Positions 1 to 64,000 of a DNA stretch of 64,000 nucleotides are shown here, one piece after another. Position 1 is the stretch's first letter, and every line of letters starts with the position of its first letter. Below the pieces are notes generated by a model that had not been told where the DNA came from, made no database searches, and saw only the letters and a list, made by a program, of their open reading frames with translations. The stretch comes from Comamonas kerstersii (GTDB lineage Bacteria > Pseudomonadota > Gammaproteobacteria > Burkholderiales > Burkholderiaceae_C). A program made the translations under genes and the position numbers. Location of the stretch: contig NZ_VZOT01000005.1 in the NCBI RefSeq assembly GCF_008801935.1, positions 248,001-312,000 on the forward strand, read 5' to 3'.

Positions 1-879
1 GGTGGCCACCATCACCACCCCTTCTTCGCGCAGAAAACGGTTCTGGTGCAGCTGGCGCACATCGGAGGGCAGGCCCGCGTGGTAGGGCAGGGCGTGAATG
101 CCGTTGTCCTGCAGTGTCTTGGCCAGCTCCTCCACGCGGCGGCGCGAGAGGCAATAGACCACGCCTGCATCGCCCTCGTGCTCGTGCTTGATGAAGCGCA
201 GCAGCTGGTTGGTGACGTCTTTTTTCTCGACGATGGTGTAGCGGATGTTGGGCCGGTCAAAGCTGCTGATGAACTGCTCGGCCTGCTCCAGATGCAGCCG
301 TTCCACGATGTCAGCGCGGGTGAGGCTGTCTGCCGTTGCCGTCAGGGCAATGCGCGGCACGCCCACATAGCGCTCGTGCAGCACGGAAAGCGCGTGGTAT
401 TCAGGGCGGAAGTCATGGCCCCACTGGCTGACGCAGTGCGCCTCGTCAATCGCAAACAGGCTCAGCTGGCCGTTGGCATGCAGGTCGTCCAGCAGCCCCA
501 GAAAACGCGGCGTGACCAGGCGTTCAGGCGCCACATACAGCAGCGTGAGCTGGCCGCTTTGCATCTGCCACTCCACATCCTGCGCCTGTGCCCAGTCGAG
601 GGAGGAGTTCAGAAAGGCGGCCTTGACCCCGGCTTCATGCAGCGCACCGACCTGGTCGTGCATGAGGGCAATCAGGGGCGAGACCACAATGGTCACGCCA
701 TAGCCCTGCTGCTGGCGCACGATGGCGGGAATCTGGTAGCACAGGCTTTTGCCGCCGCCTGTGGGCATGAGCACCAGGGCGTCGCCACCGGCTGCGACAT
801 GCTCAATGATGGCCTGCTGCGGCCCACGGAAGGCCTCGTAGCCAAAAACATCTTGCAAAACGGTGTGGGCGGGGGACAA
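1..879 (-). CDS. recQ: RecQ-family ATP-dependent DNA helicase, 5' part only
   Basis: RecQ helicases are ATP-driven 3'-5' DNA unwinding enzymes used in recombination repair. The visible 293 residues hold the first RecA-like domain: a Q-motif-like [10 protein letters not shown] near 12-21, Walker A PTGGGKS at 39-45, the DEAH box at 145-148 followed by [10 protein letters not shown], and a TATA motif. They also hold the start of the second domain, ending in VAT at the window edge. The C-terminal RQC and HRDC regions lie outside. I see no in-frame ATG. A TTG at 877-879 sits six bases after AGGAAG and is the best start, but the exact start is uncertain. The next gene upstream is divergent. Confidence 0.9.
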
Positions 880-1068
880 AGGCAGCTTCCTGATCAGGTG
901 CGGGAAAACCGCATATTGTGCGCTGCAAGCCTGCGTTCTGGCACGCAAGTCCCCAAGTCCCAGGTGCGGCGCAGGATGTATGGGGTGCGGCCTGCCGCTG
1001 TCACCGAGCCAACAGCGTGGGTCCGCCACTGGCTGCATCATGCTGCCCTGTTGCTTTGGAGGTATGAC

Positions 1069-1515
1069 ATGTCAATCTGGCGTAAACCTGTGACGCTGGC
1101 GCAGCTGAATGCAAGCGCCGCCGATACGGCCGTACAGCATCTGGGGATTGAGATTACGGAGCTGGGGCCGGACTATCTGACGGGCCGCGTACCCGTAGAC
1201 CACCGCACCAGGCAGCCCTTTGGGCTGCTGCACGGTGGCGTCAGCGTGGTGCTGGCGGAAACCCTGGGCTCCATGGCGGCCTACTACGCCGCACCTGAAG
1301 GGCACAAGGCGGTGGGGCTGGACATCAACGCCAATCACCTGCGCGCGGTGCGCAGCGGCTGGGTGACGGGCACGGCCAGGCCCGTGCACATTGGCAAAAC
1401 CACCCAGGTCTGGCAGATCGACATGGTGGACGAAGCAGGGCGGCCCAGCTGCGTCTCGCGCATCACCATGGCGATTCTGGCTCCGCAAGCAGTGGATCAG
1501 ACGGTCTCTGTGTAA
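1069..1515 (+). CDS. PaaI-like hotdog-fold thioesterase
   Basis: This 148-residue protein belongs to the hotdog thioesterase family (PaaI/YdiI/MenI type), which hydrolyses acyl- or aroyl-CoA esters in the cytoplasm. The region [16 protein letters not shown] near residues 53-68 is the typical family segment with a catalytic Glu. The C-terminal half carries the expected [11 protein letters not shown] and GKTTQVWQI strands. The start is ATG 1069 because GGAGG lies just upstream (1058-1062). The 3' end overlaps the end of the convergent racemase gene by 19 bases. The CoA substrate cannot be told from sequence. Confidence 0.88.
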
Positions 1516-2258
1516 GCCTGGGCTGCCAGCGCCTGGGCAAGGATCCAGGCAGGGTCTATGAGCCGGGCGCCTTGCGCCTGCGGCGCCTGTGGCAGGGCCA
1601 GTGGAATTTCCGTGCATGCCATGAGCACAGGGATATCAGTGCCGTGGCGGCTTTGCATGTCCTGTAGCACCTGCCCAAAGCATTGCATGGCCAGAGCGGT
1701 ATCACCGCGCTTGACGCCGTCATAGATACCTTGCATGAGCAGGGTAATGCCCGCTGCATCAGGCTGCAGCGCTTTGATGCCGTGGCAGAGCAGTGCGGCG
1801 TCGTACAGCCCCGTCTGGTAGGTGCCTGCGGTGGCCAGCACGATGGCACATTGCATACCCTGCTGCTGCAGGTGCCGGGCCGTTTCTTCGGCAATGTGCA
1901 GGATGCGCAGCTGCGGAAACAGCGCCTGCAGCTGTGCATGCCAGACATGGGCGGTATTGCAGGCCACGGCCACGCTGCATACGCCCAGTGCCGCCAGTCG
2001 CCCAACCCCTTGCAGCATGTAGGGGGCTGGTCCATGCGGCGCCTGTGGACTGGTACGCAGTGCCTCGGTGCGATCGGGCACCGGCATCTGCACCAGCCAG
2101 TGTTCGGGAAAAGCCTGATCATTGACCGGGTGATTATGAGCGCGCAGATGGTTGCTACAGGCCTCGACAAACAGGCGCACAAAATCGGCGCCTGCGGCCG
2201 GGCCCATGCCTCCCAGAATGCCCACTGCACGCGGTGGGCGGCGAAACACATTGGTCAT
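1497..2258 (-). CDS. Aspartate/glutamate racemase family protein
   Basis: This 253-residue cytoplasmic protein is of the Asp/Glu racemase superfamily, which interconverts L and D amino acids by two-cysteine acid-base catalysis without cofactor. Both catalytic cysteines are visible, in VACNTAH (first half) and MACTEIPL (second half). The N-terminus has the family signature GILGGMGPAAG. The gene starts two bases after the stop of the upstream Glu/Asp-type binding protein, so the two very probably form one transcript. With a D-amino-acid dehydrogenase diverging nearby, a role in using D- or L-Asp/Glu is plausible. Substrate choice is inferred, not shown. Confidence 0.88.
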   Translation of the reverse strand: MTNVFRRPPRAVGILGGMGPAAGADFVRLFVEACSNHLRAHNHPVNDQAFPEHWLVQMPVPDRTEALRTSPQAPHGPAPYMLQGVGRLAALGVCSVAVACNTAHVWHAQLQALFPQLRILHIAEETARHLQQQGMQCAIVLATAGTYQTGLYDAALLCHGIKALQPDAAGITLLMQGIYDGVKRGDTALAMQCFGQVLQDMQSRHGTDIPVLMACTEIPLALPQAPQAQGARLIDPAWILAQALAAQAYTETV

Positions 2259-2260
2259 GC

Positions 2261-3142
2261 TCAGAACGCGGGCTTGTCGCTCAGCTCCACCAGGTTCTGC
2301 TTGAGCTGCTCCGACATGGGCAGGTTCAGTGCCATGTTGGACGGAGGAATGGGCTGCACGAACCACTTGTCGTACAGCTGGGTGAACTGGCCGGTCTTCA
2401 TCATGTCGCTGATCACGCCATCGACCAGTGCCTTGAACTTCGGATCGTTTTTGCGCAGCATGCAGGCATAGGGCTCGACCTGTAGGGCATCGCCCACGAC
2501 TTCGTAGTCGCCGGGATTCTTGGCATTGGCAATCAGGCCATAGAGCAGGATGTCATCCATCGCAAATGCACTGGCACGGTCGCTTTCCAGCAGCAGAAAA
2601 GCGTCCGAGTGGTCCTTGGGGTGGACCATGTCAATGCCCCAGTTGTTTTCGGCGTTGGCCTTGCGCATGACCTGCAAGTTGGTGGTGCCCGAGGTCACGG
2701 CCACGGTTTTGCCCTTAAGGTCGCTGTAGTTCTTGATGCCGGAGCTCTTCTTCACCAACAGGCGGGTGCCGGTGTAGAAGTGGTTGATGGCGAAATCCAC
2801 ATCCTTGCCGCGCGTGGTGTTGTTGGTGGTCGAGCCGCATTCGAGGTCGATCGTGCCATTGGTCAGCAGCGGAATGCGGTTCTGCGACGTGACAGCCTGC
2901 CAGTTGACCTTGATGTCGTTTTTGCCCGTGGCTTTCTTGACCGCTTCCACCACGGCATTGCTGATGTCCACGGAAATTCCAGCTGGCTTGCTCTGGTTCA
3001 GATAGCTGAAGGGCACCGAAGACTCGCGATAAGCCAAGGTGATCTGGCCGCTTTGGGCCACCTTGTCCAAGGTGTCAGCATGGGCGCTGGCCAGACAGGC
3101 TAGGGACAGGGCTGCGTAGAGAACCGTGGTGCGGACTTGCAT
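2261..3142 (-). CDS. gltI: Glutamate/aspartate-type ABC transporter periplasmic binding protein
   Basis: Periplasmic receptor of the polar amino acid ABC family, 293 residues. A signal peptide ends near SAHA-DTLD (residues 16-25). The body follows GltI closely: ITLAYRESSVPFSYL, GKNDIKVNWQAVTSQNRIPLL, DLECGSTTNNTTR and a C-terminal YDKWFVQPIPP. The start at ATG 3142 was chosen because AAGGAG lies six bases before it; an ATG six bases earlier directly abuts that site. No permease or ATPase gene is adjacent, so this receptor must use a transporter encoded elsewhere. It is the first gene of a two-gene unit with the racemase. Confidence 0.9.
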   Translation of the reverse strand: MQVRTTVLYAALSLACLASAHADTLDKVAQSGQITLAYRESSVPFSYLNQSKPAGISVDISNAVVEAVKKATGKNDIKVNWQAVTSQNRIPLLTNGTIDLECGSTTNNTTRGKDVDFAINHFYTGTRLLVKKSSGIKNYSDLKGKTVAVTSGTTNLQVMRKANAENNWGIDMVHPKDHSDAFLLLESDRASAFAMDDILLYGLIANAKNPGDYEVVGDALQVEPYACMLRKNDPKFKALVDGVISDMMKTGQFTQLYDKWFVQPIPPSNMALNLPMSEQLKQNLVELSDKPAF

Positions 3143-3305
3143 GTGCATCTCCTTCGAAAGAACTGATGGGGTGAGGCCAGTGTAGGAAGCAGATTTCGGC
3201 TGTGGCGATGCCAATCACAGGTCCGTCCATGCCATTTTTTTATGCCTTGTCTAGGTTTTCACCAGTAGGGTGCGTGGCTTGCTGAAAAGCGGTGCGGTGT
3301 GCGCC

Positions 3306-3334
3306 GTTTATGGACATGGGGTTTACCCATAAAC
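3306..3334. promoter_or_regulatory. Inverted repeat, candidate operator upstream of dadA-like gene
   Basis: GTTTATGG (3306-3313) and CCATAAAC (3327-3334) are perfect 8-base arms around a 13-base spacer. They lie in the gap between the divergent gltI-like and dadA-like genes. A LysR gene sits at the far end of dadA, so this could be its binding site. That link is inference. Confidence 0.4.
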
Positions 3335-3413
3335 CACGGGCATACCCCTGCAAACAAATGCCATGCGTCAGGGGCGTTGGCAGTTCTACAGTGACGGCAG
3401 ATGGAGAACACCA

Positions 3414-4640
3414 ATGCATGTATGTGTGATAGGAGCCGGCATCGTCGGTCTGGCCAGCGGGTATGCGCTGCAGCAGGCCGGGTATGAAGTTAGCCTGGTG
3501 GAGCGGGCCGAGGCACCTGCTATGGGTGCCAGTGGTGGCAATGGCGCGCAGCTGAGCTATGCCTATGTGCAGCCTCTCGCTGATCCCGGCATCTGGGCCA
3601 GTTTGCCCAAGCTGCTGCTCGACAAAACCTCACCGCTGCACATGCGCTGGCAGCTGGACCCGCACCAGTGGTCCTGGCTGCTGCAGTTTCTGGGGGCCTG
3701 CAATGCTGCCTCCTCGCGCGCCACCACGCAAAGCCTGTTGACGCTGGCTGCGCAAAGCCGCGCTGCGCTCGAAGCGACCCTGCAGCGCGAGCAGCTGAAC
3801 TGCGACTTTCACACGCCCGGCAAGCTGGTGCTGCAGAGCACACAGGTGGGGCTCGATGGTGCGGCGCGCCAGCTGCAGCTGCAGGCTCAGCTGGGCGGGC
3901 CTCAGCAGCACATGGTCGATGCGGCAGAAGTGGCACGCCTGGAGCCGGCGCTGCAGCACTATGTGTCCCAGATTGCCGGTGCGGTCTATACGCCCAGCGA
4001 ATGCGCGATTGACTGCCGCAAGCTGTGTGAGGCGCTGCTGGCTCTGCTGCGACAACGTGGTGCACAAGTGCTGCTGGGGTGTGAGGTGCAGCAGTTCCAG
4101 ACGCAGGGCAGTCGCATCACGGGCGTGCAGACCACGCGGGGTGTGCACCAGGCCGATCACTTTGTGCTCGCCGGGGGATGGGAAAGTGTGCCACTCGCGC
4201 GCCAGCTGGGCGTGAAGCGGTTGCCGGTCTATCCGCTCAAGGGCTACAGCCTCACCCTCGATGCCGGTACTGCGGCAGAGCAGCTGCCGCGCGTGAGCGT
4301 GACCGACAGCAGCCGCAAGGTGGTGTTTGCGCGCATTGGCGAGCGTCTGCGCGTGGCGGGCATGGTGGAAATCGTCGGGGCCGACCGCGCCCTGCATCTG
4401 GACCGGATTGAGCGTCTGCGTGAGGCCACGCACCAGGTGTTTCCGCAGCTGGATATTCCGGACGATCTGCAGCCCTGGACCGGCATGCGTCCGGCCACGC
4501 CCACGGGGTTGCCCATCACAGGCCGCATGCCTGGGGGGCCGCAGAACCTGTGGTTGCAGACGGGCCATGGGGCGTTGGGGCTGACGCTGGCCTTTGGCTC
4601 GGCACAGCGACTGCTGGAGGCCTTGGACGCAGCGTGCTAG
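3414..4640 (+). CDS. D-amino acid dehydrogenase, DadA-like FAD oxidoreductase
   Basis: A 408-residue DAO-fold flavoprotein most like DadA, which oxidises D-amino acids to 2-oxo acids and passes electrons to the respiratory chain at the inner membrane. The N-terminal FAD motif VIGAGIVGLASGYALQQAGYE (from residue 4) and the C-terminal GHGALGLTLAFGSAQ are both clear. TGMRPATPTGLPITG near residue 360 is typical of DadA. The start at ATG 3414 follows GGAG. An earlier in-frame ATG at 3363 would place an unlikely tail before the FAD motif. The stop TAG shares CTAG with the convergent LysR stop. Grouping with racemase and receptor suggests D-Asp/D-Glu or broad D-amino acid use. Confidence 0.87.
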   Translation: MHVCVIGAGIVGLASGYALQQAGYEVSLVERAEAPAMGASGGNGAQLSYAYVQPLADPGIWASLPKLLLDKTSPLHMRWQLDPHQWSWLLQFLGACNAASSRATTQSLLTLAAQSRAALEATLQREQLNCDFHTPGKLVLQSTQVGLDGAARQLQLQAQLGGPQQHMVDAAEVARLEPALQHYVSQIAGAVYTPSECAIDCRKLCEALLALLRQRGAQVLLGCEVQQFQTQGSRITGVQTTRGVHQADHFVLAGGWESVPLARQLGVKRLPVYPLKGYSLTLDAGTAAEQLPRVSVTDSSRKVVFARIGERLRVAGMVEIVGADRALHLDRIERLREATHQVFPQLDIPDDLQPWTGMRPATPTGLPITGRMPGGPQNLWLQTGHGALGLTLAFGSAQRLLEALDAAC

Positions 4641-5539
4641 CCGATCAGCTCGCGTAGCGCCTTGCGCATCTCCTGTGTCATCGCGCGTGCGAGCACGGAG
4701 CGCGGGTGCTGTGCGAGGTGCAGTGCGCTGACGGTCACCGTGATCTGTGGCAGCAGCGGCAGCACATGGACCTTGCGCCTGTCGGCGGCGGAGGCTGTGC
4801 AGCCATCCACAATGGCGACGCCCAGGCCGTATTCGGCCATGGACAGCGCCGCATGGTAGGTCTGCACCGTCACTACAGGCGACAGGCCCACCCCATGTTC
4901 GCTGCAGGCCTGGTTGATGCGCATGCCCAGCGGGTCTTTCACGTCGAGCGCGACGACGGGCAGTTCGGCCAGTGCTTCGATGGGCATGCCATGTCTGGGC
5001 ACCTTGGAGGGTGCGATCAAGCCCTTGGGGACGAGGCAGTGCATGTCCACATCGGCCAGCGGTTCGCGCTCCAGCGCAGGCAGCAGGCCCGCACTGATCA
5101 CAAAACCCACATCGGCTTCCTGCAGCAGCAGACCTGAGACGACCTGTGGCGTGTGCAGCGCCTGCACGGTGACATGCACGTTCGGGTACTGCTTGCGAAA
5201 CCCTGCGACGGCGTGGGGCACTACCTCGCGGCTGAGTGCAAACACGGTCAGCACCTGCAGTCGGTCTGTCACTTCGCCGTGTCGCAGGCCGGCGGCCAGA
5301 CGCTGCACTTCACCGAGCTGCTCGTAGAGCTTTTCGACATGGGGGAACAGGGCTGCGGCTTCGTTGGTGGGCGTGAGGCGTCCGCGCACACGCTCGAACA
5401 GCGGAAAGCCCAGCTGCAGTTCTGCATGCTGCAGCGTGCGGCTGACGGCAGGCTGTGTGACGTGCAGCAGCCGTGCGGCGGCACTGACGCTGCCGGTCTG
5501 CATCACAGCATGAAAGACTTCAATGTGTTTGAGGCGCAT
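4637..5539 (-). CDS. LysR-family transcriptional regulator
   Basis: A 300-residue LysR regulator. The helix-turn-helix lies at residues 1-60 (MRLKHIEVFHAV, SVSAAARLLHVTQPAVSRTL) and is followed by a linker helix and a periplasmic-binding-like effector domain. It is convergent with the dadA-like gene, overlapping by four bases. The likely targets are the dadA-like gene and the receptor-racemase unit, by proximity only. The effector is unknown. LysR proteins of opine and amino acid catabolism often sit beside such genes. Confidence 0.9.
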   Translation of the reverse strand: MRLKHIEVFHAVMQTGSVSAAARLLHVTQPAVSRTLQHAELQLGFPLFERVRGRLTPTNEAAALFPHVEKLYEQLGEVQRLAAGLRHGEVTDRLQVLTVFALSREVVPHAVAGFRKQYPNVHVTVQALHTPQVVSGLLLQEADVGFVISAGLLPALEREPLADVDMHCLVPKGLIAPSKVPRHGMPIEALAELPVVALDVKDPLGMRINQACSEHGVGLSPVVTVQTYHAALSMAEYGLGVAIVDGCTASAADRRKVHVLPLLPQITVTVSALHLAQHPRSVLARAMTQEMRKALRELIG

Positions 5540-5597
5540 GGCATGGGGGTCCGGCAGGGAGGTGCGGGCAGCCTCCCTGCATGCAAGAAATGCACCT

Positions 5598-5690
5598 AAA
5601 AAAGGAGCTGCTTGCGCTTGTTATATCTTGATTTCACTGTGAAATCATCTCAAAACCAAGAAAAATCAGGCGCAAGAAGCTCTGCTTTTT
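5598..5690. repeat. AGCGCT-type interspersed dyad repeat, copy 1
   Basis: Outer arms GAGCTGCTTGCGC and GCGCAAGAAGCTC enclose an inner hairpin GATTTCAC-TGTGAAATC. It is the most 5' copy of a repeat found in many gaps between genes of this window. It lies directly after the adenosyltransferase stop and may act as its terminator. Confidence 0.7.
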
Positions 5691-6264
5691 ACTTGGCCTC
5701 TTCGTCCTGCATCTTGGCCAGGCGTTCGCTCTTCCAGTAGACATCATCGCCGCCATCGACGCGGTTGAGCACGCGTGCCAGCACGAACATCAGGTCGGAC
5801 AGGCGGTTCAGATACTGACGGGGCGCTGCGCGCATGGGCTCAGACTCCTGCAGGGCGACCACGCTGCGCTCGGCGCGGCGTGCCACGGTGCGGCAGATAT
5901 GGGCCTGCGAGGCAGCGCGGGTGCCGGCGGGCAGGATGAATTCCAGCAGACGTGGCAGCTGTGCGTTGTAGTGGGCCAGGGCTTCGTCCAGGCGCAGCAG
6001 GGCGTCGTCCTTGAGCATTTCGTAGCCGGGCACGGAAATTTCGCCGCCCAGATTGAACAGCTGGTGCTGCACATCCACGAGGACGGCGCGCACATCATCT
6101 GGCAGTGCTTCGCACAGCAGCAGGCCGATGTGCGAGTTCAGCTCGTCCACATCACCCATGGCGTGGGGACGGGCGCTGTTCTTGGAAACGCGGGTGTTGT
6201 CACCCAGGCCGGTGGTGCCGTCATCACCGGTGCGGGTGGCGATTTGTGTCAGACGGTTGCCCAT
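5689..6264 (-). CDS. Cob(I)alamin adenosyltransferase, PduO type
   Basis: This enzyme transfers the adenosyl group of ATP to cob(I)alamin (or corrinoid precursors) to make adenosylcobalamin. The 191-residue protein has the PduO N-terminal ATP-binding signature TRTGDDGTTGLGDNTRVSK near residues 9-27. It also has the conserved helix segments VDELNSHIG and RRAERSVVAL, then YLNRLSDLMFVLAR. The start at ATG 6264 follows AAGGAG with five bases spacing; longer in-frame extensions read into the promoter region. A B12-dependent methionine synthase lies 2.3 kb away, but that enzyme uses methylcobalamin, so a direct link is weak. Confidence 0.92.
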   Translation of the reverse strand: MGNRLTQIATRTGDDGTTGLGDNTRVSKNSARPHAMGDVDELNSHIGLLLCEALPDDVRAVLVDVQHQLFNLGGEISVPGYEMLKDDALLRLDEALAHYNAQLPRLLEFILPAGTRAASQAHICRTVARRAERSVVALQESEPMRAAPRQYLNRLSDLMFVLARVLNRVDGGDDVYWKSERLAKMQDEEAK

Positions 6265-6430
6265 AGAAACTCCTTGTGGTCTGCGGCAACGGGGCCGTGT
6301 AAAACGGGCATTTTGCGTTACATCGCGCAGGCAGATGTTGTGCAGGGAAACAACTGGCAAAAAGCATGGACGTGCCGACGCGCAGCAGGTGCAATGCAAG
6401 CCTGTTTCACGCATTTGAAGGAGAGTCACC

Positions 6431-6778
6431 ATGGCACATCCACACCGCACATTGCACGCCTTTGATGTTCGCAGCATGCTGCTGTTTGCCAGCCTGACGC
6501 TGGGCGGCACCACAGCCCTGATGGCACAGCCCGCACCCGGTGCGGTTCTGGGCCCTGCAGAAACGGGCCGCAGCGTACCCCGCCAGAATGATGCGCAGCA
6601 AAATGCGCAAAATACTTTTCAGCGCGTTGATGTCGATGGCGACGGCTTTCTGAGCCGCGAAGAAGCGAAATCCCTGCCCGCCGTGCTGGAGCAGTTTGAG
6701 CTGTGGGACCAGGACGGGGATGGAAAAATCTCGCTGCAGGAGTTCCTCAGCGCAGCGCGGGCGCGCAGCAATCAGTAA
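6431..6778 (+). CDS. Secreted EF-hand calcium-binding protein
   Basis: A small exported protein of 115 residues. An N-terminal signal peptide (hydrophobic MLLFASLTLGGTTALMA, cleavage near AQP) precedes two EF-hand loops, DVDGDGFLSREE and DQDGDGKISLQE, each with the usual acidic ligands at loop positions 1, 3, 5 and 12. It is therefore expected to bind calcium in the periplasm. The start at 6431 follows GAAGGAG. It stands alone, divergent from the adenosyltransferase. Function beyond calcium binding is unknown. Confidence 0.85.
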   Translation: MAHPHRTLHAFDVRSMLLFASLTLGGTTALMAQPAPGAVLGPAETGRSVPRQNDAQQNAQNTFQRVDVDGDGFLSREEAKSLPAVLEQFELWDQDGDGKISLQEFLSAARARSNQ

Positions 6779-6932
6779 GCGCTGCGCTTGCAGCATTTGC
6801 AGCCAGTCGCCGTGAACGCAGCCCGTCATGCTGCGTGCTTGGCGAATGCAGCAACAGCTTTTTACGGGTGCAGCGCCTGGGGATGCGAGGGATGGGGTGC
6901 TAATCTTTGACGTTCCTTGTGAGAGCCAGAAG

Positions 6933-8342
6933 ATGAACGCATTGCACCACCCCACGCAGCTGTCCCGCCCCATTCCTCCAGCCTTTGTCGATGCCCTGCA
7001 GGCGCGCTTTGGCGCACAGTGCTCCACCGCGCAGGCCGTGCGCGAGCAGCATGGCCGCGATGAAGGCTCGATTGAGGCACCACCGCCTGTGGCCGTGGTG
7101 TATGCGCACAGCACACAGGATGTGGCGGACTGCGTCAAGCTGGCCGCCCAGCACCAGGTGCCAGTCATCCCTTATGGCGCGGGCACATCGCTGGAAGGCC
7201 ATCTGCTGGCCGTGCAGGGCGGTGTGAGCCTGGATGTCTCGCGCATGAACCAGATCATTCGCGTGAATGCCGAAGACATGACCGTGACGGTGCAGCCTGG
7301 CATTTTGCGCAAAGCCCTGAACGATGCCATCAAGGATCAGGGCCTGTTTTTCCCCATTGACCCCGGTGCTGATGCCTCCATAGGCGGCATGACTGCCACA
7401 CGCGCCAGCGGCACGAACGCCGTGCGCTACGGCACCATGCGCGAGAACGTGCTGGCGCTGGAAGTGGTGACGGCCAGCGGTGAGATCATCCGCACCGGCA
7501 ACCGCGCCAAAAAGAGCGCGGCGGGCTATGACCTGACCCGTCTGCTGGTGGGCAGCGAAGGCACGCTGGGCATCTTCACCGAAATCACGCTGCGCCTGTA
7601 CCCCTTGCCCGAGGCAGTGAGTGCTGCGGTCTGCTCCTTCAACACCGTAGCGGACGCCGTGCACACGGTGATTCAGACCATCCAGATGGGTGTGCCGATG
7701 GCACGTGTGGAGCTGGTGGATGCGGGCACGATTGCCATGGTCAACAAGCACAGCAACCTCACGCTGCGCGAAGCACCTACGCTGATGATGGAGTTCCACG
7801 GCAGCCCCAATGGCGTGAAAGAACAGGCCGAGCTGGTGCAGGACATTGCGGCAGAATTTGACGCCCAGGGTTTTGAGTGGGCCGACACCCCCGAAGAGCG
7901 CACACGCCTGTTTACCGCACGCCACAACGCCTACTTTGCCGCCATCCAGAGCCGCCCCGGCTGCCGCAGCATCACCACCGACACCTGCGTGCCCATCAGC
8001 CGTCTGGCGGACTGTTTGCTGGAATCCATGGAAGAAGCGCGGGCCAGCGCCATTCCGTTCTTTCTCGTCGGCCACGTGGGCGATGGCAACTTCCACTTCG
8101 GCTACCTGATCGACCCTGACAACGACGACGAGCGCCAGCGTGCCGAAGCGCTCAACCACGCGCTGGTGCGCCGTGCGATTGCCATGGAAGGCACCTGCAC
8201 GGGCGAGCACGGCATTGGCATCCACAAGCAGGACTTTTTGCGCGAGGAATGCGGAGAGGGGGCCATTGCCATGATGCGCGCCATCAAGCAGGCGCTGGAC
8301 CCAGAAAACATCCTCAACCCCGGCAAGATCTTTGCGCTCTGA
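6933..8342 (+). CDS. FAD-linked D-lactate dehydrogenase (LDHD/Dld type)
   Basis: A 469-residue FAD-binding PCMH-type oxidoreductase of the LDHD family, expected to oxidise D-lactate (or related D-2-hydroxy acids) to the 2-oxo acid. The PP-loop region reads VIPYGAGTSLEGH. PIDPGADASIGGMTATRASGTNAVRYGTMR and FLVGHVGDGNFH follow, and the C-terminus carries TCTGEHGIGIHK and DPENILNPGKIF. The pattern fits LDHD better than GlcD, because DPGADAS-GGM replaces the GlcD version. The start at ATG 6933 was taken over an upstream frame extension that is not conserved-looking. It precedes the SAH riboswitch-metH unit but is separated by about 240 bases. Confidence 0.88.
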   Translation: MNALHHPTQLSRPIPPAFVDALQARFGAQCSTAQAVREQHGRDEGSIEAPPPVAVVYAHSTQDVADCVKLAAQHQVPVIPYGAGTSLEGHLLAVQGGVSLDVSRMNQIIRVNAEDMTVTVQPGILRKALNDAIKDQGLFFPIDPGADASIGGMTATRASGTNAVRYGTMRENVLALEVVTASGEIIRTGNRAKKSAAGYDLTRLLVGSEGTLGIFTEITLRLYPLPEAVSAAVCSFNTVADAVHTVIQTIQMGVPMARVELVDAGTIAMVNKHSNLTLREAPTLMMEFHGSPNGVKEQAELVQDIAAEFDAQGFEWADTPEERTRLFTARHNAYFAAIQSRPGCRSITTDTCVPISRLADCLLESMEEARASAIPFFLVGHVGDGNFHFGYLIDPDNDDERQRAEALNHALVRRAIAMEGTCTGEHGIGIHKQDFLREECGEGAIAMMRAIKQALDPENILNPGKIFAL

Positions 8343-8439
8343 GCGCAAGCGAGGCGGTCTGTCTGCGTGCTTGCTGTGTACAGGCATAGTGTGAGCAGGG
8401 CGCAGCTGCAGGCAACGCACCGTAAAATTGACGCTTTTC

Positions 8440-8541
8440 GCCCCAAGGAGCGCTGCAGCAGCGAAGGCTTTCGCTGTCAGGCTTGGGGTGAACGGCTGGC
8501 ACCGCCGGGTGCAGCCGTCCCCCATTGCAACGGCGCTCACC
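8440..8541 (+). promoter_or_regulatory. SAH (S-adenosylhomocysteine) riboswitch
   Basis: The leader of metH carries the hallmarks of the SAH riboswitch. CCCCAA (8441-8446) pairs with TTGGGG (8483-8488) to form P1. The conserved AAGGAGCGCTGC (8445-8456) follows, then a P2 hairpin GCAGCGAA/TTCGCTGT and CAGGCTTGGGG. A variable stem comes next, and finally AACGGCGCTCACC (8529-8541), whose GCGCTC can pair back with GGAGCGC as the pseudoknot. Members of this class turn on methyl-cycle genes when SAH accumulates. The start codon of metH lies 41 bases downstream. The match was made by eye to the known consensus. Confidence 0.88.
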
Positions 8542-8581
8542 TGTCCCTGGCCCCTTTGTTTTTTAGATACAGGTGAGTGCA

Positions 8582-11314
<2,733 letters not shown>

Positions 11315-11339
11315 TCGCACCGCTTGCTGTATCGCACGA

Positions 11340-11363
11340 GGCCACGCAATGCGTGGCCTTTTT
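11340..11363 (+). terminator. Rho-independent terminator of metH
   Basis: GGCCACGC-AAT-GCGTGGCC hairpin followed by TTTTT, 25 bases after the metH stop. Confidence 0.9.
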
Positions 11364-11375
11364 ACATTGCATCAT

Positions 11376-11421
11376 TTGTATTTTGTAAATACAAGATATA
11401 GTTTGTATTATCAAAATACAG
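11376..11421. promoter_or_regulatory. Two HipB-type operator dyads over the hipBA promoter
   Basis: The first dyad is perfect: TTGTATTT-TGT-AAATACAA (11376-11394). The second is imperfect: TTGTATTA-TCA-AAATACAG (11403-11421). Their centres are 27 bases apart, close to two and a half helical turns. They lie 29-74 bases upstream of the hipB start, in an AT-rich promoter-like stretch. Autorepression by the HipB-HipA complex at paired operators is known for E. coli hipBA. The site sequence here differs. Confidence 0.7.
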
Positions 11422-11449
11422 CTTTTGGTCTGTATCGGCAGGAGCAGTT

Positions 11450-11719
11450 ATGGATGAATTTGTCGTTCGCACATCCGATCAGCTTTCACCACTTTTAAGG
11501 GCCTTTCGCAAGCAGGCCAAGCTGACGCAAATGGATGTGGCACAGCGCCTTGGGGTGACGCAGCAAACCGTTTCTGTCTTGGAGCGCAATGCAGAAGCAG
11601 TCAGTGCCCAGCGTTTGACACAACTCATGAATATTCTGGGGGTGGAAGTCGTACTGCGCCGGAAATCTGAAGTGAGTACCGAAGTCGATAAGTCCTCGGG
11701 CAACGATACGGAGTGGTAG
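11450..11719 (+). CDS. hipB: HipB-like antitoxin, XRE/Cro DNA-binding protein
   Basis: An 89-residue helix-turn-helix protein. The HTH is SQ-type with LTQMDVAQRLGVTQQTVSVLERN near residues 25-47. HipB proteins neutralise the HipA kinase and repress their own operon. The start at 11450 follows GGAG. The hipA start lies five bases after this stop, so the two are translationally close. The C-terminal tail after residue 68 is polar and probably flexible, as in other HipB proteins. Confidence 0.9.
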   Translation: MDEFVVRTSDQLSPLLRAFRKQAKLTQMDVAQRLGVTQQTVSVLERNAEAVSAQRLTQLMNILGVEVVLRRKSEVSTEVDKSSGNDTEW

Positions 11720-11724
11720 CCACT

Positions 11725-13074
11725 ATGCGCAAGTCCAGCAAAGCCTTGGATCTTTGGATGAATGGCTACAAAGTCGGCACCTGGAGTATTGAGGCAGGGG
11801 TTGATGTACTGCAGTACGACAGGCAATGGCTGCAGAACAAACTTCGGCGGCCGCTTTCCTTGTCGCTACCGTTTACGCCGGGCAATCTTCCCCATAAGGG
11901 AGAGTCCGTACGGTTCTATTTTGAGAATTTGCTGCCTGATCACCAAGAGGTCAGAGAGCGCGTGGCACGCCGCTACAAACTGAAAACTGCAGATACCTAT
12001 GCACTGCTGCGCGAAGTAGGGCGTGACTGCGTGGGTGCTTTGCAAATTTTGCCAGCAGGGGAAGCCCCTCCGGGTGAACAACAGCTGGTGTTTGAGCCAC
12101 TCAATGCATCGCAGGTAGCAGCACATATCCGCTCCATTGCACAAGCGGGTCCGGTGGGAAGACAGGCCGATGACCATGCTCCTTTTCGTCTCTCCATTGC
12201 CGGGGCGCAGGACAAGACCGCGCTGCTGTACTGGAGAGGGCAATGGGGTTTGCCGCAAGGAGCAACACCCAGCACCCACATCTTGAAGCCGGCGCTGGGT
12301 GTGACAGGGGGCAATCAGGTCGATATGAGCGATTCTGTGGAGAATGAGTGGCTCTGTGCACAGATCCTTGCTGCCTATGGTCTGCCTGTCGCTCAATGTG
12401 AAATCCTCAGCTTTGAAGACCAAAAAGTGCTGAGTGTGAAACGCTTCGACCGGAGGGAGTGGAAAGGTGAGCGACTGATGCGCTTGCCACAGGAGGATAT
12501 GTGCCAAGCGACAGGCACATCGCCAGCGCAAAAGTATGAAGCAGACGGTGGCCCCGGTATGGAGGCCATCATGAAGTTGCTCGATGGTTCAGTGGAGCGC
12601 GATCGCGATCGTTTTCACTTCTTCATGGCACAGTTGCTGTTCTGGATGCTGGCGGCCATTGATGGGCATGCCAAGAATTTCAGCCTGTTCATCAAGCCGG
12701 AGGGACGTTATGAGATGACGCCGTTGTACGACGTCATTTCTGTGTATCCCTATATGGGGAAGGCAGCACATCAGCTGCAGCCCAAGCGTGTGAAGTTGGC
12801 GATGGCAGTGCGCACCAAGAATCCACATTGGCTGGTGCATACCATCACCCGGCGCCACTGGGTTGAGTTGGGACTGCGTTATGGCATCCAGTCGCCCAAG
12901 GGCTATGGCATCGATGAATTGCTGAACAAGGTGGTTGAACACACGCCGATTGCCATTGCTGCTGTGCAGAAAAAACTGCCAACCGATTTCCCGGAACAAG
13001 TATCTGTGCCGATATTTGCAGGCCTGCAGCAGGCAGCGCAACGTCTCGCTGGTGTGCCGCTTGAAGCTGGATGA
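11725..13074 (+). CDS. hipA: HipA-family serine/threonine kinase toxin
   Basis: A 449-residue full-length HipA homologue. In E. coli HipA phosphorylates glutamyl-tRNA synthetase and causes persistence. The N-terminal subdomain (1-110) and the kinase core are both present. RLSIAGAQDKTALL (155-168) includes the serine matching the HipA autophosphorylation site. HILKP (185-189) gives the ATP-binding Lys, and AIDGHAKNFS (311-320) is the catalytic loop with Asp313. No key residue is missing, so the kinase is probably active. ATG 11725 was chosen over an overlapping GTG at 11713. The gene ends ten bases from a convergent HEPN gene. Confidence 0.92.
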   Translation: MRKSSKALDLWMNGYKVGTWSIEAGVDVLQYDRQWLQNKLRRPLSLSLPFTPGNLPHKGESVRFYFENLLPDHQEVRERVARRYKLKTADTYALLREVGRDCVGALQILPAGEAPPGEQQLVFEPLNASQVAAHIRSIAQAGPVGRQADDHAPFRLSIAGAQDKTALLYWRGQWGLPQGATPSTHILKPALGVTGGNQVDMSDSVENEWLCAQILAAYGLPVAQCEILSFEDQKVLSVKRFDRREWKGERLMRLPQEDMCQATGTSPAQKYEADGGPGMEAIMKLLDGSVERDRDRFHFFMAQLLFWMLAAIDGHAKNFSLFIKPEGRYEMTPLYDVISVYPYMGKAAHQLQPKRVKLAMAVRTKNPHWLVHTITRRHWVELGLRYGIQSPKGYGIDELLNKVVEHTPIAIAAVQKKLPTDFPEQVSVPIFAGLQQAAQRLAGVPLEAG

Positions 13075-13083
13075 AGAGGCTTT

Positions 13084-13749
13084 TCAGCGAGATTCGTTGA
13101 TCACCGGATAACAAGCCTCCCCCCATACCGCCATGGGGTGGGACATCATGATGTCCACGATGACGGGCACCAGCTTGCCCATCAGATGGGCGCAGTCTTG
13201 CACCTGTGCGCGGTTGACCTTGCTGTTCCAGGTGGCGCCGCCGTGGATCAGCTGGTTGCGCAGGGTGTAGATGCGCTGCAGCACCAGGCTCAGCAGTTCG
13301 GGCGTATTGCCCTTGGCCAGCAGAATGAGTGCGCGCTGCTTGCCGTTGGCAAAGCGCTCCTGCCACTGTGCTTCGGTCAGCAGACCGCGGTGGTAGTCCC
13401 AGAACGATTCAAACACATAGGGGTTGTCCAGCAGGACGCGGATAGGGCCGCTGAACTTTTCCCACACCAGATGGTCGAGCTGCTTGCTGGTGTCGAGCTG
13501 GTGGAGCTTGTGCAGAAACTGCTGGAAGCTGAACTGCTCGGACAGGCGCTGGGCACTGGGAATTTCCTGCGCGTAGGCAGCGTTAAAAGCAATCCACAGA
13601 AAGATAAAGCGAGCGTCTGGATCGGGCTCACAGACGGCGGCGCGCTTGATCCAGCTCAGGGCGCGGTGGATGCGCAGATTCAGCCCTTCCGGCATGTCGT
13701 CACGCGTGGCGCGATGGCGTTTCTTGAGTGTGGCGTGTACAGCCAGCAT
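13084..13749 (-). CDS. HEPN-domain protein, putative RNase
   Basis: A 221-residue alpha-helical protein that looks like an Apea-type HEPN domain. RIYTLRNQLIHGGATW near residues 162-177 carries the Arg-N-x3-His motif used by HEPN ribonucleases. An N-terminal helix set (LNLRIHRALSWIKRA, FIFLWIAFNAAYAQE) fits such families. Start ATG 13749 is preceded by GGAGGGAG. HEPN proteins occur in toxin-antitoxin, abortive infection and RNA-processing roles. Its convergent position next to hipBA suggests a stress or defence context. No antitoxin of the MNT class is next to it, so it may act alone. Confidence 0.75.
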   Translation of the reverse strand: MLAVHATLKKRHRATRDDMPEGLNLRIHRALSWIKRAAVCEPDPDARFIFLWIAFNAAYAQEIPSAQRLSEQFSFQQFLHKLHQLDTSKQLDHLVWEKFSGPIRVLLDNPYVFESFWDYHRGLLTEAQWQERFANGKQRALILLAKGNTPELLSLVLQRIYTLRNQLIHGGATWNSKVNRAQVQDCAHLMGKLVPVIVDIMMSHPMAVWGEACYPVINESR

Positions 13750-13852
13750 GGTGCTCTCCCTCCGGGGCTGTTTTTGTGAGGGGCTGCATAGGGCGGTTGT
13801 AACAAGTCGTGCAATGACTTAGCGCATATGCAACGCGCGCTTTTCTTGTTTT

Positions 13853-13905
13853 GCTGGCTACCAGCGCCCGTTACATCAGCGCTGGCGGCCAAAAATATAG
13901 AAAAC
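13853..13905. repeat. AGCGCT-type interspersed dyad repeat, copy 2
   Basis: Short form: GGCTACCAGCGC (13856-13867) and GCGCTGGCGGCC with an AAAAATATA tail. It lies in the promoter-side gap of the HEPN gene, outside coding sequence. Confidence 0.6.
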
Positions 13906-13941
13906 ACTCAGTCGTGTTTCTGGCCGTAGCCTGTACACGGC

Positions 13942-14343
13942 TTATTGGCGCGGTAGGGCGTACTCCGCAGGGCGCACGTCGAGGATGCCATGCTCGCTGT
14001 GCCTGCCGGTGGTGCTCAGGATGTGTGTGCCATGCTCATCTTCTACGCGGTACAGCGAAGGATCATGTGGGTCACGGAAGGCCTTGAGCTTGACCTGGTA
14101 GATGTGTGGACCGCTGATGATGGAGCCATTGGCGTAGGGCGTGTGGGGTGCAAAGATCAGGCAGGTGTGCCCGGAAAGCTGCCCTTGTGCACATTGCGCA
14201 TCACCATACAGTTTGGCGGGCTGGCCCTGGTACTGAATGTCGATGCCGGGCGGGAACATCAGGGCATCGGTCAGCGACGACTTTTCGCTGCAGGCGGACA
14301 GTGCAAAGGCACAAGCAAAGGCTGCCAGATATGGCAATCGCAT
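13942..14343 (-). CDS. Small putative lipoprotein, unknown function
   Basis: A 133-residue protein with a lipoprotein signal peptide: MRLPYLAAFACAFALSAC, with the lipobox LSAC and Cys at residue 18. The mature part has two Cys (DAQCAQGQLSGHTCLIF) that could form a disulfide in the periplasm. I do not recognise the family. The start was placed at ATG 14343 because the signal peptide begins there. A second lipoprotein gene lies about 155 bases upstream on the same strand. Confidence 0.7.
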   Translation of the reverse strand: MRLPYLAAFACAFALSACSEKSSLTDALMFPPGIDIQYQGQPAKLYGDAQCAQGQLSGHTCLIFAPHTPYANGSIISGPHIYQVKLKAFRDPHDPSLYRVEDEHGTHILSTTGRHSEHGILDVRPAEYALPRQ

Positions 14344-14498
14344 GGTGTAGTTTCTCTCGGCAAACACGATGGCAGGACGGTCTGGGCTGCGCCTGCCTGG
14401 CTCGTAACAATGGGTGAATGCAGAGCTGTAAGTGTAGCGATCAAGCACTGCCTCAGCGGCTTGTGCCGCTGTGTTTTTCAGAGCGTGCCAGCCTGTTT

Positions 14499-14990
14499 TT
14501 ACTGTGGTGGCAGGCTGGTTTTCTTCAGGCGGTAGTGCTGTGCCTGGGGCAGAGGTGCGCCGCTGGCGCGGTCACGCAGCTCGATCCAGTTTTCCCCCAC
14601 AAAAAAGCGGTAGACGGGCTGTGCTTCCGGGGATTCGCTCAGCGTGATCAGGCTGCCGCCTGCCGGGTCAAAGCGAAAAGGCCCCTGGTAGGTGAAGTTC
14701 ACAGGCTCGCCCGTGGTGTCCAGGCTGCGCTCACGCACGACGGCGGTGCGGTCATCACGCAGCTGCACGCTGATGGCGCGCTGGGGCAGAACAGCCTGGT
14801 AGGTACCGGACCAGTCCAGCATGTTTTCCGGGGAATCTCCCACCGGTACTTGCTGGAATGTCTGCTCCATCTTGGGGGGCGGTGCATCCACTGTGGGCAG
14901 AGGGGCCTGGCAGCCAGCAAGGCTGAGCACGGCAGTCAGGGAGAGCAGGCCCAGGCTGGAAGCAGGGGAGCAGCGGAGCAATGAAGACAT
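14499..14990 (-). CDS. NlpE-like lipoprotein without the CxxC motif
   Basis: A 163-residue lipoprotein. The signal peptide ends in LAGC (Cys near residue 27). The mature part follows the NlpE N-terminal fold: NMLDWSGTYQAVLP, a strand set ISVQLRDDRTAVVRERSLD, then YRFFVGENWIELRDRASG. NlpE is an outer-membrane lipoprotein sensor feeding the Cpx envelope response. NlpE usually has LPCADCPGI after the GTY motif; here LPQRAISV replaces it, so the redox/metal-reactive cysteines are missing. The family call is by pattern only. Start ATG 14990 begins the signal peptide. Confidence 0.65.
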   Translation of the reverse strand: MSSLLRCSPASSLGLLSLTAVLSLAGCQAPLPTVDAPPPKMEQTFQQVPVGDSPENMLDWSGTYQAVLPQRAISVQLRDDRTAVVRERSLDTTGEPVNFTYQGPFRFDPAGGSLITLSESPEAQPVYRFFVGENWIELRDRASGAPLPQAQHYRLKKTSLPPQ

Positions 14991-15336
14991 AAGCGAGCGT
15001 GAATGGTGCGTGGCAATGAGGATCATGCTAGCGATAGAGCCTGCCATGCCAATTGCTGGACGCTGTCAGATTTTGTAGGTCATGGCGTACAGAGGGCTGG
15101 CGGCAGAGTCGCTGTGCAGCAGATGCACAATGCCTGAGGGCACTGTGATGTGCCTGCTGAAACGTGTGTGGCAACCCCACAAGCGTAAAGCAGCACAACT
15201 TTCCCTGTGGCTCGTGGGGAAAGTCATGGCTGCTATCAAAACTGAGAAGCTTTGACGGTGCTGAGGGCGGCTGCAGCACCGTACACTGTTTCGCATTACC
15301 TGGCCCTGCGTGCCGGGCCTTTGGCAAGACAAGCGT
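14991..15336. other. Intergenic region between NlpE-like gene and argE
   Basis: About 346 bases without a convincing gene. A 53-codon minus-strand frame ending near 15066 is open but has no recognisable features. The two flanking genes are divergent, so promoters for both should lie here. Confidence 0.5.
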
Positions 15337-16497
15337 ATGAGTACACCTACCACCCGTGAATGGCTGCAAACTTTGGTGGCGTTTGATACCACCAGCCGCA
15401 ATTCCAACCTGCATCTGATTGAGCATGTGCGTGACGCGCTGGCAGCGCTGGGCGTGCAGGCACAGCTGTTCAAGTCGCCCGACGGGGCCAAGTCCAATCT
15501 GTTCGCCACCCTGCCTGCCCGGGATGGCAGCACACAGGGCGGCATCGTGCTGTCTGGCCACACCGATGTGGTGCCCGTCGATGGCCAGACCTGGAACACC
15601 GATCCCTTCGCGCTGACCGAGATCGACGGCAAGCTCTATGGCCGTGGCACCTGTGACATGAAAGGCTTTATTGCCGCAGGCCTGGCGATGGTGCCGGAGT
15701 TCCTGGCCATGGAGCGCAACAAGCCGCTGCACTTTGCGCTGTCGTATGACGAAGAGGTGGGCTGCGTGGGCGCACCCATCATGCTGGAGCAGCTCAGGCT
15801 GCAGGGCCAGCGTTTTGACGGCTGCATTGTGGGCGAGCCCACCAGCATGCAGCCCGTGGTGGCGCACAAGGGCATCAATGTGTGGCGCTGCAGGGTGCAT
15901 GGCAAAGCTGCGCATTCCTCGCTCACACCCCGTGGCAGCAATGCCATTGAATACGCGGCGCGCCTGATTTGCCGCATCCGCGATCTGGCAGACAGCTTCA
16001 AGGCCCATGGCCCGTATGACGAGTTTTTTGACGTGCCCTACACCACCATGACTACCAACCAGATCAGCGGTGGCATTGCGGTGAACACCATCCCTGAGTA
16101 CTGCGAATTTGCCTACGAGTTCCGCAACCTGCCGGGGATTGCGCCAGGCAGCATCCAGGCCCAGGTGGAGGCCTATGTGCAGCAGGAGCTGCTGCCGCGC
16201 ATGCGCCAGGAGTTTGCCGAGGCACGCATTGAGTTTGAGTCCTGCGCCGGCGCACCATCGTTTGATACCGCAGAGACGGAGGCCATCAGCCAGCTGGTGC
16301 AGGCACTCACCGGCGACCGTGAAAAGCGCAAGGTGGCCTATGCTACGGAAGCAGGCCTGTTCCAGCTTGCTGGCATTCCCACCGTGGTCTGCGGGCCCGG
16401 TGCGATTGCGGAGGCGCACAAGGCCAATGAGTTTGTGGGGATTGCGCAGCTGCAGCGTTGCGAAAGCTTTTTGCGCAAGCTGGCGCAGTCGCTATAG
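15337..16497 (+). CDS. argE: Acetylornithine deacetylase
   Basis: An M20-family zinc amidohydrolase of 386 residues that removes acetate from N2-acetylornithine in arginine synthesis. Metal-site segments are visible: LSGHTDVVPVDGQTW near residue 77, GRGTCDMKGFIA near 104, and the catalytic DEEVGCVGA near 137. CIVGEPTSMQ and the C-terminal GPGAIAEAHKANEFV complete the set. The start ATG 15337 gives the usual family length. It stands alone, divergent from the lipoprotein gene and followed by an AGCGCT dyad. Confidence 0.93.
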   Translation: MSTPTTREWLQTLVAFDTTSRNSNLHLIEHVRDALAALGVQAQLFKSPDGAKSNLFATLPARDGSTQGGIVLSGHTDVVPVDGQTWNTDPFALTEIDGKLYGRGTCDMKGFIAAGLAMVPEFLAMERNKPLHFALSYDEEVGCVGAPIMLEQLRLQGQRFDGCIVGEPTSMQPVVAHKGINVWRCRVHGKAAHSSLTPRGSNAIEYAARLICRIRDLADSFKAHGPYDEFFDVPYTTMTTNQISGGIAVNTIPEYCEFAYEFRNLPGIAPGSIQAQVEAYVQQELLPRMRQEFAEARIEFESCAGAPSFDTAETEAISQLVQALTGDREKRKVAYATEAGLFQLAGIPTVVCGPGAIAEAHKANEFVGIAQLQRCESFLRKLAQSL

Positions 16498-16507
16498 GGT
16501 GGTCTGA

Positions 16508-16566
16508 AAATATCAGCCAAATTGGCTGCCAGCGCTTATCTGGTAAGCGCTGGAAGCTATATTTTT
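16508..16566. repeat. AGCGCT-type interspersed dyad repeat, copy 3
   Basis: Compact form: GGCTGCCAGCGCTTA and TAAGCGCTGGAAGCTAT around a five-base loop, followed by an ATTTTTAT tract. It lies just after the argE stop and could terminate it. Confidence 0.75.
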
Positions 16567-16569
16567 ATA

Positions 16570-16593
16570 AAAAAGGCTGCTTCGCAGCCTGAA
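16570..16593 (-). terminator. Terminator for the 59-residue membrane protein gene
   Basis: On the minus strand GGCTGCGAAGCAGCC is followed by TTTTTTATA, about 15 bases past the stop of the small gene. Confidence 0.85.
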
Positions 16594-16604
16594 CAGCCAG
16601 GGCT

Positions 16605-16784
16605 TCAGACCATGGGCCGCTGCAGATAGGCATAGAGAAATGCAGCGCAGCCCAGCGCAAACAGGGCGCAGCCAGCGCCATAGCGAAAGATCAGCTGAGG
16701 CAGCGCAATGGTCTGGTTGGACAGAGCGCCCCAGGCCAGCCCCAGAATGCCCAGCATCCACAACACAGCAGCAACGGTGTACAT
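16605..16784 (-). CDS. Small two-helix membrane protein, 59 residues
   Basis: A short gene with good supporting signals. Start ATG 16784 is preceded by AAGGAGAG, and the stop is followed by a strong terminator. The product begins MYTVAAVLWMLGILGLAW and then has a polar link, SNQTIALPQLIFRY. A second hydrophobic segment, GAGCALFALGCAAFLYAYL, ends in QRPMV. Both helices should sit in the inner membrane. The family is not recognised and no partner gene is near. Confidence 0.7.
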   Translation of the reverse strand: MYTVAAVLWMLGILGLAWGALSNQTIALPQLIFRYGAGCALFALGCAAFLYAYLQRPMV

Positions 16785-16827
16785 AAGCTCTCCTTGTCAT
16801 GTCGTCTGAAAACGAATGACACAAGTC

Positions 16828-17114
16828 TAGGGCGTGTTCACATCAACATTGGGTTCGCGCAGCCACGACAAGGCTGGCAATGCGCGACGCACGGCGCAGC
16901 GCGGGTGCGCACCCGCGCAAGGCGGGCAACAATGCAGTGGTGGCCTTGTCGTGGCTGCCCCTGATTATGGAGCTCACAAATGGGGTTGAAGGCTTGGGGC
17001 GGTCTGCGTTGTTGCGGCAGCTTGCAAGGCGCTCGGCATTGCTGCGCCACCGCGCCTAGCATCCCATCCCCAAGCCTTCAACGCGAATCTCAAGCTTTAT
17101 GTGAACACGCCCTA
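16828..17114. mobile_element. MITE-like element 1 with 16-bp terminal inverted repeats
   Basis: The element is 287 bases long with perfect ends: TAGGGCGTGTTCACAT (16828-16843) and ATGTGAACACGCCCTA (17099-17114). The outer TA may be a TA target duplication, as made by IS630/Tc1-type transposases. It has no coding capacity. A second internal dyad (AAGGCTTGGGG with CCCCAAGCCTT) repeats inside. It shares nearly all of its sequence with the inverted element at 19350-19539 and contains an extra palindromic block. The transposase family that moves it is not identified. Confidence 0.85.
16859..16958. repeat. Nested palindromic block inside MITE-like element 1
   Basis: Arms GCAGCCACGACAAGGC (16859-16874) and GCCTTGTCGTGGCTGC (16943-16958) are perfect 16-base inverted repeats. 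They enclose a GC-rich centre that itself has GCGGGTGCGCACCCGC. The block is missing from the second element, so it is either an insertion into this copy or a loss from the other. Confidence 0.8.
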
Positions 17115-17180
17115 ATGTCCCAGTATGCCAATGCGTGTCAGTACAGACCTTAAGCGGCGTACGCAGCCACCAATCTTTCT

Positions 17181-18125
17181 TTAAGCCTGATGCATCAAGC
17201 TTGAGCCGCCATTTTTTATGCAAGGCACAGGGCTGCCGCTGGGCAGTGGGAAGGGGTAGACCTGCTGCACGCAGTCCAGCCAGGCTTGTGCGGCGCGGGA
17301 TCGGTAGCCGCTGCGCCACATCAGCACGGCGTCCCAGGTCATGGACGGCCCCACCAGTGGGCGGCTGGCTACGCGTGCCGTGTCGTACTTGGCAATCACG
17401 TGCTCAAACATCACGGCAATGCCAATGTCGGCAGCGACCAGATCACCAATGAAATCCCAGTAGCGGCTTTGCAGCCTGACCTGTGGCGTAAATCCTGCTG
17501 CCGCGCACTGCTGCAGCACGGCTTCGTGCAGGGTGAAGTCACTGGTGTAGAGCAGAAAAGGCATGCCCTCCAGCTCTTTCCAGCGCACGGGTCGCGTTTC
17601 GTTTTTGATGCGGTGGCGCGCCATGGCTACGCGTGTTTTCTGGTGGGCAATGGTGTAGGTCTGCAGCTGCGGGTCGGGTGCATCAATCAGGCCCAGTGCC
17701 ATGTCCAGCTTGCCTTCCAGCACCAGCTGGCGCTGCATGCGTGCGCCGGACTCCTGCACGTTCAGCGTCACGCCCGGGTAGCGCTGCTGGAACAGGGCAA
17801 TTACCGGCGCCATGTAGTGGCCTGCGGTGGGCATGATGCCCACGGAGAGCTCACCGCGCGCAATGCCGTCCACCTCGGCCACTTCCTGCTTGAGCAGCTG
17901 CGCCTGCGCCAGCACCTGCAGGCCGCGTTCATAGACCACCTGGCCCGCATCCGTGAGCTGCACGCCACGGCCTTCGCGCAGCAGCAGCGGGCCGCCCAGC
18001 TCGTCTTCAAGCTGCCTGACCATCTTGCTGATGGTGGGCTGGGTGACGTGGGCGTTTTCTGCCGCACGCGTAAAGCTGTTGGTGCGCACGACTTCAACAA
18101 AGTAGCGCAGGGCGCGTAAATCCAT
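17181..18125 (-). CDS. LysR-family regulator, probable regulator of lrgAB
   Basis: A 314-residue LysR protein. The HTH is at residues 1-60 (MDLRALRYFVEVVRTNSFTRAAENAHVTQPTISKMVRQLE), with an effector domain after about residue 90. It diverges from the lrgA-lrgB pair with a short intergenic region, the classic arrangement for a LysR controlling its neighbours. The C-terminal tail after residue 295 (SGSPVPCIKNGG) looks less conserved. The ligand is unknown. In Gram-positive bacteria lrgAB responds to acetate or pyruvate through other regulators, so no transfer of function is safe. Confidence 0.9.
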   Translation of the reverse strand: MDLRALRYFVEVVRTNSFTRAAENAHVTQPTISKMVRQLEDELGGPLLLREGRGVQLTDAGQVVYERGLQVLAQAQLLKQEVAEVDGIARGELSVGIMPTAGHYMAPVIALFQQRYPGVTLNVQESGARMQRQLVLEGKLDMALGLIDAPDPQLQTYTIAHQKTRVAMARHRIKNETRPVRWKELEGMPFLLYTSDFTLHEAVLQQCAAAGFTPQVRLQSRYWDFIGDLVAADIGIAVMFEHVIAKYDTARVASRPLVGPSMTWDAVLMWRSGYRSRAAQAWLDCVQQVYPFPLPSGSPVPCIKNGGSSLMHQA

Positions 18126-18161
18126 GGGGATGCCTTTTAGGAATGCCTATGATGGAAATTA

Positions 18162-18174
18162 TTCATTTTACGAA
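18162..18174. promoter_or_regulatory. LysR T-N11-A box between lysR and lrgA
   Basis: TTC-ATTTTAC-GAA is a dyad of the T-N11-A type in the gap between the divergent lysR and lrgA genes. It is a good candidate for the binding site of the adjacent regulator. Confidence 0.5.
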
Positions 18175-18202
18175 TCTAAGTAGAAACCCTAGACTGCGCA
18201 GC

Positions 18203-18652
18203 ATGTCATCCCTGATCGCGTCCGTCTCCAGCCTGTCCCTGCAGCGCAGCCTGCTCAGCCTCCAGCACCTGTTCAAAGTGGTGCTGCAGGTGGTGGTGCT
18301 CAGCTGCATCTGGCTCAGCATGGACGTGCTGCGCCAGCACTTTGGCTGGAGTATGCCTGCGGGCCTGATCGGCTTTGGTCTGCTGGCTGCAGGCCTGTTC
18401 AGCGGCGTGATCAAGGTGCAGTGGCTCAAGGGCGGCACCAACTGGCTGCTGGCAGAAATGCTGCTGTTTTTTGTGCCTGCCGTGCTGGTGGTCACCGAAT
18501 ACCCTGAGCTGATACAGAACCAGGGCCTGCGCATTCTGGCGGTCATCATCTCCAGCACCTTGTGTGTGATGGTGGCCACAGCCTGGGCCGTAGACCGTGT
18601 CTACCGTCTGGAGCTGTTGCTGGCACGCCGCCGTTCTTCGCGTGGAGCCTGA
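18203..18652 (+). CDS. lrgA: LrgA/CidA-family holin-like membrane protein
   Basis: A holin-like inner-membrane protein of the CidA/LrgA family. Such proteins influence murein hydrolase export, cell lysis and, in some bacteria, pyruvate uptake together with LrgB. Four hydrophobic segments are seen: VVLQVVVLSCIWLSMDVL, MPAGLIGFGLLAAGLFSG, WLLAEMLLFFVPAVLVV and ILAVIISSTLCVMVATAW. The start is uncertain. ATG 18203 gives 149 residues and a normal N-terminus; an ATG at 18143 after AGGA would add 20 residues over the LysR box. The lrgB start follows the stop by four bases. Confidence 0.85.
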   Translation: MSSLIASVSSLSLQRSLLSLQHLFKVVLQVVVLSCIWLSMDVLRQHFGWSMPAGLIGFGLLAAGLFSGVIKVQWLKGGTNWLLAEMLLFFVPAVLVVTEYPELIQNQGLRILAVIISSTLCVMVATAWAVDRVYRLELLLARRRSSRGA

Positions 18653-18656
18653 AGCC

Positions 18657-19352
18657 ATGCTCAGCAATGAAGCGATTGGCGTGCTGTCGCTGCTGGCGAC
18701 GGTGGTCTGCTATGCCATTAACAAGCAGCTGTACCGCAAGTACCCCTCACCGTTTTTGATGCCGATTCTGGTCACGCCGCTGGTACTGATCGCTCTGCTG
18801 CTGCTCACGCATGTGAGCTATCCACAGTACATGGCCCAGACACGCTGGCTGGCCTGGCTGCTGGGCCCCACCACTGTGGCCTTTGCGCTGCCGCTGTATG
18901 AACACCGCGCCATGCTGCGCAAGCACTGGCTATCCATCACCACCGGCGTGCTGGTGGCCAGCTGCGTCTCCATCAGCACCACGGTCTGGTTCGCCCATGC
19001 CTTTGGCCTGGACGAAACGCTGCAAAAAGGCCTGGCCGTGCGTTCCATCACCACACCGTTTGCCATTGAGGCAGAACGTGTGCTGGGTGGCCCCACAGAT
19101 CTGGCCGCGCTGTTTGTGGTCATGACCGGTATTGCCGGCATGCTGCTGGGTGAAGTGCTGCTGCGCGTGCTGCCCCATGTGCGCAGCAAGCTGGCCACAG
19201 GCGCTATTTTGGGTGGCGCCGCCCACGGCACAGGCGTGGCCAAGGCGCGCCAGTTTGGTGATGTGCAGGCCGTGGTGGCGTCGCTGGTGATGATGATTGC
19301 GGGCGCGCTGAATGTGATCGCCGCACCGTTTGTGCGGCAGGTGTTCTTTTAG
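18657..19352 (+). CDS. lrgB: LrgB/CidB-family membrane protein
   Basis: A 231-residue polytopic membrane protein, the usual partner of LrgA. The LrgB signature GLAVRSITTPFAIEAERVLGG near residues 127-147 and AILGGAAHGTGVAKARQFGDVQA near 182-204 are both present, among about six hydrophobic segments. Its TAG stop (19350-19352) is made by the first bases of the adjacent MITE-like element, so the original C-terminus may have been altered by that insertion. It is coupled to lrgA with a four-base gap. Confidence 0.9.
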   Translation: MLSNEAIGVLSLLATVVCYAINKQLYRKYPSPFLMPILVTPLVLIALLLLTHVSYPQYMAQTRWLAWLLGPTTVAFALPLYEHRAMLRKHWLSITTGVLVASCVSISTTVWFAHAFGLDETLQKGLAVRSITTPFAIEAERVLGGPTDLAALFVVMTGIAGMLLGEVLLRVLPHVRSKLATGAILGGAAHGTGVAKARQFGDVQAVVASLVMMIAGALNVIAAPFVRQVFF

Positions 19353-19539
19353 GGCGTGTGCACACAAAGCTTGAGATTCGCGTTGAAGGCTTGGGGATGG
19401 GGTGCTAGGCGTGGTGGCGCAGCAATGCCGAGTGCCTTGCAAGCCACCACAACACCGCAGACCGCCCCAAGCCTTCAACCCCATTTGTGATTTCCATAAT
19501 CAGGGGCAGCGAACCCAATGTTGATGTGAACACGCCCTA
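19350..19539. mobile_element. MITE-like element 2, inverted relative to element 1
   Basis: 190 bases with ends TAGGGCGTGTGCACAC (19350-19365) and ATGTGAACACGCCCTA (19524-19539). Reverse-complementing element 1 aligns it end to end with this one, except that element 1 has about 100 additional bases. The internal AAGGCTTGGGG/CCCCAAGCCTT dyad is kept. It fills the whole gap between lrgB and the convergent SDR gene, and both stop codons lie in its terminal repeats. One terminal repeat has changed (GTGTGCAC in place of GTGTTCAC). Confidence 0.85.
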
Positions 19540-20298
19540 GACTGCCAGATATCCACCATCGACATTGAGCACCGTGGCCGTGATGTAGCTCGCCATGGGG
19601 GATGCCAGAAAGGCCACAGGGCCGGCAATTTCTGCGGGCTCGCCATAGCGCTTCATGGGAATGCGGCGCAGGATGTACTCCACATGCTTGGGGTCTTTGC
19701 GGGTCTGCTCGGTCATGCTGGTGAGCATCACGCCCGGAGCAATGGCGTTGACGCGAATGCCCTTGGGGGCCAGCTCCAGAGCCATGGTTTTGGTGAGCAT
19801 CTCCAGCGCCGCTTTGGAGGTGGAGTACGCAATCGAATGCGCCGCTGCGCGGGAGGCCGCCAGCGAGGTGATGTTGACCACACAGCCTTGCGTCTGTGCC
19901 AGCAGGGCTTCAAAGGCCAGGATGGTGTTGCGCGCACCATCCAGGTTGACGGACAGGGTGCGCTGCCACTGGGCATCACGGTCTTCACTGTCAAACGCAT
20001 GCTTGGGGCGCAGGCCTGCGTTATTGACCAGCAGCAGCTGGTGCCCTGCGGGCAGCTGCACAGACGCTGCAGCAGCGCGGCAGGCCGCTGCATCAGCTAC
20101 ATCGAGTGCCATGGTCTGTGCCTGGCCGCCAGCGTCCCGGATGCGCTGGGCGGTGTGCTCGGCCTTGTCGGCGTGGATGTCGGCGGCAATCACATGCGCG
20201 CCCATGGCGGCCAGCCCTTCGGCCACGGCTTGACCGATGCCCTGGCCTGCGCCGGTGATGAAAGCGGTTTGCTGTGCGAGAAATTGGTGCATATCCAT
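19537..20298 (-). CDS. Short-chain dehydrogenase/reductase, FabG-like
   Basis: A 253-residue classical SDR. The NAD(P) motif TGAGQGIG lies near residues 16-23, LVNNAGLRP near 90, and the catalytic Ser of NITSLAAS and YSTSK (Tyr-x3-Lys) near 155-160. The tail ends in ATVLNVDGGYLAV, the common SDR C-terminus. Substrate is unknown; DIHADKAE after the second strand has an acidic residue that often means NAD rather than NADP. The TAG stop is supplied by the MITE-like element 2 terminal repeat. The gene lies downstream of a Bug receptor but a terminator separates them. Confidence 0.9.
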   Translation of the reverse strand: MDMHQFLAQQTAFITGAGQGIGQAVAEGLAAMGAHVIAADIHADKAEHTAQRIRDAGGQAQTMALDVADAAACRAAAASVQLPAGHQLLLVNNAGLRPKHAFDSEDRDAQWQRTLSVNLDGARNTILAFEALLAQTQGCVVNITSLAASRAAAHSIAYSTSKAALEMLTKTMALELAPKGIRVNAIAPGVMLTSMTEQTRKDPKHVEYILRRIPMKRYGEPAEIAGPVAFLASPMASYITATVLNVDGGYLAV

Positions 20299-20346
20299 TT
20301 AGAAATACCGGGTGATGCGTGTGCGTGCCAAGCGGGCCACACGCAC

Positions 20347-20375
20347 AAAAAAGCCTGTGTGCATGGCACACAGGC
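20347..20375 (-). terminator. Terminator of the Bug receptor gene
   Basis: Minus-strand hairpin with GCCTGTGTG and CACACAGGC arms followed by TTTTTT, 34 bases past the stop of the receptor gene. Confidence 0.85.
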
Positions 20376-20408
20376 CAGTGGTCTCTGCTGCTGTGCGCGA
20401 GCGTGGCT

Positions 20409-21389
20409 TTAGTCCACCGAGGCACCGCTGATTTTGACAATCTGCTCATAGCGTGCGCGCTCTTTGGCCATGAATTCGCCAAACTCCTGCGGTGTGCTGG
20501 TGACAGTGTCCATCATCATGTCGCCATAGGTCTTCATGACTTCCGGCGAGTGCAGGGCCTGCACAAAGTGCTTATTGAGCGCTTCAACCACATCAGCCGG
20601 AGTGCCTGCGGGTGCCACCAGGCCCCACCATGTGTCAATGGCAAAGCCCGGAATCACATCGGCCACAGGTGGCAGCTCAGGCAGCAGCTGGCTGCGTTCC
20701 AGTGTGGTGACTGCCAGTGGCTTGAGCTTGCCCGCGCGGATATTGGCAGCGGCACTGGAGAGGTTGTCAAACGTGAAGTCCACCTGCTGTGACAGCAGTG
20801 CCAGCTGGGAGGGCGCGCCGCCGTTGTAGGGCACGTGCACGATGTCCAGCCCTGTCTCACGCTTGAAGATTTCGCCAGCCAGATGGCCTGCGCTGCCATT
20901 GCCGCCACTGCCGTAGCTGAGCTTGCCGGAGTTGCGCTTGGCGTAGGCCATGAAGTCGTCAAAGGTCTCAATGCCTTCGCGCTTGGCCACCTCTGCATTC
21001 ATCACCAGCAGGTTGGGGATGCGTGTCATCTGCGTGATAGGCGCAAAGTCTTTTTCGGCGTCGTAGGGCAGGTTTTTGAACAGCCAGGGATTGATGGCGT
21101 TGGTGGCGACTGCTGCAATGCCCACAGTCAGACCGTCAGCGGGGGCGCGTGCAATGGCATTCATGCCGATACCGCCACCTGCGCCGGGACGGTTTTCTAC
21201 CAGGATGGTGCCAAGCACCGGCTCCAGGCGCTCCGCAATGCGCCGCACGCTCACATCGATGGAGCCACCTGCGGTGTAGGGCACGATGATGCGCAGCGGC
21301 CCCTTGGCGGTCTGTGCGCTGGCCCATTGTGGAGCTGCAAGAACGCCGCATACGGCTGCGGCTGTGGTCATGAACTGTCTGCGCTGCAT
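20409..21389 (-). CDS. Bug-family (TctC-type) periplasmic solute receptor
   Basis: A 326-residue exported receptor of the Bug family, whose members bind carboxylates or amides and are strongly expanded in betaproteobacteria. The signal peptide MQRRQFMTTAAAVCGVLAAPQWASA has a twin-arginine-like start without the full motif. The body shows LRIIVPYTAGGSIDVSVRR, ENRPGAGGGIGM, LSYGSGGNGSAGHLAGE and VPYNGGAPSQLALLSQQVD, all typical. No TctA or TctB membrane genes are adjacent. A palindrome lies about 25 bases before the start. The ligand cannot be told. Confidence 0.92.
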   Translation of the reverse strand: MQRRQFMTTAAAVCGVLAAPQWASAQTAKGPLRIIVPYTAGGSIDVSVRRIAERLEPVLGTILVENRPGAGGGIGMNAIARAPADGLTVGIAAVATNAINPWLFKNLPYDAEKDFAPITQMTRIPNLLVMNAEVAKREGIETFDDFMAYAKRNSGKLSYGSGGNGSAGHLAGEIFKRETGLDIVHVPYNGGAPSQLALLSQQVDFTFDNLSSAAANIRAGKLKPLAVTTLERSQLLPELPPVADVIPGFAIDTWWGLVAPAGTPADVVEALNKHFVQALHSPEVMKTYGDMMMDTVTSTPQEFGEFMAKERARYEQIVKISGASVD

Positions 21390-21413
21390 ATGTCTCCTTG
21401 TCCGAAACTGGTG

Positions 21414-21435
21414 GGTACGGGTACTTGTCCGTACC
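21414..21435. promoter_or_regulatory. Palindrome upstream of the Bug receptor gene
   Basis: GGTACGG (21414-21420) and CCGTACC (21429-21435) are perfect arms around eight bases, 25 bases before the receptor start codon. It is a candidate repressor operator; no regulator gene is adjacent. Confidence 0.45.
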
Positions 21436-21687
21436 TCTGCGCTCTACTCTGTGTGCCAGAGTGCGGCGCTATTAGAACCCAGGCCATGCGTTGCGCCTAT
21501 CAGGGCTTGTCTCGGCAGGAACAGCCTGTTGCGCAGCAGCAAGGCGGGCGCTACACATGCATTGCGCAGGCCTTTGTGCTGGCGGAAAAGCATGGCGCAA
21601 ACCAGGAATACCGCGCAAGAAAATGCCAGGCATCACTAACAGCGATGCACCCCATCATGGGGGTGCTGAAACTGTCCGGCAAGGCAC
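21436..21687. other. Intergenic region with an inverted repeat, no gene seen
   Basis: About 250 bases between the Bug receptor promoter and the DMT gene stop. GCACCCCATCATGGGGGTGC (21645-21664) can form a hairpin and may end the DMT transcript, but there is no U-tract. I see no supportable gene. Confidence 0.4.
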
Positions 21688-22599
21688 TCATCCGCGGCCG
21701 CGCACACTCATCCAGATGCTGCACAGGCCGCAGGCCATGATGACGCCCATACCGGCCAGCGAAATACCATCGGGCACCTGGCCAAAGAACAGCCAGCCCA
21801 TCAGCATGGCAAAGCCAATCTGGCTGTAGAGGAAGGGAGATACCACCGAAGGCAGTGCGTAGCGGTAGGCCTGCAGCAGAAGCAGGTGGCCTACGCCGCT
21901 GCAGATACCCATCATGGCAATGACGGCCCACAGCTGCCAGTCGGTGATGGATTGCCAGATCCATGGAATCACCGGCGCTGTTGCCATCACGGGCAGCCAG
22001 GTGGTGTACAGCTGCGTGGTGGTGAGAGGGTCCAGGCGCGAGAGGCGGCTGCCCAGCAGCTGGTAGGTGGTGCCGCACAGCAGCACACCCACTGGGGCGA
22101 GGGCAGCCCAGCCCAGCGACATGCCATCGCTCTCCGGGCGCACGATGGTGATGACGGCGACCAGTCCGATGACCAGCAGCACCCAGCGTGCGGGGCTGAC
22201 TTTCTCACCAAACAGCAGGGCCGAGGCAACGACGATGAGCAGCGGGCCTGCCGACCAGATGGCCGTGAAGTTGGCCAGCGGCATGGTCTGAATGCAGAAG
22301 AAGGCAAACACCGTGGTCATGACGCCGCTGAGCGCACGGCTGACCTGGAACTTGGGGTGCTCGGTGCGCAGCGCTGCCAGTCCATGTTTCGGGAGCACAA
22401 GGGCTGTGGTCACCAGCGCCTGCGCCATGAAGCGTAGCCAGACCACCAGCAGCATGGGCAGTGCCTGCCCAGCGAACTTGGTGCCGCTGTCGAGCAGGGC
22501 AAACATGGCGCAGGCTACGACCGTCAGGCCAATGCCTGCGAGCGCAGCACGCGCGGGAGACATGGAAGCGGGCGCTGTGCCCAGGGGAGAGGACGGCAT
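21688..22599 (-). CDS. EamA/DMT-family membrane transporter
   Basis: A 303-residue drug/metabolite transporter family protein with two EamA repeats and ten predicted membrane helices. The first repeat includes ALAGIGLTVVACAMFALLDSGTKF and ends around FGEKVSPARWVLLVIGLVAVITIV. The second ends in FLYSQIGFAMLMGWLFFGQVPDG. The substrate is unknown; members export amino acids, nucleobases or metabolites. The start is uncertain: ATG 22599 is used, and ATG 22563 is possible. It diverges from yihY. Confidence 0.85.
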   Translation of the reverse strand: MPSSPLGTAPASMSPARAALAGIGLTVVACAMFALLDSGTKFAGQALPMLLVVWLRFMAQALVTTALVLPKHGLAALRTEHPKFQVSRALSGVMTTVFAFFCIQTMPLANFTAIWSAGPLLIVVASALLFGEKVSPARWVLLVIGLVAVITIVRPESDGMSLGWAALAPVGVLLCGTTYQLLGSRLSRLDPLTTTQLYTTWLPVMATAPVIPWIWQSITDWQLWAVIAMMGICSGVGHLLLLQAYRYALPSVVSPFLYSQIGFAMLMGWLFFGQVPDGISLAGMGVIMACGLCSIWMSVRGRG

Positions 22600-22798
22600 A
22601 AGGGCCAGCCCACTTTCTGCAAAAAATCCGCCAGGATGGCGTTCATGCGTGTGCACCGCGCACCGCACGGCGGCGGATTGTAGAAGCGATTGCGCGTGGT
22701 GGATGTGATGTCCGGGAGGGTAGCTGCGGCGCTGGTGCTTTTCTGGCAGCCGCTGGTGGGCGAGGGCTGACAGTCGGCGGTGCGCGGGACGCGCCACA

Positions 22799-23815
22799 AT
22801 GGCGGACATGCAAGCTCCTTCTTCTGTCGCTCCCCATCCTCTGTTGCGGCCCGTATGGCCTCTGATTCAAGCCGTGCAGCTGTGGCTGCAGGCCGATGGC
22901 CTGCGCATGAGTGCTGCCATGACCTTCTATGGCTTGCTGAGCCTGTCGCCGCTGCTGCTGCTGATTGTGGGTCTGCTGGGCTGGTGGATGGACCGCAGTG
23001 TGGTGGAAGACAACCTGCTTGCGCAGGTGCGCAGCGTGATGGGTGAGCGTGGTGCCAGCGTGGTGGAGGCAGCGCTGGCCAGTGCGCAGGCACCCTCACA
23101 GGGGAAACTGGCTTCGATTGCAGCCTTTGTGTTGCTGGTCTCAGGTGCCACAGGGGTGTTTGCAGAGCTGCAGCAGGCCTTCAACAAGCTCTGGCAGATT
23201 GGCCAGCCTGCCACCGTGCAGGAACAGAAAAAATGGTGGGCGCTTGCCACGCTGCGTATGCGCGGTCTGCTCTATGTGCTGGTGCTGGGCTTTTTGCTGC
23301 TGGTGACCATGGTGCTGTCCACAGCGCTGCGGATTTTCACGCAGCTGGCCGGGGACTGGCTGCAAATGGAGCCGCCTGGCGAGCTGATCTGGCTGCTCAA
23401 TGAAGGCGTATCCATGTGCGTGATTGCGCTGCTGTTCATGGGTCTGATGCGCATTGGCTCCGGCCAGAAACCCTCTTTGCGCTATCTGGCCGTGGGCGCT
23501 GTGGTGGGGGCGCTGCTGTTCACGCTGAGCAAGCAGGCGCTGGCCTGGTATCTGGCCACGGCGGCGGTGGTCTCCGCCTATGGGGCCGCAGGCTCGCTGG
23601 TGGTGGTGCTGATGTGGATGTATGTCACCTCGGCCATCCTGCTGCTGTCTGCCAGCTGCGCCAAGGCGCTGGAAATGCAGGCGCGCCCGCCAGCAGCGGA
23701 GCCTGACGACTCGCCGAAGGCGGAGAGCGAGGCTGCAGACAGCGTGGCGGCTGGGCGGCCCCAGGTGCCGCAGAGCGTGGGTTCTCGGCCCATACGGCAG
23801 TGGCCAGAGGTTTAA
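22799..23815 (+). CDS. YihY/virulence factor BrkB-family inner membrane protein
   Basis: A 338-residue membrane protein of the YihY (BrkB/RbnA) family with about six helices. Typical segments are MSAAMTFYGLLSLSPLLLLIVGLLGWW near 37, GATGVFAELQQAFNKLWQI near 117, and AYGAAGSLVVVLMWMYVTSAILLLSA near 260-285. The family was once called ribonuclease BN, which is no longer held; its role is unclear. The C-terminal 50 residues are polar and rich in Pro, Ala and Glu. The stop overlaps the convergent yqcC stop by four bases. Confidence 0.9.
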   Translation: MADMQAPSSVAPHPLLRPVWPLIQAVQLWLQADGLRMSAAMTFYGLLSLSPLLLLIVGLLGWWMDRSVVEDNLLAQVRSVMGERGASVVEAALASAQAPSQGKLASIAAFVLLVSGATGVFAELQQAFNKLWQIGQPATVQEQKKWWALATLRMRGLLYVLVLGFLLLVTMVLSTALRIFTQLAGDWLQMEPPGELIWLLNEGVSMCVIALLFMGLMRIGSGQKPSLRYLAVGAVVGALLFTLSKQALAWYLATAAVVSAYGAAGSLVVVLMWMYVTSAILLLSASCAKALEMQARPPAAEPDDSPKAESEAADSVAAGRPQVPQSVGSRPIRQWPEV

Positions 23816-24147
23816 GCGCTCTGGGTCAGCGTGGCATCAATCTGTGCCAGCAGCTCCAGCACTGTGGCATGCTGGCCCTGGGGCATGCGATGCGTCCATT
23901 CATGCTCGGCCAGTGGCTGCACGCTGCAGCTGCTGGGCAAGGCAGCGTCGGCATCCAGCAGTGCATGCAGGCGTGGCACAAACACCCACTGCAGCCATTC
24001 TTCAATGTGCAGGGTGTCGTACATGAAAGGCATGGTCGATGCCATGGCCTGCTCGGAGGGCGGCACGGCGCTCCATAGCGAGGCGGTACGCATTTCGGCT
24101 TCAAGCTGCAGCAGCAGCTGGCGCAAGGTGTGGGCGGTATCACTCAT
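23812..24147 (-). CDS. YqcC-family protein
   Basis: A 111-residue soluble protein that matches the YqcC family: LLQLEAEMRTASLWSAVPPSEQAMASTMPF near the N-terminus, then DTLHIEEWLQWVFVPRLHALLD. The family function is not established; in gammaproteobacteria it sits beside truC. The start at ATG 24147 gives the normal family length. It lies downstream of the ferredoxin reductase terminator, so it is probably transcribed separately. Confidence 0.8.
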   Translation of the reverse strand: MSDTAHTLRQLLLQLEAEMRTASLWSAVPPSEQAMASTMPFMYDTLHIEEWLQWVFVPRLHALLDADAALPSSCSVQPLAEHEWTHRMPQGQHATVLELLAQIDATLTQSA

Positions 24148-24207
24148 GGCTTGGGATTGTGCGCGCAGGCGCAAAACTTGTCCGGGCAACGCCCATCGCT
24201 GGGCATG

Positions 24208-24239
24208 AAAAAGCCTGCCGATGCAGTACATGGGCAGGC
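24208..24239 (-). terminator. Terminator of the ferredoxin-NADP reductase gene
   Basis: Minus-strand hairpin GCCTGCC/GGCAGGC with a 13-base loop followed by TTTTT, 25 bases beyond the stop. Confidence 0.8.
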
Positions 24240-24263
24240 TGATGTGCAGGCGCTGTGAACGGC

Positions 24264-25037
24264 TTACTTTTCGACGAAAGCGCGCTCGATCACAAAGTCG
24301 CCGGGGGTGGTGGTGTTGCCTTCCTTGAAGCCACGCTTTTCCATCATTTCCTTCAGCTCAGCCAGCATGGCAGGGCTACCGCACAGCATGACGCGGTCGG
24401 TTTCCGGGTTGAGCGCGGGCAGGCCCAGGCACTGGGGGAAGGTGCCGTTGTTGATCAGGTCGGTGATACGGCCCTGGTTGCGGAAGGGCTCGCGTGTCAC
24501 CGTGGGGTAGTAGTGCAGCTTGTCCTTGACGATTTCGCCGAGGAATTCGTGCTCGAACAAGTCCTTCTCGAACATGTCCTTGTACGCCAGTTCCTTGACT
24601 TCACGCACGCCGTGTACGACCACTACGTTGTCAAACTTTTCGTAGGTTTCGGGGTCGCGCGCTACGGCCAGCCAGGGGGCCAGGCCTGTGCCGGTGCCGA
24701 TCATGTACAGGTTCTTGCCGGGCAGCAGGTAGTCGATCAGCAGCGTGCCTGTGGGCTTCTTGCCGACGATGATGGTGTCGCCCACCTGGATGTGCTGCAG
24801 GCGCGAAGTCAGCGGCCCGTCTTCGACCTTGATGGACAGAAATTCCAGGTGCTCTTCGTAGTTGGGGCTGGCAATCGAATAGGCGCGCAGCAGATTTTTG
24901 CCATCTACCTTCAGGCCAATCATCGTGAAGTGGCCGTTGGAAAAACGCAGCGATGTGTCACGGGTGGTGGTGAAGGAAAACAGGCGGTCGGTCCAGTGGT
25001 GTACGGACAGGACGCGTTCTTCGAGGAAAGCACTCAT
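24264..25037 (-). CDS. fpr: Ferredoxin/flavodoxin--NADP+ reductase
   Basis: A 257-residue FAD enzyme that exchanges electrons between NADPH and ferredoxin or flavodoxin. The FAD-binding RAYSIASP near residue 52, the NADP-binding LYMIGTGTGLAPWLAV near 110 and the ELxxRG-equivalent region are typical of bacterial Fpr. MLCGSPAMLAELKEMM near 220 is the NADP ribose region. The C-terminus ends in AFVEK, the short tail seen in proteobacterial Fpr. Start ATG 25037 gives the usual length. It diverges from the branched-chain-type ABC operon. Confidence 0.94.
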   Translation of the reverse strand: MSAFLEERVLSVHHWTDRLFSFTTTRDTSLRFSNGHFTMIGLKVDGKNLLRAYSIASPNYEEHLEFLSIKVEDGPLTSRLQHIQVGDTIIVGKKPTGTLLIDYLLPGKNLYMIGTGTGLAPWLAVARDPETYEKFDNVVVVHGVREVKELAYKDMFEKDLFEHEFLGEIVKDKLHYYPTVTREPFRNQGRITDLINNGTFPQCLGLPALNPETDRVMLCGSPAMLAELKEMMEKRGFKEGNTTTPGDFVIERAFVEK

Positions 25038-25411
25038 GATGAAACAGATGACAGAGGATGCAAAAACGGGCACGACATGCCCGGGCTTTGAAGCCAGGTG
25101 GCGAACCCGCCGAAGCAGCGCATGCAGCGCAGGAGGGGGTATAGCGGGCTGGCGTTTATGCGAATCAACCGCTTATTGTCGGAGAAATGCGGCGCCACGG
25201 GTGAGGATGCGGTCTTTGATTTGATATGGATTAGTAATAAGCACCTAACGAAGCGGCAGGGTTGTGTGTCTTGACAACAAATAATGCTCGGAATTAGCAT
25301 AAATGAATGCGTGCCGTGCAGGGAGTCAAGCCCTGCGCATTTTTTTGGCTTAAATATACTCAAAATGAGTATTAATAATCAGCGCCATCCCAGCGCTGTG
25401 GAGGAAGACAT
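25038..25411. other. Divergent promoter region, fpr and ABC operon
   Basis: 374 bases with no gene. The right half is AT-rich compared with its surroundings. It holds the dyad described at 25356-25372 and promoter-like TA-rich stretches. Confidence 0.6.
25356..25372. promoter_or_regulatory. Dyad operator upstream of the ABC operon
   Basis: ATACTCA-AAA-TGAGTAT is a perfect 7-3-7 palindrome, 40 bases before the receptor gene start and overlapping a -10-like TAAATATACT. It is probably a regulator site; the regulator is not identified. Confidence 0.55.
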
Positions 25412-26617
25412 ATGCAATGGCGTTGGACTTGGCCTGCCCTGGCGCTGATGGCTGCCGCTCCTGCCTGGTCGGCACAGGATGTGCTCAAGATTGGTGAAAT
25501 CAACAGCTACAAGGCCATGCCGGCTTTTCTGGAGCCCTACAAAAAAGGCATGGAGCTGGCGGTCGAGCAGATCAATGCCCAGGGCGGCCTGCTGGGCAAG
25601 CCCGTGGTGCTGGTCACGCGCGATGACAACGGCAATCCCGGTGATGCCGTGCGTGCGGCGGAAGAGCTGTACACGCGCGAAAAAATCGATGTGCTCACGG
25701 GCAGTTTTCTGTCGCACGTGGGCATGGCGCTGACCGATTACGCAGGGCAGAAAAAGCGTTTCTTCCTGGCCTCGGAAACGCTGACCGACAAGGTGGTCTG
25801 GGAGAACGGCAACCGCTACACCTACCGCCTGCGTGGCTCTACCTACATGCAGACGGCCATGCTGGTCGAAGAGGCCAAGAAGCTGAACAAAAAGCGCTGG
25901 GCCATCGTCTACCCCAACTACGAGTACGGCCAGTCGGCAGTCGCCACCTTCAAAAAGCTGATGAAGGAGGCGCAGCCCGACATCGAATTTGTGGCTGAGC
26001 AGGCACCGCCGCTGGGCAAGATTGATGCCGGTTCCGTGGTGCAAGCGCTGGCCGATGCCAAACCGGATGCCATTTTTAACGTGCTGTTCTCGGTCGATCT
26101 GGGCAAGTTTGTGCGCGAAGGAAATACACGCGGCCTGTTCAAGGACCGCGCCGTGGTCGGGCTGTTGTCTGGCGAGCCGGAATATCTGGACGCGCTGCGC
26201 CGGGAAGCGCCCGAGGGCTGGATCGTCACCGGCTACCCCTGGTACGCCATTGATACGCCCGAGCACAATGCCTTTCTGAAGGCTTATCAGGCCAAGTTCA
26301 AGGACTACCCACGCCTGGGCACCATCGTGGGTTACAACGCCATCCAGTCGCTGGCCGCAGGCATCACCAAGGCCGGCAGTACCGACACCGAGGCATTGAT
26401 CAAAGCCTTCAAGGGCCTGAACGTGGATACGCCCTGGGGCACCATCACCTACCGCCCGCAGGACAACCAGTCCACCATGGGGGCCTATGTGGGTAAGACC
26501 ACCTACAGCCCGGAGATGAAGCGCGGCGTGATGGTGGACTTCTACTATGCCGACGGCAAGGACTACCAGCCTTCCGATGAGGCCGTGAAAAAACTGCGCC
26601 CCGCGAGCGCGCAGTAA
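25412..26617 (+). CDS. Branched-chain amino acid-type ABC transporter receptor
   Basis: A 401-residue periplasmic binding protein of the Leu/Ile/Val (PBP type I) family. The signal peptide is MQWRWTWPALALMAAAPAWSA. The mature part starts QDVLKIGEINSYKAMPAFLEPYKKGMELAVEQINAQGG, and DDNGNPGDAVRAAEELYTRE follows. These are typical of receptors in the urea/branched-chain/aromatic branch. It is the first gene of a four-gene ABC operon and is separated from the permease by an AGCGCT dyad. The real substrate may be an amide, aromatic acid or amino acid. Confidence 0.9.
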   Translation: MQWRWTWPALALMAAAPAWSAQDVLKIGEINSYKAMPAFLEPYKKGMELAVEQINAQGGLLGKPVVLVTRDDNGNPGDAVRAAEELYTREKIDVLTGSFLSHVGMALTDYAGQKKRFFLASETLTDKVVWENGNRYTYRLRGSTYMQTAMLVEEAKKLNKKRWAIVYPNYEYGQSAVATFKKLMKEAQPDIEFVAEQAPPLGKIDAGSVVQALADAKPDAIFNVLFSVDLGKFVREGNTRGLFKDRAVVGLLSGEPEYLDALRREAPEGWIVTGYPWYAIDTPEHNAFLKAYQAKFKDYPRLGTIVGYNAIQSLAAGITKAGSTDTEALIKAFKGLNVDTPWGTITYRPQDNQSTMGAYVGKTTYSPEMKRGVMVDFYYADGKDYQPSDEAVKKLRPASAQ

Positions 26618-26632
26618 GCGGCTTCAGGATCT

Positions 26633-26735
26633 ACAGAAAAAATAGCTGCTTGCGCTGATAAATACTTGTTTTCAGAGCACTTTTGTTTTGAAAACAAGCA
26701 ATATCAAGCGCTGGCAGCTACGTTTTTGAAAGCTA
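26633..26735. repeat. AGCGCT-type interspersed dyad repeat, copy 4
   Basis: Long form. Outer arms TAGCTGCTTGCGCT and AAGCGCTGGCAGCTA flank an inner hairpin CTTGTTTTC with GAAAACAAG. It lies inside the ABC operon between receptor and permease genes. It may weaken read-through and so keep receptor mRNA in excess, which is inference. Confidence 0.8.
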
Positions 26736-26742
26736 CCGTGCA

Positions 26743-28647
26743 ATGAGTGCCTCTGGCCTGCTGGCCCAATTGCTCAACGGACTGGCCAGTGCTTCGTCAC
26801 TGTTTCTGGTGTCCGTGGGCCTGTCTCTGATTTTTGGCGTCACGCGCATCATCAACTTTGCGCATGGCTCCTTCTTCATGCTGGGTGCGTATCTGGCCTT
26901 TTCCAGCGTGGAAATGCTGGAGCCCGTCATCGGCTTCTGGCCTGCGCTGCTGCTCGCGCCACTGGTGTGCGGCGTACTCGGTGCGCTGACGGAAATCGGC
27001 CTGCTGCGCCGCATCTACAAAGCGCCGGAGCTGTTTCAGCTGCTGGCCACGTTTGCGCTGGTGCTGGTGATCAAGGATGCCGCCCTGTGGCTGTGGGGCC
27101 CGGAAGAATTGTTTGGCCCGCGTGCAGCGGGTTTGGAGGGTTCGGTGGAGTTGCTGGGCCGCCAGTTCCCTACCTATGACTTGCTGCTCATCGCCGTGGG
27201 GCCACTCGTGTTGCTGGGCCTGCACCTGCTGCTGACGCGCACCCGCTTTGGCACGCTGGTGCGCGCCGCCACGCAGGACCGCGAAATGGTGGGCGCACTG
27301 GGTGTGAACCAGGCCTGGCTGTTCACGGCCGTGTTTGCGCTGGGCGCGCTGCTCGCAGGCCTGGCAGGCGCCTTGCAGCTGCCGCGCGAACCCGCCAGTC
27401 TGGAGATGGACATGACCACCATTGGCGCAGCCTTTGTCGTGGTGGTGGTAGGTGGTATGGGCAGCATTCCGGGTGCCTTTATTGCGGCGCTCTTGATTGC
27501 GGAAATCAAGGCCGTGTGCATCTGGCTGGGCGTGCAGGAGATCGCAGGCGTGGAAGTCTCTTTTTCCAAGCTCACGCTGGTGGTGGAGTTTCTGGTGATG
27601 GCCGCCGTGCTGGTCTGGCGGCCCTGGGGTCTGATGGGCAAACCGCAAGCTGCTGCACGCCATGCGGGCGCGCCAGAGCAGCCGCTGCGCAGCAGCTCCC
27701 GGCAGGGCCGGGTGGCGTGGCTCGTATTGATCCTCGCCATGGCGGTGCTGCCACTGCTGCTGGATGCCGACAACTACGCCACGGTGCTGCTGACCGACAT
27801 GCTGATTGCCGCGCTGTTTGCGGCCAGCCTGCACTTCATCCTCGGCCCCGGCGGCATGCATTCCTTTGGCCACGCCGCCTACTTTGGCCTCGGTGCCTAT
27901 GGCGCTGCGCTGGCGGTGCGGGCGCTGGATTTGCCGATGGAAGCCGCGCTGTTGTTTGGCCCCCTGGCGGCCGCCGCAGGGGCCTTGCTCTACGGCTGGT
28001 TCTGCGTGCGCCTGAGTGGGGTGTATCTGACCATGCTCACGCTGGCCTTTGCGCAAATCACATGGGCCATTGTGTTCCAGTGGGATGGTTTTACGGGTGG
28101 CAGCAATGGCTTGACCGGCGTATGGCCCAGTGAGTGGGCAGCGGATGGCTCTACGTTCTACTGGCTGGCTTTGGCGCTGTGTGCAGGTGGCATTTACCTG
28201 CTGCGCCGCATGCTGTTTTCACCGCTCGGTTATGCACTGCGTGCAGCGCGTGATTCGGCCCTGCGTGCCGATGCCATGGGGCTGGATGTGCGCCGCATTC
28301 AATGGACGGCCTTTGTGATCGCCGCGGCCTTTGCCGGTGTGGCGGGTGCGCTGTTTGCGTTTTCCAAAGGCAGTGTGGCGCCGGATGCGTTGAGCGTGAC
28401 CAAGAGTGTGGATGGCCTGGTCATGGTGCTGCTGGGCGGCATTCAGACGCTGGCAGGCCCCGTGGTGGGCTCGGCGGCTTTTACCTGGCTGCATGACACC
28501 GTGGCCCGCAATACCGATTACTGGCGCGCCATGATGGGCGGGATTATGTTGGTGCTGGTGCTGCTGTTCCCGCAAGGCATTGCGGGCTTTGCGCAGCAGT
28601 TGCAGGCGCTGCTGGCTTCCAACAAGAAAGCGCAGGTGGCGCCATGA
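26743..28647 (+). CDS. Fused LivH-LivM ABC transporter permease
   Basis: A 634-residue protein containing both permease subunits of a branched-chain amino acid-type importer in one chain. The first half (1-295) is LivH-like, with GLSLIFGVTRIINFAHGSFFMLGAYLAF and VVVVGGMGSIPGAF. A polar linker around 300-330 follows (ARHAGAPEQPLRSSSRQGR). The second half (330-620) is LivM-like, with LHFILGPGGMHSFGHAAYFGLGAYGAA and the EAA-type ADAMGLDVRRIQWTAFVIAAAFAGVAGAL. The 3' end overlaps livG by four bases. Separate livH and livM genes are the normal state. Confidence 0.93.
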   Translation: MSASGLLAQLLNGLASASSLFLVSVGLSLIFGVTRIINFAHGSFFMLGAYLAFSSVEMLEPVIGFWPALLLAPLVCGVLGALTEIGLLRRIYKAPELFQLLATFALVLVIKDAALWLWGPEELFGPRAAGLEGSVELLGRQFPTYDLLLIAVGPLVLLGLHLLLTRTRFGTLVRAATQDREMVGALGVNQAWLFTAVFALGALLAGLAGALQLPREPASLEMDMTTIGAAFVVVVVGGMGSIPGAFIAALLIAEIKAVCIWLGVQEIAGVEVSFSKLTLVVEFLVMAAVLVWRPWGLMGKPQAAARHAGAPEQPLRSSSRQGRVAWLVLILAMAVLPLLLDADNYATVLLTDMLIAALFAASLHFILGPGGMHSFGHAAYFGLGAYGAALAVRALDLPMEAALLFGPLAAAAGALLYGWFCVRLSGVYLTMLTLAFAQITWAIVFQWDGFTGGSNGLTGVWPSEWAADGSTFYWLALALCAGGIYLLRRMLFSPLGYALRAARDSALRADAMGLDVRRIQWTAFVIAAAFAGVAGALFAFSKGSVAPDALSVTKSVDGLVMVLLGGIQTLAGPVVGSAAFTWLHDTVARNTDYWRAMMGGIMLVLVLLFPQGIAGFAQQLQALLASNKKAQVAP

Positions 28648-29408
28648 CGGCCTTGCTGCAAGTGCAGAACATCTGCAAATCCTTTGGCGGCGTGCAGGCC
28701 GTGCGTGAGGTGTCGTTCACGCTGCAAGCCGGTGAAATGCTGGCCCTGATTGGGCCGAACGGCGCAGGCAAATCCACCACCTTCAATATGGTCGGCGGCC
28801 AGCTCACACCCGATTGCGGACAGGTGCTGCTGCACGGCGAAAACATCGCCGGTCTGCCACCGCGCGCCATCTGGCGCAAGGGCGTGGGCCGCACCTTTCA
28901 GATTGCGCAGACCTTTGCCTCGCTCACCGTGGTGGAAAACGTGCAGATGGCGCTGCTCTCACACGACCGCCGCATCTTTGCGTGGTGGCCGCGTGCCAGT
29001 GCCCATCGCCGTGCGGATGCGCTGGCGTTGCTCGATCAAGTGGGCATGGCGGCGCAGGCTGACCGCGCGTGTAGCGAATTGGCCTATGGCGATGTGAAAC
29101 GGGTGGAGCTGGCCATGGCACTGGCACACAACCCGCAGCTGCTGTTGATGGATGAGCCCACGGCCGGCATGGCCCCGGGCGAGCGCGTGGCGCTGATGCA
29201 GCTCACGCGCGATCTGGCGCAGCAGCGCCGCATGGGCGTGCTGTTTACCGAGCACAGCATGGACGTGGTGTTTGGCCAGGCCGACCGCGTGGCCGTGCTG
29301 GTGCGCGGGCAGTTGCTGGCACAAGGCACGCCGCAAGCGGTGCGTGATGACGAACGCGTGCAGCAAGCGTATTTGGGCACTGGACTGGTGCTGGAGAACA
29401 ACCTATGA
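28644..29408 (+). CDS. livG: ABC transporter ATPase, LivG type
   Basis: A 254-residue cytoplasmic ATPase of the branched-chain amino acid importer. Walker A is GPNGAGKST near 37-45, Q-loop VGRTFQIAQTF, Walker B LLLMDEPTAGM near 165, and H-loop LFTEHSMDVVF. The signature reads LAYGDVKRVE rather than LSGGQ, which is normal for the LivG subfamily. It overlaps the fused permease and livF by four bases each, so the three are translationally coupled. Confidence 0.94.
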   Translation: MTALLQVQNICKSFGGVQAVREVSFTLQAGEMLALIGPNGAGKSTTFNMVGGQLTPDCGQVLLHGENIAGLPPRAIWRKGVGRTFQIAQTFASLTVVENVQMALLSHDRRIFAWWPRASAHRRADALALLDQVGMAAQADRACSELAYGDVKRVELAMALAHNPQLLLMDEPTAGMAPGERVALMQLTRDLAQQRRMGVLFTEHSMDVVFGQADRVAVLVRGQLLAQGTPQAVRDDERVQQAYLGTGLVLENNL

Positions 29409-30139
29409 GCAACGCGCCAACACTGCTGCAGGTCGAAGGCCTGAACGCCTGGTATGGGGCGGCGCACATCCTGCATGGCGTGTCGCTCAGTGTGGGCCGT
29501 GGTGAGGTTGTGGCGCTGATGGGCCGCAATGGCGCAGGCAAATCCACCACGCTCAAGGCCATTGCCGGGCTGGTCGAGCGCCGCGATGGAAAAGCGCTTT
29601 TCATGGGCGCCGACATCAGCCGCAAAGCACCGTACCAGATTGCGCGTCTGGGGCTGGGCTATGTGCCTGAAGACCGGCGCATCTTCACCGAGTTGACGGT
29701 GCTGGAGAACCTGAAAGTCGGCCGCCAGAAAGCACGCTGCTGGCCCAGCGGCGAAGCGCTGCCGCACTGGACACCTGAAAAGCTTTTTTCGTTGTTTCCC
29801 AACTTGGGTGAAATGCCGCAACGCCCCGGCGGGCAGATGAGTGGCGGCGAGCAACAGATGCTGACCGTGGCACGCACGCTGATGGGCCAGCCCTATGTGG
29901 TGCTGCTCGATGAACCCTCGGAAGGCGTGGCACCGCTGATCGTGGAGCAGATGGCGAAAACGATTTTGCAGCTCAAGGCACAGGGCATAGGCATTTTGCT
30001 GAGTGAGCAAAACCTGCCGTTTGCGCAGGTGGTGGCTGACCGCGCCTATGTGCTGGAAAAGGGGCAGATTGTGCACAGCGGCAGCATGCAGGAGCTGGCA
30101 GGCAATGCGGCCGTGCGCCAGCAGTACCTCGGCGTGTGA
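29405..30139 (+). CDS. livF: ABC transporter ATPase, LivF type
   Basis: A 244-residue ATPase that pairs with LivG. Walker A is GRNGAGKST near 40-48, YVPEDRRIFTELTV follows, then the signature MSGGEQQML and Walker B VVLLDEPSEGV. The C-terminal half carries LSEQNLPFAQVVADRAYVLEKGQIVHSG. It is the last gene of the operon and is followed by an AGCGCT dyad that may end transcription. Confidence 0.94.
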   Translation: MSNAPTLLQVEGLNAWYGAAHILHGVSLSVGRGEVVALMGRNGAGKSTTLKAIAGLVERRDGKALFMGADISRKAPYQIARLGLGYVPEDRRIFTELTVLENLKVGRQKARCWPSGEALPHWTPEKLFSLFPNLGEMPQRPGGQMSGGEQQMLTVARTLMGQPYVVLLDEPSEGVAPLIVEQMAKTILQLKAQGIGILLSEQNLPFAQVVADRAYVLEKGQIVHSGSMQELAGNAAVRQQYLGV

Positions 30140-30147
30140 AAACGCTT

Positions 30148-30246
30148 TTTCAAAAATCAAAGCAGCCAGCGCTTGTCAGTACGGCATTTCCGATGGTTTT
30201 CTATGTGAAAACCAATGTAGACAAGCGCTGAGCGCTCTTTTTATTG
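30148..30246. repeat. AGCGCT-type interspersed dyad repeat, copy 5
   Basis: CAGCCAGCGCTTGTC and GACAAGCGCTGAGCGCT arms around GGTTTTC-TATGT-GAAAACC. It separates livF from the convergent GST gene and may serve as a terminator, as a T-rich stretch follows. Confidence 0.8.
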
Positions 30247-30271
30247 AAAACGCTTTTGCAGTTTTCCGCCA

Positions 30272-30871
30272 TCAGGCAAACCGGGTCTGCGCCAGCGCCT
30301 CGCGCTGCTCGGCGCTTTGCAGCCAGGCGTGCAGCTGTGGGTAGTCGGCCTGTGGCAGCAGGGCAGGCAGGCGAAACTGCACATAGGCCAGCGCAACGGC
30401 GGTGGCAATCTGGTCGAGCGTCAGCTGCGCCTCCGCAGGTGCTGAAAGCTGCTTTTCAAGCTGTGCGAGGGCGCGGGTGATGGCCGCCAGTCGGCGCTGG
30501 CCCATGACGCTGGCGTCGGCCGCTGCGCCTTCGTACTTGCGCGCAATCACGATGTTGAACGCAGCTTCCATCAGGCCATAGGCCACGCTGGTCTGCGCCA
30601 GCACGCGGCTGATGTGCTGCGCCGGAATCAGGCGCGGGCCGCGGCCCATGTGGTCCAGATACTGCGCAATCAGCAGCGACTCGGCAATGGCCTGCCCATC
30701 GTCCGTGACCAGCACCGGAATGCGGGCCTGCGGGTGCTGGGCGAGCAGGGCGGGGTCGTTGTTCCACGGGTCGCACCAGACCAGCTCCAGCTGATCGGCC
30801 AGACCTTTTTCCAGGGCGACCACACGCGCAACGCGTGCAAACGGAGATGTGGTGTTCAGAAAGAGTTGCAT
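30272..30871 (-). CDS. Glutathione S-transferase
   Basis: A 199-residue GST of the bacterial YfcF/YibF-like group. The N-terminal thioredoxin-like domain begins MQLFLNTTSPFARVARVVALEKGL, with a Ser (SPFA) in the catalytic position. The cis-Pro IPVLV near 51 and the ESLLIAQYLD glutathione-binding motif near 64 are both present. The alpha-helical C-terminal domain runs from about 85. Start ATG 30871 begins this domain; the same frame runs open further upstream through the MFS gene, but that is out of frame with it. The substrate is unknown. Confidence 0.9.
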   Translation of the reverse strand: MQLFLNTTSPFARVARVVALEKGLADQLELVWCDPWNNDPALLAQHPQARIPVLVTDDGQAIAESLLIAQYLDHMGRGPRLIPAQHISRVLAQTSVAYGLMEAAFNIVIARKYEGAAADASVMGQRRLAAITRALAQLEKQLSAPAEAQLTLDQIATAVALAYVQFRLPALLPQADYPQLHAWLQSAEQREALAQTRFA

Positions 30872-30912
30872 GGTGAAAGTCGTAGAAAAAATAAAAGCAG
30901 TCAGCGCAGATT

Positions 30913-32100
30913 TCACGGGCGCTGCAGGCGTTTTTGCCTGGAAAAAACCACCAGCACCGCGCCCAGCAGCAGGGCCGCACTGCCCATGACAAACAGGCTG
31001 CGGTAGCTGCCCGTGCTGGCATAGACATAGGCCATCAGATAGCCCGCCGTGGCCTGCAGCAGTGCAAACGCTGCCGTGGCATAGCCCCACATGCGCTTGT
31101 GCTGTGCAGGGCCAATCAGCTGCATCAGATAGCCCGAGGTAATGGCCGCCATACCAGGCGAGAGCGCTCCCACGACAAAGCCAGAAAGCGCATGGCCTGC
31201 AAAGCTGACCCACAGCAGCGGCAGGCCAATAGCCAGCATCTTGAGCACATAAGCGCAGGTGGTGGTGCGCCACCAGCCCCAGCGTGCGGCGCAAAAGCCC
31301 ACACACAGCGGCCCGACCACGGCACCGAGGCCAAAAAAGGCCCATTGCGTGGCGCCATAGGCCGTGCCCAGCTGCAGCTCACGCGCCAGATAGTCCACCC
31401 AGAACACGGTGTGGGGCACAAAGCCAAATGCGTCGGTGGTGTAGGCCAGAAACACCAGCACCACCGGCAGCGTCCAGAGCGTGGCGACGGGTGCAGGGCT
31501 GGGCGTAGCACCGGGGACTACCGTGATCGGCGCAGGGGCAGGCAGTGCGCGGGCGCTGCGCCAGCCCAGCCACAGTGCCAGCACGCAGATGGCACCCAAG
31601 CCCAGCCATACAGCGCTCAGGCTGTGCTGCGCCAGGCTGGGCACCAGCGTGGCCGAGAGCAGGGCACCCACGCCAATGCCGGAAAACATCATGGGGCCCA
31701 GTGCTGCGCGGCGTGGCTGCGGTGTGGCGGCCATGGCCATCGATGGCCCCAGCACCATGAGTGCAGCCCCGGCAATGCCGGACACCAGCCGCCACACAAA
31801 AAACACGGCCATGGGCTGGGCGATGCAGCAGGCCGCAAAGCTCAGTGCCACGGCGATCCAGCACAGCACCAAGGCGCGCACGCCGCCCAGCCGATCGGCC
31901 AGCGGCGCAGCCGCCAGCGCCCCGATCAGATAGCCCAGCAGATTGGCAGCGCCCAGATAGGCCACCTGCTCACCGCTGAACCAGCCCGCCAGCACCATCT
32001 GCGGCATGAGGGCGGTATAGGCAAAACGGGCCAGGCCCACGCCGCTGAGGGTGGCGAGAAAGCCGGTCAGAAAAAGAGGGAGTTCAGAGCGCTGGATCAC
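30913..32100 (-). CDS. YbfB/YjiJ-family MFS transporter
   Basis: A 395-residue major facilitator of the YbfB/YjiJ group with twelve hydrophobic helices. The N-terminus LPLFLTGFLATLSGVGLARFAYTALMPQM is characteristic. Loop motif LADRLGGVRALV after helix 2 fits the MFS signature. The substrate is unknown; members are thought to export small compounds or sugars. The GST gene lies 41 bases downstream on the same strand, so co-transcription is possible. A LysR gene diverges from it and may control it. Confidence 0.88.
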   Translation of the reverse strand: MIQRSELPLFLTGFLATLSGVGLARFAYTALMPQMVLAGWFSGEQVAYLGAANLLGYLIGALAAAPLADRLGGVRALVLCWIAVALSFAACCIAQPMAVFFVWRLVSGIAGAALMVLGPSMAMAATPQPRRAALGPMMFSGIGVGALLSATLVPSLAQHSLSAVWLGLGAICVLALWLGWRSARALPAPAPITVVPGATPSPAPVATLWTLPVVLVFLAYTTDAFGFVPHTVFWVDYLARELQLGTAYGATQWAFFGLGAVVGPLCVGFCAARWGWWRTTTCAYVLKMLAIGLPLLWVSFAGHALSGFVVGALSPGMAAITSGYLMQLIGPAQHKRMWGYATAAFALLQATAGYLMAYVYASTGSYRSLFVMGSAALLLGAVLVVFSRQKRLQRP

Positions 32101-32196
32101 GATGGTGGTCTATGGTGAATGCTGGCAGATTAGGCCCTTGTGTGCATCATGTCTAATGATTCAAAATGAAGTTCATCATCTTGTTTTGTGATCAAC

Positions 32197-33087
32197 ATGC
32201 AGCTCAAATCTCTGCGCATCTTTGAAGCCGTCAGCAGCACCGGCAGTTTTGGTGCGGCGGCCCAGCGCCTGCACACGGTGCAGTCCAATGTCACGGCCCA
32301 CATCAAAAAGCTTGAGGACGAGCTGCAGGTGCAGCTGATAGCGCGCAGCAGCACGCCGGTGCGGCTCACGCCTGCAGGCCACACCCTGCTGCCGCATGCC
32401 CAACGCCTGCTGCAAGCCCATGATGTGGCCTGTGCCCTGTTTGCCGGGGAGGCGCCTCCGTCGGGCCGTCTGCGCATTGGGGCCATGGAAAGCACGGCCG
32501 CCCTGCGCCTGCCCAGCGTATTGGCGCAGCTGTATCAGGACTGCCCGGACATTGACTTGCAGCTGCGCACCGGGCCCTCAGGCGCCTTGCTGGAGGAGCT
32601 GCAGCAGGGGCAGCTGGATTGCGCTTTTGTAGCGGGCCAGCCGCCGCACCCGCGCTGGTGGTCGCATGCGGTGTTTCAGGAGGAGCTGGTCTTGGTCAGC
32701 CGCACGCCGCTGCAGCAGCTGCCTGCGCCGGAAGTGCTGCTGCGCACCCCGTTTCTGGCCTTTCGCCAGAGCTGCAGCTACCGCCAGCGTATTGAGCTGC
32801 TGCTGGCCAGCCAGGGCATTACGGGCGCACGCATCATGGAGATGGGCTCGCTGGACGCCATTCTGGGCTGCGTGGCCGCAGGCATGGGCTTTGCGCTCAT
32901 GCCGCATGCGCTGATGCAGACCCAGCTGCCCCGCTTTGCCGTGCATTGCCTGCAGCTTCCGCAGCCGCTGCGCAGCGAGATTGCCGTGATTGATACCTGG
33001 CTGGTAGCGCCGGAGCAAGTGGCCTGGTCGCCGCAGCTGCATGCGCTGGTGGGCAAGCTGGTACAGACGGAACTTCAGCCCGTCTGA
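32197..33087 (+). CDS. LysR-family transcriptional regulator
   Basis: A 296-residue LysR regulator. The HTH lies at residues 1-60 (MQLKSLRIFEAVSSTGSFGAAAQRLHTVQSNVTAHIKKLEDEL). TVQSNVTAHI identifies it with the PutR/CysL-like branch that often controls exporters. It diverges from the MFS gene with a 96-base gap, so it is a likely regulator of the MFS-GST pair. ATG 32197 was chosen over GTG 32188. The 3' end overlaps the yifB stop by 13 bases. Confidence 0.9.
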   Translation: MQLKSLRIFEAVSSTGSFGAAAQRLHTVQSNVTAHIKKLEDELQVQLIARSSTPVRLTPAGHTLLPHAQRLLQAHDVACALFAGEAPPSGRLRIGAMESTAALRLPSVLAQLYQDCPDIDLQLRTGPSGALLEELQQGQLDCAFVAGQPPHPRWWSHAVFQEELVLVSRTPLQQLPAPEVLLRTPFLAFRQSCSYRQRIELLLASQGITGARIMEMGSLDAILGCVAAGMGFALMPHALMQTQLPRFAVHCLQLPQPLRSEIAVIDTWLVAPEQVAWSPQLHALVGKLVQTELQPV

Positions 33088-34559
33088 CGCAGCAGTGCCC
33101 GGCGGTACTGCATGGCTTCGGCCACATGGGCGCTGGCAATGCGTTCACTGCCTGCCAGATCCGCAATCGTGCGCGCCACACGCAGCGCGCGGTGGGTGGC
33201 GCGGGCACTCCACCCCAGTTTGTCCGCCGCCTTGCGCAGCAGCTCGGTGGCGGCGGCATCGAGCTGCACATGCTGGTCCAGCGCTTCGCCCTGCAGCACC
33301 CGGGCGCGGATGGCGGCGCTGGGTTCACCCGCAGTCTGGGCCAGCAGCTCCTGCGACGGCAGGGCAGGCACTTCCACATGCAGATCAATGCGGTCGAGCA
33401 ATGGGCCGCTGAGCTTGGCCTGATAACGTGCCACCTGCTCGGGCGTGCAGCGGCAGCTGCGCTGCGTGCTGCCCCAGAAGCCACAGGGGCAGGGGTTCAT
33501 GGCCGCAATCAATTGAAAGCGGGCGGGGAAGGTGGTGCTGTGGGCCGCACGGGCAATGGTGATGCGCCCGGTCTCCAGCGGCTCGCGCAGGGCTTCGAGT
33601 GCGCTGCGGCTGAACTCGGGAAACTCATCCAGAAACAGCACGCCGTGGTGGGCATAGGAAATCTCGCCAGGCTTGGGCGGTGAGCCACCCCCGACCAGTG
33701 CCACGGCACTGGCCGTATGGTGCGGGCTGCCCGTGGGGCGCTGGCCCCAGCGCTCAGGGGCAAAGCGTCCGCCCAGACTGGCAATGGCTGCGCTCTCCAG
33801 TGCTTCGGTAGACGTCATGGGCGGCAGCAGTCCGGCAAAGCGCTGCGCCAGCATGGATTTGCCACTGCCCGGCGGGCCCACCAGCAGCAGGCCGTGCGCG
33901 CCAGCGGCGGCAATTTCCAGCGCGCGTCGGGCCTGCAGCTGGCCTTTGACATCGGCCATGTCCAGCATGTCCGGCACATGCTGGGCAGCCTGCGGCTGCA
34001 TACGTTGCCAGCCGGTGGACGGTGGTGCGTCCCTTGCGCTGTCTGGCAGCAATTGCTGCACCACATCGAGCAAATGCTGTGCACCATAGACCTCGATCTG
34101 CGTGGCCCAGGCGGCTTCGCGCGCACTCTCCGTGGGCAGCACAAAGCGCAGCGGTGGTTCCTGCGTGCCCATGGCCAGTGCCGTAGCCAGCGCGCCGCGC
34201 ACCGGGCGCAGCTCGCCGGACAGCGACAGCTCTCCGGCAAATTCCCAGCCCTGGAGCTTGCGTGCATCAATCTGGCCGCTGGCGGCAAGGATGCCCAGCG
34301 CAATCGGCAGGTCAAAGCGGCCGGAATCCTTGGGTAGGTCGGCGGGGGCCAGGTTCACCGTGATGCGCTTGTTGCCGGGGTATTCCAGGCCGCTGTTGGC
34401 AATCGCACAGCGCACGCGCTCTCGGGCTTCGCGCACTTCCAGATCGGCCAGGCCGACCAGGTTGAGGGCTGGCAATCCATTGGCCAGATGCACTTCCACA
34501 GTGACCTGCGGGGCCTGCAGACCCATCAAGGCGCGGCTTTGTACACACGCCAGAGACAT
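33075..34559 (-). CDS. YifB/ComM-family Mg-chelatase-like AAA+ ATPase
   Basis: A 494-residue AAA+ protein of the ComM/YifB family. ComM is a hexameric helicase that helps branch migration of incoming single-stranded DNA in natural transformation. The N-terminal domain (1-190) resembles a Lon-protease fold without protease function. The AAA+ core has Walker A LVGPPGSGKSML near 224-235 and Walker B GVLFLDEFPEF near 310, followed by a Cys-rich NPCPCGFWGSTQRSCRC near 370. The C-terminal helices end in AMQYRRAL. It stands alone, divergent from glnK. Confidence 0.95.
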   Translation of the reverse strand: MSLACVQSRALMGLQAPQVTVEVHLANGLPALNLVGLADLEVREARERVRCAIANSGLEYPGNKRITVNLAPADLPKDSGRFDLPIALGILAASGQIDARKLQGWEFAGELSLSGELRPVRGALATALAMGTQEPPLRFVLPTESAREAAWATQIEVYGAQHLLDVVQQLLPDSARDAPPSTGWQRMQPQAAQHVPDMLDMADVKGQLQARRALEIAAAGAHGLLLVGPPGSGKSMLAQRFAGLLPPMTSTEALESAAIASLGGRFAPERWGQRPTGSPHHTASAVALVGGGSPPKPGEISYAHHGVLFLDEFPEFSRSALEALREPLETGRITIARAAHSTTFPARFQLIAAMNPCPCGFWGSTQRSCRCTPEQVARYQAKLSGPLLDRIDLHVEVPALPSQELLAQTAGEPSAAIRARVLQGEALDQHVQLDAAATELLRKAADKLGWSARATHRALRVARTIADLAGSERIASAHVAEAMQYRRALLRQTG

Positions 34560-34561
34560 AG

Positions 34562-35107
<546 letters not shown>

Positions 35108-35133
35108 AGCAACCATTTATGCGAGAGACTGAC

Positions 35134-36486
35134 ATGAAGAAAATGCTTCCTGCACTGTCTGTTGGCCTGGGCCTGCTGGGCGCCGCCACAGGTGCTCTGG
35201 CCCAAGAAGCTGCACCGGTTGTTGAGGCCGCTGCACAGGTGACTTCGGCGGTAGAAACTGCTGCTGCCACGATCGATTCCGGCGACACCGCCTGGATGCT
35301 GACCTCCACCATGCTGGTGATTCTGATGATCATCCCCGGCCTGGCACTGTTCTACGGCGGCCTGGTGCGCTCCAAGAACATGCTGTCCGTGCTGGCACAG
35401 GTGTTCACCATCTTCTCGCTGATCACCGTACTGTGGGCCGTCTACGGCTTCTCGCTGACCTTCGGTGGCGAAGGCAAGTTCTACGGTGACTTCAGCAAGC
35501 TGTTCCTGTCTGGCATCACGCCTGACACCGTATCGTCTGCGCTGAGCACGATTCCTGAGTTCGTCTTCGTGGCCTTCCAGTCCACTTTTGCTGCCATTAC
35601 CGTGGCGCTGATCGTGGGTGCCTTTGCAGAGCGTACCAAGTTCTCGGCCGTGATGATCTTCTCCGTGCTGTGGTTCACCTTCAGCTACATCCCCATGGCC
35701 CACATGGTGTGGGGCGGTGGCCTGATGGCAGAAGACGGTGCGCTGGACTTTGCCGGTGGTACCGTGGTGCACATCAACGCCGCTGTGGCCGGTCTGGTGG
35801 GTGCCTACATGGTGGGCAAGCGCCTGGGCTTTGGCAAGGAGGCCCTGCCTCCACACAGCCTGACCCTGACCATGGTCGGTGGTGCCCTGCTGTGGGTGGG
35901 CTGGTTCGGCTTTAACGCCGGTTCCGCAGGAGCTGCCAACGGCGGCGCTGGTCTGGCCTTCATCAACACCATCCTGGCAACGGGCGCTGCTGCTGTGGCG
36001 TGGATGGTGGCTGAGACCCTGCACAAGGGCAAGGCTTCCATGCTGGGCGTGGTCTCCGGTGCCGTGGGCGGCCTGGTGACCATCACTCCCGCAGCTGGCT
36101 TTGTGGGCCCCATGGGTTCCATCGTCATGGGTTTGATCGCTGGCCCTCTGTGCCTGTGGGGTGTGTCTGGCCTGAAGCGCATGCTGAAGGTGGACGACGT
36201 GTGCGACGTGTTCGGCGTGCACGGTGTGGGCGGCATCCTGGGCGCCATCCTGACCGGTGTGTTCTGCGCTGCCAGCTTGGGTGGTGTCGAGCCCGAGGGC
36301 TACAACATGGCCTCTCAAGTCTGGGTGCAGTTCAAGAGCGTGATCATCACCATCGTCTGGTGCGGTGTGGTCTCCTTCATCTGCTACAAGGTGGCCGACA
36401 TTCTGGTGGGTCTGCGTGTCTCCGAAGATGCAGAGCGCGAAGGTCTGGACATCACCACCCACGGCGAATCTGCCTACAACCGTTAA
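35134..36486 (+). CDS. amtB: Ammonium transporter
   Basis: A 450-residue Amt/Rh-family channel protein. A signal peptide (MKKMLPALSVGLGLLGAATGALA) is followed by eleven predicted helices. The twin histidines of the pore are in TVVHINAA near 212 and VHGVGG near 363; the Phe gate and the GLALFYGGLVRSKN entry motif are seen. It imports ammonium/ammonia under nitrogen shortage and is blocked by GlnK. ATG 35134 is preferred to ATG 35119 because the signal peptide starts there. It is followed by a strong terminator. Confidence 0.97.
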   Translation: MKKMLPALSVGLGLLGAATGALAQEAAPVVEAAAQVTSAVETAAATIDSGDTAWMLTSTMLVILMIIPGLALFYGGLVRSKNMLSVLAQVFTIFSLITVLWAVYGFSLTFGGEGKFYGDFSKLFLSGITPDTVSSALSTIPEFVFVAFQSTFAAITVALIVGAFAERTKFSAVMIFSVLWFTFSYIPMAHMVWGGGLMAEDGALDFAGGTVVHINAAVAGLVGAYMVGKRLGFGKEALPPHSLTLTMVGGALLWVGWFGFNAGSAGAANGGAGLAFINTILATGAAAVAWMVAETLHKGKASMLGVVSGAVGGLVTITPAAGFVGPMGSIVMGLIAGPLCLWGVSGLKRMLKVDDVCDVFGVHGVGGILGAILTGVFCAASLGGVEPEGYNMASQVWVQFKSVIITIVWCGVVSFICYKVADILVGLRVSEDAEREGLDITTHGESAYNR

Positions 36487-36527
36487 AAGACGGTCTGGAA
36501 TCTCTGTTCCCATCTACGTGTAGTGTG

Positions 36528-36552
36528 GCCGCCCTTCGGGGCGGCTTTTTTT
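36528..36552 (+). terminator. Terminator of glnK-amtB
   Basis: GCCGCCC-TTCG-GGGCGGC hairpin followed by seven T, 42 bases after the amtB stop. Confidence 0.92.
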
Positions 36553-36679
36553 ATGCCTGCACACTGCTGTCAGGTAGTGCGACATGGAAGGGCGTGCTTG
36601 GTTTTCACAAGTACCATTCAAAAAAATCACAACGACACACACCCTCCAATTGCCAGAGACAAGGCTAGGATTGAGCGCC

Positions 36680-37798
36680 ATGGATTCCTCCCTTCACCAG
36701 ATGCTCGAGCGCGTACGCGCTGCTGTTGGCGATGCTGCCCCCCTGCGGATTCGCGGTGGCGGCAGCAAAGACTTTCATGGCATGCGCCTGCAAGGCGATG
36801 TGCTGGATATGCGTGCGCTGCAAGGCATCGTCAGCTATGAACCGAGTGAGCTGGTGGTCACCGTGCGTGCAGGCACACCCTTGCATGCGCTGGAAGCAGC
36901 GCTGGCTGAGCGTGGTCAGTGCCTGGCGTTTGAGCCACCACACTTTGCGACGGCGCAAGGCGATGTGGCAACCGTGGGCGGCATGGTGGCCGCTGGCTGG
37001 AGTGGCCCGGCACGTGCCAGCGTGGGCGCGGTGCGTGACTTTGTGCTGGGTGTGGAGATCATCAACGGCAAGGCAGAGCTGCTGCGCTTTGGCGGCACCG
37101 TGATGAAGAATGTGGCGGGCTATGACGTCTCGCGTCTGATGGCAGGCAGCTGGGGCACGCTGGGGGTGATCACCGAAGTCAGCCTCAAGGTGCTGCCCGT
37201 AGCGCCTGCCGAAGCCACACTGCGCTTTGCGGGTATCAGCCAGGCCGATGCCCTGCAGCGCCTGAACCAGTGGGGTGGCCAGCCCTTGCCACTGAACGCC
37301 AGCCGCTGGCTGGAAGAGGGCGCTGCAGGCATGCTGTATGTGCGCTTGCGTGGTGCTGCTGCAGCCGTGGAAGCTGCATGCCAGAAAATGGGTGGAGAGC
37401 GCATGGAATCTGCGCAGGCAGCTATCGACTGGATAGCGTGCCGCGAACAGCAGCTGCCCTGGTTTCAGCAGCCACGGCTGGGCGACTGCCTGTGGCGCCT
37501 GTCTGTGCCGCCAACGGCGCCCGTGCAGCCCCTGCCAGCAGGGATTGCACCGCCGCTGGTGGAGTGGCATGGGGCGCTGCGCTGGGTGCATGCTCCGCGC
37601 AGCATGGGGCCGCAGCTCAAGGCTTGGGCGCAGTCAGTGGGTGGGAGCGCAACGCTTTTCAGAGCAGAAATTGCAGACCAGATGAGCGCTGAGCCCCTAT
37701 TTGACGTGCAAAACGCAGCTCTGCAGCGCATCCATGCGCAGCTCAAACAGGCATTTGACCCTGCCGGTATCTTCAACCCCGGCCGAACGGTGGAGTGA
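36680..37798 (+). CDS. glcE: Glycolate oxidase FAD-binding subunit
   Basis: A 372-residue FAD_binding_4 protein, the GlcE subunit of glycolate oxidase. It contains APLRIRGGGSKDFHG near 18-32, GTPLHALEAALAERGQ near 67, GDVATVGGMVAAGWSGPARASVGAVRD near 97 and MKNVAGYDVSRLMAGSWGTLG near 142. GlcE acts with GlcD and GlcF to oxidise glycolate to glyoxylate. The start is ATG 36680. Downstream lie a DUF1275 gene (12 bases) and glcF. No glcD is next to it, so the D subunit must be encoded elsewhere. Confidence 0.92.
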   Translation: MDSSLHQMLERVRAAVGDAAPLRIRGGGSKDFHGMRLQGDVLDMRALQGIVSYEPSELVVTVRAGTPLHALEAALAERGQCLAFEPPHFATAQGDVATVGGMVAAGWSGPARASVGAVRDFVLGVEIINGKAELLRFGGTVMKNVAGYDVSRLMAGSWGTLGVITEVSLKVLPVAPAEATLRFAGISQADALQRLNQWGGQPLPLNASRWLEEGAAGMLYVRLRGAAAAVEAACQKMGGERMESAQAAIDWIACREQQLPWFQQPRLGDCLWRLSVPPTAPVQPLPAGIAPPLVEWHGALRWVHAPRSMGPQLKAWAQSVGGSATLFRAEIADQMSAEPLFDVQNAALQRIHAQLKQAFDPAGIFNPGRTVE

Positions 37799-37809
37799 CA
37801 TAGACCGCT

Positions 37810-38574
37810 ATGCGAAGGTTGCGTCACCTGGCAGATTTTCACCGTACCAGCTCCACCAACCGGGCGCTGGGCTATCTGATGGCGTTCAACGCCGGAGCCA
37901 TCAATGCGGGGGGCTTTACGGTGCTGGAGCTGTACACCTCGCACATGACGGGTTTCATGTCCATGCTGGCGGACCATCTGGTGCTGGGCAATACCGCGCT
38001 GGTGCTGGCCGCGCTGGGGGCGCTGCTGGCGTTCACCGCTGGGGCCGCGGTCTCGGCCATGCTGGTCAACTGGGCGCGGCTGCTGGGCCTGCGCAGCACC
38101 TATGCCCTGCCGCTGCTGCTGGTGGCTTTGCTCATGCTGCTCTTCGGTCTGGTGGGCTCTGTCACCATGAACTGGAAGACGCTGTTCGCCGTGCCCATGA
38201 CGGTGCTGCTGCTGTCCTTCATGATGGGCGTGCAGAACGCCACGCTGACCAAGATGTCCAACGCCACCATCCGCACCACGCACATGACGGGCGTGGTGAC
38301 GGATCTGGGCATTGAGCTGGGCAAGATGCTGTTCTGGAACCGGCTGGCAGGCGTGCAGCAGCAGAAGGTGCGGGCCAACTGGTCCAAAGTACGCCTTTTT
38401 TCCGGACTGCTGGGCATGTTTTTTGTGGGCGGTATTGCCGGGGCGCTGGGCTTCAAGCAATGGGGCTTTGTCTGTGTGGTGCCGCTGGCCTTGCTGCTGA
38501 TGCTGGTTTCCCTGCCGCCACTGTGGGCGGATGGCCGCAAGCTGCGGCATTACTTTGCTTCCCGTGCAACCTAA
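37810..38574 (+). CDS. DUF1275 (YoaK-type) membrane protein
   Basis: A 254-residue six-helix membrane protein of the DUF1275/YoaK family. NAGAINAGGFTVLELYTSHMTGFMSMLADHLVLG near 27-60 and MMGVQNATLTKMSNATIRTTHMTGVVTDLGIELG near 138-170 are the two internal family signatures, each with a THMTG-like core. The function is unknown. It is embedded between glcE and glcF on the same strand with 11- and 20-base gaps, so it is presumably co-expressed with glycolate oxidase. A transport role for the substrate is possible but not shown. Confidence 0.88.
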   Translation: MRRLRHLADFHRTSSTNRALGYLMAFNAGAINAGGFTVLELYTSHMTGFMSMLADHLVLGNTALVLAALGALLAFTAGAAVSAMLVNWARLLGLRSTYALPLLLVALLMLLFGLVGSVTMNWKTLFAVPMTVLLLSFMMGVQNATLTKMSNATIRTTHMTGVVTDLGIELGKMLFWNRLAGVQQQKVRANWSKVRLFSGLLGMFFVGGIAGALGFKQWGFVCVVPLALLLMLVSLPPLWADGRKLRHYFASRAT

Positions 38575-38594
38575 AACGATAACGAGACAAGCCC

Positions 38595-39845
38595 ATGCAA
38601 ACTAAGCTCGCGCCGGTTTACCGTGATACGCCTGAAGGGCAGGAGGCCGAAGCCATTCTGCGCAAATGTGTGCACTGTGGCTTCTGCACCGCTACCTGCC
38701 CGACCTACCAGACGCTGGGCGATGAGCTGGACGGACCGCGTGGCCGTATCTACCTGATCAAGCAGGTGCTGGAAGGCGCAGCACCAACGCGTGCCACGCA
38801 GCAGCACCTGGACCGCTGCCTGACTTGCCGCAACTGCGAATCCACTTGCCCCAGCGGTGTGCAGTACGGGCATCTGGTGGACATTGGTCGCAAAGTGGTG
38901 GAGGCACAGGTGCCGCGCCCCATGGGCGAACGCCTTCAGCGCTGGGCCCTGAAAGAAGGCCTGACATCGCCCCTGTTTGCTCCAGCCATGAAGCTGGGCC
39001 AGCAGGTGCGCAGCCTGCTGCCCGCGCACATTCGCGCCAAGGTGCCGCCAAAGACGGAGCATGGTGTGTGGCCCACGCGCGAGCACGCCCGCAAGGTGCT
39101 GCTGCATCTGGGTTGCGTGCAGCCCGCCATGCTGCCCAATATCAACTACGCCACAGCACGTGTGCTTGATGCCGTGGGCATCCAGAGCGTGGTGGTGCAA
39201 GGCAGCCAGTGCTGTGGGGCGGTGAAGTTCCACCTCAATGACCAGGACGGGGCCAAGGTGCAGATCCGCGCCCATATCGATGCCTGGTGGCCAGCGGTGG
39301 AGGCGGGCGAGGTGGAAGCCATTGTGAGCAATGCCTCAGGCTGTGGCGTGATGATCAAGGACTGGGCGCACATCCTGCGCCATGAGCCTGCGTACGCAGA
39401 CAAGGCAGCACGCATCAGCGTGCTGACCAGAGACTTGAGCGAACTGCTGCCAGCCCTGCTGCCTGAACTGGTCGAGCAGCTGGAGGGCAAATTGCAGGTA
39501 GACAGCCAGCCCATGGCCTACCACCCGCCCTGCACGCTGCAGCATGGGCAAAAGCTCAAGGGCACGGTGGAGGCTGGTCTGCGCCAGCTGGGCTTTCAGC
39601 TCGTCACTGCACGCACCGAGTCGCACCTGTGCTGTGGCTCGGCAGGCACATACTCGGTCCTGCAGCCAGAGATAGCCCATACGCTGCGCGAGCGCAAGCT
39701 ACGGGCGCTGCAGGAGGTGGCGGTACAGCCTGCAGCGATTCTTTCGGCCAATATTGGCTGCATCGTCCACCTGCAAAGTGGCACGGATATCCCGGTACGC
39801 CACTGGGTGGAAGTGCTGGATGACGCGCTGCGCAAAGCCGCATGA
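38595..39845 (+). CDS. glcF: Glycolate oxidase iron-sulfur subunit
   Basis: A 416-residue GlcF protein. Two 4Fe-4S clusters are bound by CVHCGFCTATCP near 20-31 and CLTCRNCESTCPSG near 75-88. The C-terminal half has two CCG domains: SQCCGAVKFHL near 203 and LCCGSAGTYS near 342. It passes electrons from the FAD subunits to the respiratory chain at the membrane. It closes the glcE-DUF1275-glcF group. Confidence 0.94.
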   Translation: MQTKLAPVYRDTPEGQEAEAILRKCVHCGFCTATCPTYQTLGDELDGPRGRIYLIKQVLEGAAPTRATQQHLDRCLTCRNCESTCPSGVQYGHLVDIGRKVVEAQVPRPMGERLQRWALKEGLTSPLFAPAMKLGQQVRSLLPAHIRAKVPPKTEHGVWPTREHARKVLLHLGCVQPAMLPNINYATARVLDAVGIQSVVVQGSQCCGAVKFHLNDQDGAKVQIRAHIDAWWPAVEAGEVEAIVSNASGCGVMIKDWAHILRHEPAYADKAARISVLTRDLSELLPALLPELVEQLEGKLQVDSQPMAYHPPCTLQHGQKLKGTVEAGLRQLGFQLVTARTESHLCCGSAGTYSVLQPEIAHTLRERKLRALQEVAVQPAAILSANIGCIVHLQSGTDIPVRHWVEVLDDALRKAA

Positions 39846-39976
39846 ACAGGCGCTTTGCCTGCATTTGCCTGGGTGCGGAGCCAATGCCGCGCATGGTGTG
39901 AACGAGCCCGGGCTTCACACTTGGCCCGCAATGCTGGCATCATCGCGGGTTTGATTTTTGCAATGGCGTCCTGCCC

Positions 39977-40696
39977 ATGACCGAAACTGTGTCCTCTTCC
40001 GTTGAACATGCTGCGCCTGCAGCTGCCGAGCCAACGCGTCGTCAGCCGCGCCGTGGCAGCCATCCTCGCAAGCCTGCAACGCCTGCGGCTTCGCGTCCCG
40101 TACGTGAAGTGCACCCTGTGCTGGCACAGCTGGCGCAGCTCTATCCAGCGCTGTTTGGCGCCAATGCACTGCCCCTGAAGCGCGGCATCTACCAGGACCT
40201 GCTGGCCGCACATGGCGAAGTGCTGGACAAGGCCGGGCTCAAGGAAGCGCTGGCCATCCACACACGCTCTACGCGCTACCTGCTGGCCGTGGCCAATGGC
40301 ACGGCGCGTTATGACCTGCAGGGCAATGAGGTCGAGCCCATTGCGCCCGAGCACGTGTTTCACGCCGTGGTGGGGGTGTTCAAGCGCAAGAAGCCGCGCG
40401 ATGGCGAAGATCTGCAGGCCAAGCTGCGTCACCGCATTGGTCAGGCCTTTGTGCGATCTGGCCTGAGCCGCGAAGCCTATATGGCTGTGGTGCAGGTGCG
40501 TGATGCGGCCACCCAGACGGCGCTGGAAGAAGCGCTGAACGAAGTGGCTGAGCAAGATGCCAAGGCCGAAGCTGTGGAGCGTGCCTATGTGGCCAGCGGC
40601 TCGGGCGATGTGCGTGCCTTTGCCGACATGTATGGCATGGATGCACGCCTGGTGATTCGCCAGCTGCAGCGTGCCAAGCAGCTGCGTGCGGCATAA
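39977..40696 (+). CDS. proQ: ProQ/FinO-family RNA-binding protein
   Basis: A 239-residue protein with a ProQ/FinO domain at about 45-165: HPVLAQLAQLYPALFGANALPLKRGIYQDLL, LKEALAIHTRSTRYLLAVANGTARYDLQG. These proteins bind structured small RNAs and mRNA 3' ends. The N-terminal 45 residues are disordered and basic with Arg-rich patches (TRRQPRRGSHPRKP). The C-terminal tail is acidic/helical and lacks the second (Tudor-like) domain of E. coli ProQ. A terminator follows the gene. Confidence 0.9.
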   Translation: MTETVSSSVEHAAPAAAEPTRRQPRRGSHPRKPATPAASRPVREVHPVLAQLAQLYPALFGANALPLKRGIYQDLLAAHGEVLDKAGLKEALAIHTRSTRYLLAVANGTARYDLQGNEVEPIAPEHVFHAVVGVFKRKKPRDGEDLQAKLRHRIGQAFVRSGLSREAYMAVVQVRDAATQTALEEALNEVAEQDAKAEAVERAYVASGSGDVRAFADMYGMDARLVIRQLQRAKQLRAA

Positions 40697-40715
40697 GCCA
40701 GAAGCATGCTGAAGA

Positions 40716-40738
40716 GGAGCCTGCAAGGCTCCTTTTTT
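40716..40738 (+). terminator. Terminator of proQ
   Basis: GGAGCC-TGCAA-GGCTCC hairpin followed by six T, 20 bases after the proQ stop. Confidence 0.9.
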
Positions 40739-41228
40739 ATGCCTGCTGCTGCAGTGCAGCTTCAATGTCTGCAGCCATGCTTTGCGGTTTGTCGGTAGGA
40801 GCGTAGCGGTGCAGCACCTGGCCGCTGCGGCCGACCAGAAACTTGGTGAAGTTCCACTTGATCATCTGCGTGCCCAGCACACCCGGCGCTTGCGCCTTGA
40901 GCCAGGTGAACAGCGGATGGGCGCTGCTGCCGTTGACATCGACCTTGGCCATCATTGCAAACTCCACACCATAGTTGCGCTGGCAGAAGCTGGCAATTTC
41001 GCTGTTGCTGCCCTTGTCCTGCTGGCCAAACTGGTTGCAGGGAAAGCCCAGAATCACCAGCCCCTGACGGGCATAGCGGGTGTGCAGTTCCTGCAGGCCT
41101 TGCAGCTGCGGGGTGAAGCCACAGGCACTGGCGGTGTTGACCACCAGCACGACCTGCCCACGGTATTGCGACAGGGGCACGGTCTGTCCGTCGATGGAGG
41201 TGCCCTGGAAATCGTAGAAGCTGGGCAT
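40737..41228 (-). CDS. Glutathione peroxidase family (BtuE-like) thiol peroxidase
   Basis: A 163-residue enzyme of the glutathione peroxidase family that reduces peroxides, usually with thioredoxin in bacteria. The catalytic Cys is in NTASACGFTP (Cys36), with Gln in FPCNQFG (Gln66) and Trp in KWNFTKFLV; Cys replaces selenocysteine. A second Cys sits in SFCQRNYG. The start ATG 41228 gives the usual length. The gene lies downstream of an FNR-type box at 41296-41309, 68 bases before the start. Confidence 0.92.
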   Translation of the reverse strand: MPSFYDFQGTSIDGQTVPLSQYRGQVVLVVNTASACGFTPQLQGLQELHTRYARQGLVILGFPCNQFGQQDKGSNSEIASFCQRNYGVEFAMMAKVDVNGSSAHPLFTWLKAQAPGVLGTQMIKWNFTKFLVGRSGQVLHRYAPTDKPQSMAADIEAALQQQA

Positions 41229-41295
41229 GGCGGCGTCTTTTCTGGGAAAGCGACAAAAGCGCAGTGTCGCACAGGCGGAATGGGGCTGTTCTTTC

Positions 41296-41309
41296 TTGAT
41301 GTGTATCAA
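41296..41309. promoter_or_regulatory. FNR/ANR-type box
   Basis: TTGAT-GTGT-ATCAA matches the FNR consensus exactly, and TTC/GAA extends the dyad. It lies in the gap between the glutathione peroxidase gene and the chemoreceptor remnant, so it could act on either. Confidence 0.65.
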
Positions 41310-41482
41310 GAAATTGCGGTGTCAATGCCTGCTTGTTGGTGCTCACTCTTGCTGTTGCAAAGGCCTGGCATTTACTCGTATTTGGCGAAGTCTTCATGCC
41401 GCAAACACAGGCGACAGCTGGCCGCCGGGTCTCCCTAGAATGCCTTGTAGATACAGATTGATACGTTCTACGAGGGGTGGTT

Positions 41483-42446
41483 ATGGGGTGGACAAGCAGT
41501 ATGCAGACGGCAGGTCCTGTGCCTGGCCGGGGGGGGGGTATGGCAGTCGTGGTCTTTGCGCAGCCGCTTCTTTCTGGCGGCGGCTCTTGCGCTGTGCGTG
41601 ACCGTGCTGATGGTGGTGCTGCTGCTGCAGTCGGCCCTGACCAGTGCCGACCAGCAGGAGCGCGTGCAGCGCTATGAGCTGCCTGCACAGTTGCAGTCCG
41701 TGGCAGCGCGTGTGCAGGCACAGCTGAACCTGGCCACGCGCCTGCAGACGACGGACAAGGCAGAAATTGGCCGCATGTGTGAGCAGCTCAACCGCTTTCT
41801 GGAGCGTTTGCGCACAGCGTTCCGTGATGTACGCACCTCTGTGAATGCCATTCATGCCAATGCTGGATCGATTGCACGGGGCAACCAGGATCTGGCGCAG
41901 CGCACCGAGACCGAGGTGGCAGCGCTGGAGCACTCGGCCTCCAGCATGGAAGAGCTGGCCACCTCGGTGCAGCAGAACGCAGAAACCGCACACATGGCCA
42001 GCAGCCTGTCGAGCAATGCCACCGATGTGGCGCGCCAGGGTGGAGAGCTGATGACGCAGGTGGTGGAGCATATGCAGTCGATCGCGCAGCGCTCCGGTGC
42101 TGCGGCCCGTGAGATTCGCGATCTGATTCAGGAGTCCAACGCCCGTGTGTCCAACGGCGCACAGCATGTGGAGCAGGCCGGTGCCACCATGCAGGACATC
42201 GTGCAGGCCGTGCAGCGCGTGTCTGACCTGATGCAGTCCATCGCCTCCGTCTCGCAGGAGCAGGCGCGTGGCCTGTCCAGCGTGACACAGTCCACCACGC
42301 AAATGGAGCAGGTGACCCAGCAGAACATGGCGCTGGTGGATGAGGCGGCAGCAGCTCAGCTGGAGGCCGAGGCTACGCGCCTGCATGACCTCATGGGGGC
42401 TTTCCATCTGGAGCAGAACAGCACACTGACACTGGCCTTGCGGTAA
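41483..42446 (+). pseudogene. Methyl-accepting chemotaxis protein, frameshifted and internally deleted
   Basis: ATG 41483 follows GAGGGG and begins MGWTSSMQTAGPVPGR, but a run of ten G (41529-41538) puts it one base out of frame with the receptor body. With nine G the frames join. The body, readable from TTG 41556, has one hydrophobic helix (FFLAAALALCVTVLMVVLLL) and then jumps to the end of a HAMP domain (KAEIGRMCEQLNRFLERLRTAF). The signalling helices contain ELATSVQQNAETA and VTQQNMALVDEAAAA. The hairpin tip of about 50 residues, which includes the EAARAGEQGRGFAVVA segment, is absent. It is probably non-functional. Confidence 0.85.
41529..41538 (+). repeat. G10 homopolymer tract in the chemoreceptor 5' region
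   Basis: Ten consecutive G. Removing one would fuse the good ATG/RBS with the receptor reading frame, so slippage could switch the gene on. A sequencing miscount is also possible. Confidence 0.85.
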
Positions 42447-42527
42447 AGGCAAGCCAGCATTGAGCAGGCAAGGCTTCTGCGCTAGATTTGCTGTCTGTAC
42501 GGCGTACAACCCATACAGGAGCTCTTT

Positions 42528-42689
42528 ATGCACAGAGGATTGTTATCGGTTCTGGAAAGCGGCAGTCTGGCGCTGGTGCTGTCGGCAGTGATGCTGGTGG
42601 CTGCAGTGGCTTATGGCCTGTATACCAACCATCAGACCAAGGCAGCAGATGCTGCGCCTGTGGTGCAGGAAGCCGCACCAGCCAAGTAA
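42528..42689 (+). CDS. Small single-helix membrane protein, 53 residues
   Basis: Short gene with AGGAG six to seven bases before ATG 42528. The product starts MHRGLLSVLESG, then has a hydrophobic helix SLALVLSAVMLVAAVAYGLY and a polar Ala-rich tail NHQTKAADAAPVVQEAAPAK. It is probably anchored in the inner membrane. The family is not recognised. A perfect 15-base-arm hairpin follows the stop. Confidence 0.65.
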   Translation: MHRGLLSVLESGSLALVLSAVMLVAAVAYGLYTNHQTKAADAAPVVQEAAPAK

Positions 42690-42707
42690 AAACGGAGTCA
42701 GCCATCG

Positions 42708-42740
42708 CAAAGCCCGTGCAGTACCACTGCACGGGCTTTG
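42708..42740. terminator. Bidirectional hairpin between convergent genes
   Basis: CAAAGCCCGTGCAGT and ACTGCACGGGCTTTG are perfect 15-base arms around a three-base loop. It separates the 53-residue gene from the convergent EamA gene. Confidence 0.85.
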
Positions 42741-42757
42741 TGGTATCTGTAGATGGC

Positions 42758-43636
42758 CTAACGCTGCTTTTGCAGCACCGCCAGCAGCGCGCCGCCAATG
42801 ATGAAGACGCCGCCCAGCAGCATGCGCGGCGTCAGCTGTGTAGCGCCCAGCAGCCATGCCGAGCAGCTGGCAAACAGCACTTCCGAGAGCATGATCAGCG
42901 AGGTGGTGCTGGTGGGCACGCGCGCCGCCCCAAACTGCAGCGCCCAAGAGCCCACGGCCACCAGCACCGCCATGCCCAGCAGGCAGCTGATCCACACCGC
43001 ATTCGGTGCCGGAATGGCTGGAAACTGGCCCAGGCCATAGCCTGTACCCGCAGTGATCAGGCCGACCACCATGCAGCCTACAAACATGGCCAGCACGCGC
43101 GACATGCTGGGCGTGTGAAAGCTGCGGCGCAGGATCACATTGGTGCAGGCAAAGCAAAAGCCGCCAAAGATGGCCAGATACTCGGGCAGACCGATGCCTG
43201 CGGACAGGCTTTGCCAGGTAGCGCCTTGCGGCACGATGACCAGTGCCATGCCGCTGAATGCCAGCACCAGGCGCAGCAGACCGGCTGCCGTGGGGCGCTC
43301 GCCCAGAAAACGCCAGGCCAGCAGGACCGTCCAGGCGGGCATGAGATAGAACAGCAGAATGACGCGCACCACATCGCCGGTGGAGGCCGCCATGTTGAAG
43401 GACACATTGGTCAGCCCCGAAGACAGCGCCAGCAGCCACAGCACGCGATGGGCGGTAAAGCCCTGCCAGCTGCTGCGAATGCACAGCACGGTGACCAGGG
43501 AGAGCAGGCCGTAAATCATGCTCGTGGCCCAGGGTGCAACCAGACCTTGCCCATGCATGGTCTGAAACGGCCACCAGGCCAGGCCCCAGACCATGGCGTT
43601 GAAAAGCAGACAGAGATACGGCAGAGCTGATGGCAT
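42758..43636 (-). CDS. EamA/DMT-family membrane transporter
   Basis: A 292-residue protein with ten helices and two EamA repeats. The first includes LFNAMVWGLAWWPFQTM and GDVVRVILLFYLMPAWTVLLAWRFLGERPTAAG; the second includes TTSLIMLSEVLFASCSAWLLGATQLTPRMLLGGVFIIGGALLAVL. It is likely an exporter of metabolites or amino acids. It lies downstream of lplT on the same strand, but a terminator lies between them. Confidence 0.88.
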   Translation of the reverse strand: MPSALPYLCLLFNAMVWGLAWWPFQTMHGQGLVAPWATSMIYGLLSLVTVLCIRSSWQGFTAHRVLWLLALSSGLTNVSFNMAASTGDVVRVILLFYLMPAWTVLLAWRFLGERPTAAGLLRLVLAFSGMALVIVPQGATWQSLSAGIGLPEYLAIFGGFCFACTNVILRRSFHTPSMSRVLAMFVGCMVVGLITAGTGYGLGQFPAIPAPNAVWISCLLGMAVLVAVGSWALQFGAARVPTSTTSLIMLSEVLFASCSAWLLGATQLTPRMLLGGVFIIGGALLAVLQKQR

Positions 43637-43639
43637 GTC

Positions 43640-43674
43640 AAAAACAGCTCCGGCGCAGAGATTGACTGCGCCGG
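43640..43674 (-). terminator. Terminator of lplT
   Basis: Minus-strand hairpin CCGGCGCAG/CTGCGCCGG followed by AGCTGTTTTT, about 45 bases after the lplT stop. Confidence 0.8.
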
Positions 43675-43719
43675 ATGCTATGAAAAGATGGTGGATGTTC
43701 TGGCTGGTATGGGCAAGTC

Positions 43720-45024
43720 TTAGTGGTGGTCGCGGCGCGCAATCTGCAGCAGCTGTCGTACCTCATGGCCGTGGTGGCGGCAGTTGTAGCGGTACCAGCG
43801 GCCAATCAGCCACATGGTAGCTGCAACCATCAGGCCAAAGCAGGTGATGGCACCATAGGCCGACATGCCCCACATGGTGGCCAGGCTGTACAGCAGACCC
43901 AGACCCAGAATGCAGGCCTGTTCATTGAAGTTCTGTACGGCAATCGAGCGGCCGGCACCCATGAGGCTGTGGCCGCGGTGCTGCAGCAGTGCGTTCATGG
44001 GTACGACCAGATAGCCGCCCAGACCGCCGAGCACGATCAGAAATGGCACGGCAATCCACAGGTGGCCGATGAAGTTCATGCAGATCACCAGCAGGCCCAT
44101 GGCAATACCCATGGGAATCACACGGGTGGCGTGCTGCAGGCGCATGCGCATGGAGGCCAGCACGGCGCCCACGGCCGTGCCAATGGCGACCACGCCCACC
44201 AGCGCAGAAGCCTGCGTGGTGCCGTAGCCCAGGGCCACCGCAGCCCAGGCCAGCACGATGTAGCGCAAATTGCCGGATACGCCCCAGAACAGGGTGGTGG
44301 TGGACAGTGAGATCTGGCCCAGCTTGTCCTTCCACAGGCGGCGGTTGCAGTCCCAGAAGTCGGGCAGCAAAGCCATGGTGCTGCGCACCAGCCCCTTGCT
44401 GTGGTTCTGGCGCAGCGGCATCAGGGCAGCCTCGGTGCGGGGGATGTGCAGGTTGAAGGCGGCCGCCAGTGCATAGACAAAAATCAGCACGCCAATGGCT
44501 GCTTCGGCGGCGTTGTCTACGCCGGGAATGCCCAGAGCCAGCAGTGGCCCGGCAATGGCGGGTGCCACCAGCTGACCGCCGAGCAGCACGCCCAGGATGA
44601 TGGAGGTGATGGTCAGGCCCTCAATCCAGCCATTGGCCTTGACCAGCTGGGAAGGGGGCAGCAGCTCCGTCAGAATGCCGTACTTGGCGGGGGAGTAGGC
44701 CGCCGCGCCCAGGCCCACCACGGCGTAGGCCAGCAGCGGGTGGTGGCCAAAGAGCATGAGCAGACAGCCCACGACCTTGATGGCATTGCTGATGAACATG
44801 ACGCGCCCCTTGGGCAGCGCGTCCGCAAACGCACCCACAAAAGGCGCAAGCAGCACGTAAAACAGCGCGAACATGGGAACCAGAGCGGCACTTTGCCAAT
44901 CTGGGGCACCGCCGGTGCGCAGCAGTTCAACCGCTGTCACAAACAGTGCGTTATCGGCCAGCGAGCTGAAAAACTGCGCCGACATGATGGTGTAGAAACC
45001 GCGCTTCATGAAAATTCGAGGCAT
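43720..45024 (-). CDS. lplT: Lysophospholipid transporter
   Basis: A 434-residue MFS protein that matches LplT, which flips lysophospholipids into the inner leaflet for re-acylation. MKRGFYTIMSAQFFSSLADNALF (from residue 6) is the characteristic start, and QNFNEQACILGLGLLYSLATMWG near 370 is also typical. There are about twelve helices. Partner acyltransferase aas is not adjacent here. The start is ambiguous between ATG 45024 and ATG 45009. The gene diverges from alr. Confidence 0.92.
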   Translation of the reverse strand: MPRIFMKRGFYTIMSAQFFSSLADNALFVTAVELLRTGGAPDWQSAALVPMFALFYVLLAPFVGAFADALPKGRVMFISNAIKVVGCLLMLFGHHPLLAYAVVGLGAAAYSPAKYGILTELLPPSQLVKANGWIEGLTITSIILGVLLGGQLVAPAIAGPLLALGIPGVDNAAEAAIGVLIFVYALAAAFNLHIPRTEAALMPLRQNHSKGLVRSTMALLPDFWDCNRRLWKDKLGQISLSTTTLFWGVSGNLRYIVLAWAAVALGYGTTQASALVGVVAIGTAVGAVLASMRMRLQHATRVIPMGIAMGLLVICMNFIGHLWIAVPFLIVLGGLGGYLVVPMNALLQHRGHSLMGAGRSIAVQNFNEQACILGLGLLYSLATMWGMSAYGAITCFGLMVAATMWLIGRWYRYNCRHHGHEVRQLLQIARRDHH

Positions 45025-45247
45025 GTCCACGGCAGCAAGGGCCAGTGCGTGGACAAGATGGGACTGTTGGCAAAATGACGGTCGGTTATATCACGGGGTG
45101 TACGGACCGAACTTTCATAAACCGAATGCATCTTCCGGATTTGCGGCTGTATGCCAATGCTGCACGCAGTATTGCCTGCGGAGTTCGCTTACATCCTGCG
45201 CTGGCAGTGCCAGAATGTGCCATTTGCCCCGTTTTGATTGCTTTGAC

Positions 45248-46366
45248 ATGCCCCGTCCGATTCTTGCCACCATCCACCCTCAAGCGTTACGTCACAACCT
45301 CGAGCAAGTGCGCAAGGCGGCCCCGGACGCCAAGCTGATGTGCATGGTCAAGGCCAATGCCTACGGCCACGGGCTGGAACATGCCTTTGCCGGGCTGCGC
45401 GCCGCCGATGGTTTTGCGGTGCTGGAAATTGCGGAAGCACAGCGCCTGCGCGCCATGGACTGGCGTGGCCCCATCCTGCTGATTGAAGGCGTGTTTGAGC
45501 CGCGCGATTTGGAGATGTGCTCCCGCCTGGGCCTGTGGCACACCGTGCACTGCGACCGCCAGATCGACTGGCTGGCTGCGCACAAGACCCAGGTGCCACA
45601 CCGCGTGTTCCTCAAGATGAACAGTGGCATGAACCGCCTGGGCTTCACGCCCGAGCGCTTTCGCAGTGCCTATGCGCGCCTCAATGCGCTGACGCAGGTG
45701 GAGGAAATCTCCTTCATCACCCACTTCAGCGATGCCGATGGTCCCCGTGGCACGGCCCACCAGCGTGCGGTGTTTGAGCGTGCTACGCACGATCTGCCCG
45801 GCGAGCGCACGCTGTGCAACAGCGCGGCATCGCTGCTGGAAGCCTCGGACGAACACCTGCGTGGCGACTGGGTGCGCCCCGGCATCGTGCTGTTTGGCAG
45901 CTCGCCCGACTATCCTGCACACACCGCGCAGCAATGGAACCTGCAGCCCGCCATGACGCTCAGCGCCCAGGTGATTGGCACGCAGCAGCTGCAGGCGGGT
46001 GACACCGTGGGCTATGGCTCCACCTTTACTGCCACCGAACCCATGCATATCGGCGTGGTCTCCTGCGGCTATGCCGACGGCTATCCACGCCTGTGCGGCA
46101 CGGGCACGCCGGTGCTGGTCAACGGTGTGCGCACGCGTCTGCTGGGCCGTGTGAGCATGGACATGCTGTGCGTGGACCTCACACCCGTGCCCGGCGCGGG
46201 TCTGGGCAGCGAGGTCGTGCTGTGGGGCAAGTCGCCCAGGACCGGCGCCATGCTGTCGATCGACGAAGTGGCTGCCGCCGCAGGCACTGTGGGCTATGAG
46301 CTGATGTGTGCAGTGGCAGCACGCGTGCCCATGGTGAATGACGAAGAAGCAACGCCACGCAAATAA
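45248..46366 (+). CDS. alr: Alanine racemase
   Basis: A 372-residue PLP enzyme that makes D-alanine for peptidoglycan. The PLP lysine is in MVKANAYGHGLE (Lys35). The second catalytic residue, Tyr, is in VGYGSTF near 256. FLKMNSGMNRLGF near 125 and LGRVSMDMLCVDLT near 300 are also standard. The start at ATG 45248 gives usual length; the frame stays open upstream without a good start signal. An AGCGCT dyad lies just after the stop, between alr and radA. Confidence 0.95.
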   Translation: MPRPILATIHPQALRHNLEQVRKAAPDAKLMCMVKANAYGHGLEHAFAGLRAADGFAVLEIAEAQRLRAMDWRGPILLIEGVFEPRDLEMCSRLGLWHTVHCDRQIDWLAAHKTQVPHRVFLKMNSGMNRLGFTPERFRSAYARLNALTQVEEISFITHFSDADGPRGTAHQRAVFERATHDLPGERTLCNSAASLLEASDEHLRGDWVRPGIVLFGSSPDYPAHTAQQWNLQPAMTLSAQVIGTQQLQAGDTVGYGSTFTATEPMHIGVVSCGYADGYPRLCGTGTPVLVNGVRTRLLGRVSMDMLCVDLTPVPGAGLGSEVVLWGKSPRTGAMLSIDEVAAAAGTVGYELMCAVAARVPMVNDEEATPRK

Positions 46367-46462
46367 AAAAGAGAGCTGCTTGCACTGAATTGATAAGGTT
46401 TTCAGATACTTTTGTATCTGAAAACCAGTCAATACAAACGCTAGGCGCTCTGCTTTTGATAG
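46366..46462. repeat. AGCGCT-type interspersed dyad repeat, copy 6
   Basis: AGAGCTGCTTGCACT and ACGCTAGGCGCTCT degenerate outer arms flank a perfect inner hairpin, GGTTTTCAGATAC and GTATCTGAAAACC. It directly follows the alr stop. Confidence 0.75.
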
Positions 46463-46526
46463 ATGCCTCCACGGCCATTGCAGGTGCTCGCAGCAGCCAG
46501 CCAGGCTGCGCCGATATAGTCATGCC

Positions 46527-47912
46527 ATGGCCAAAGAGAAAACCATCTACACCTGCAATGAATGTGGCGGCACCTCGCCGCGCTGGCTGGGCAAGTGCCC
46601 CAGCTGCGGCGCCTGGAACAGCCTGATCGAAAGCGTGCCGGAGGCGGCGTCTGGCGGCAAGAACCGCCTCAGCGCACCACAGGGCTATGCGGGCATGGCT
46701 AACGCCCAGCCCGTCACACCGTTGCACGCCATTGATGCGCAGGATGTGGCACGTACGCCCAGCGGTATTGAGGAGCTGGACCGCGTGCTTGGCGGCGGCG
46801 TGGTCGAAGGCGGTGTGGTGCTCATTGGCGGCGACCCCGGCATCGGCAAATCCACGCTGCTGCTGCAGGCCATGGATGCGCTGCAGCGCGCAGGCTTGCC
46901 CACGCTGTATGTGACCGGTGAAGAAAGCGGCTCTCAGGTCGCGCTGCGCTCGCGTCGGCTGGGCATTGATGGCAGCCTGGTCAACCTGCTGGCAGAAATT
47001 CAGCTGGAAAAAATCCTCGCCACGGTGGACGCCGTGCAGCCTGCGGTGGTGGTGATTGACTCCATCCAGACCATGTACTCCGACCAGCTCAGCAGCGCGC
47101 CCGGCTCGGTGGCCCAGGTGCGCGAATGCGCCGCGCATCTGACGCGCATGGCCAAGAGCACGGGTATTACGGTGATTCTGGTCGGCCACGTCACCAAGGA
47201 AGGCGCACTGGCCGGCCCCCGTGTGCTGGAGCATATGGTGGACACCGTGCTGTACTTCGAGGGCGACACGCACAGCCCGCACCGGCTGATCCGCGCCATC
47301 AAGAACCGCTTTGGCGCGGTGAACGAAATCGGCGTGTTCGCCATGACCGAAAAGGGCCTCAAAGGCGTGAGCAACCCCAGCGCCATCTTTCTGAGTCAGC
47401 ACACCGAGCCCGTGCCTGGCAGCTGCGTAATGGTCACGCTGGAAGGCACGCGCCCGCTGCTGGTGGAAATCCAGGCACTGGTGGACAGCGCTGGCCCCGC
47501 GCCGCGCCGCCTGTCTGTGGGTCTGGACCGCGATCGCCTGGCCATGCTGCTGGCCGTGCTCAACCGCCATGCAGGCGTGGCCTGTGCGGATCAGGATGTG
47601 TTCGTCAACGCCGTAGGCGGCGTGCGCATTGGCGAGCCTGCGGCCGACTTGGCGGTGATGCTGTCCATCACCTCCAGCCTGCGCGGCAAGGCATTGCCCA
47701 GGGGCTTTGTGGCCTTTGGTGAAGTGGGTCTGGCAGGCGAAGTACGCCCTGCGCCGCGCGGGCAGGACCGCCTCAAGGAAGCTGCCAAGCTCGGCTTTAC
47801 CGTGGCCATCGTGCCCAAGGCCAATGCACCCAAGAAGCCGATTGCGGGGCTGACCATCCATGCGGTCGAGCGTGTGGATGAGGCCATGCAGGTGGCGCGT
47901 GGGCTGGATTAG
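46527..47912 (+). CDS. radA: DNA repair protein RadA
   Basis: A 461-residue RecA-like helicase that drives branch migration in recombination. Domains in order: C4 zinc finger CNECGGTSPRWLGKCPSCGAWN near 10-31, Walker A GGDPGIGKST near 101-110, KNRFG near 258-262, and a C-terminal Lon-like domain with RGFVAFGEVGLAGEVRPAPRG near 395-415. All are intact. It follows alr by 160 bases, with an AGCGCT dyad between, so they may not be co-transcribed. Confidence 0.96.
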   Translation: MAKEKTIYTCNECGGTSPRWLGKCPSCGAWNSLIESVPEAASGGKNRLSAPQGYAGMANAQPVTPLHAIDAQDVARTPSGIEELDRVLGGGVVEGGVVLIGGDPGIGKSTLLLQAMDALQRAGLPTLYVTGEESGSQVALRSRRLGIDGSLVNLLAEIQLEKILATVDAVQPAVVVIDSIQTMYSDQLSSAPGSVAQVRECAAHLTRMAKSTGITVILVGHVTKEGALAGPRVLEHMVDTVLYFEGDTHSPHRLIRAIKNRFGAVNEIGVFAMTEKGLKGVSNPSAIFLSQHTEPVPGSCVMVTLEGTRPLLVEIQALVDSAGPAPRRLSVGLDRDRLAMLLAVLNRHAGVACADQDVFVNAVGGVRIGEPAADLAVMLSITSSLRGKALPRGFVAFGEVGLAGEVRPAPRGQDRLKEAAKLGFTVAIVPKANAPKKPIAGLTIHAVERVDEAMQVARGLD

Positions 47913-48103
47913 ACTCGCTCCGCAACCCTGGGTACGTCGTTGCTCAGCCTTGTCGTACGTGTTGTACTGCCTGCGGCTTCGCGCCTCGTCTCCAACGTCA
48001 ACCTGCGGTTGACTGGGCAGCGTGAGCGGCTTTTAGTCCGGCTGGCTGTGGGATACGCACTGCCCACAAAACAGGCAGCCTCCTCCCATAAGAGAATGAC
48101 AGC
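47913..48103. other. Intergenic stretch with palindromes after radA
   Basis: 191 bases with no supportable gene. GTCAACC-TGC-GGTTGAC (47998-48014) is a perfect dyad, and GTACGT/ACGTAC-like motifs occur between 47932 and 47962. A minus-strand frame through it ends LETRREAAG, a string I associate with hypothetical proteins from related genomes, so this may be an interspersed repeat. Confidence 0.4.
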
Positions 48104-48535
48104 ATGAATGCGCGCAACGTAATGATCCCCCTGGGCCTGCTGGCCCTGCTGTACCTGGCCTATGACTCGCTGGGCTGGAAGGGCGTCGCCGCCGTGGGCG
48201 GCGGTATTCTCATGTGGCTGCTGCTGCACTTCACGCGGCTGATGACCGTCATGCGCCGCGCGGCGGAGCGCCCCATCGGCTATGTCGGCAGCGCCGTGAT
48301 GCTCAACGCCAAGCTCAAGCCCAAGGTCAACCTGATGCATGTGGTGGCCCTGACCCGCTCGCTGGGTGAGCGCCTGTCCGAAGAGGGGCAGGACCCGGAG
48401 ATCTACCGCTGGACCGATGGCACGGATTCGCACGTGACCTGCGAGTTCGTGAACGGTCGGCTGGTCAAGTGGACGCTGGTGCGTCCGCAGAAATCTGAAA
48501 CCCAGGCTCCTCAGTCACCGACGGTGGCAAGCTAA
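48104..48535 (+). CDS. Conserved-looking two-helix membrane protein, unknown
   Basis: A 143-residue protein. Two hydrophobic helices at the N-terminus (VMIPLGLLALLYLAYDSL and GVAAVGGGILMWLLLHFTRL) precede a soluble part with GYVGSAVMLNAKLKPKVNLMHVVALTRSLGERL and an acidic-polar region ending in THV-like CEFVNGRLVKWTLVR. I do not recognise the family. It resembles membrane-anchored small proteins of Burkholderiales that are sometimes labelled glycerate kinase-like, without support. A terminator follows, so it is monocistronic. Confidence 0.75.
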   Translation: MNARNVMIPLGLLALLYLAYDSLGWKGVAAVGGGILMWLLLHFTRLMTVMRRAAERPIGYVGSAVMLNAKLKPKVNLMHVVALTRSLGERLSEEGQDPEIYRWTDGTDSHVTCEFVNGRLVKWTLVRPQKSETQAPQSPTVAS

Positions 48536-48561
48536 GCTTTAGAATCCCTCACAGACGGAAG

Positions 48562-48584
48562 GCTGGCTCCGGGCCAGCTTTTTA
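48562..48584 (+). terminator. Terminator after the two-helix membrane protein gene
   Basis: GCTGGC-TCCGG-GCCAGC hairpin followed by TTTTT, 27 bases past the stop. Confidence 0.85.
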
Positions 48585-48651
48585 TTCAGATTTGAACTGC
48601 AAGCAGCCTGCACGCACAGGCTGCCTTCCACCTGTGAGAGAGACACCCACC

Positions 48652-48861
48652 ATGAGTACCACTGCCATCGTCGAACTGACTGCCAAAGACCTGAACCAGC
48701 AAGGCGGCGTCTACTGCCCCAGCCCCAAGGCAGACATGCAGCTGTGGAATGGCCACCCCAAGGTCTATATCGATGTGGCCCACCACGGCGAAGGCAAGTG
48801 CCCCTACTGCGGCACGGTCTATAAGCTCAAGGCCGGGGAAGTGTTTGCCGGTGGGCATTGA
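48652..48861 (+). CDS. zf-CHCC zinc-finger protein
   Basis: A 69-residue protein of the zf-CHCC family (related to the NDUFS6 zinc-binding fold). The metal ligands are visible as Cys in VYCPSPKADMQLW, His in WNGHPKVYIDV, and CPYC near the end. The family role is unknown in bacteria. The start at ATG 48652 gives typical length. It lies nine bases before a glycosyltransferase gene, which suggests one transcript with the LPS group. Confidence 0.88.
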   Translation: MSTTAIVELTAKDLNQQGGVYCPSPKADMQLWNGHPKVYIDVAHHGEGKCPYCGTVYKLKAGEVFAGGH

Positions 48862-48870
48862 GTAATTTGC

Positions 48871-49785
48871 ATGACCAGCTCTATTGCGACGACGAACGAA
48901 CTGCAGGACAGCGCTCTTTTGGAGCGCTGTCCTGCTTTGGCACAGATCACGGCAGTGATCGTCACCTACAACAGTGCGCACTGTGTGCCGGATCTGTCAC
49001 GTCAGCTCAGGGGCTGGCCCCATGTCATCGTGGTCGACAACGGCAGCGCCGATGACACCGTGGTGCAGGTGCACAGTCAGCTGCCGCAGGCACAGGTCAT
49101 TGCCTTGCCGGAGAACCAAGGCTTTGGTTTTGCCAACAATCGTGGTTTTGCGGCTGCATCCACGCCGTTCTGCCTGATGATCAATCCCGACTGTGGTCTG
49201 CGTGCGGAGCATGCACAGGCACTGTGGGAGACGGCGCAGCAATGGCCAGATGCGGCGATTGTGGTGCCTCAGCTGACCGGCAATGATGGTCGCCCACAGC
49301 TGAACTACGGCTGGATTCGCCACTGGTGGTCATCCCGAGGACCAGCGGCCGAGGGTGTGAGCTGTGTGGGCAATGCCTGTGGCGCAGCCATGCTGCTGCG
49401 GCTGGCGAATCAGCCACGTGACGGCTGGTTTGATGAGCGATTTTTTCTCTACTACGAGGACGAAGACATGTGCCTGCGCCTGCTGCAGGAGCACAAGCCT
49501 GTGCTGCTTCAGCCTGCCGTGCATGTGGCGCACTCCAACCGTGGTTCGGTGCGTGGGCCCCGCCCTTGGCGAGTGGAATACGGGCGCGGTTACCACCATG
49601 CACGCTCCAAAGTGCTGTTTACAGCCAAGCATGCTGGGGCGCAGGCGGCGCGCAAGCACCGCATGAAGTCTTTGAGTGGAGCCGTGGCCCTGCTGGCCCT
49701 GCGTTTGCTTGCACCATCACCCAAGCACCTGGCGCGGCTGTGGGGGCGCATTCGCGGGCTGTGCAGCGCCTCCACCACGTACTAA
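48871..49785 (+). CDS. Family 2 glycosyltransferase, rhamnosyltransferase-like
   Basis: A 304-residue GT-A-fold glycosyltransferase (GT2). The nucleotide-sugar region ITAVIVTYNSAHCVPDL near 26 and HVIVVDNGSADDTV near 51 are followed by LMINPDCGLR (metal-binding Asp) near 101. DERFFLYYEDEDMCLRL near 187 is the acceptor-side acidic motif (ED). Such enzymes build LPS core or O-antigen. It belongs to an operon with another GT2 and a WaaL-like ligase. Confidence 0.9.
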   Translation: MTSSIATTNELQDSALLERCPALAQITAVIVTYNSAHCVPDLSRQLRGWPHVIVVDNGSADDTVVQVHSQLPQAQVIALPENQGFGFANNRGFAAASTPFCLMINPDCGLRAEHAQALWETAQQWPDAAIVVPQLTGNDGRPQLNYGWIRHWWSSRGPAAEGVSCVGNACGAAMLLRLANQPRDGWFDERFFLYYEDEDMCLRLLQEHKPVLLQPAVHVAHSNRGSVRGPRPWRVEYGRGYHHARSKVLFTAKHAGAQAARKHRMKSLSGAVALLALRLLAPSPKHLARLWGRIRGLCSASTTY

Positions 49786-49800
49786 TTCAACGGAATCAAG

Positions 49801-50574
49801 ATGGCCAGACTGACCATTGGCATCCTCACCATGAATGAGGAACGGCGTATTGCTGCATGCATTGATAGTGCAGCATTCGCAGATCAAATCATTGTGGTGG
49901 ACAGTGGCAGCAGTGACGCCACCGTGGATATCGCCAGAGCCAAGGGGGCAGAGGTTTACATTCATGCGGACTGGCAAGGCTTTGCTGTGCAGCGCAACCG
50001 TGTACTGCAGCACGCGAATGGAGACTGGATTTTCTTTCTGGATGCGGACGAACAACTTACGCCGGAACTGGCAGCAGAAATTCGAGGCGTGGTGGACGCA
50101 GACCAGGATGCTGTATGGGAAGTCGTCTGGGAAGAGATCGCCTATGGCCAGTCACTGGCGCGCATGAGTGGCGGTGGCGGTGTGATGCGCCTGTTTCCTC
50201 GAAGATTGCTGCTGGGCTTCGAAGGGGTGGTTCACGAGGGAGCACGCCTGATTCGGGAGGGCGTGCTACAGCGTCAACTGAGCCATCGGTTGCCCCATTA
50301 TTCGCGTGAAACGATTTACGGCAGTCTGGTCAAGCTGGCTCAGTATGTGCAGCTCGGAGCCATGAAGCGCCATGCCCAAGGGAAACGCGGTGGTGTGCTG
50401 CGAGGTTTAGCTTCCGGTATTGCCAATTTCTCTCGTGTTTATTTTTTCCGGCGTGCATTTCTATGTGGAAGAGCCGGATTTTTGATCAGCTTGTTTGTTG
50501 GTCTGGAATGTTTCTTTCGCTATGTCGCTCTGGAAACAGATCAAGCACAGCTGCAGGAAACTAAGAAACGTTAA
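49801..50574 (+). CDS. Family 2 glycosyltransferase, WaaE/KdtX-like
   Basis: A 257-residue GT2 enzyme of the WaaE/KdtX group, which adds sugars to inner LPS core. LTIGILTMNEERRIAACIDS near 4, IIVVDSGSSDATV near 30, DWIFFLDADEQLTPEL near 75 (DxD metal site) and RLFPRRLLLGFEGVVHE near 130 are present. The C-terminal region has a hydrophobic stretch that may touch the membrane. It begins 15 bases after the first GT2 and ends two bases before the ligase gene. Confidence 0.9.
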   Translation: MARLTIGILTMNEERRIAACIDSAAFADQIIVVDSGSSDATVDIARAKGAEVYIHADWQGFAVQRNRVLQHANGDWIFFLDADEQLTPELAAEIRGVVDADQDAVWEVVWEEIAYGQSLARMSGGGGVMRLFPRRLLLGFEGVVHEGARLIREGVLQRQLSHRLPHYSRETIYGSLVKLAQYVQLGAMKRHAQGKRGGVLRGLASGIANFSRVYFFRRAFLCGRAGFLISLFVGLECFFRYVALETDQAQLQETKKR

Positions 50575-50576
50575 CC

Positions 50577-51827
50577 ATGCATATTTCAAATAACGATTTT
50601 TCGCCGCAAAGCAACAGCAAATGCTTGATTGCTGCACTGAGTGTGCTGGTGCTGGCTTATTTCGCCTTCCCAGTGGCAATGGCCTTGGGTTATGTTTCCA
50701 TGGCCTTGGCATTTGTGCTGGGGCTGTTCGCGTGGAAGTCTTTGCGTGAATATGCCTATGTGCTGCGCAGTCCTTTGGTGATTGCGGCGTTGGGGCTCTA
50801 TGTATTGATGCTATTGGGGTGGGCCTATACACCAGCCCCCTTGGACGATGTCAGATTGCACTTCAGCAAATACGCCAAATTGCTGCTGGTGCCTGTATTT
50901 ATCCTGTTGCTTCAGAACGAAAAATGGCGTCAGCGCTGTGTGTATGCTTTTATGGCAGCCATGGGCTTTATTCTTGTTTCAGCATACGCCAATATTTTTT
51001 TCCAGCTTCCATGGTCCAGCACCCAGAATCTGGGCTGGGGGCAGGACCATACGGTCATTGGTGACTACATCACACAGAACATCATGATGGTGTTTTTTGC
51101 CATCTTGCTGCTCGAAAAAGCGGTGACCAGTAGCCATCGCATGGAGCAGGCATTTTTTGCCGCCAGTTTTGTGCTGGCGGTGCTGGTGGTGACCCATTTG
51201 TCCAATGGGCGGACGGGATATTTGCTGCTGATCGTTGCATTGGGCATGTATGCCTTGAAATGGGCCAGAGGCTGGAAGCAGTGGCTGACGATCGGTGTAG
51301 TGGCCTGTGTGATTGCTCTGAGTCTGGCCTCGTCTGAGCGCGTGCAGCATCGAGTGGAGCAGGCTGTGACTGAGCTGGAAAACAGCGACTCCATGGAAAT
51401 TACCAGCATTGGCGGACGGTATAACTTCTGGAAATACACGCTGCAGATGACACTGGAAAAGCCCTTGCAGGGTTGGGGAACCGGCAGCTATCACTCACAG
51501 TGGTGCGAGCACGTGACTGCGGATGGGTGGTGTGGCTTTGGTCGCTGGCACCCCCATAACCAGTACCTGTTTTTCTGGATGGAGCACGGCCTCCTCGGTC
51601 TTGCTTTGTTCGTGCTCTTTGTGGTGTCTCCGATCTGGATGACACGCAAAATGCCAGATTCACCGCGTCGGATAGCATGGTGCTTCTCGGCGCTGTTTGC
51701 TGTCAACAGTCTGATCAATGCATCGCTGTTCAGCGCTCGGGAAAGTCACTTTTTTGTGATGATGACGTGCTTGGCGTGTGCTGGGATTGTCCTGCAGTCA
51801 GTCCGCAGCAGCCAGCAGCCCACATAA
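50577..51827 (+). CDS. O-antigen ligase-like (WaaL/Wzy) membrane protein
   Basis: A 416-residue membrane protein with about eleven helices and a large periplasmic loop, fitting the Wzy_C/WaaL family. The loop holds KPLQGWGTGSYHSQW and WHPHNQYLFFWMEHGLLGLALF, where the His of PHNQYL is a family mark. It would ligate O-antigen or polymer to lipid A-core at the outer face of the inner membrane. Base use is more AT-rich than in most neighbours. It is the last gene of the operon and has a perfect terminator hairpin after it. Confidence 0.88.
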   Translation: MHISNNDFSPQSNSKCLIAALSVLVLAYFAFPVAMALGYVSMALAFVLGLFAWKSLREYAYVLRSPLVIAALGLYVLMLLGWAYTPAPLDDVRLHFSKYAKLLLVPVFILLLQNEKWRQRCVYAFMAAMGFILVSAYANIFFQLPWSSTQNLGWGQDHTVIGDYITQNIMMVFFAILLLEKAVTSSHRMEQAFFAASFVLAVLVVTHLSNGRTGYLLLIVALGMYALKWARGWKQWLTIGVVACVIALSLASSERVQHRVEQAVTELENSDSMEITSIGGRYNFWKYTLQMTLEKPLQGWGTGSYHSQWCEHVTADGWCGFGRWHPHNQYLFFWMEHGLLGLALFVLFVVSPIWMTRKMPDSPRRIAWCFSALFAVNSLINASLFSARESHFFVMMTCLACAGIVLQSVRSSQQPT

Positions 51828-51829
51828 AT

Positions 51830-51861
51830 AAAAAAGCCAAGTGCATGCACTTGGCTTTTTT
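51830..51861. terminator. Bidirectional terminator between WaaL-like gene and xthA
   Basis: AAAAAA, then the perfect palindrome GCCAAGTGCATGCACTTGGC, then TTTTTT. It can end both converging transcripts. Confidence 0.95.
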
Positions 51862-51865
51862 ACTT

Positions 51866-52678
51866 TTACAGCTTCATCTCATACCCCACCGTCATCGGCG
51901 CATGGTCTGAGAATTTCTCGCCCTTGTAGATGGACTCCTCCCGTGCCAGGGCAGCGATGGCTGGGGTGGCGAGGTGGTAGTCCAGGCGCCAGCCCACGTT
52001 GTTTGCATAGGCCTGGCCGCGGTTGCTCCACCATGTGTAGCACTCGTCCGTGGTGTCGGGCTTGAGGCAGCGGTAGACATCCTTGATGCCTCCGTTTTCG
52101 TTATCGGCCAGCAGCATGTCCATCCAGGCGCGTTCTTCGGGGGTGAAGCCGCTGTTCTTCTGGTTGCTGCGCCAGTTTTTCAGGTCTTCCTTGCGGTGGG
52201 CAATGTTGATGTCACCGCACAGCACAAACTCGCGTTCGCCTTTCAGGCGCATCAAGTGGGCGTGCATCTTGGCCAGAAAGCGGAACTTGGCGGCCTGGCG
52301 GTCTTCGCCGGAGGAGCCGCTGGGAAAGTAGCTGCTGATGATGGAGAACTTGCGGGTGGGCGTATCAAAGCGCGCCTCCACGTATCGTCCTTCGGCATCG
52401 AACTCTTCAGGGTCAAAGCCTGCAATCACATCGCTGGGCTCGTGGCGGCTGTAGATGCCCACGCCCGAGTAGCCGCGCTTTTGCGCAAAATGGAAGACGC
52501 CTGGCATGCCTGCCAGGGAGTCAAACTTGTCGGCGATATCCGCAGCTTGGGCCTTGACCTCTTGCACGCAAATACAATCCGGGCCGGTCGCAGCGATCCA
52601 GTCCTCCACACCCTTGGAAGCGGCAGAACGAATGCCGTTGAGGTTGAGGCTGGTCAATTTGAAAAGGGAAGCATCCAT
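51866..52678 (-). CDS. xthA: Exodeoxyribonuclease III
   Basis: A 270-residue AP endonuclease/exonuclease of the XthA family that repairs abasic sites. LTSLNLNGIRSA near 8, ICVQEVKAQ near 38 (Glu, metal), KRGYSGVGIY near 68, LCGDINIAHR near 151 and the C-terminal SDHAPMTVGY (Asp-His catalytic pair) are all present. ATG 52678 is the best start in this frame. It overlaps the ATG of divergent pyrE, so its ribosome site must lie in pyrE coding sequence. The visible upstream sequence has no strong Shine-Dalgarno. Confidence 0.94.
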   Translation of the reverse strand: MDASLFKLTSLNLNGIRSAASKGVEDWIAATGPDCICVQEVKAQAADIADKFDSLAGMPGVFHFAQKRGYSGVGIYSRHEPSDVIAGFDPEEFDAEGRYVEARFDTPTRKFSIISSYFPSGSSGEDRQAAKFRFLAKMHAHLMRLKGEREFVLCGDINIAHRKEDLKNWRSNQKNSGFTPEERAWMDMLLADNENGGIKDVYRCLKPDTTDECYTWWSNRGQAYANNVGWRLDYHLATPAIAALAREESIYKGEKFSDHAPMTVGYEMKL

Positions 52679-53375
52679 GTCTATCAGTGGCGCGCAGCAG
52701 GAACAGAACACTCAACTGGCGCAGGAATTTGTGCAGTTCGCCGTGCAATCCGGCGTATTGCGTTTTGGGGAGTTCAAGACCAAGGCCGGGCGTATGAGCC
52801 CTTATTTTTTCAATGCCGGCTTGTTCGATGACGGCGCCAAGATGGCACGTTTGGCTGAATTCTATGCAAAAGCCATTGTGGCCAGTGGCATGGAGTTTGA
52901 TATGGTCTTTGGCCCAGCCTACAAGGGCATCCCTCTGGCCGCTACCGTGGCGGTGGAGCTGGCGCGCATGGGCAAGAACGTGCCCTTTGCCTACAACCGC
53001 AAGGAAGCCAAGGACCATGGCGAGGGCGGCACGCTGGTCGGCGCGCCCATCCAGGGCCGTGTACTCATCATTGACGATGTGATGAGCGCGGGCACGGCAG
53101 CGCGTGAATCCATTGCCTTGATCCAGGCTGCGGGGGCTACGCCACACGCCGTGGCGATTGCGCTGGACCGCCAGGAGAAAGCCACCGAGAATGGCAAGGA
53201 TGTGGACCACAGCGCCGTGCAGTACGTGCGCAACCAGCTGGGTCTGCAAGTCTGCGCGATTGCCAATCTGTCGGACTTGCTGGCCTACCTGGAGGCCCGA
53301 GGGGGCGAAGGAGAGATGGCGCAGCACCATGAGCGCGTGCTGGCCTATCGCCAGCGCTATGGAGTCAATGATTAA
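52677..53375 (+). CDS. pyrE: Orotate phosphoribosyltransferase
   Basis: A 232-residue enzyme of pyrimidine synthesis that couples orotate to PRPP. The PRPP loop is VLIIDDVMSAGTA near 122-134. GRMSPYFFNAGLFDDG near 39, GPAYKGIPLAATVAVEL near 78 and FAYNRKEAKDHGEGGTLVG near 102 are typical. Start ATG 52677 follows AAGGGAAG, which lies inside xthA. The two starts overlap at CATG. Confidence 0.96.
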   Translation: MSISGAQQEQNTQLAQEFVQFAVQSGVLRFGEFKTKAGRMSPYFFNAGLFDDGAKMARLAEFYAKAIVASGMEFDMVFGPAYKGIPLAATVAVELARMGKNVPFAYNRKEAKDHGEGGTLVGAPIQGRVLIIDDVMSAGTAARESIALIQAAGATPHAVAIALDRQEKATENGKDVDHSAVQYVRNQLGLQVCAIANLSDLLAYLEARGGEGEMAQHHERVLAYRQRYGVND

Positions 53376-53465
53376 GAGTCTCTGACGGGAGAGGGCGGCA
53401 GGGGCGCAGCAGCGCTTTTGCCATATGGCCGTCAGTGGCTCTGCACACCACAACTATGACAAGCC

Positions 53466-54137
53466 ATGAAATTGGCCACACATCTGAGGCTCGCAATGGT
53501 GTTGAGTGCTGCGTGCTGTACTCCGCTGTGGGCACAGCCTCCGTCAGACAGCAATATCTACACCTGCATTGATGCATCCGGCGTGCGGATTACGTCCGAC
53601 CGCCTCATTCCCCAGTGCCAGGACCGCGAACAGCGCGTGCTGGGCCCCTCGGGCGTGGTGCGCCAGCGCATCGGTCCAGCCATGACGGAAGCCGAAATGG
53701 CGCAGCATCTTGAAGTACGCCGCCAGCAGCAGTTGGCGCAGCAGCGTGAAAAAGAAAAGCGCAAGGAGCAGCAGCGGCGCGATCAGGTGCTGCTGGCGCG
53801 CTACCCAGACCGTGCAGCCCACGACGCACAGCGCCGCCAGGGCATGCAGCAGCTGGAGGCATTGCTGGCCATGTCACGCCAGCGGCTGGAGGAGCTGCAG
53901 CAGCAGGAGCGCGAACTGCAGCAGGAACTGGAGTTCTACGCCAAAGACGCGTCCAAGACGCCTGCACGCCTGACAGCTCGCCTGCAGGATGTGCAGCGTG
54001 ATATTGCTGCACAGCAGGCGCAGATCGCTGCCTATGAAACAGACCAGCGCCGTATACACGCACGTTTTGACGAAGAGCTGCAGCGGCTGGAAATGCTCTG
54101 GCGCCAGCGTGCTGCAGCCAGTGCGGGGTCTGAGTAA
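53466..54137 (+). CDS. Exported DUF4124 protein with coiled coil
   Basis: A 223-residue secreted protein. The signal peptide MKLATHLRLAMVLSAACCTPLWAQ is followed by a DUF4124-type segment (NIYTCIDASGVRITSDRLIPQCQDREQRVLGPSG) with two Cys. The rest, about 75-215, is a Glu/Gln/Arg-rich coiled coil with long heptad runs. The function is unknown; DUF4124 proteins are common in betaproteobacterial periplasm. It lies downstream of pyrE by 90 bases. Confidence 0.85.
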   Translation: MKLATHLRLAMVLSAACCTPLWAQPPSDSNIYTCIDASGVRITSDRLIPQCQDREQRVLGPSGVVRQRIGPAMTEAEMAQHLEVRRQQQLAQQREKEKRKEQQRRDQVLLARYPDRAAHDAQRRQGMQQLEALLAMSRQRLEELQQQERELQQELEFYAKDASKTPARLTARLQDVQRDIAAQQAQIAAYETDQRRIHARFDEELQRLEMLWRQRAAASAGSE

Positions 54138-54139
54138 AA

Positions 54140-54228
54140 AAGTGAGCAGCTAGCGCTTGTATTTGCTTGATTTCAAATATAAATATCTTTGAAGTGTTTC
54201 ATTTTCAAGCGCTGGCAGCTATTTTTAT
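54140..54228. repeat. AGCGCT-type interspersed dyad repeat, copy 7
   Basis: GAGCAGCTAGCGCTTG and CAAGCGCTGGCAGCT arms with an AT-rich centre. It lies between the convergent DUF4124 and 79-residue genes. Confidence 0.8.
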
Positions 54229-54464
54229 GAGAGTGCCTGCCACACCGTAGCACCGCCCGTGCCCGATACCTGCGGTGCAATGCCCAGCAGGGCTGCATGG
54301 CGGCGCAGCAGTGCTTCAAAGTGCTGGGTGTCAGCGGCGCTGAGTTGTTGCTCGTCACCCTGATAGTCGCGTGCCACTTGCACGGTGGTGAAAGAGTGGC
54401 TGCCAAACTTTTGCACGGCATTGCGCAACTTGTCGAGATTGATGGGGGCAGAAGTAGCAGTCAT
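54225..54464 (-). CDS. Small hypothetical protein, 79 residues
   Basis: A short protein without signal or helices in membrane. The N-terminal half (INLDKLRNAVQKFGSHSFTTVQVARDY) and the C-terminal half (FEALLRRHAALLGIAPQVSGTGGATVWQAL) look globular. Start ATG 54464 is preceded by AGGAG at seven bases, which supports translation. I do not recognise the family. It lies beside the OPT transporter remnant, in the opposite orientation. Confidence 0.65.
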   Translation of the reverse strand: MTATSAPINLDKLRNAVQKFGSHSFTTVQVARDYQGDEQQLSAADTQHFEALLRRHAALLGIAPQVSGTGGATVWQALS

Positions 54465-54656
54465 GGCAAGGCTCCTGAAAATCATCAGATGGCGGTCACA
54501 GCGCTGAATGTGGCATGGATGGCCGCATCAGCACAAGAGGTGCTGGCTGCACGTGTGGCTGCCATGTCGGGCCACACGCGGATGCGGTCTGGGCTGACAT
54601 GGCCTGCTGATCATGCACCTTGCATTGTGTGACAACACTGACAGGCCTCGCGCACC

Positions 54657-55273
54657 ACTGGCTGCGTGGTCGGTGCCGTGGTGATTCCTCCTGTGCTGGA
54701 GCTGCTCTACAACGCCTACGGCTTTGCTGGTGCACTGCCCCGTGAAGGCATGGACGCATCGCAGGCGTTGGCTGCACCGCAGGCCACCCAGATGACACAG
54801 ATTGCCAACGGCATCTTCAAGAGCAATCTGGACTGGAACATGCTGGGTCTGGGCGTCGCCGTCGGCGTGGCCGCCATCGTGGCCGATGTGCTGCTGCGCA
54901 AGCGCGGCACGGGTGCTCTGCCTCCACTGGCCGTGGGTCTGGGCATCTACCTGCCCCCACCATTGGCATGACGCTGGTGCTGGTGCTGGGTGCTCTGCTG
55001 GGCTGGCTGATTCAGCGTGCCATCCGCCGCTATGGCGAGCGCAATGGCAAGGACTGGGTGGCTGCGGCACAAGAGCGTGGCCTGCTGCTGGCTTCGGGCA
55101 TGATCGTGGGTGAAAGCCTGATGGGTCTGGCACTGGCGGCCGTGATTGGCTTTAGCGGCAGCGGTGCGCCACTGGCGCTGGTAGGCCATGGCTTTGCGCC
55201 TGCCATGTGGCTGGGCCTGGTGGCATTTGCAGCCCTCTTTGCCTTCTTCTACAAGCGCGTATTGCGTTCCTGA
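54657..55273 (+). pseudogene. OPT-family oligopeptide transporter remnant
   Basis: Only the C-terminal part of an OPT transporter is left. The first frame reads VGAVVIPPVLELLYNAYGF and QMTQIANGIF, then DWNMLGLGVAVGVAAIVAD and ends GIYLPP. The second frame, one base off, continues with TIGMTLVLVLGALLGWLIQRAI and GESLMGLALAAVIGF. The shift lies at a C5 run (54954-54958); one more C would restore the frame. There is no start region: the 5' half of the gene is gone. The lost 5' end and the shift make function very unlikely. Confidence 0.88.
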
Positions 55274-55316
55274 ACCTTGCATACACACGGCGTTGGATAA
55301 CGCCGTGCAGATGCGA

Positions 55317-55344
55317 GGGCTGCACCATGGTGCAGCCCTTTTTT
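55317..55344 (+). terminator. Terminator after the OPT remnant
   Basis: GGGCTGCACC-AT-GGTGCAGCCC hairpin followed by six T. Confidence 0.9.
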
Positions 55345-55882
55345 ATGCGTGCGCCTGCTGCACAGCGCGCTGCACTGGCAGCGTGGCTTCGTAGTGCAGC
55401 ACGTCCAGCCACTGGCGGTGCAGCTGCGGCTGGGTGGTGGCATGGCCGTGGGGGTGAAAACCGTTTTTCAGCAGCACCTGCACCGCCGCCTTGTTCTGTG
55501 GCCGCACGGGCGCTGTCAGCCTTTGCAGGTGGTGCACATGAAAAGCTTTTTGCATGACTGCTGCCACGGCATCGGTTGCCAGGCCCTGACCGCCGTACTC
55601 AGGGGCAATGCGGTAGCTCAGCGTGGCCTGTGCAACATGGCTGCGCTGCACCTGCGTCAGGCTGATGCGGCCTGCCAGCACGCCGTTGCACCAGATCAGG
55701 TAGTGCCATGCCAGCCCGGCGGATTGCTGCTGCAAGGCTGCCTGCAGGGTGCGGGCAAAACCTTCGGGGGTGTAGAAGGGCTCCGGGCGCGGATCCATCC
55801 AGCGTTCAAACGCATCGCGGTGCTGTGTTTCAAAGGCCAGCAAAGTGGCGGCATCCGCAGCTTGCAGCAATGTCAGCTCCAT
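55343..55882 (-). CDS. GNAT-family N-acetyltransferase, RimJ-like
   Basis: A 179-residue acetyltransferase of the RimJ/RimL branch. RISLTQVQRSHVAQATLSYRIAPEYGGQGLATDAVAAVMQKAF near 70-112 is the acetyl-CoA-binding core (Q/RxxGxG/A), and VRPQNKAAVQVLLKNGFHPHG near 127 is the conserved C-terminal piece. The acceptor is unknown: ribosomal proteins, amines or antibiotics are all acetylated by relatives. Start ATG 55882 is preceded by AAGGG. Confidence 0.9.
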   Translation of the reverse strand: MELTLLQAADAATLLAFETQHRDAFERWMDPRPEPFYTPEGFARTLQAALQQQSAGLAWHYLIWCNGVLAGRISLTQVQRSHVAQATLSYRIAPEYGGQGLATDAVAAVMQKAFHVHHLQRLTAPVRPQNKAAVQVLLKNGFHPHGHATTQPQLHRQWLDVLHYEATLPVQRAVQQAHA

Positions 55883-56138
55883 GGCGGCCCTTTCTTCCAG
55901 ACAACGGACAAAGCGCCATTGTGGCAGCCTGCGCGCCTGCCCGGCGTAGGGAAGATGGCCGATGTGCAGCGGGAGGCCTCTGGCACATGACTGGCCTGGC
56001 AACTGGGTGCAGCGGCAGCGTGCAGCACCTGTCTGAAGAGGATGGCTATCTGGCGTTGATTCTTGCCATACTGTGATTTCTAGCTATGATTTTTGAATTA
56101 ATCCAGCAGCCCAGACTGCATCATCCATAAGGTGTTTC

Positions 56139-57059
56139 ATGGCAGAAATCCAGCTGTCTCCGGCATCCATGCCTTCTCTGTCTTCTTCACTGCCGGAGGT
56201 CGCGGCGCGCTGCATTGCCGTGGGGCCGGCGGCCTGCCGTGCCATGGGCACATGGCACTCCGAGATGCAGGTGGCGCAGTGCTTTGTCAGCACAGAACCC
56301 GGTCAGCCCACCGAGCAGGGCCAGAGCTGGGTGACGCTGGATGCCGTGGAAGACAGCGCAGCTGCGCTGCAGGACAGTGCGGATGCCGTGGCTGACAAGG
56401 TGCTGGCCTGGCTGCGCACCAGCCTCAGCGAATGCACAGGGCTGGTGGTGGATACCTCCACGCGTGCTGCGCGCATTACCAGTCTGACGCTGGCCCGCCG
56501 CCTGCAGGCCGCAGGCATAGACGTGCTGGCCGTGGTGCTTTCTGCACGGCTGCACCAGGGGGCAGAAGTCATTCAGCAGTCCCGGCATGCCCATGCCCAG
56601 CTGCATGAACTGTGCAATGCCAGCATGCTCATTGATGGCGCACGCTTTGCCCCGCTGGATGACCCCGCGCCCTATGTGCAGCATGTGTGTGACACCTTGC
56701 TGCAGGCCGTCAACGAATACGGCCACATCAATGTGGATGTGCAGGACATTTTTAGCGCGCTCTGTGGCCGCAACTCCCACATGGCCCACGCCGTCGTGCA
56801 GCGCGGCCCACGGCTGGCGCAGGACCTGCTGGAGCAGCTCACCCAGGGCCGCCTGATGACCGTGGCCGAACTGCGCTGCGCACGTGCCGCACTGGTGCTG
56901 GTGGATGCTGCACATGGCCAGCTCAAGCTCAGCGACGCGCGGGAAATCATGCAGACCATCAGCAGCATGATGCTGCCCGATGTGCACTTTATCTATGGCA
57001 GCGGTTACTCCCAGCGCCTGGAAGCGGAGCTGGGCATCACCTTGCTGATTTCGTATTGA
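56139..57059 (+). CDS. Divergent FtsZ/tubulin-fold protein lacking the GTP-binding loop
   Basis: A 306-residue protein whose second half lines up by eye with FtsZ. SLTLARRLQAAGIDVLAVVLSARL resembles APVVAEVAKDLGILTVAVVTKPF. The T7 synergy loop is kept as NVDVQD (198-203, compare NVDFADVR). ELRCARAALVLVDAAHGQLKLSDAREIMQTIS matches DLSGARGVLVNITAGFDLRLDEFETVGNTIR. The GGGTGTG nucleotide loop is replaced by DTSTRAARIT (105-114), and the N-terminal glycine loop is only VGPAACRAMG. It probably does not hydrolyse GTP. Start ATG 56139 follows AAGGTG. The gene is alone between GNAT and pdxY. The family assignment is my reading of the sequence and needs a profile search. Confidence 0.6.
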   Translation: MAEIQLSPASMPSLSSSLPEVAARCIAVGPAACRAMGTWHSEMQVAQCFVSTEPGQPTEQGQSWVTLDAVEDSAAALQDSADAVADKVLAWLRTSLSECTGLVVDTSTRAARITSLTLARRLQAAGIDVLAVVLSARLHQGAEVIQQSRHAHAQLHELCNASMLIDGARFAPLDDPAPYVQHVCDTLLQAVNEYGHINVDVQDIFSALCGRNSHMAHAVVQRGPRLAQDLLEQLTQGRLMTVAELRCARAALVLVDAAHGQLKLSDAREIMQTISSMMLPDVHFIYGSGYSQRLEAELGITLLISY

Positions 57060-57065
57060 GACGCT

Positions 57066-57122
57066 GCCATAAAAAATAGCTTCCAGCACTTTGTGTACAA
57101 GCGCTGGAAGCTATTGTTTTTA
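57066..57122. repeat. AGCGCT-type interspersed dyad repeat, copy 8
   Basis: AATAGCTTCCAGCACTT and AAGCGCTGGAAGCTATT arms around a short loop, followed by TTTTTAT. It lies between two convergent genes, and could end both. Confidence 0.8.
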
Positions 57123-57139
57123 TATGCGCAGAAGCTGAA

Positions 57140-58003
57140 TCAGCGCACCTGCTGTGCAGCAAATTGCACCTTGGGGTTCACATAGCTCTCCTGGGCCTGC
57201 ACCAGCTGCAGCTCGCGCTGGCCGCTTTCGTGGGTGCGGGTCAGCAGCTCAAACATGCTGGCCTTGGTGCGCTCCAGCGCCAGCTTGGCAGAGCCCATTG
57301 CGCCAAAGTGCTGGCTGTAGTGTGCGGTAAACAGCGCGGCGGTCACATCGCCGGAACCATTGGCCTTGAAGGGCAGGTGCGGGGTTGTGACCAGCCATGC
57401 GCCATTGGCGTCTGCTGCCAGCATCTCAATGGTGCCGGGCGCTGCATCGGAGCGGAACACACTGGTCACCAGTACGGCGCGGGGGCCCATGGCCATGACG
57501 GCGTCCACGGCCTTGAGTGTTTCTTCCAGCGTCTGCACTTGCATGCCTGCCAGATAGCCCAGCTCGAACTGGTTGGGTGTCACCAGATCGGCCTTGGGCA
57601 CCACGCGCTCGCGCAGCAGTTCGGGGATTGCAGGGTTCACAAAGCAGCCCGACTTGGCATTGCCCATCACCGGGTCGCAGGTGTAGGTGGCGTTGGGGTT
57701 GGCGGCCTTCACGCGTGCGACGGCATCCAGAATGGCGTCGGCAATGTCGGTGCCGCCCTGGTAGCCGCTGAGCACCACATCCACCTGCGCCAGTGCGCCG
57801 CGCTGCTCCATGGCGCTGATGATGGCTGTCACCTCGCTGGCAGGAATGGGTGAGCCCCCCCACTGACCATAGCCCGTGTGGTTGGAGAAGTTCACGGTGT
57901 ACACCGGCCACACCTCATGCCCGAGGCGCTGCAGCGGGAACACGGCTGCCGAATTGCCAACGTGGCCGTAGGAAACATGGGACTGGATGGAAAGAATGTT
58001 CAT
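57140..58003 (-). CDS. pdxY: Pyridoxal kinase
   Basis: A 287-residue ribokinase-like enzyme that phosphorylates pyridoxal in B6 salvage. [28 protein letters not shown] at the N-terminus is the PdxY signature. [10 protein letters not shown] near 105 and [17 protein letters not shown] near 220 (catalytic Asp in the GD pair) are present. Length fits the family. It is divergent from the preceding gap and alone. Confidence 0.95.
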
Positions 58004-58454
58004 GGCTCAGGGAAGAAGGTCGCCCGGCACATGGCCGGGCTGTTCAATGCAATGGGAGAGCATGGTAGCGCTGCGATTCGTGCAACGCATGGCCGGACTG
58101 AAAAGCGACGGGCGGTAGTGAGACAAAACAAGGCATCCGGCCTTCCCCCAAAGCAAAAGCGTAAAGCAAAAGGCCGTGCAAGAGCTCGGCCTGTGAGCAG
58201 CAGTCGCAGAGGTGCTCAGCTTGCCTGCATCTGCTTTCTGTCCTGATACACCATGTACAGCAGCCACAGCCAGGCGCAGACATATCTGATTTATGAATAG
58301 GACGTGTCTGGCCGCTCTCGGCCAGCAGCCGCGTCTGAAAAGTCCTTTTCATGCCATGGTGCGCTCACCAGCGTGCCTGCAGATGCAGCGCAGCACTTTG
58401 CCTGTGCAGTCGCTGTGTGCAGGCGCAAGGGCTGGGATCGCGTTGAAAAGATGT
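58004..58454. other. Intergenic region, no gene supported
   Basis: About 450 bases between pdxY and the AbiC-like gene. It has two inverted repeats, GGCCTT/AAGGCC (58140-58180) and CTGGCCG-CTCT-CGGCCAG (58308-58325). The open frames lack features of real proteins. The pdxY promoter should lie at its left end. Confidence 0.5.
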
Positions 58455-59345
58455 TTACAGCGGCACAGGCGGCTTGAGCTGCGCAAAGTAATGCGCATAC
58501 CCGGCCAGAAACTTCTGCCGGTGCACGGCACGCAGGTCCAGCTCCTCGAGCAGTTCGTACTTTTCAATCAGCTGCCGGAAGGCGTAGTACGGGCTTTGCG
58601 TCTGGTGCGTGGCCGCGTACATGGCCACCACCTCAAACGCATCCTGGTTCATGATGGCCTTGAGGATGTTGGCGTAGAACATGCGGTCGCTGTGGCCATC
58701 CTGCGCAGCGTCCTCCTTGTGCAGGCCCGCCTTGGGAAACTTCTGGTCGATGAACTTCAGCATCTCAAACAGCACGGAGATGAAGTGGTCAATCTCGCTG
58801 TGGTCGGCCATCAGCAGCTTGCGCGCATCTTCCAGACTGGGTTGGGCGTGGGCCTGCTCCATCAGTGCCTGCAAAGGGGTGGAAGCTGCCGTCCCGTGCT
58901 GGGCAAGCAGCGGCGCGTTGATTTTTTCAAACGTGGAGTTGAACAGCTTGAGCAGCGAAAAGAACGTGTTCTCAAACGCGTCGAGCCGCTGCGCCGCAAT
59001 CTGCTCGGTGAACAGGCGCACATTGGCCTCGGCCGCCAGGGTGGACTTTTTCAGCTCCTCCATGGTGGCCGCCAGCTCACGGCGCTGCAGCCGCAAGGTG
59101 AACAGCAGGGCAATGAAGGAGAAAAAACTCAGAATCGGGTTGAGCACACCGCCGAGAAAGTCGCCCGACAGACCCAGCGCCTCGGCACGGCTCATGCCCT
59201 CGCCGTTGTTGGCGGTCTCCAGCCAGGTCTGGTAGTTGGACTCAAAATCCCAGTAGGTCTTGAGGTAGAACCAGACCGTACACGCCAGCAGAAAAACGGC
59301 CATCAGTTCCAGCAGGTGAATTTCTTTCCAAGCGTTCAAGCGCAT
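58455..59345 (-). CDS. Putative AbiC-like phage abortive infection membrane protein
   Basis: A 296-residue protein resembling the putAbiC family of putative phage abortive infection proteins. Two N-terminal helices (LLELMAVFLLACTVWFYL and FLGGVLNPILSFFSFIALLFTLRL) anchor it. SGDFLGGVLNPILSF and the LQRRELAATMEELKKS helix are the family hallmark. ENTFFSLLKLFNSTFEKI, FYANILKAIMNQDAF and FRQLIEKYELLEEL follow in the cytoplasmic part. Related proteins are thought to kill or stop phage-infected cells. Start ATG 59345 follows GGGAGA. It is flanked by repeats in an accessory-like region. Confidence 0.72.
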   Translation of the reverse strand: MRLNAWKEIHLLELMAVFLLACTVWFYLKTYWDFESNYQTWLETANNGEGMSRAEALGLSGDFLGGVLNPILSFFSFIALLFTLRLQRRELAATMEELKKSTLAAEANVRLFTEQIAAQRLDAFENTFFSLLKLFNSTFEKINAPLLAQHGTAASTPLQALMEQAHAQPSLEDARKLLMADHSEIDHFISVLFEMLKFIDQKFPKAGLHKEDAAQDGHSDRMFYANILKAIMNQDAFEVVAMYAATHQTQSPYYAFRQLIEKYELLEELDLRAVHRQKFLAGYAHYFAQLKPPVPL

Positions 59346-59432
59346 GTGGTATCTCCCGAAGCTCCAGTTTGTAAGGCTTGCAGCATGGAATGGCTATAGG
59401 AGAACAGCGATGCTGCAGGTCTGGTGGGCCTG

Positions 59433-59468
59433 CTTTTTATCTATGCCCGCGAGCGCTGGCAGCTATGA
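59433..59468. repeat. AGCGCT-type interspersed dyad repeat, copy 9 (partial)
   Basis: Only the right arm is good: GAGCGCTGGCAGCTATGAG (59450-59468). The left arm has decayed. Confidence 0.5.
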
Positions 59469-59505
59469 GTTTTGTATTCTCTCTCTTTCCTGCTTTTTGT
59501 TTGAG

Positions 59506-59872
59506 CGGTGTGCTTGGTTTGAGGGAGGGAGTCGGGTCTCGGCCCGACAGCCGAGTTCCTTTTTGTGCGCGACAAAAAGGAACCTTCACGCTTGCGTGGG
59601 GCGAAACTCATATTGCGAAGCAATGTGGGTGGAGACCAAAAAGCGCGTCTGCGACGCTGTCCGGCGAAACTCACTGCGCTCCTTCGTCGCTCCGTTCAAA
59701 CAGCCGCCGGAAATTTGAATTTTTATATGGGGGCACGCCAGTCTTGCCGCTGGCGTGCGGGGTAGCACAAGCGCTGCGCCTTGAACTCCCTCTCCCGCTT
59801 GCGGGAGAGGGTGGGGGTGAGGGGACATGTATCTCCTTCCCCCGCTGGGGGAAGGCGGGGATGGGGGCCAAC
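59506..59872. repeat. Solitary copy of the ~341-bp hairpin-rich repeat unit
   Basis: It shares the blocks of the array at 61248-62540: CGGTGTGCTTGG, GTCGGGTCTCGGCCCGACAG, the GCCGCCGGAAATTTGAAT block, CGCCAGTC...CTGGCGTGCGG, and CTCCCTCTCCCGCTTGCGGG. The second fifth differs: its TTCCTTTTTGTGCGCGACAAAAAGGAA palindrome replaces the array version. It lies between the AbiC-like and YdjM-like genes. Confidence 0.85.
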
Positions 59873-59933
59873 CTGGTTGGAAAATGGCCGCAAAGGCGCT
59901 GTGCTACAGCCGCTGGTTTTCTGAATGAAATAT

Positions 59934-59978
59934 GCCTCTAGCGCTTATGCAGCAAGCGCTGGTAGCTATGGATTTTGT
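59934..59978. repeat. AGCGCT-type interspersed dyad repeat, copy 10
   Basis: CTAGCGCTTATGC and GCAAGCGCTGGTAGCTATGG, immediately followed by TTTTG. A fragment of CCCTCTGGCGGGAGAGGG palindrome lies 20 bases on. Confidence 0.7.
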
Positions 59979-60062
59979 TGTTTCTCCCTCTCCCTCTGGC
60001 GGGAGAGGGCAGGGTGAGGGTGGCAGGTGCTGCTTGGCGCTGAGGCGCAGGCACTGGCCGCC

Positions 60063-61100
60063 TCACTCACCGCCCGCAGGTGCAGGTTTGCCTTTCAGGC
60101 GCTGCCACAGGCTTTGCCCTTCAAAGTCTGCGCGCAGCGTAGCTTTGAGGCGGCGCACCTGCGCCACCTTGCCTGCATCCAGCTCCTCGGGCGTGCCCAG
60201 GTCAAACACAAAGCTGTAATGCGGCTCCTGCCCCATGCGCAGATCGGTGAGCAGCACGCGGCCGTCCACCACCTCCATGCGCACCGGGCCTTGCGTAAAG
60301 CGCAGCATGCGCTGTACATGGGGCACATCGGCCCAGCGCTCCAGGTATGCCTGCCCGCGCTCGGTGGCCGTTAAGGGGATGTGCGGGTCTTGATCGAGCA
60401 GGCTGTAGAAACCTTCATGGCTGTGCGTGGGCGTAACCGCCAGCACCCGCCACAGCACGGTGTTAAAGGGCGATGCATACACCCACAGCTGCGCGTTGTG
60501 GATGTCCTGTGCCTCCAGCGACTTGTGCGCCACCGTGCGCACATGCTGCTGCGCAGCCACGCTCCACAGCAGATACACACAGCTCAAGACCAGTGCCCAG
60601 GCATTGGGCGCTCCCCAAGCCTTGCCCTTGCGTGCCCGCAGGCCAGACCACACCAGCCCCACGATCAGCGGCACGGTGTAGAGCGGGTCAATGATGAACA
60701 TGCTGCCCACGGCATAGGCATGGTCGGTAAACGGCTGGAAGAACTGCGTGCCGTAGCTGGTCATGGCGTCAATGCCCACGTGGGTGATCAGCACCAGCAG
60801 CCACGCCAGCGTCCACCGCCCCGCATGCCCGGGTGTGCCCGGCGGAGCCTTGCGTTGCAGCCACCAGTTGGTGAGCCAGCCCAACAGCGGGGAGAGCAGG
60901 GCTAGAAAGAACAGCGAATGCGACTCCGCCCGGTGGCGCACCATGTTGAGCAAGTCGTCGCCATGGTCGATCACCACGTCCAGATCAGGCAGCGTGCCTG
61001 CAATGGCGCCGATCAGGGCTGCTTTGCCAAAGGAGGTACGGCGGCCCATGACGGCCACGGTCACGCTGGCGCCGAGCACGGCTTGGGTGAGGGAGTCCAT
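60063..61100 (-). CDS. YdjM/LexA-binding-type inner membrane metal-dependent hydrolase
   Basis: A 345-residue membrane protein of the YdjM (DUF457) family. The N-terminal MDSLTQAVLGASVTVAVMGRR is typical, followed by GTLPDLDVVIDHGDD and HRAESHSLFFLALL, which carry Asp and His residues for metal binding. HVGIDAMTSYGTQFFQPF near 107 is a second family block. It has about five hydrophobic segments and a soluble C-terminal domain of about 150 residues. The function is unproven; E. coli YdjM is SOS-induced. It lies between two repeat blocks. Confidence 0.88.
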   Translation of the reverse strand: MDSLTQAVLGASVTVAVMGRRTSFGKAALIGAIAGTLPDLDVVIDHGDDLLNMVRHRAESHSLFFLALLSPLLGWLTNWWLQRKAPPGTPGHAGRWTLAWLLVLITHVGIDAMTSYGTQFFQPFTDHAYAVGSMFIIDPLYTVPLIVGLVWSGLRARKGKAWGAPNAWALVLSCVYLLWSVAAQQHVRTVAHKSLEAQDIHNAQLWVYASPFNTVLWRVLAVTPTHSHEGFYSLLDQDPHIPLTATERGQAYLERWADVPHVQRMLRFTQGPVRMEVVDGRVLLTDLRMGQEPHYSFVFDLGTPEELDAGKVAQVRRLKATLRADFEGQSLWQRLKGKPAPAGGE

Positions 61101-61247
61101 GTGTTGTGAGATGGTGGAGTGAAAAGGGTTTTGCGGGAGGCGGTGTGTTTGAGGCGAATTTGGCCGGTTGCGCCCGTCAATTCTGCGTTAGTTGCTCTGC
61201 TGTTTGAAAAGTTCTTTTCTTTGCTGTGGCTTGGTGTGCTGGTTTGG

Positions 61248-62540
61248 CGGTGTGCTTGGTTTGAGGGAGGGAGTCGGGTCTCGGCCCGACAGCCGACCCC
61301 ATTTCTTTTGCGTCGCTAAAAGAAATGGGGGAAAGAAAAGGCGAGCCTGCAGGCGGCTTGTCCGGCGAAACTCACTGCGCTCCTGCGTCGCTCCGTTCAG
61401 ACAGCCGCCGGAAATTTGAATTTTTATATGGAGGCACGCCAGTCCTGCGGCTGGCGTGCGGGGTAGCACAAGCGCTGCGCCTTGAACTCCCTCTCCCGCT
61501 TGCGGGAGAGGGTGAGGGTGAGGGGGCATGCGTCTCCTTCCCCTGCTGGGGGAAGGAGGGGATGGGGGCCTTTGCTTCTTGTTGGTGCGGTGTGCTTGGT
61601 TTGAGGGAGGGAGTCGGGTCTCGACCCGACAGCCGACTCCATTTCTTTTGCCTCGCCAAAAGAAATGGGGGAAAGAAAAGGCGAGCCTGCAGGCGGCCTG
61701 TCCTGCGAAACTCACTGCGCTCCTTCGTCGCTCCGTTCAAACAGCCGCCGGAAATTTGAATTTTTATATGGAAGCACGCCAGTCCTGCGGCTGGCGTGCG
61801 GGGTAGCACAAGCGCTGCGCCTTGAACTCCCTCTCCCGCTTGCGGGAGAGGGTGGGGGTGAGGGGGCATATATCTCCTTCCCCCACTGGGGGAAGGCGGG
61901 GATGGGGGCCAGCCTGCTCCTTGTTGAAGCGGTGTGCTTGCTTTCAGGGAGGGGGTCGGGTCTCGGCCCGACAGCCGACCCCATTTCTTTTGCGTCGCCA
62001 AAAGAAATGGGGGAAAGAAAAGGCGAGCCTGCAGGCGGCCTGTCCGGCGAAACTCACTGCGCTCCTTCGTCGCTCCGTTCAAACAGCCGCCGGAAATTTG
62101 AATTTTATATGGAAGCACGCCAGTCCTGCGGCTGGCGTGCGGGGTAGCACAAGCGCTGCGCCTTGAACTCCCTCTCCCGCTTGCGGGAGAGGGTGGGGGT
62201 GAGGGGGCATATATCTCCTTCCCCCACTGGGGGAAGGCGGGGATGGGGGCCAGCCTGCTCCTTGTTGAAGCGGTGTGCTTGCTTTCAGGGAGGGAGTCGG
62301 GTCTCGGCCCGACAGCCGACCCCATTTCTTTTGCGTCGCCAAAAGAAATGGGGGAAAGAAAAGGCGAGCCTTGCAGGCGGCCTGTCCGGCGAAACTCACT
62401 TCGCTCCTTCGTCGCTCCGTTCAAACAGCCGCCGGAAATTTGAATTTTTATATGGAAGCACGCCAGTCTTGCAGCTGGCGTGCGGGGTAGCACAAGCGCT
62501 GCGCCTTGAACTCCCTCTCCCGCAAGCAGGGGAGGGAACC
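61248..62540. repeat. Tandem array of ~341-bp hairpin-rich units (four copies)
   Basis: Units start at 61248, 61588, 61930 and 62271, with spacings of 340, 342 and 341 bases; the fourth is cut short near 62540. Each unit holds at least five palindromes in fixed order: GTCGGGTC/GACCCGAC-type, CCATTTCTTTTG/AAAAGAAATGG, CGCCAGTCCTGCGGCTGGCG, CCCTCTCCCGCTTGCGGGAGAGGG-like, and CCTTCCCC/GGGGAAGG. No unit contains a plausible gene. Units are very alike, so copy number has probably changed recently. Confidence 0.93.
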
Positions 62541-62627
62541 GGCTCGCGCATCGAAAAGGACTTTTCACCCTCAGCAGCAGATATCAACGGCCATCAGCGA
62601 TACATACAAAAACAAGAACCAAATCAG

Positions 62628-62676
62628 CCACTAGCGCCCATCCAGCAAGCGCTACCAGCTATAAAAATAGAAAAGA
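62628..62676. repeat. AGCGCT-type interspersed dyad repeat, copy 11
   Basis: CACTAGCGCCC and AGCAAGCGCTACCAGCTA, followed by TAAAAATAG. It lies just past the tandem array. Confidence 0.65.
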
Positions 62677-62730
62677 ACTCTTCACGAGCAGGCCGCCCGT
62701 GCGCAGACAGCCCACTTATCCACTGCCCCC

Positions 62731-63468
62731 TCAGGCCGTGGGCAGGAAGTACGAAGACTTGTGCGGATTGCGGCTGCTGCTGATGCACAGCTTCAGCCGC
62801 GCTTCCATGTACTGGCGCACTTCGGAGCGGTCGCACATCTGCGCCAGGTCTTCCCAGTACAGCAGGCTGGTGAACGCAGGCTTGGCAGGTGCGGCGCTGG
62901 CTTCGCCTTCGGGGGCTTCGGTGGCTTCCACGGCTTCCGGTGCGGCGGTGGTCGCAGGGGTTGCCGGAGCCACGGGCGCATAGGCAAACAGCGGAGAGTT
63001 CACGGGCGTGTAGTGCTGCACGGGGCGGCCAGCGGCTTCTTCCTTGCGGCGTGAGGTGAGGATGAAGTAGTGGTGGTGTGCATCTGCCAGGTGGGGCTTT
63101 TTCTCGGCATCAAACACCTTCTGCAGGCGCTCCAGGCCCTTGGCCACATCGGCGGCGTAGGTCCAGTTCGTCAGGTACTTGGTTTCGATGAACAGGAACA
63201 CCTGGCGTGCGGCGTCAGACACCAGCACGTCCGAGAGCTTGCTGCGCAGGCGCTCGTGCATCAGGTAGGCGTGCGTGTCGAAGGAGACGTTGGGCGCTTC
63301 AATGCGCAGATCGTCGCGGCCCGAGGCTTCCTGGATGTAGCGGTTAAACAGGGCGATGCGCTTGGAGTAGCCGGCCGTGAATTCGTTGAAAAAGTAGCCT
63401 GCAAAGAACTTGGAGCAGAGGTTGCGTTCTTTTTCGGATTCGATGAGGGAAGCGTTCGCAAAAATCAC
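62731..63468 (-). CDS. PD-(D/E)XK-like protein, possible nuclease
   Basis: A 245-residue protein (from GTG 63468). Two features suggest the PD-(D/E)XK nuclease fold: SDVLVSDAARQVFLFIETKYLTNW (Asp, then E-x-K after about 15 residues) in a predicted strand-helix context, and helical flanks. A Pro/Ala-rich linker (PVAPATPATTAAPEAVEATEAPEGE) separates it from a short C-terminal helical domain. The family is not firmly known. The start is uncertain, as no ATG begins the conserved part and TTG codons near 63546 are possible. It is the last gene before gatB's terminator. Confidence 0.55.
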   Translation of the reverse strand: MIFANASLIESEKERNLCSKFFAGYFFNEFTAGYSKRIALFNRYIQEASGRDDLRIEAPNVSFDTHAYLMHERLRSKLSDVLVSDAARQVFLFIETKYLTNWTYAADVAKGLERLQKVFDAEKKPHLADAHHHYFILTSRRKEEAAGRPVQHYTPVNSPLFAYAPVAPATPATTAAPEAVEATEAPEGEASAAPAKPAFTSLLYWEDLAQMCDRSEVRQYMEARLKLCISSSRNPHKSSYFLPTA

Positions 63469-63544
63469 AGAAAAACTTTGCTGCGCGCGGCGCAGGCCAG
63501 GAAACAGAAAGCAGGCAGCCGGCGGGTAGCCCGCTGCAATCAAC

Positions 63545-63572
63545 AAGGCCGCAGGTAGGGTGTACCTGCGGC
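63545..63572 (-). terminator. Hairpin downstream of gatB
   Basis: GGCCGCAGGTA and TACCTGCGGCC arms form a strong stem on the minus strand, followed by a weak TTGTTG run, about 70 bases beyond the gatB stop. Confidence 0.7.
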
Positions 63573-63642
63573 CTGGCGCATTATCTGGTGCTGCACACGC
63601 GTTCCGGGGAACGCGCGTGTAACAAGACTTTGAAGGCGGGTG

Positions 63643-64000
63643 TCAGGCCAGCTTGGCCTTGAGCAGCTCGTTCACCTGGGCAGGGTTGGCCTTGCCCTTG
63701 GAGGCCTTCATCACCTGGCCGACCAGGGCGTTGAAGGCTTTGTCCTTGCCAGCCTTGTACTGCTCGACGTTGCCGGGGTTGGCGGCGATCACTTCGTCAA
63801 TGATCTTCTCCAGCGCGCCGGTGTCGTTCATCTGCTTGAGGCCCTTGGCTTCAATCACGGCGTCCACCGCTGCGGCTGCATCCGCAGCTTCAGCGTTCTT
63901 GCCTTCACCCGTCCACAGCGCCTCAAACACCTGCTTGGCAGCGTTGTTGGAGATGGTGCCGTCCGAGATGCGGCGGATCAAAGCAGCCAGCTGGTCGCTG
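63643..64000 (-). CDS. gatB: Asp-tRNA(Asn)/Glu-tRNA(Gln) amidotransferase subunit B, C-terminal part
   Basis: The last 118 residues of GatB, cut by the right edge. The GatB/YqeY tail domain is clear: [83 protein letters not shown]. GatB binds the misacylated tRNA and works with GatA and GatC to make Gln-tRNA(Gln) or Asn-tRNA(Asn). The rest lies to the right of the window. Confidence 0.95.

Follow-up and report, generated by a model that had tools for sequence, protein, structure and literature searches.

A tandem array of a truncated fold-back element half and REP-like palindromes in Comamonas kerstersii

The array, its neighbors and its units

We analyzed a 64,000-nucleotide stretch of the draft genome of Comamonas kerstersii (assembly GCF_008801935.1, contig NZ_VZOT01000005.1, positions 248,001 to 312,000), hereafter called the window. 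TRF detected a single long-period tandem array in the 64-kb window, at 61247-62523, with a period of 340, 3.7 copies, 96% matches, 0% indels and a score of 2321. The array lies between a YdjM gene on the minus strand (60063-61100; PF04307, 111.6 bits) and an adjoining unclassified gene of 271 aa, also on the minus strand (62731-63546). A preliminary description had called these neighbors YdjM-like and PD-(D/E)XK-like. The Pfam match agrees with the first assignment; the second found no support, as the 271-aa product matched nothing in Pfam, NCBIfam or PDB sequences at the limits used.

Each unit is a mosaic: a large fold-back element, here called X, contributes a single truncated half, and two REP-like palindromes, REP-A and REP-B, follow it. 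A repeat search placed the unit starts at 61247, 61587, 61929 and 62271, with spacings of 340, 342 and 342, and the units were mutually 93.8-97.9% identical, which bears out, together with the TRF result, the earlier account of four near-identical tandem units of ~341 bp. All are read on the plus strand. Relative to unit 2 (61587..61928), delimited by TRF and the repeat search and used as the reference, unit 1 (61247..61586; X half, REP-A and REP-B) is 93.8% identical, unit 3 (61929..62269) 97.9%, and unit 4 (62270..62537) 94.8% over 267 columns. The similarity of the fourth unit ends near 62537, inside REP-A, its first REP palindrome, and the last palindrome of this truncated unit is altered. 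A fifth, interrupted copy of the unit lies dispersed at 59505..59875 (plus strand) and contains an extra hairpin module between the parts H2 and P7. It is 81% identical to unit 2 by blastn and 88-92% identical to the four array units over alignable columns. The array units are thus 94-98% alike as against 88-92% to a copy 1.4 kb away, indicating local homogenization. Blast of the window also returned an isolated REP-A copy at 59984..60025 (plus strand).

Several smaller features were observed around these sites. The fifth copy adjoins a putAbiC-type gene on the minus strand (58455-59345; PF16872, putative phage abortive infection, 35.1 bits). Palindromes of the form GAAAAG-N(1-2)-CTTTTC occur just beyond each end of the array, at 61206-61219 and 62553-62566, and twice more in the window, at 29589 and 58337. 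A repeat of about 30 bp, AGCGC..AGCAAGCGCT..AGCTAT, adjoins both X/REP sites, at 59940-59969 and 62633-62662, and had no other occurrence in the window by pattern.

Blast of the window and the whole C. kerstersii genome with unit 2 divided it into pieces that occur separately, at unit positions 1-~235 (the X half), 240-281 (REP-A) and 287-330 (REP-B). The palindromic parts follow one another in the order H1, H2, P7, P8, REP-A and REP-B; the fixed order described earlier was therefore upheld, and the "at least five" palindromes become six per unit, except in the cut fourth unit. The segment comprising H1, H2 and the linker occupies 61609..61680 of unit 2 and begins at 61269, 61951 and 62292 in units 1, 3 and 4 (all plus strand). 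It was located in unit 2 with an E-value of 5.5e-18 by R1, a covariance model of H1 and H2 built from 20 sequences of this genome and congeners, with array units 1 and 3 in the training set. Hairpin H2 of unit 2, found by the repeat search, spans 61639..61668 (plus strand); the linker after it contains GGCGA, the complement of its TCGCC loop, as read from the sequence, and we propose that the two may pair as a pseudoknot. Arm P7 (61702..61751, plus strand), read from the sequence with homologues aligned, is formed by CCTGCG ... CGCCGG enclosing the conserved AACTC ... TTCAAACA, and hairpin P8, from the repeat search, lies at 61774..61799 (plus strand). REP-A (61829..61867) and REP-B (61876..61916), both on the plus strand and both with known dispersed copies, are palindromes with G-rich tails. 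Compared with longer X halves, those of the window have no outer stem but retain H1, H2, P7 and P8.

Folded as RNA, unit 3 was better than every one of 100 dinucleotide shuffles on each strand (z -4.5 on the plus strand and -3.5 on the minus strand), and its plus strand folded as DNA likewise surpassed all 100 (z -3.5). Folding this much better than shuffled sequence on both strands is more than chance. Readings of the array as a gene, a CRISPR or an IS were all without support. A 398-aa antisense ORF runs through it and scores 29.4 bits with Ribosomal_S3_C, below the cut-off of 34.1. With units of 340, 342 and 341 bp, successive copies also fall out of frame, and the coding reading was rejected. 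The earlier statement that no gene, CRISPR or insertion sequence explains the array stands, but known kinds of element suffice to account for it, namely REP/BIME palindromes and a MITE-like half, amplified in tandem.

REP-like palindromes and the corresponding site in relatives

Across the C. kerstersii genome, REP-A and REP-B are short palindromes present in many copies that are clustered, alternating and tandem, as expected of REP sequences organized in BIMEs. At three loci (L049, L051 and L046) they form REP-A/REP-B tandem arrays, with TRF periods of 169, 169 and 196. A clustered, alternating and tandem arrangement of REPs is described for BIME-2 in PMC2817692. The palindromes of this genome resemble BIME-2 in being intergenic, in the window and a few loci, in being clustered, alternating or tandem, and in forming tandem modules that share inter-REP sequence. 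Unlike in BIME-2, the inter-REP sequence of the array is a structured half element of ~240 bp.

Two usual marks of REP sequences are missing. The first is the GTAG/CGTC tag, which, unlike in BIMEs, adjoins neither REP-A nor REP-B: unit 2 has a single GTAG, at 61803 and so 22 nt before REP-A, and a single CGTC, at 61726 within P7, and it contains no CTAC or GACG. The second is a RAYT gene flanked by the same REPs. The genome has PF01797 (Y1) genes on two contigs, C18 and C1. The former (L061) is a tnpA of IS200/IS605 type (PF01797, 151 bits) next to a divergent ORF that, from its sequence, reads like tnpB; the latter reaches 40 bits with NF047646, whose cut-off is 80. No REP-A or REP-B was found in the 5-kb loci around either gene, and a RAYT link to these palindromes was rejected on this ground. 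The surroundings of the one RAYT-like gene of this genome, free of REP-A and REP-B over 5 kb, are likewise unlike those in BIME systems. In view of these two missing marks, we call the palindromes REP-like.

The corresponding site in relatives was compared within 1.5 kb 3' of the neighboring gene. R1 matched in seven of nine relatives (five of the nine had themselves supplied R1 sequences) and not in L074 and L076; at L070, merely an H1 and H2 remnant with a shortened stem is present. The REP-A core was absent from the stretches fetched in all nine. Among named Comamonas loci with the neighboring gene, 7 of 10 had R1 matches within 4 kb.

These observations bear on the possibility, proposed by the preliminary description in terms of protein binding sites, that the array serves to bind proteins. 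On this reading, tandem REP pairs would bind gyrase, IHF or Pol I, by analogy with BIME-2 of E. coli, and their copy number would be under selection. The clustered, alternating and tandem REP-A/REP-B copies with periods of 169, 169 and 196 do correspond to the BIME-2 arrangement. However, the X part would be superfluous for REP binding, and it is X that recurs at the corresponding site in 7 of the 9 relatives, the REP-A core being found in 0 of the 9 stretches fetched. We therefore regard this explanation as unlikely.

Element X: distribution, mobility and fold

The X halves of congeners are longer than those of the array, at ~275 nt, and consist of H1, H2 and an outer stem that closes several arms, with P7 and P8 at the tip. 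Nine long halves share 75 consensus pairs, 36 of which show at least one pair-preserving double change, and an alignment of 36 of 38 rows (A3; two truncated rows were left out) yielded an 83-pair structure. R1 matched all 53 genomes of the genus, including that of C. kerstersii (E <= 0.001), and 61 of 274 sampled genomes of the class (E <= 1e-5; this count includes the C. kerstersii genome, one congener and one family member). Because R1 was built from this genome and congeners, matches within them are partly by construction.

Neighboring halves tend to face each other. In eight genomes hand-picked from earlier matches, 31 of the 37 neighboring halves no more than 2.5 kb apart among the listed matches were convergent, none divergent and 6 in the same direction (117 of 118 rows were used, one opposite-strand shadow being dropped), so that the basic element usually comprises two facing halves with H1 outward. 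The convergent pairs span 435-756 bp in 24 cases, 905-1965 bp in six and 166 bp in one. Among pairs chosen for wider or otherwise notable spacing (L136-L141), the inverted halves enclose ORFs for a methyltransferase (L138) and an ion-channel-like protein (L140), and ORFs without a Pfam family (L136, L137, L139 and L141); one of the enclosed ORFs reads, from its sequence, as lipoprotein-like. An RHH/PIN pair lies between two halves in the same direction at L151. An X pair from a different genus of the family (L155, genome G183) has REP-like palindromes of the GGGAGAGGG type in the middle of its spacer, indicating that REPs and X co-occur beyond the C. kerstersii genome.

X pairs were also found between annotated genes on the Comamonas odontotermitis plasmid NZ_CP083452.1 and the Variovorax paradoxus megaplasmid CP063167.1. 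Matches to single X halves came from records of three further genera, Pseudoalteromonas, Burkholderia and Aeromonas; the Aeromonas record, 4.9 Mb long, is more probably chromosomal. A search with one X pair gave no match among phage records, and one with a single H2 pattern gave none among viral contigs; a phage or plasmid origin was rejected given these results, though X pairs do lie on a plasmid and a megaplasmid. Word searches of open-licence PMC returned no description of X, and the titles among the matches listed for five short sequence strings look unrelated.

Evidence of transposition came from a single genome, that of the congener G033. The X pair there lies inside a MITE-like element with terminal inverted repeats, CCTGATTAGNTACNTNYCTCAG, as its 22-bp ends; this pattern had 43 matches in the genome at up to 3 mismatches, and a reversed control pattern had none. 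Both ends were recognized at 16 of 20 fetched loci, giving element lengths of 743-807 bp, and most of the fetched elements are ~77-97% alike over 740-840 aligned bases. An exact 8-bp target site duplication (TSD) flanks the element at 10 of the 16 loci, and 7 of 8 bases are duplicated at one more, so that the G033 element has both the terminal inverted repeats (TIRs) and the TSD of a MITE. A 137-bp derivative (L243, 306-442), consisting of the ends and H1 only, is flanked by the exact 8-bp duplication CATTTTGT; a second 137-bp derivative in this genome showed no matching duplication. Together, the duplications and the derivative indicate that the element transposed and that its ends were sufficient. 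As the derivative lacks H2 to P8, the conserved fold seems not to be needed for transposition there, and transposition would thus not explain why the fold is conserved.

The terminal pattern was matched in just 4 of the 53 genomes of the genus when up to 2 mismatches were allowed; it had no match in the C. kerstersii genome at this threshold, and the window unit is not bounded by it. Searches with the TIR pattern, in G033 as well as across the genus, returned no autonomous partner, the one MITE mark for which the G033 element gave no evidence, and in the loci fetched no transposase lay between ends of this kind. Outside the G033 set, scanning for TSDs gave 1 positive among 52 pairs, against 2 of 284 mismatched controls; the pairs were a non-random set of best matches or pairs of special interest, with duplications of 7-10 bp allowed as against 8-10 bp in the controls. 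The one positive is probably spurious, arising from a palindrome inside the element end. With no credible TSD outside G033, transposition is demonstrated for one lineage only. In two congeners of another family, an X pair is present in one and absent in the other at the same intergenic place behind thiC, which may reflect loss rather than gain. The two questions raised by the preliminary description, on the mobility of the unit and on covarying stems in homologues, both proved informative.

The G033 copies resemble MITEs such as ERIC and NEMIS in being non-coding, fold-back and present in many copies, with TIRs and a target duplication. They are larger, at 743-807 bp, than bacterial MITEs, for which a length of 70-300 bp is given in a passage of PMC3733652. 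Unlike MITEs, moreover, each X half is predicted to fold alone, and X was matched far beyond the few genomes that bear the G033 terminal repeats. The repeats of REPINs measure 20-40 nt. X resembles REPINs and other RAYT-mobilized repeats in being built on two structured repeats in inverted orientation that are apparently mobilized in trans, but its halves are ~275 nt long, and the 8-bp duplication in G033 differs from the single-strand mechanism of IS200/IS605 enzymes. Integron attC sites are folded sites arranged head-to-tail; X halves are also folded and in some cases adjoin small ORFs, a resemblance only, and they are mostly inverted rather than head-to-tail.

The stems of X covary strongly. 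In alignment A1, both partners had changed in 72 cells and a single partner in 1, and no shuffle out of 500 attained the covariation score, which dropped when partners were slid; the covarying stems in homologues that the preliminary description had called for were thus found. Further pair types in A1 were not above shuffles (17 versus 18.9). The relatedness of the copies inflates such statistics, loops and linkers being nonetheless diverse. The interior pairs of H2 were almost exclusively Watson-Crick: 118 copies gave 1295 Watson-Crick, 0 GT, 12 AC and 20 other pairs (1327 cells). This set derives from 137 R1 matches, 120 of them unique and 118 with H2, and left out three identical copies from L149 and L150 and short opposite-strand shadows.

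The consensus structure of the plus strand gave a GU/AC ratio of 1.14 (66 GU and 58 AC) over 35 distinct rows of A3 (36 of 38 rows used). As a yardstick, RNase P of the same genus, treated by the same procedure, gave 18.8 (253 versus 13), based on 27 distinct rows from 30 of 53 genomes (given as loci) with one short locus dropped. The covariation of the plus strand therefore shows hardly any of the G-U tolerance expected of a structured RNA, and the paucity of G-U intermediates (~1.1 versus 18.8) suggests that the fold is kept as DNA and not as plus-strand RNA. For the opposite strand, RNAalifold chose a different structure with a GU/AC ratio of 4.97, which makes an RNA of that strand less clearly disfavored. 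The H2 loop and the linker were more complementary than expected: the longest complementary stretch averaged 4.20 nt versus 3.28 with permuted linkers, the highest mean of 500 permutations being 3.50. Such complementarity indicates folding as a single strand and is not required by a double-stranded binding site.

The main competing explanation for the hairpins is a repeated structured RNA, in which the array would be transcribed and each unit would form a multi-hairpin RNA acting as an sRNA, an attenuator or an mRNA stabilizer. The strong predicted folds (z -4.5 and -3.5), the heavy covariation and the covarying loop-linker complementarity, which point to single-strand folding, are compatible with this, but the complete lack of GT among the 1327 interior cells of H2 and the GU/AC ratio of 1.14 as against 18.8 for RNase P speak against it. 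Rfam likewise gave just three matches, all far below gathering scores and to implausible families, two within 59000-63000 (E <= 1) and one among 10 loci with X copies (E <= 0.1). The "repeated RNA hairpins" of the preliminary description are thus disfavored on the plus strand (66 GU and 58 AC, against 253 and 13 in RNase P), and we consider a structured RNA quite improbable.

Our preferred reading of the X fold is that it is a single-stranded or cruciform DNA structure. The palindromes would then be kept because the DNA itself folds, either as a cruciform or as single-stranded DNA on the lagging strand, and they may be maintained by self-templated correction, by recognition by a trans-acting enzyme, or by both. 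X offers a way to test whether such palindromes stay perfect by correction on a template or through recognition by an enzyme. Covariation that is nearly all Watson-Crick, combined with a pseudoknot that itself covaries, is a signature seldom seen, that of a complex fold apparently kept at the DNA level, and the GU/AC ratio relative to an RNA yardstick offers a simple means of separating DNA folds from RNA folds among "structured RNA" candidates.

The array thus led to a large fold-back element with matches in each of the 53 genus genomes searched and in about one-fifth of the 274 class genomes sampled, which was found neither in Rfam nor in open-licence PMC as searched. We raise, tentatively and as a rather speculative extension, the possibility that X pairs represent an undescribed class of DNA, mobile or structural, that is widespread in Gammaproteobacteria (GTDB) and whose halves would form pseudoknotted, branched single-stranded DNA recognized by an enzyme in trans; the pairs would capture small genes, and truncated halves would be amplified in tandem at preferred sites.

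Proposed growth of the array

Both the X half and the REP parts are dispersed in the C. kerstersii genome, where at least 89 matches to the unit were found with 40 of 48 first-look candidates scored; as the match lists scored only part of such candidates, the copy numbers are lower bounds. Apart from the array of the window, the genome contains further arrays of REP or X and REP sequence (L049, L051, L046, L042 and L047), with periods of 169, 169, 196, 345 and 486 bp. On contig C1 (L043), an X half is flanked on either side by a REP-A/REP-B pair, the two pairs being direct repeats. Contig C6 (L042) has two tandem X-bearing units of 345 bp (TRF, 2.1 copies), and contig C4 (L047) has a longer composite in two copies of 486 bp (TRF, 2.0) that reaches the contig end. 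These three arrangements are what one would expect if (X-REP-A-REP-B)n is built by unequal recombination between the REP pairs on either side. The left edge of the array showed no REP pair, and the event that founded it is therefore no longer preserved.

The array is likely to represent a BIME-like expansion in tandem, its unit consisting of a truncated half of the fold-back, MITE-like element X and two REP-type palindromes. Unequal crossing-over or replication slippage would have enlarged it, acting between the REP pairs on the two sides of one X half. Under this model, X would have inserted at the site, one of its halves would have been lost, REP palindromes would have invaded, and unequal recombination between REP pairs would then have amplified the unit, the end products alone being visible. 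The array presumably makes no protein and no dedicated RNA, any effects on neighboring genes would be secondary, and the array itself is probably mobile-element debris.

It is highly improbable that the assembler expanded a single unit or collapsed a longer array, because the units differ mutually by 2-6% and have dispersed and tandem relatives at other loci, although collapse of extra copies is possible in this 37-contig draft, in which six contigs (C4, C6, C16, C18, C23 and C24) carry such a repeat no more than 50 bp from an end. The four units are accordingly the assembled number, and given these contig ends the true number may be higher.

Tandem expansion at this site extends to another species. 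In genome G001, three convergent X pairs lie in a row at the corresponding site (L152, 454-2622), with a period of 762 and 2.3 copies by TRF. Together with the X sequences of the other relatives, this indicates repeated or ancient occupation of the site by X, and the window array and L152 together indicate that X expanded there in tandem in at least two species and took different forms.
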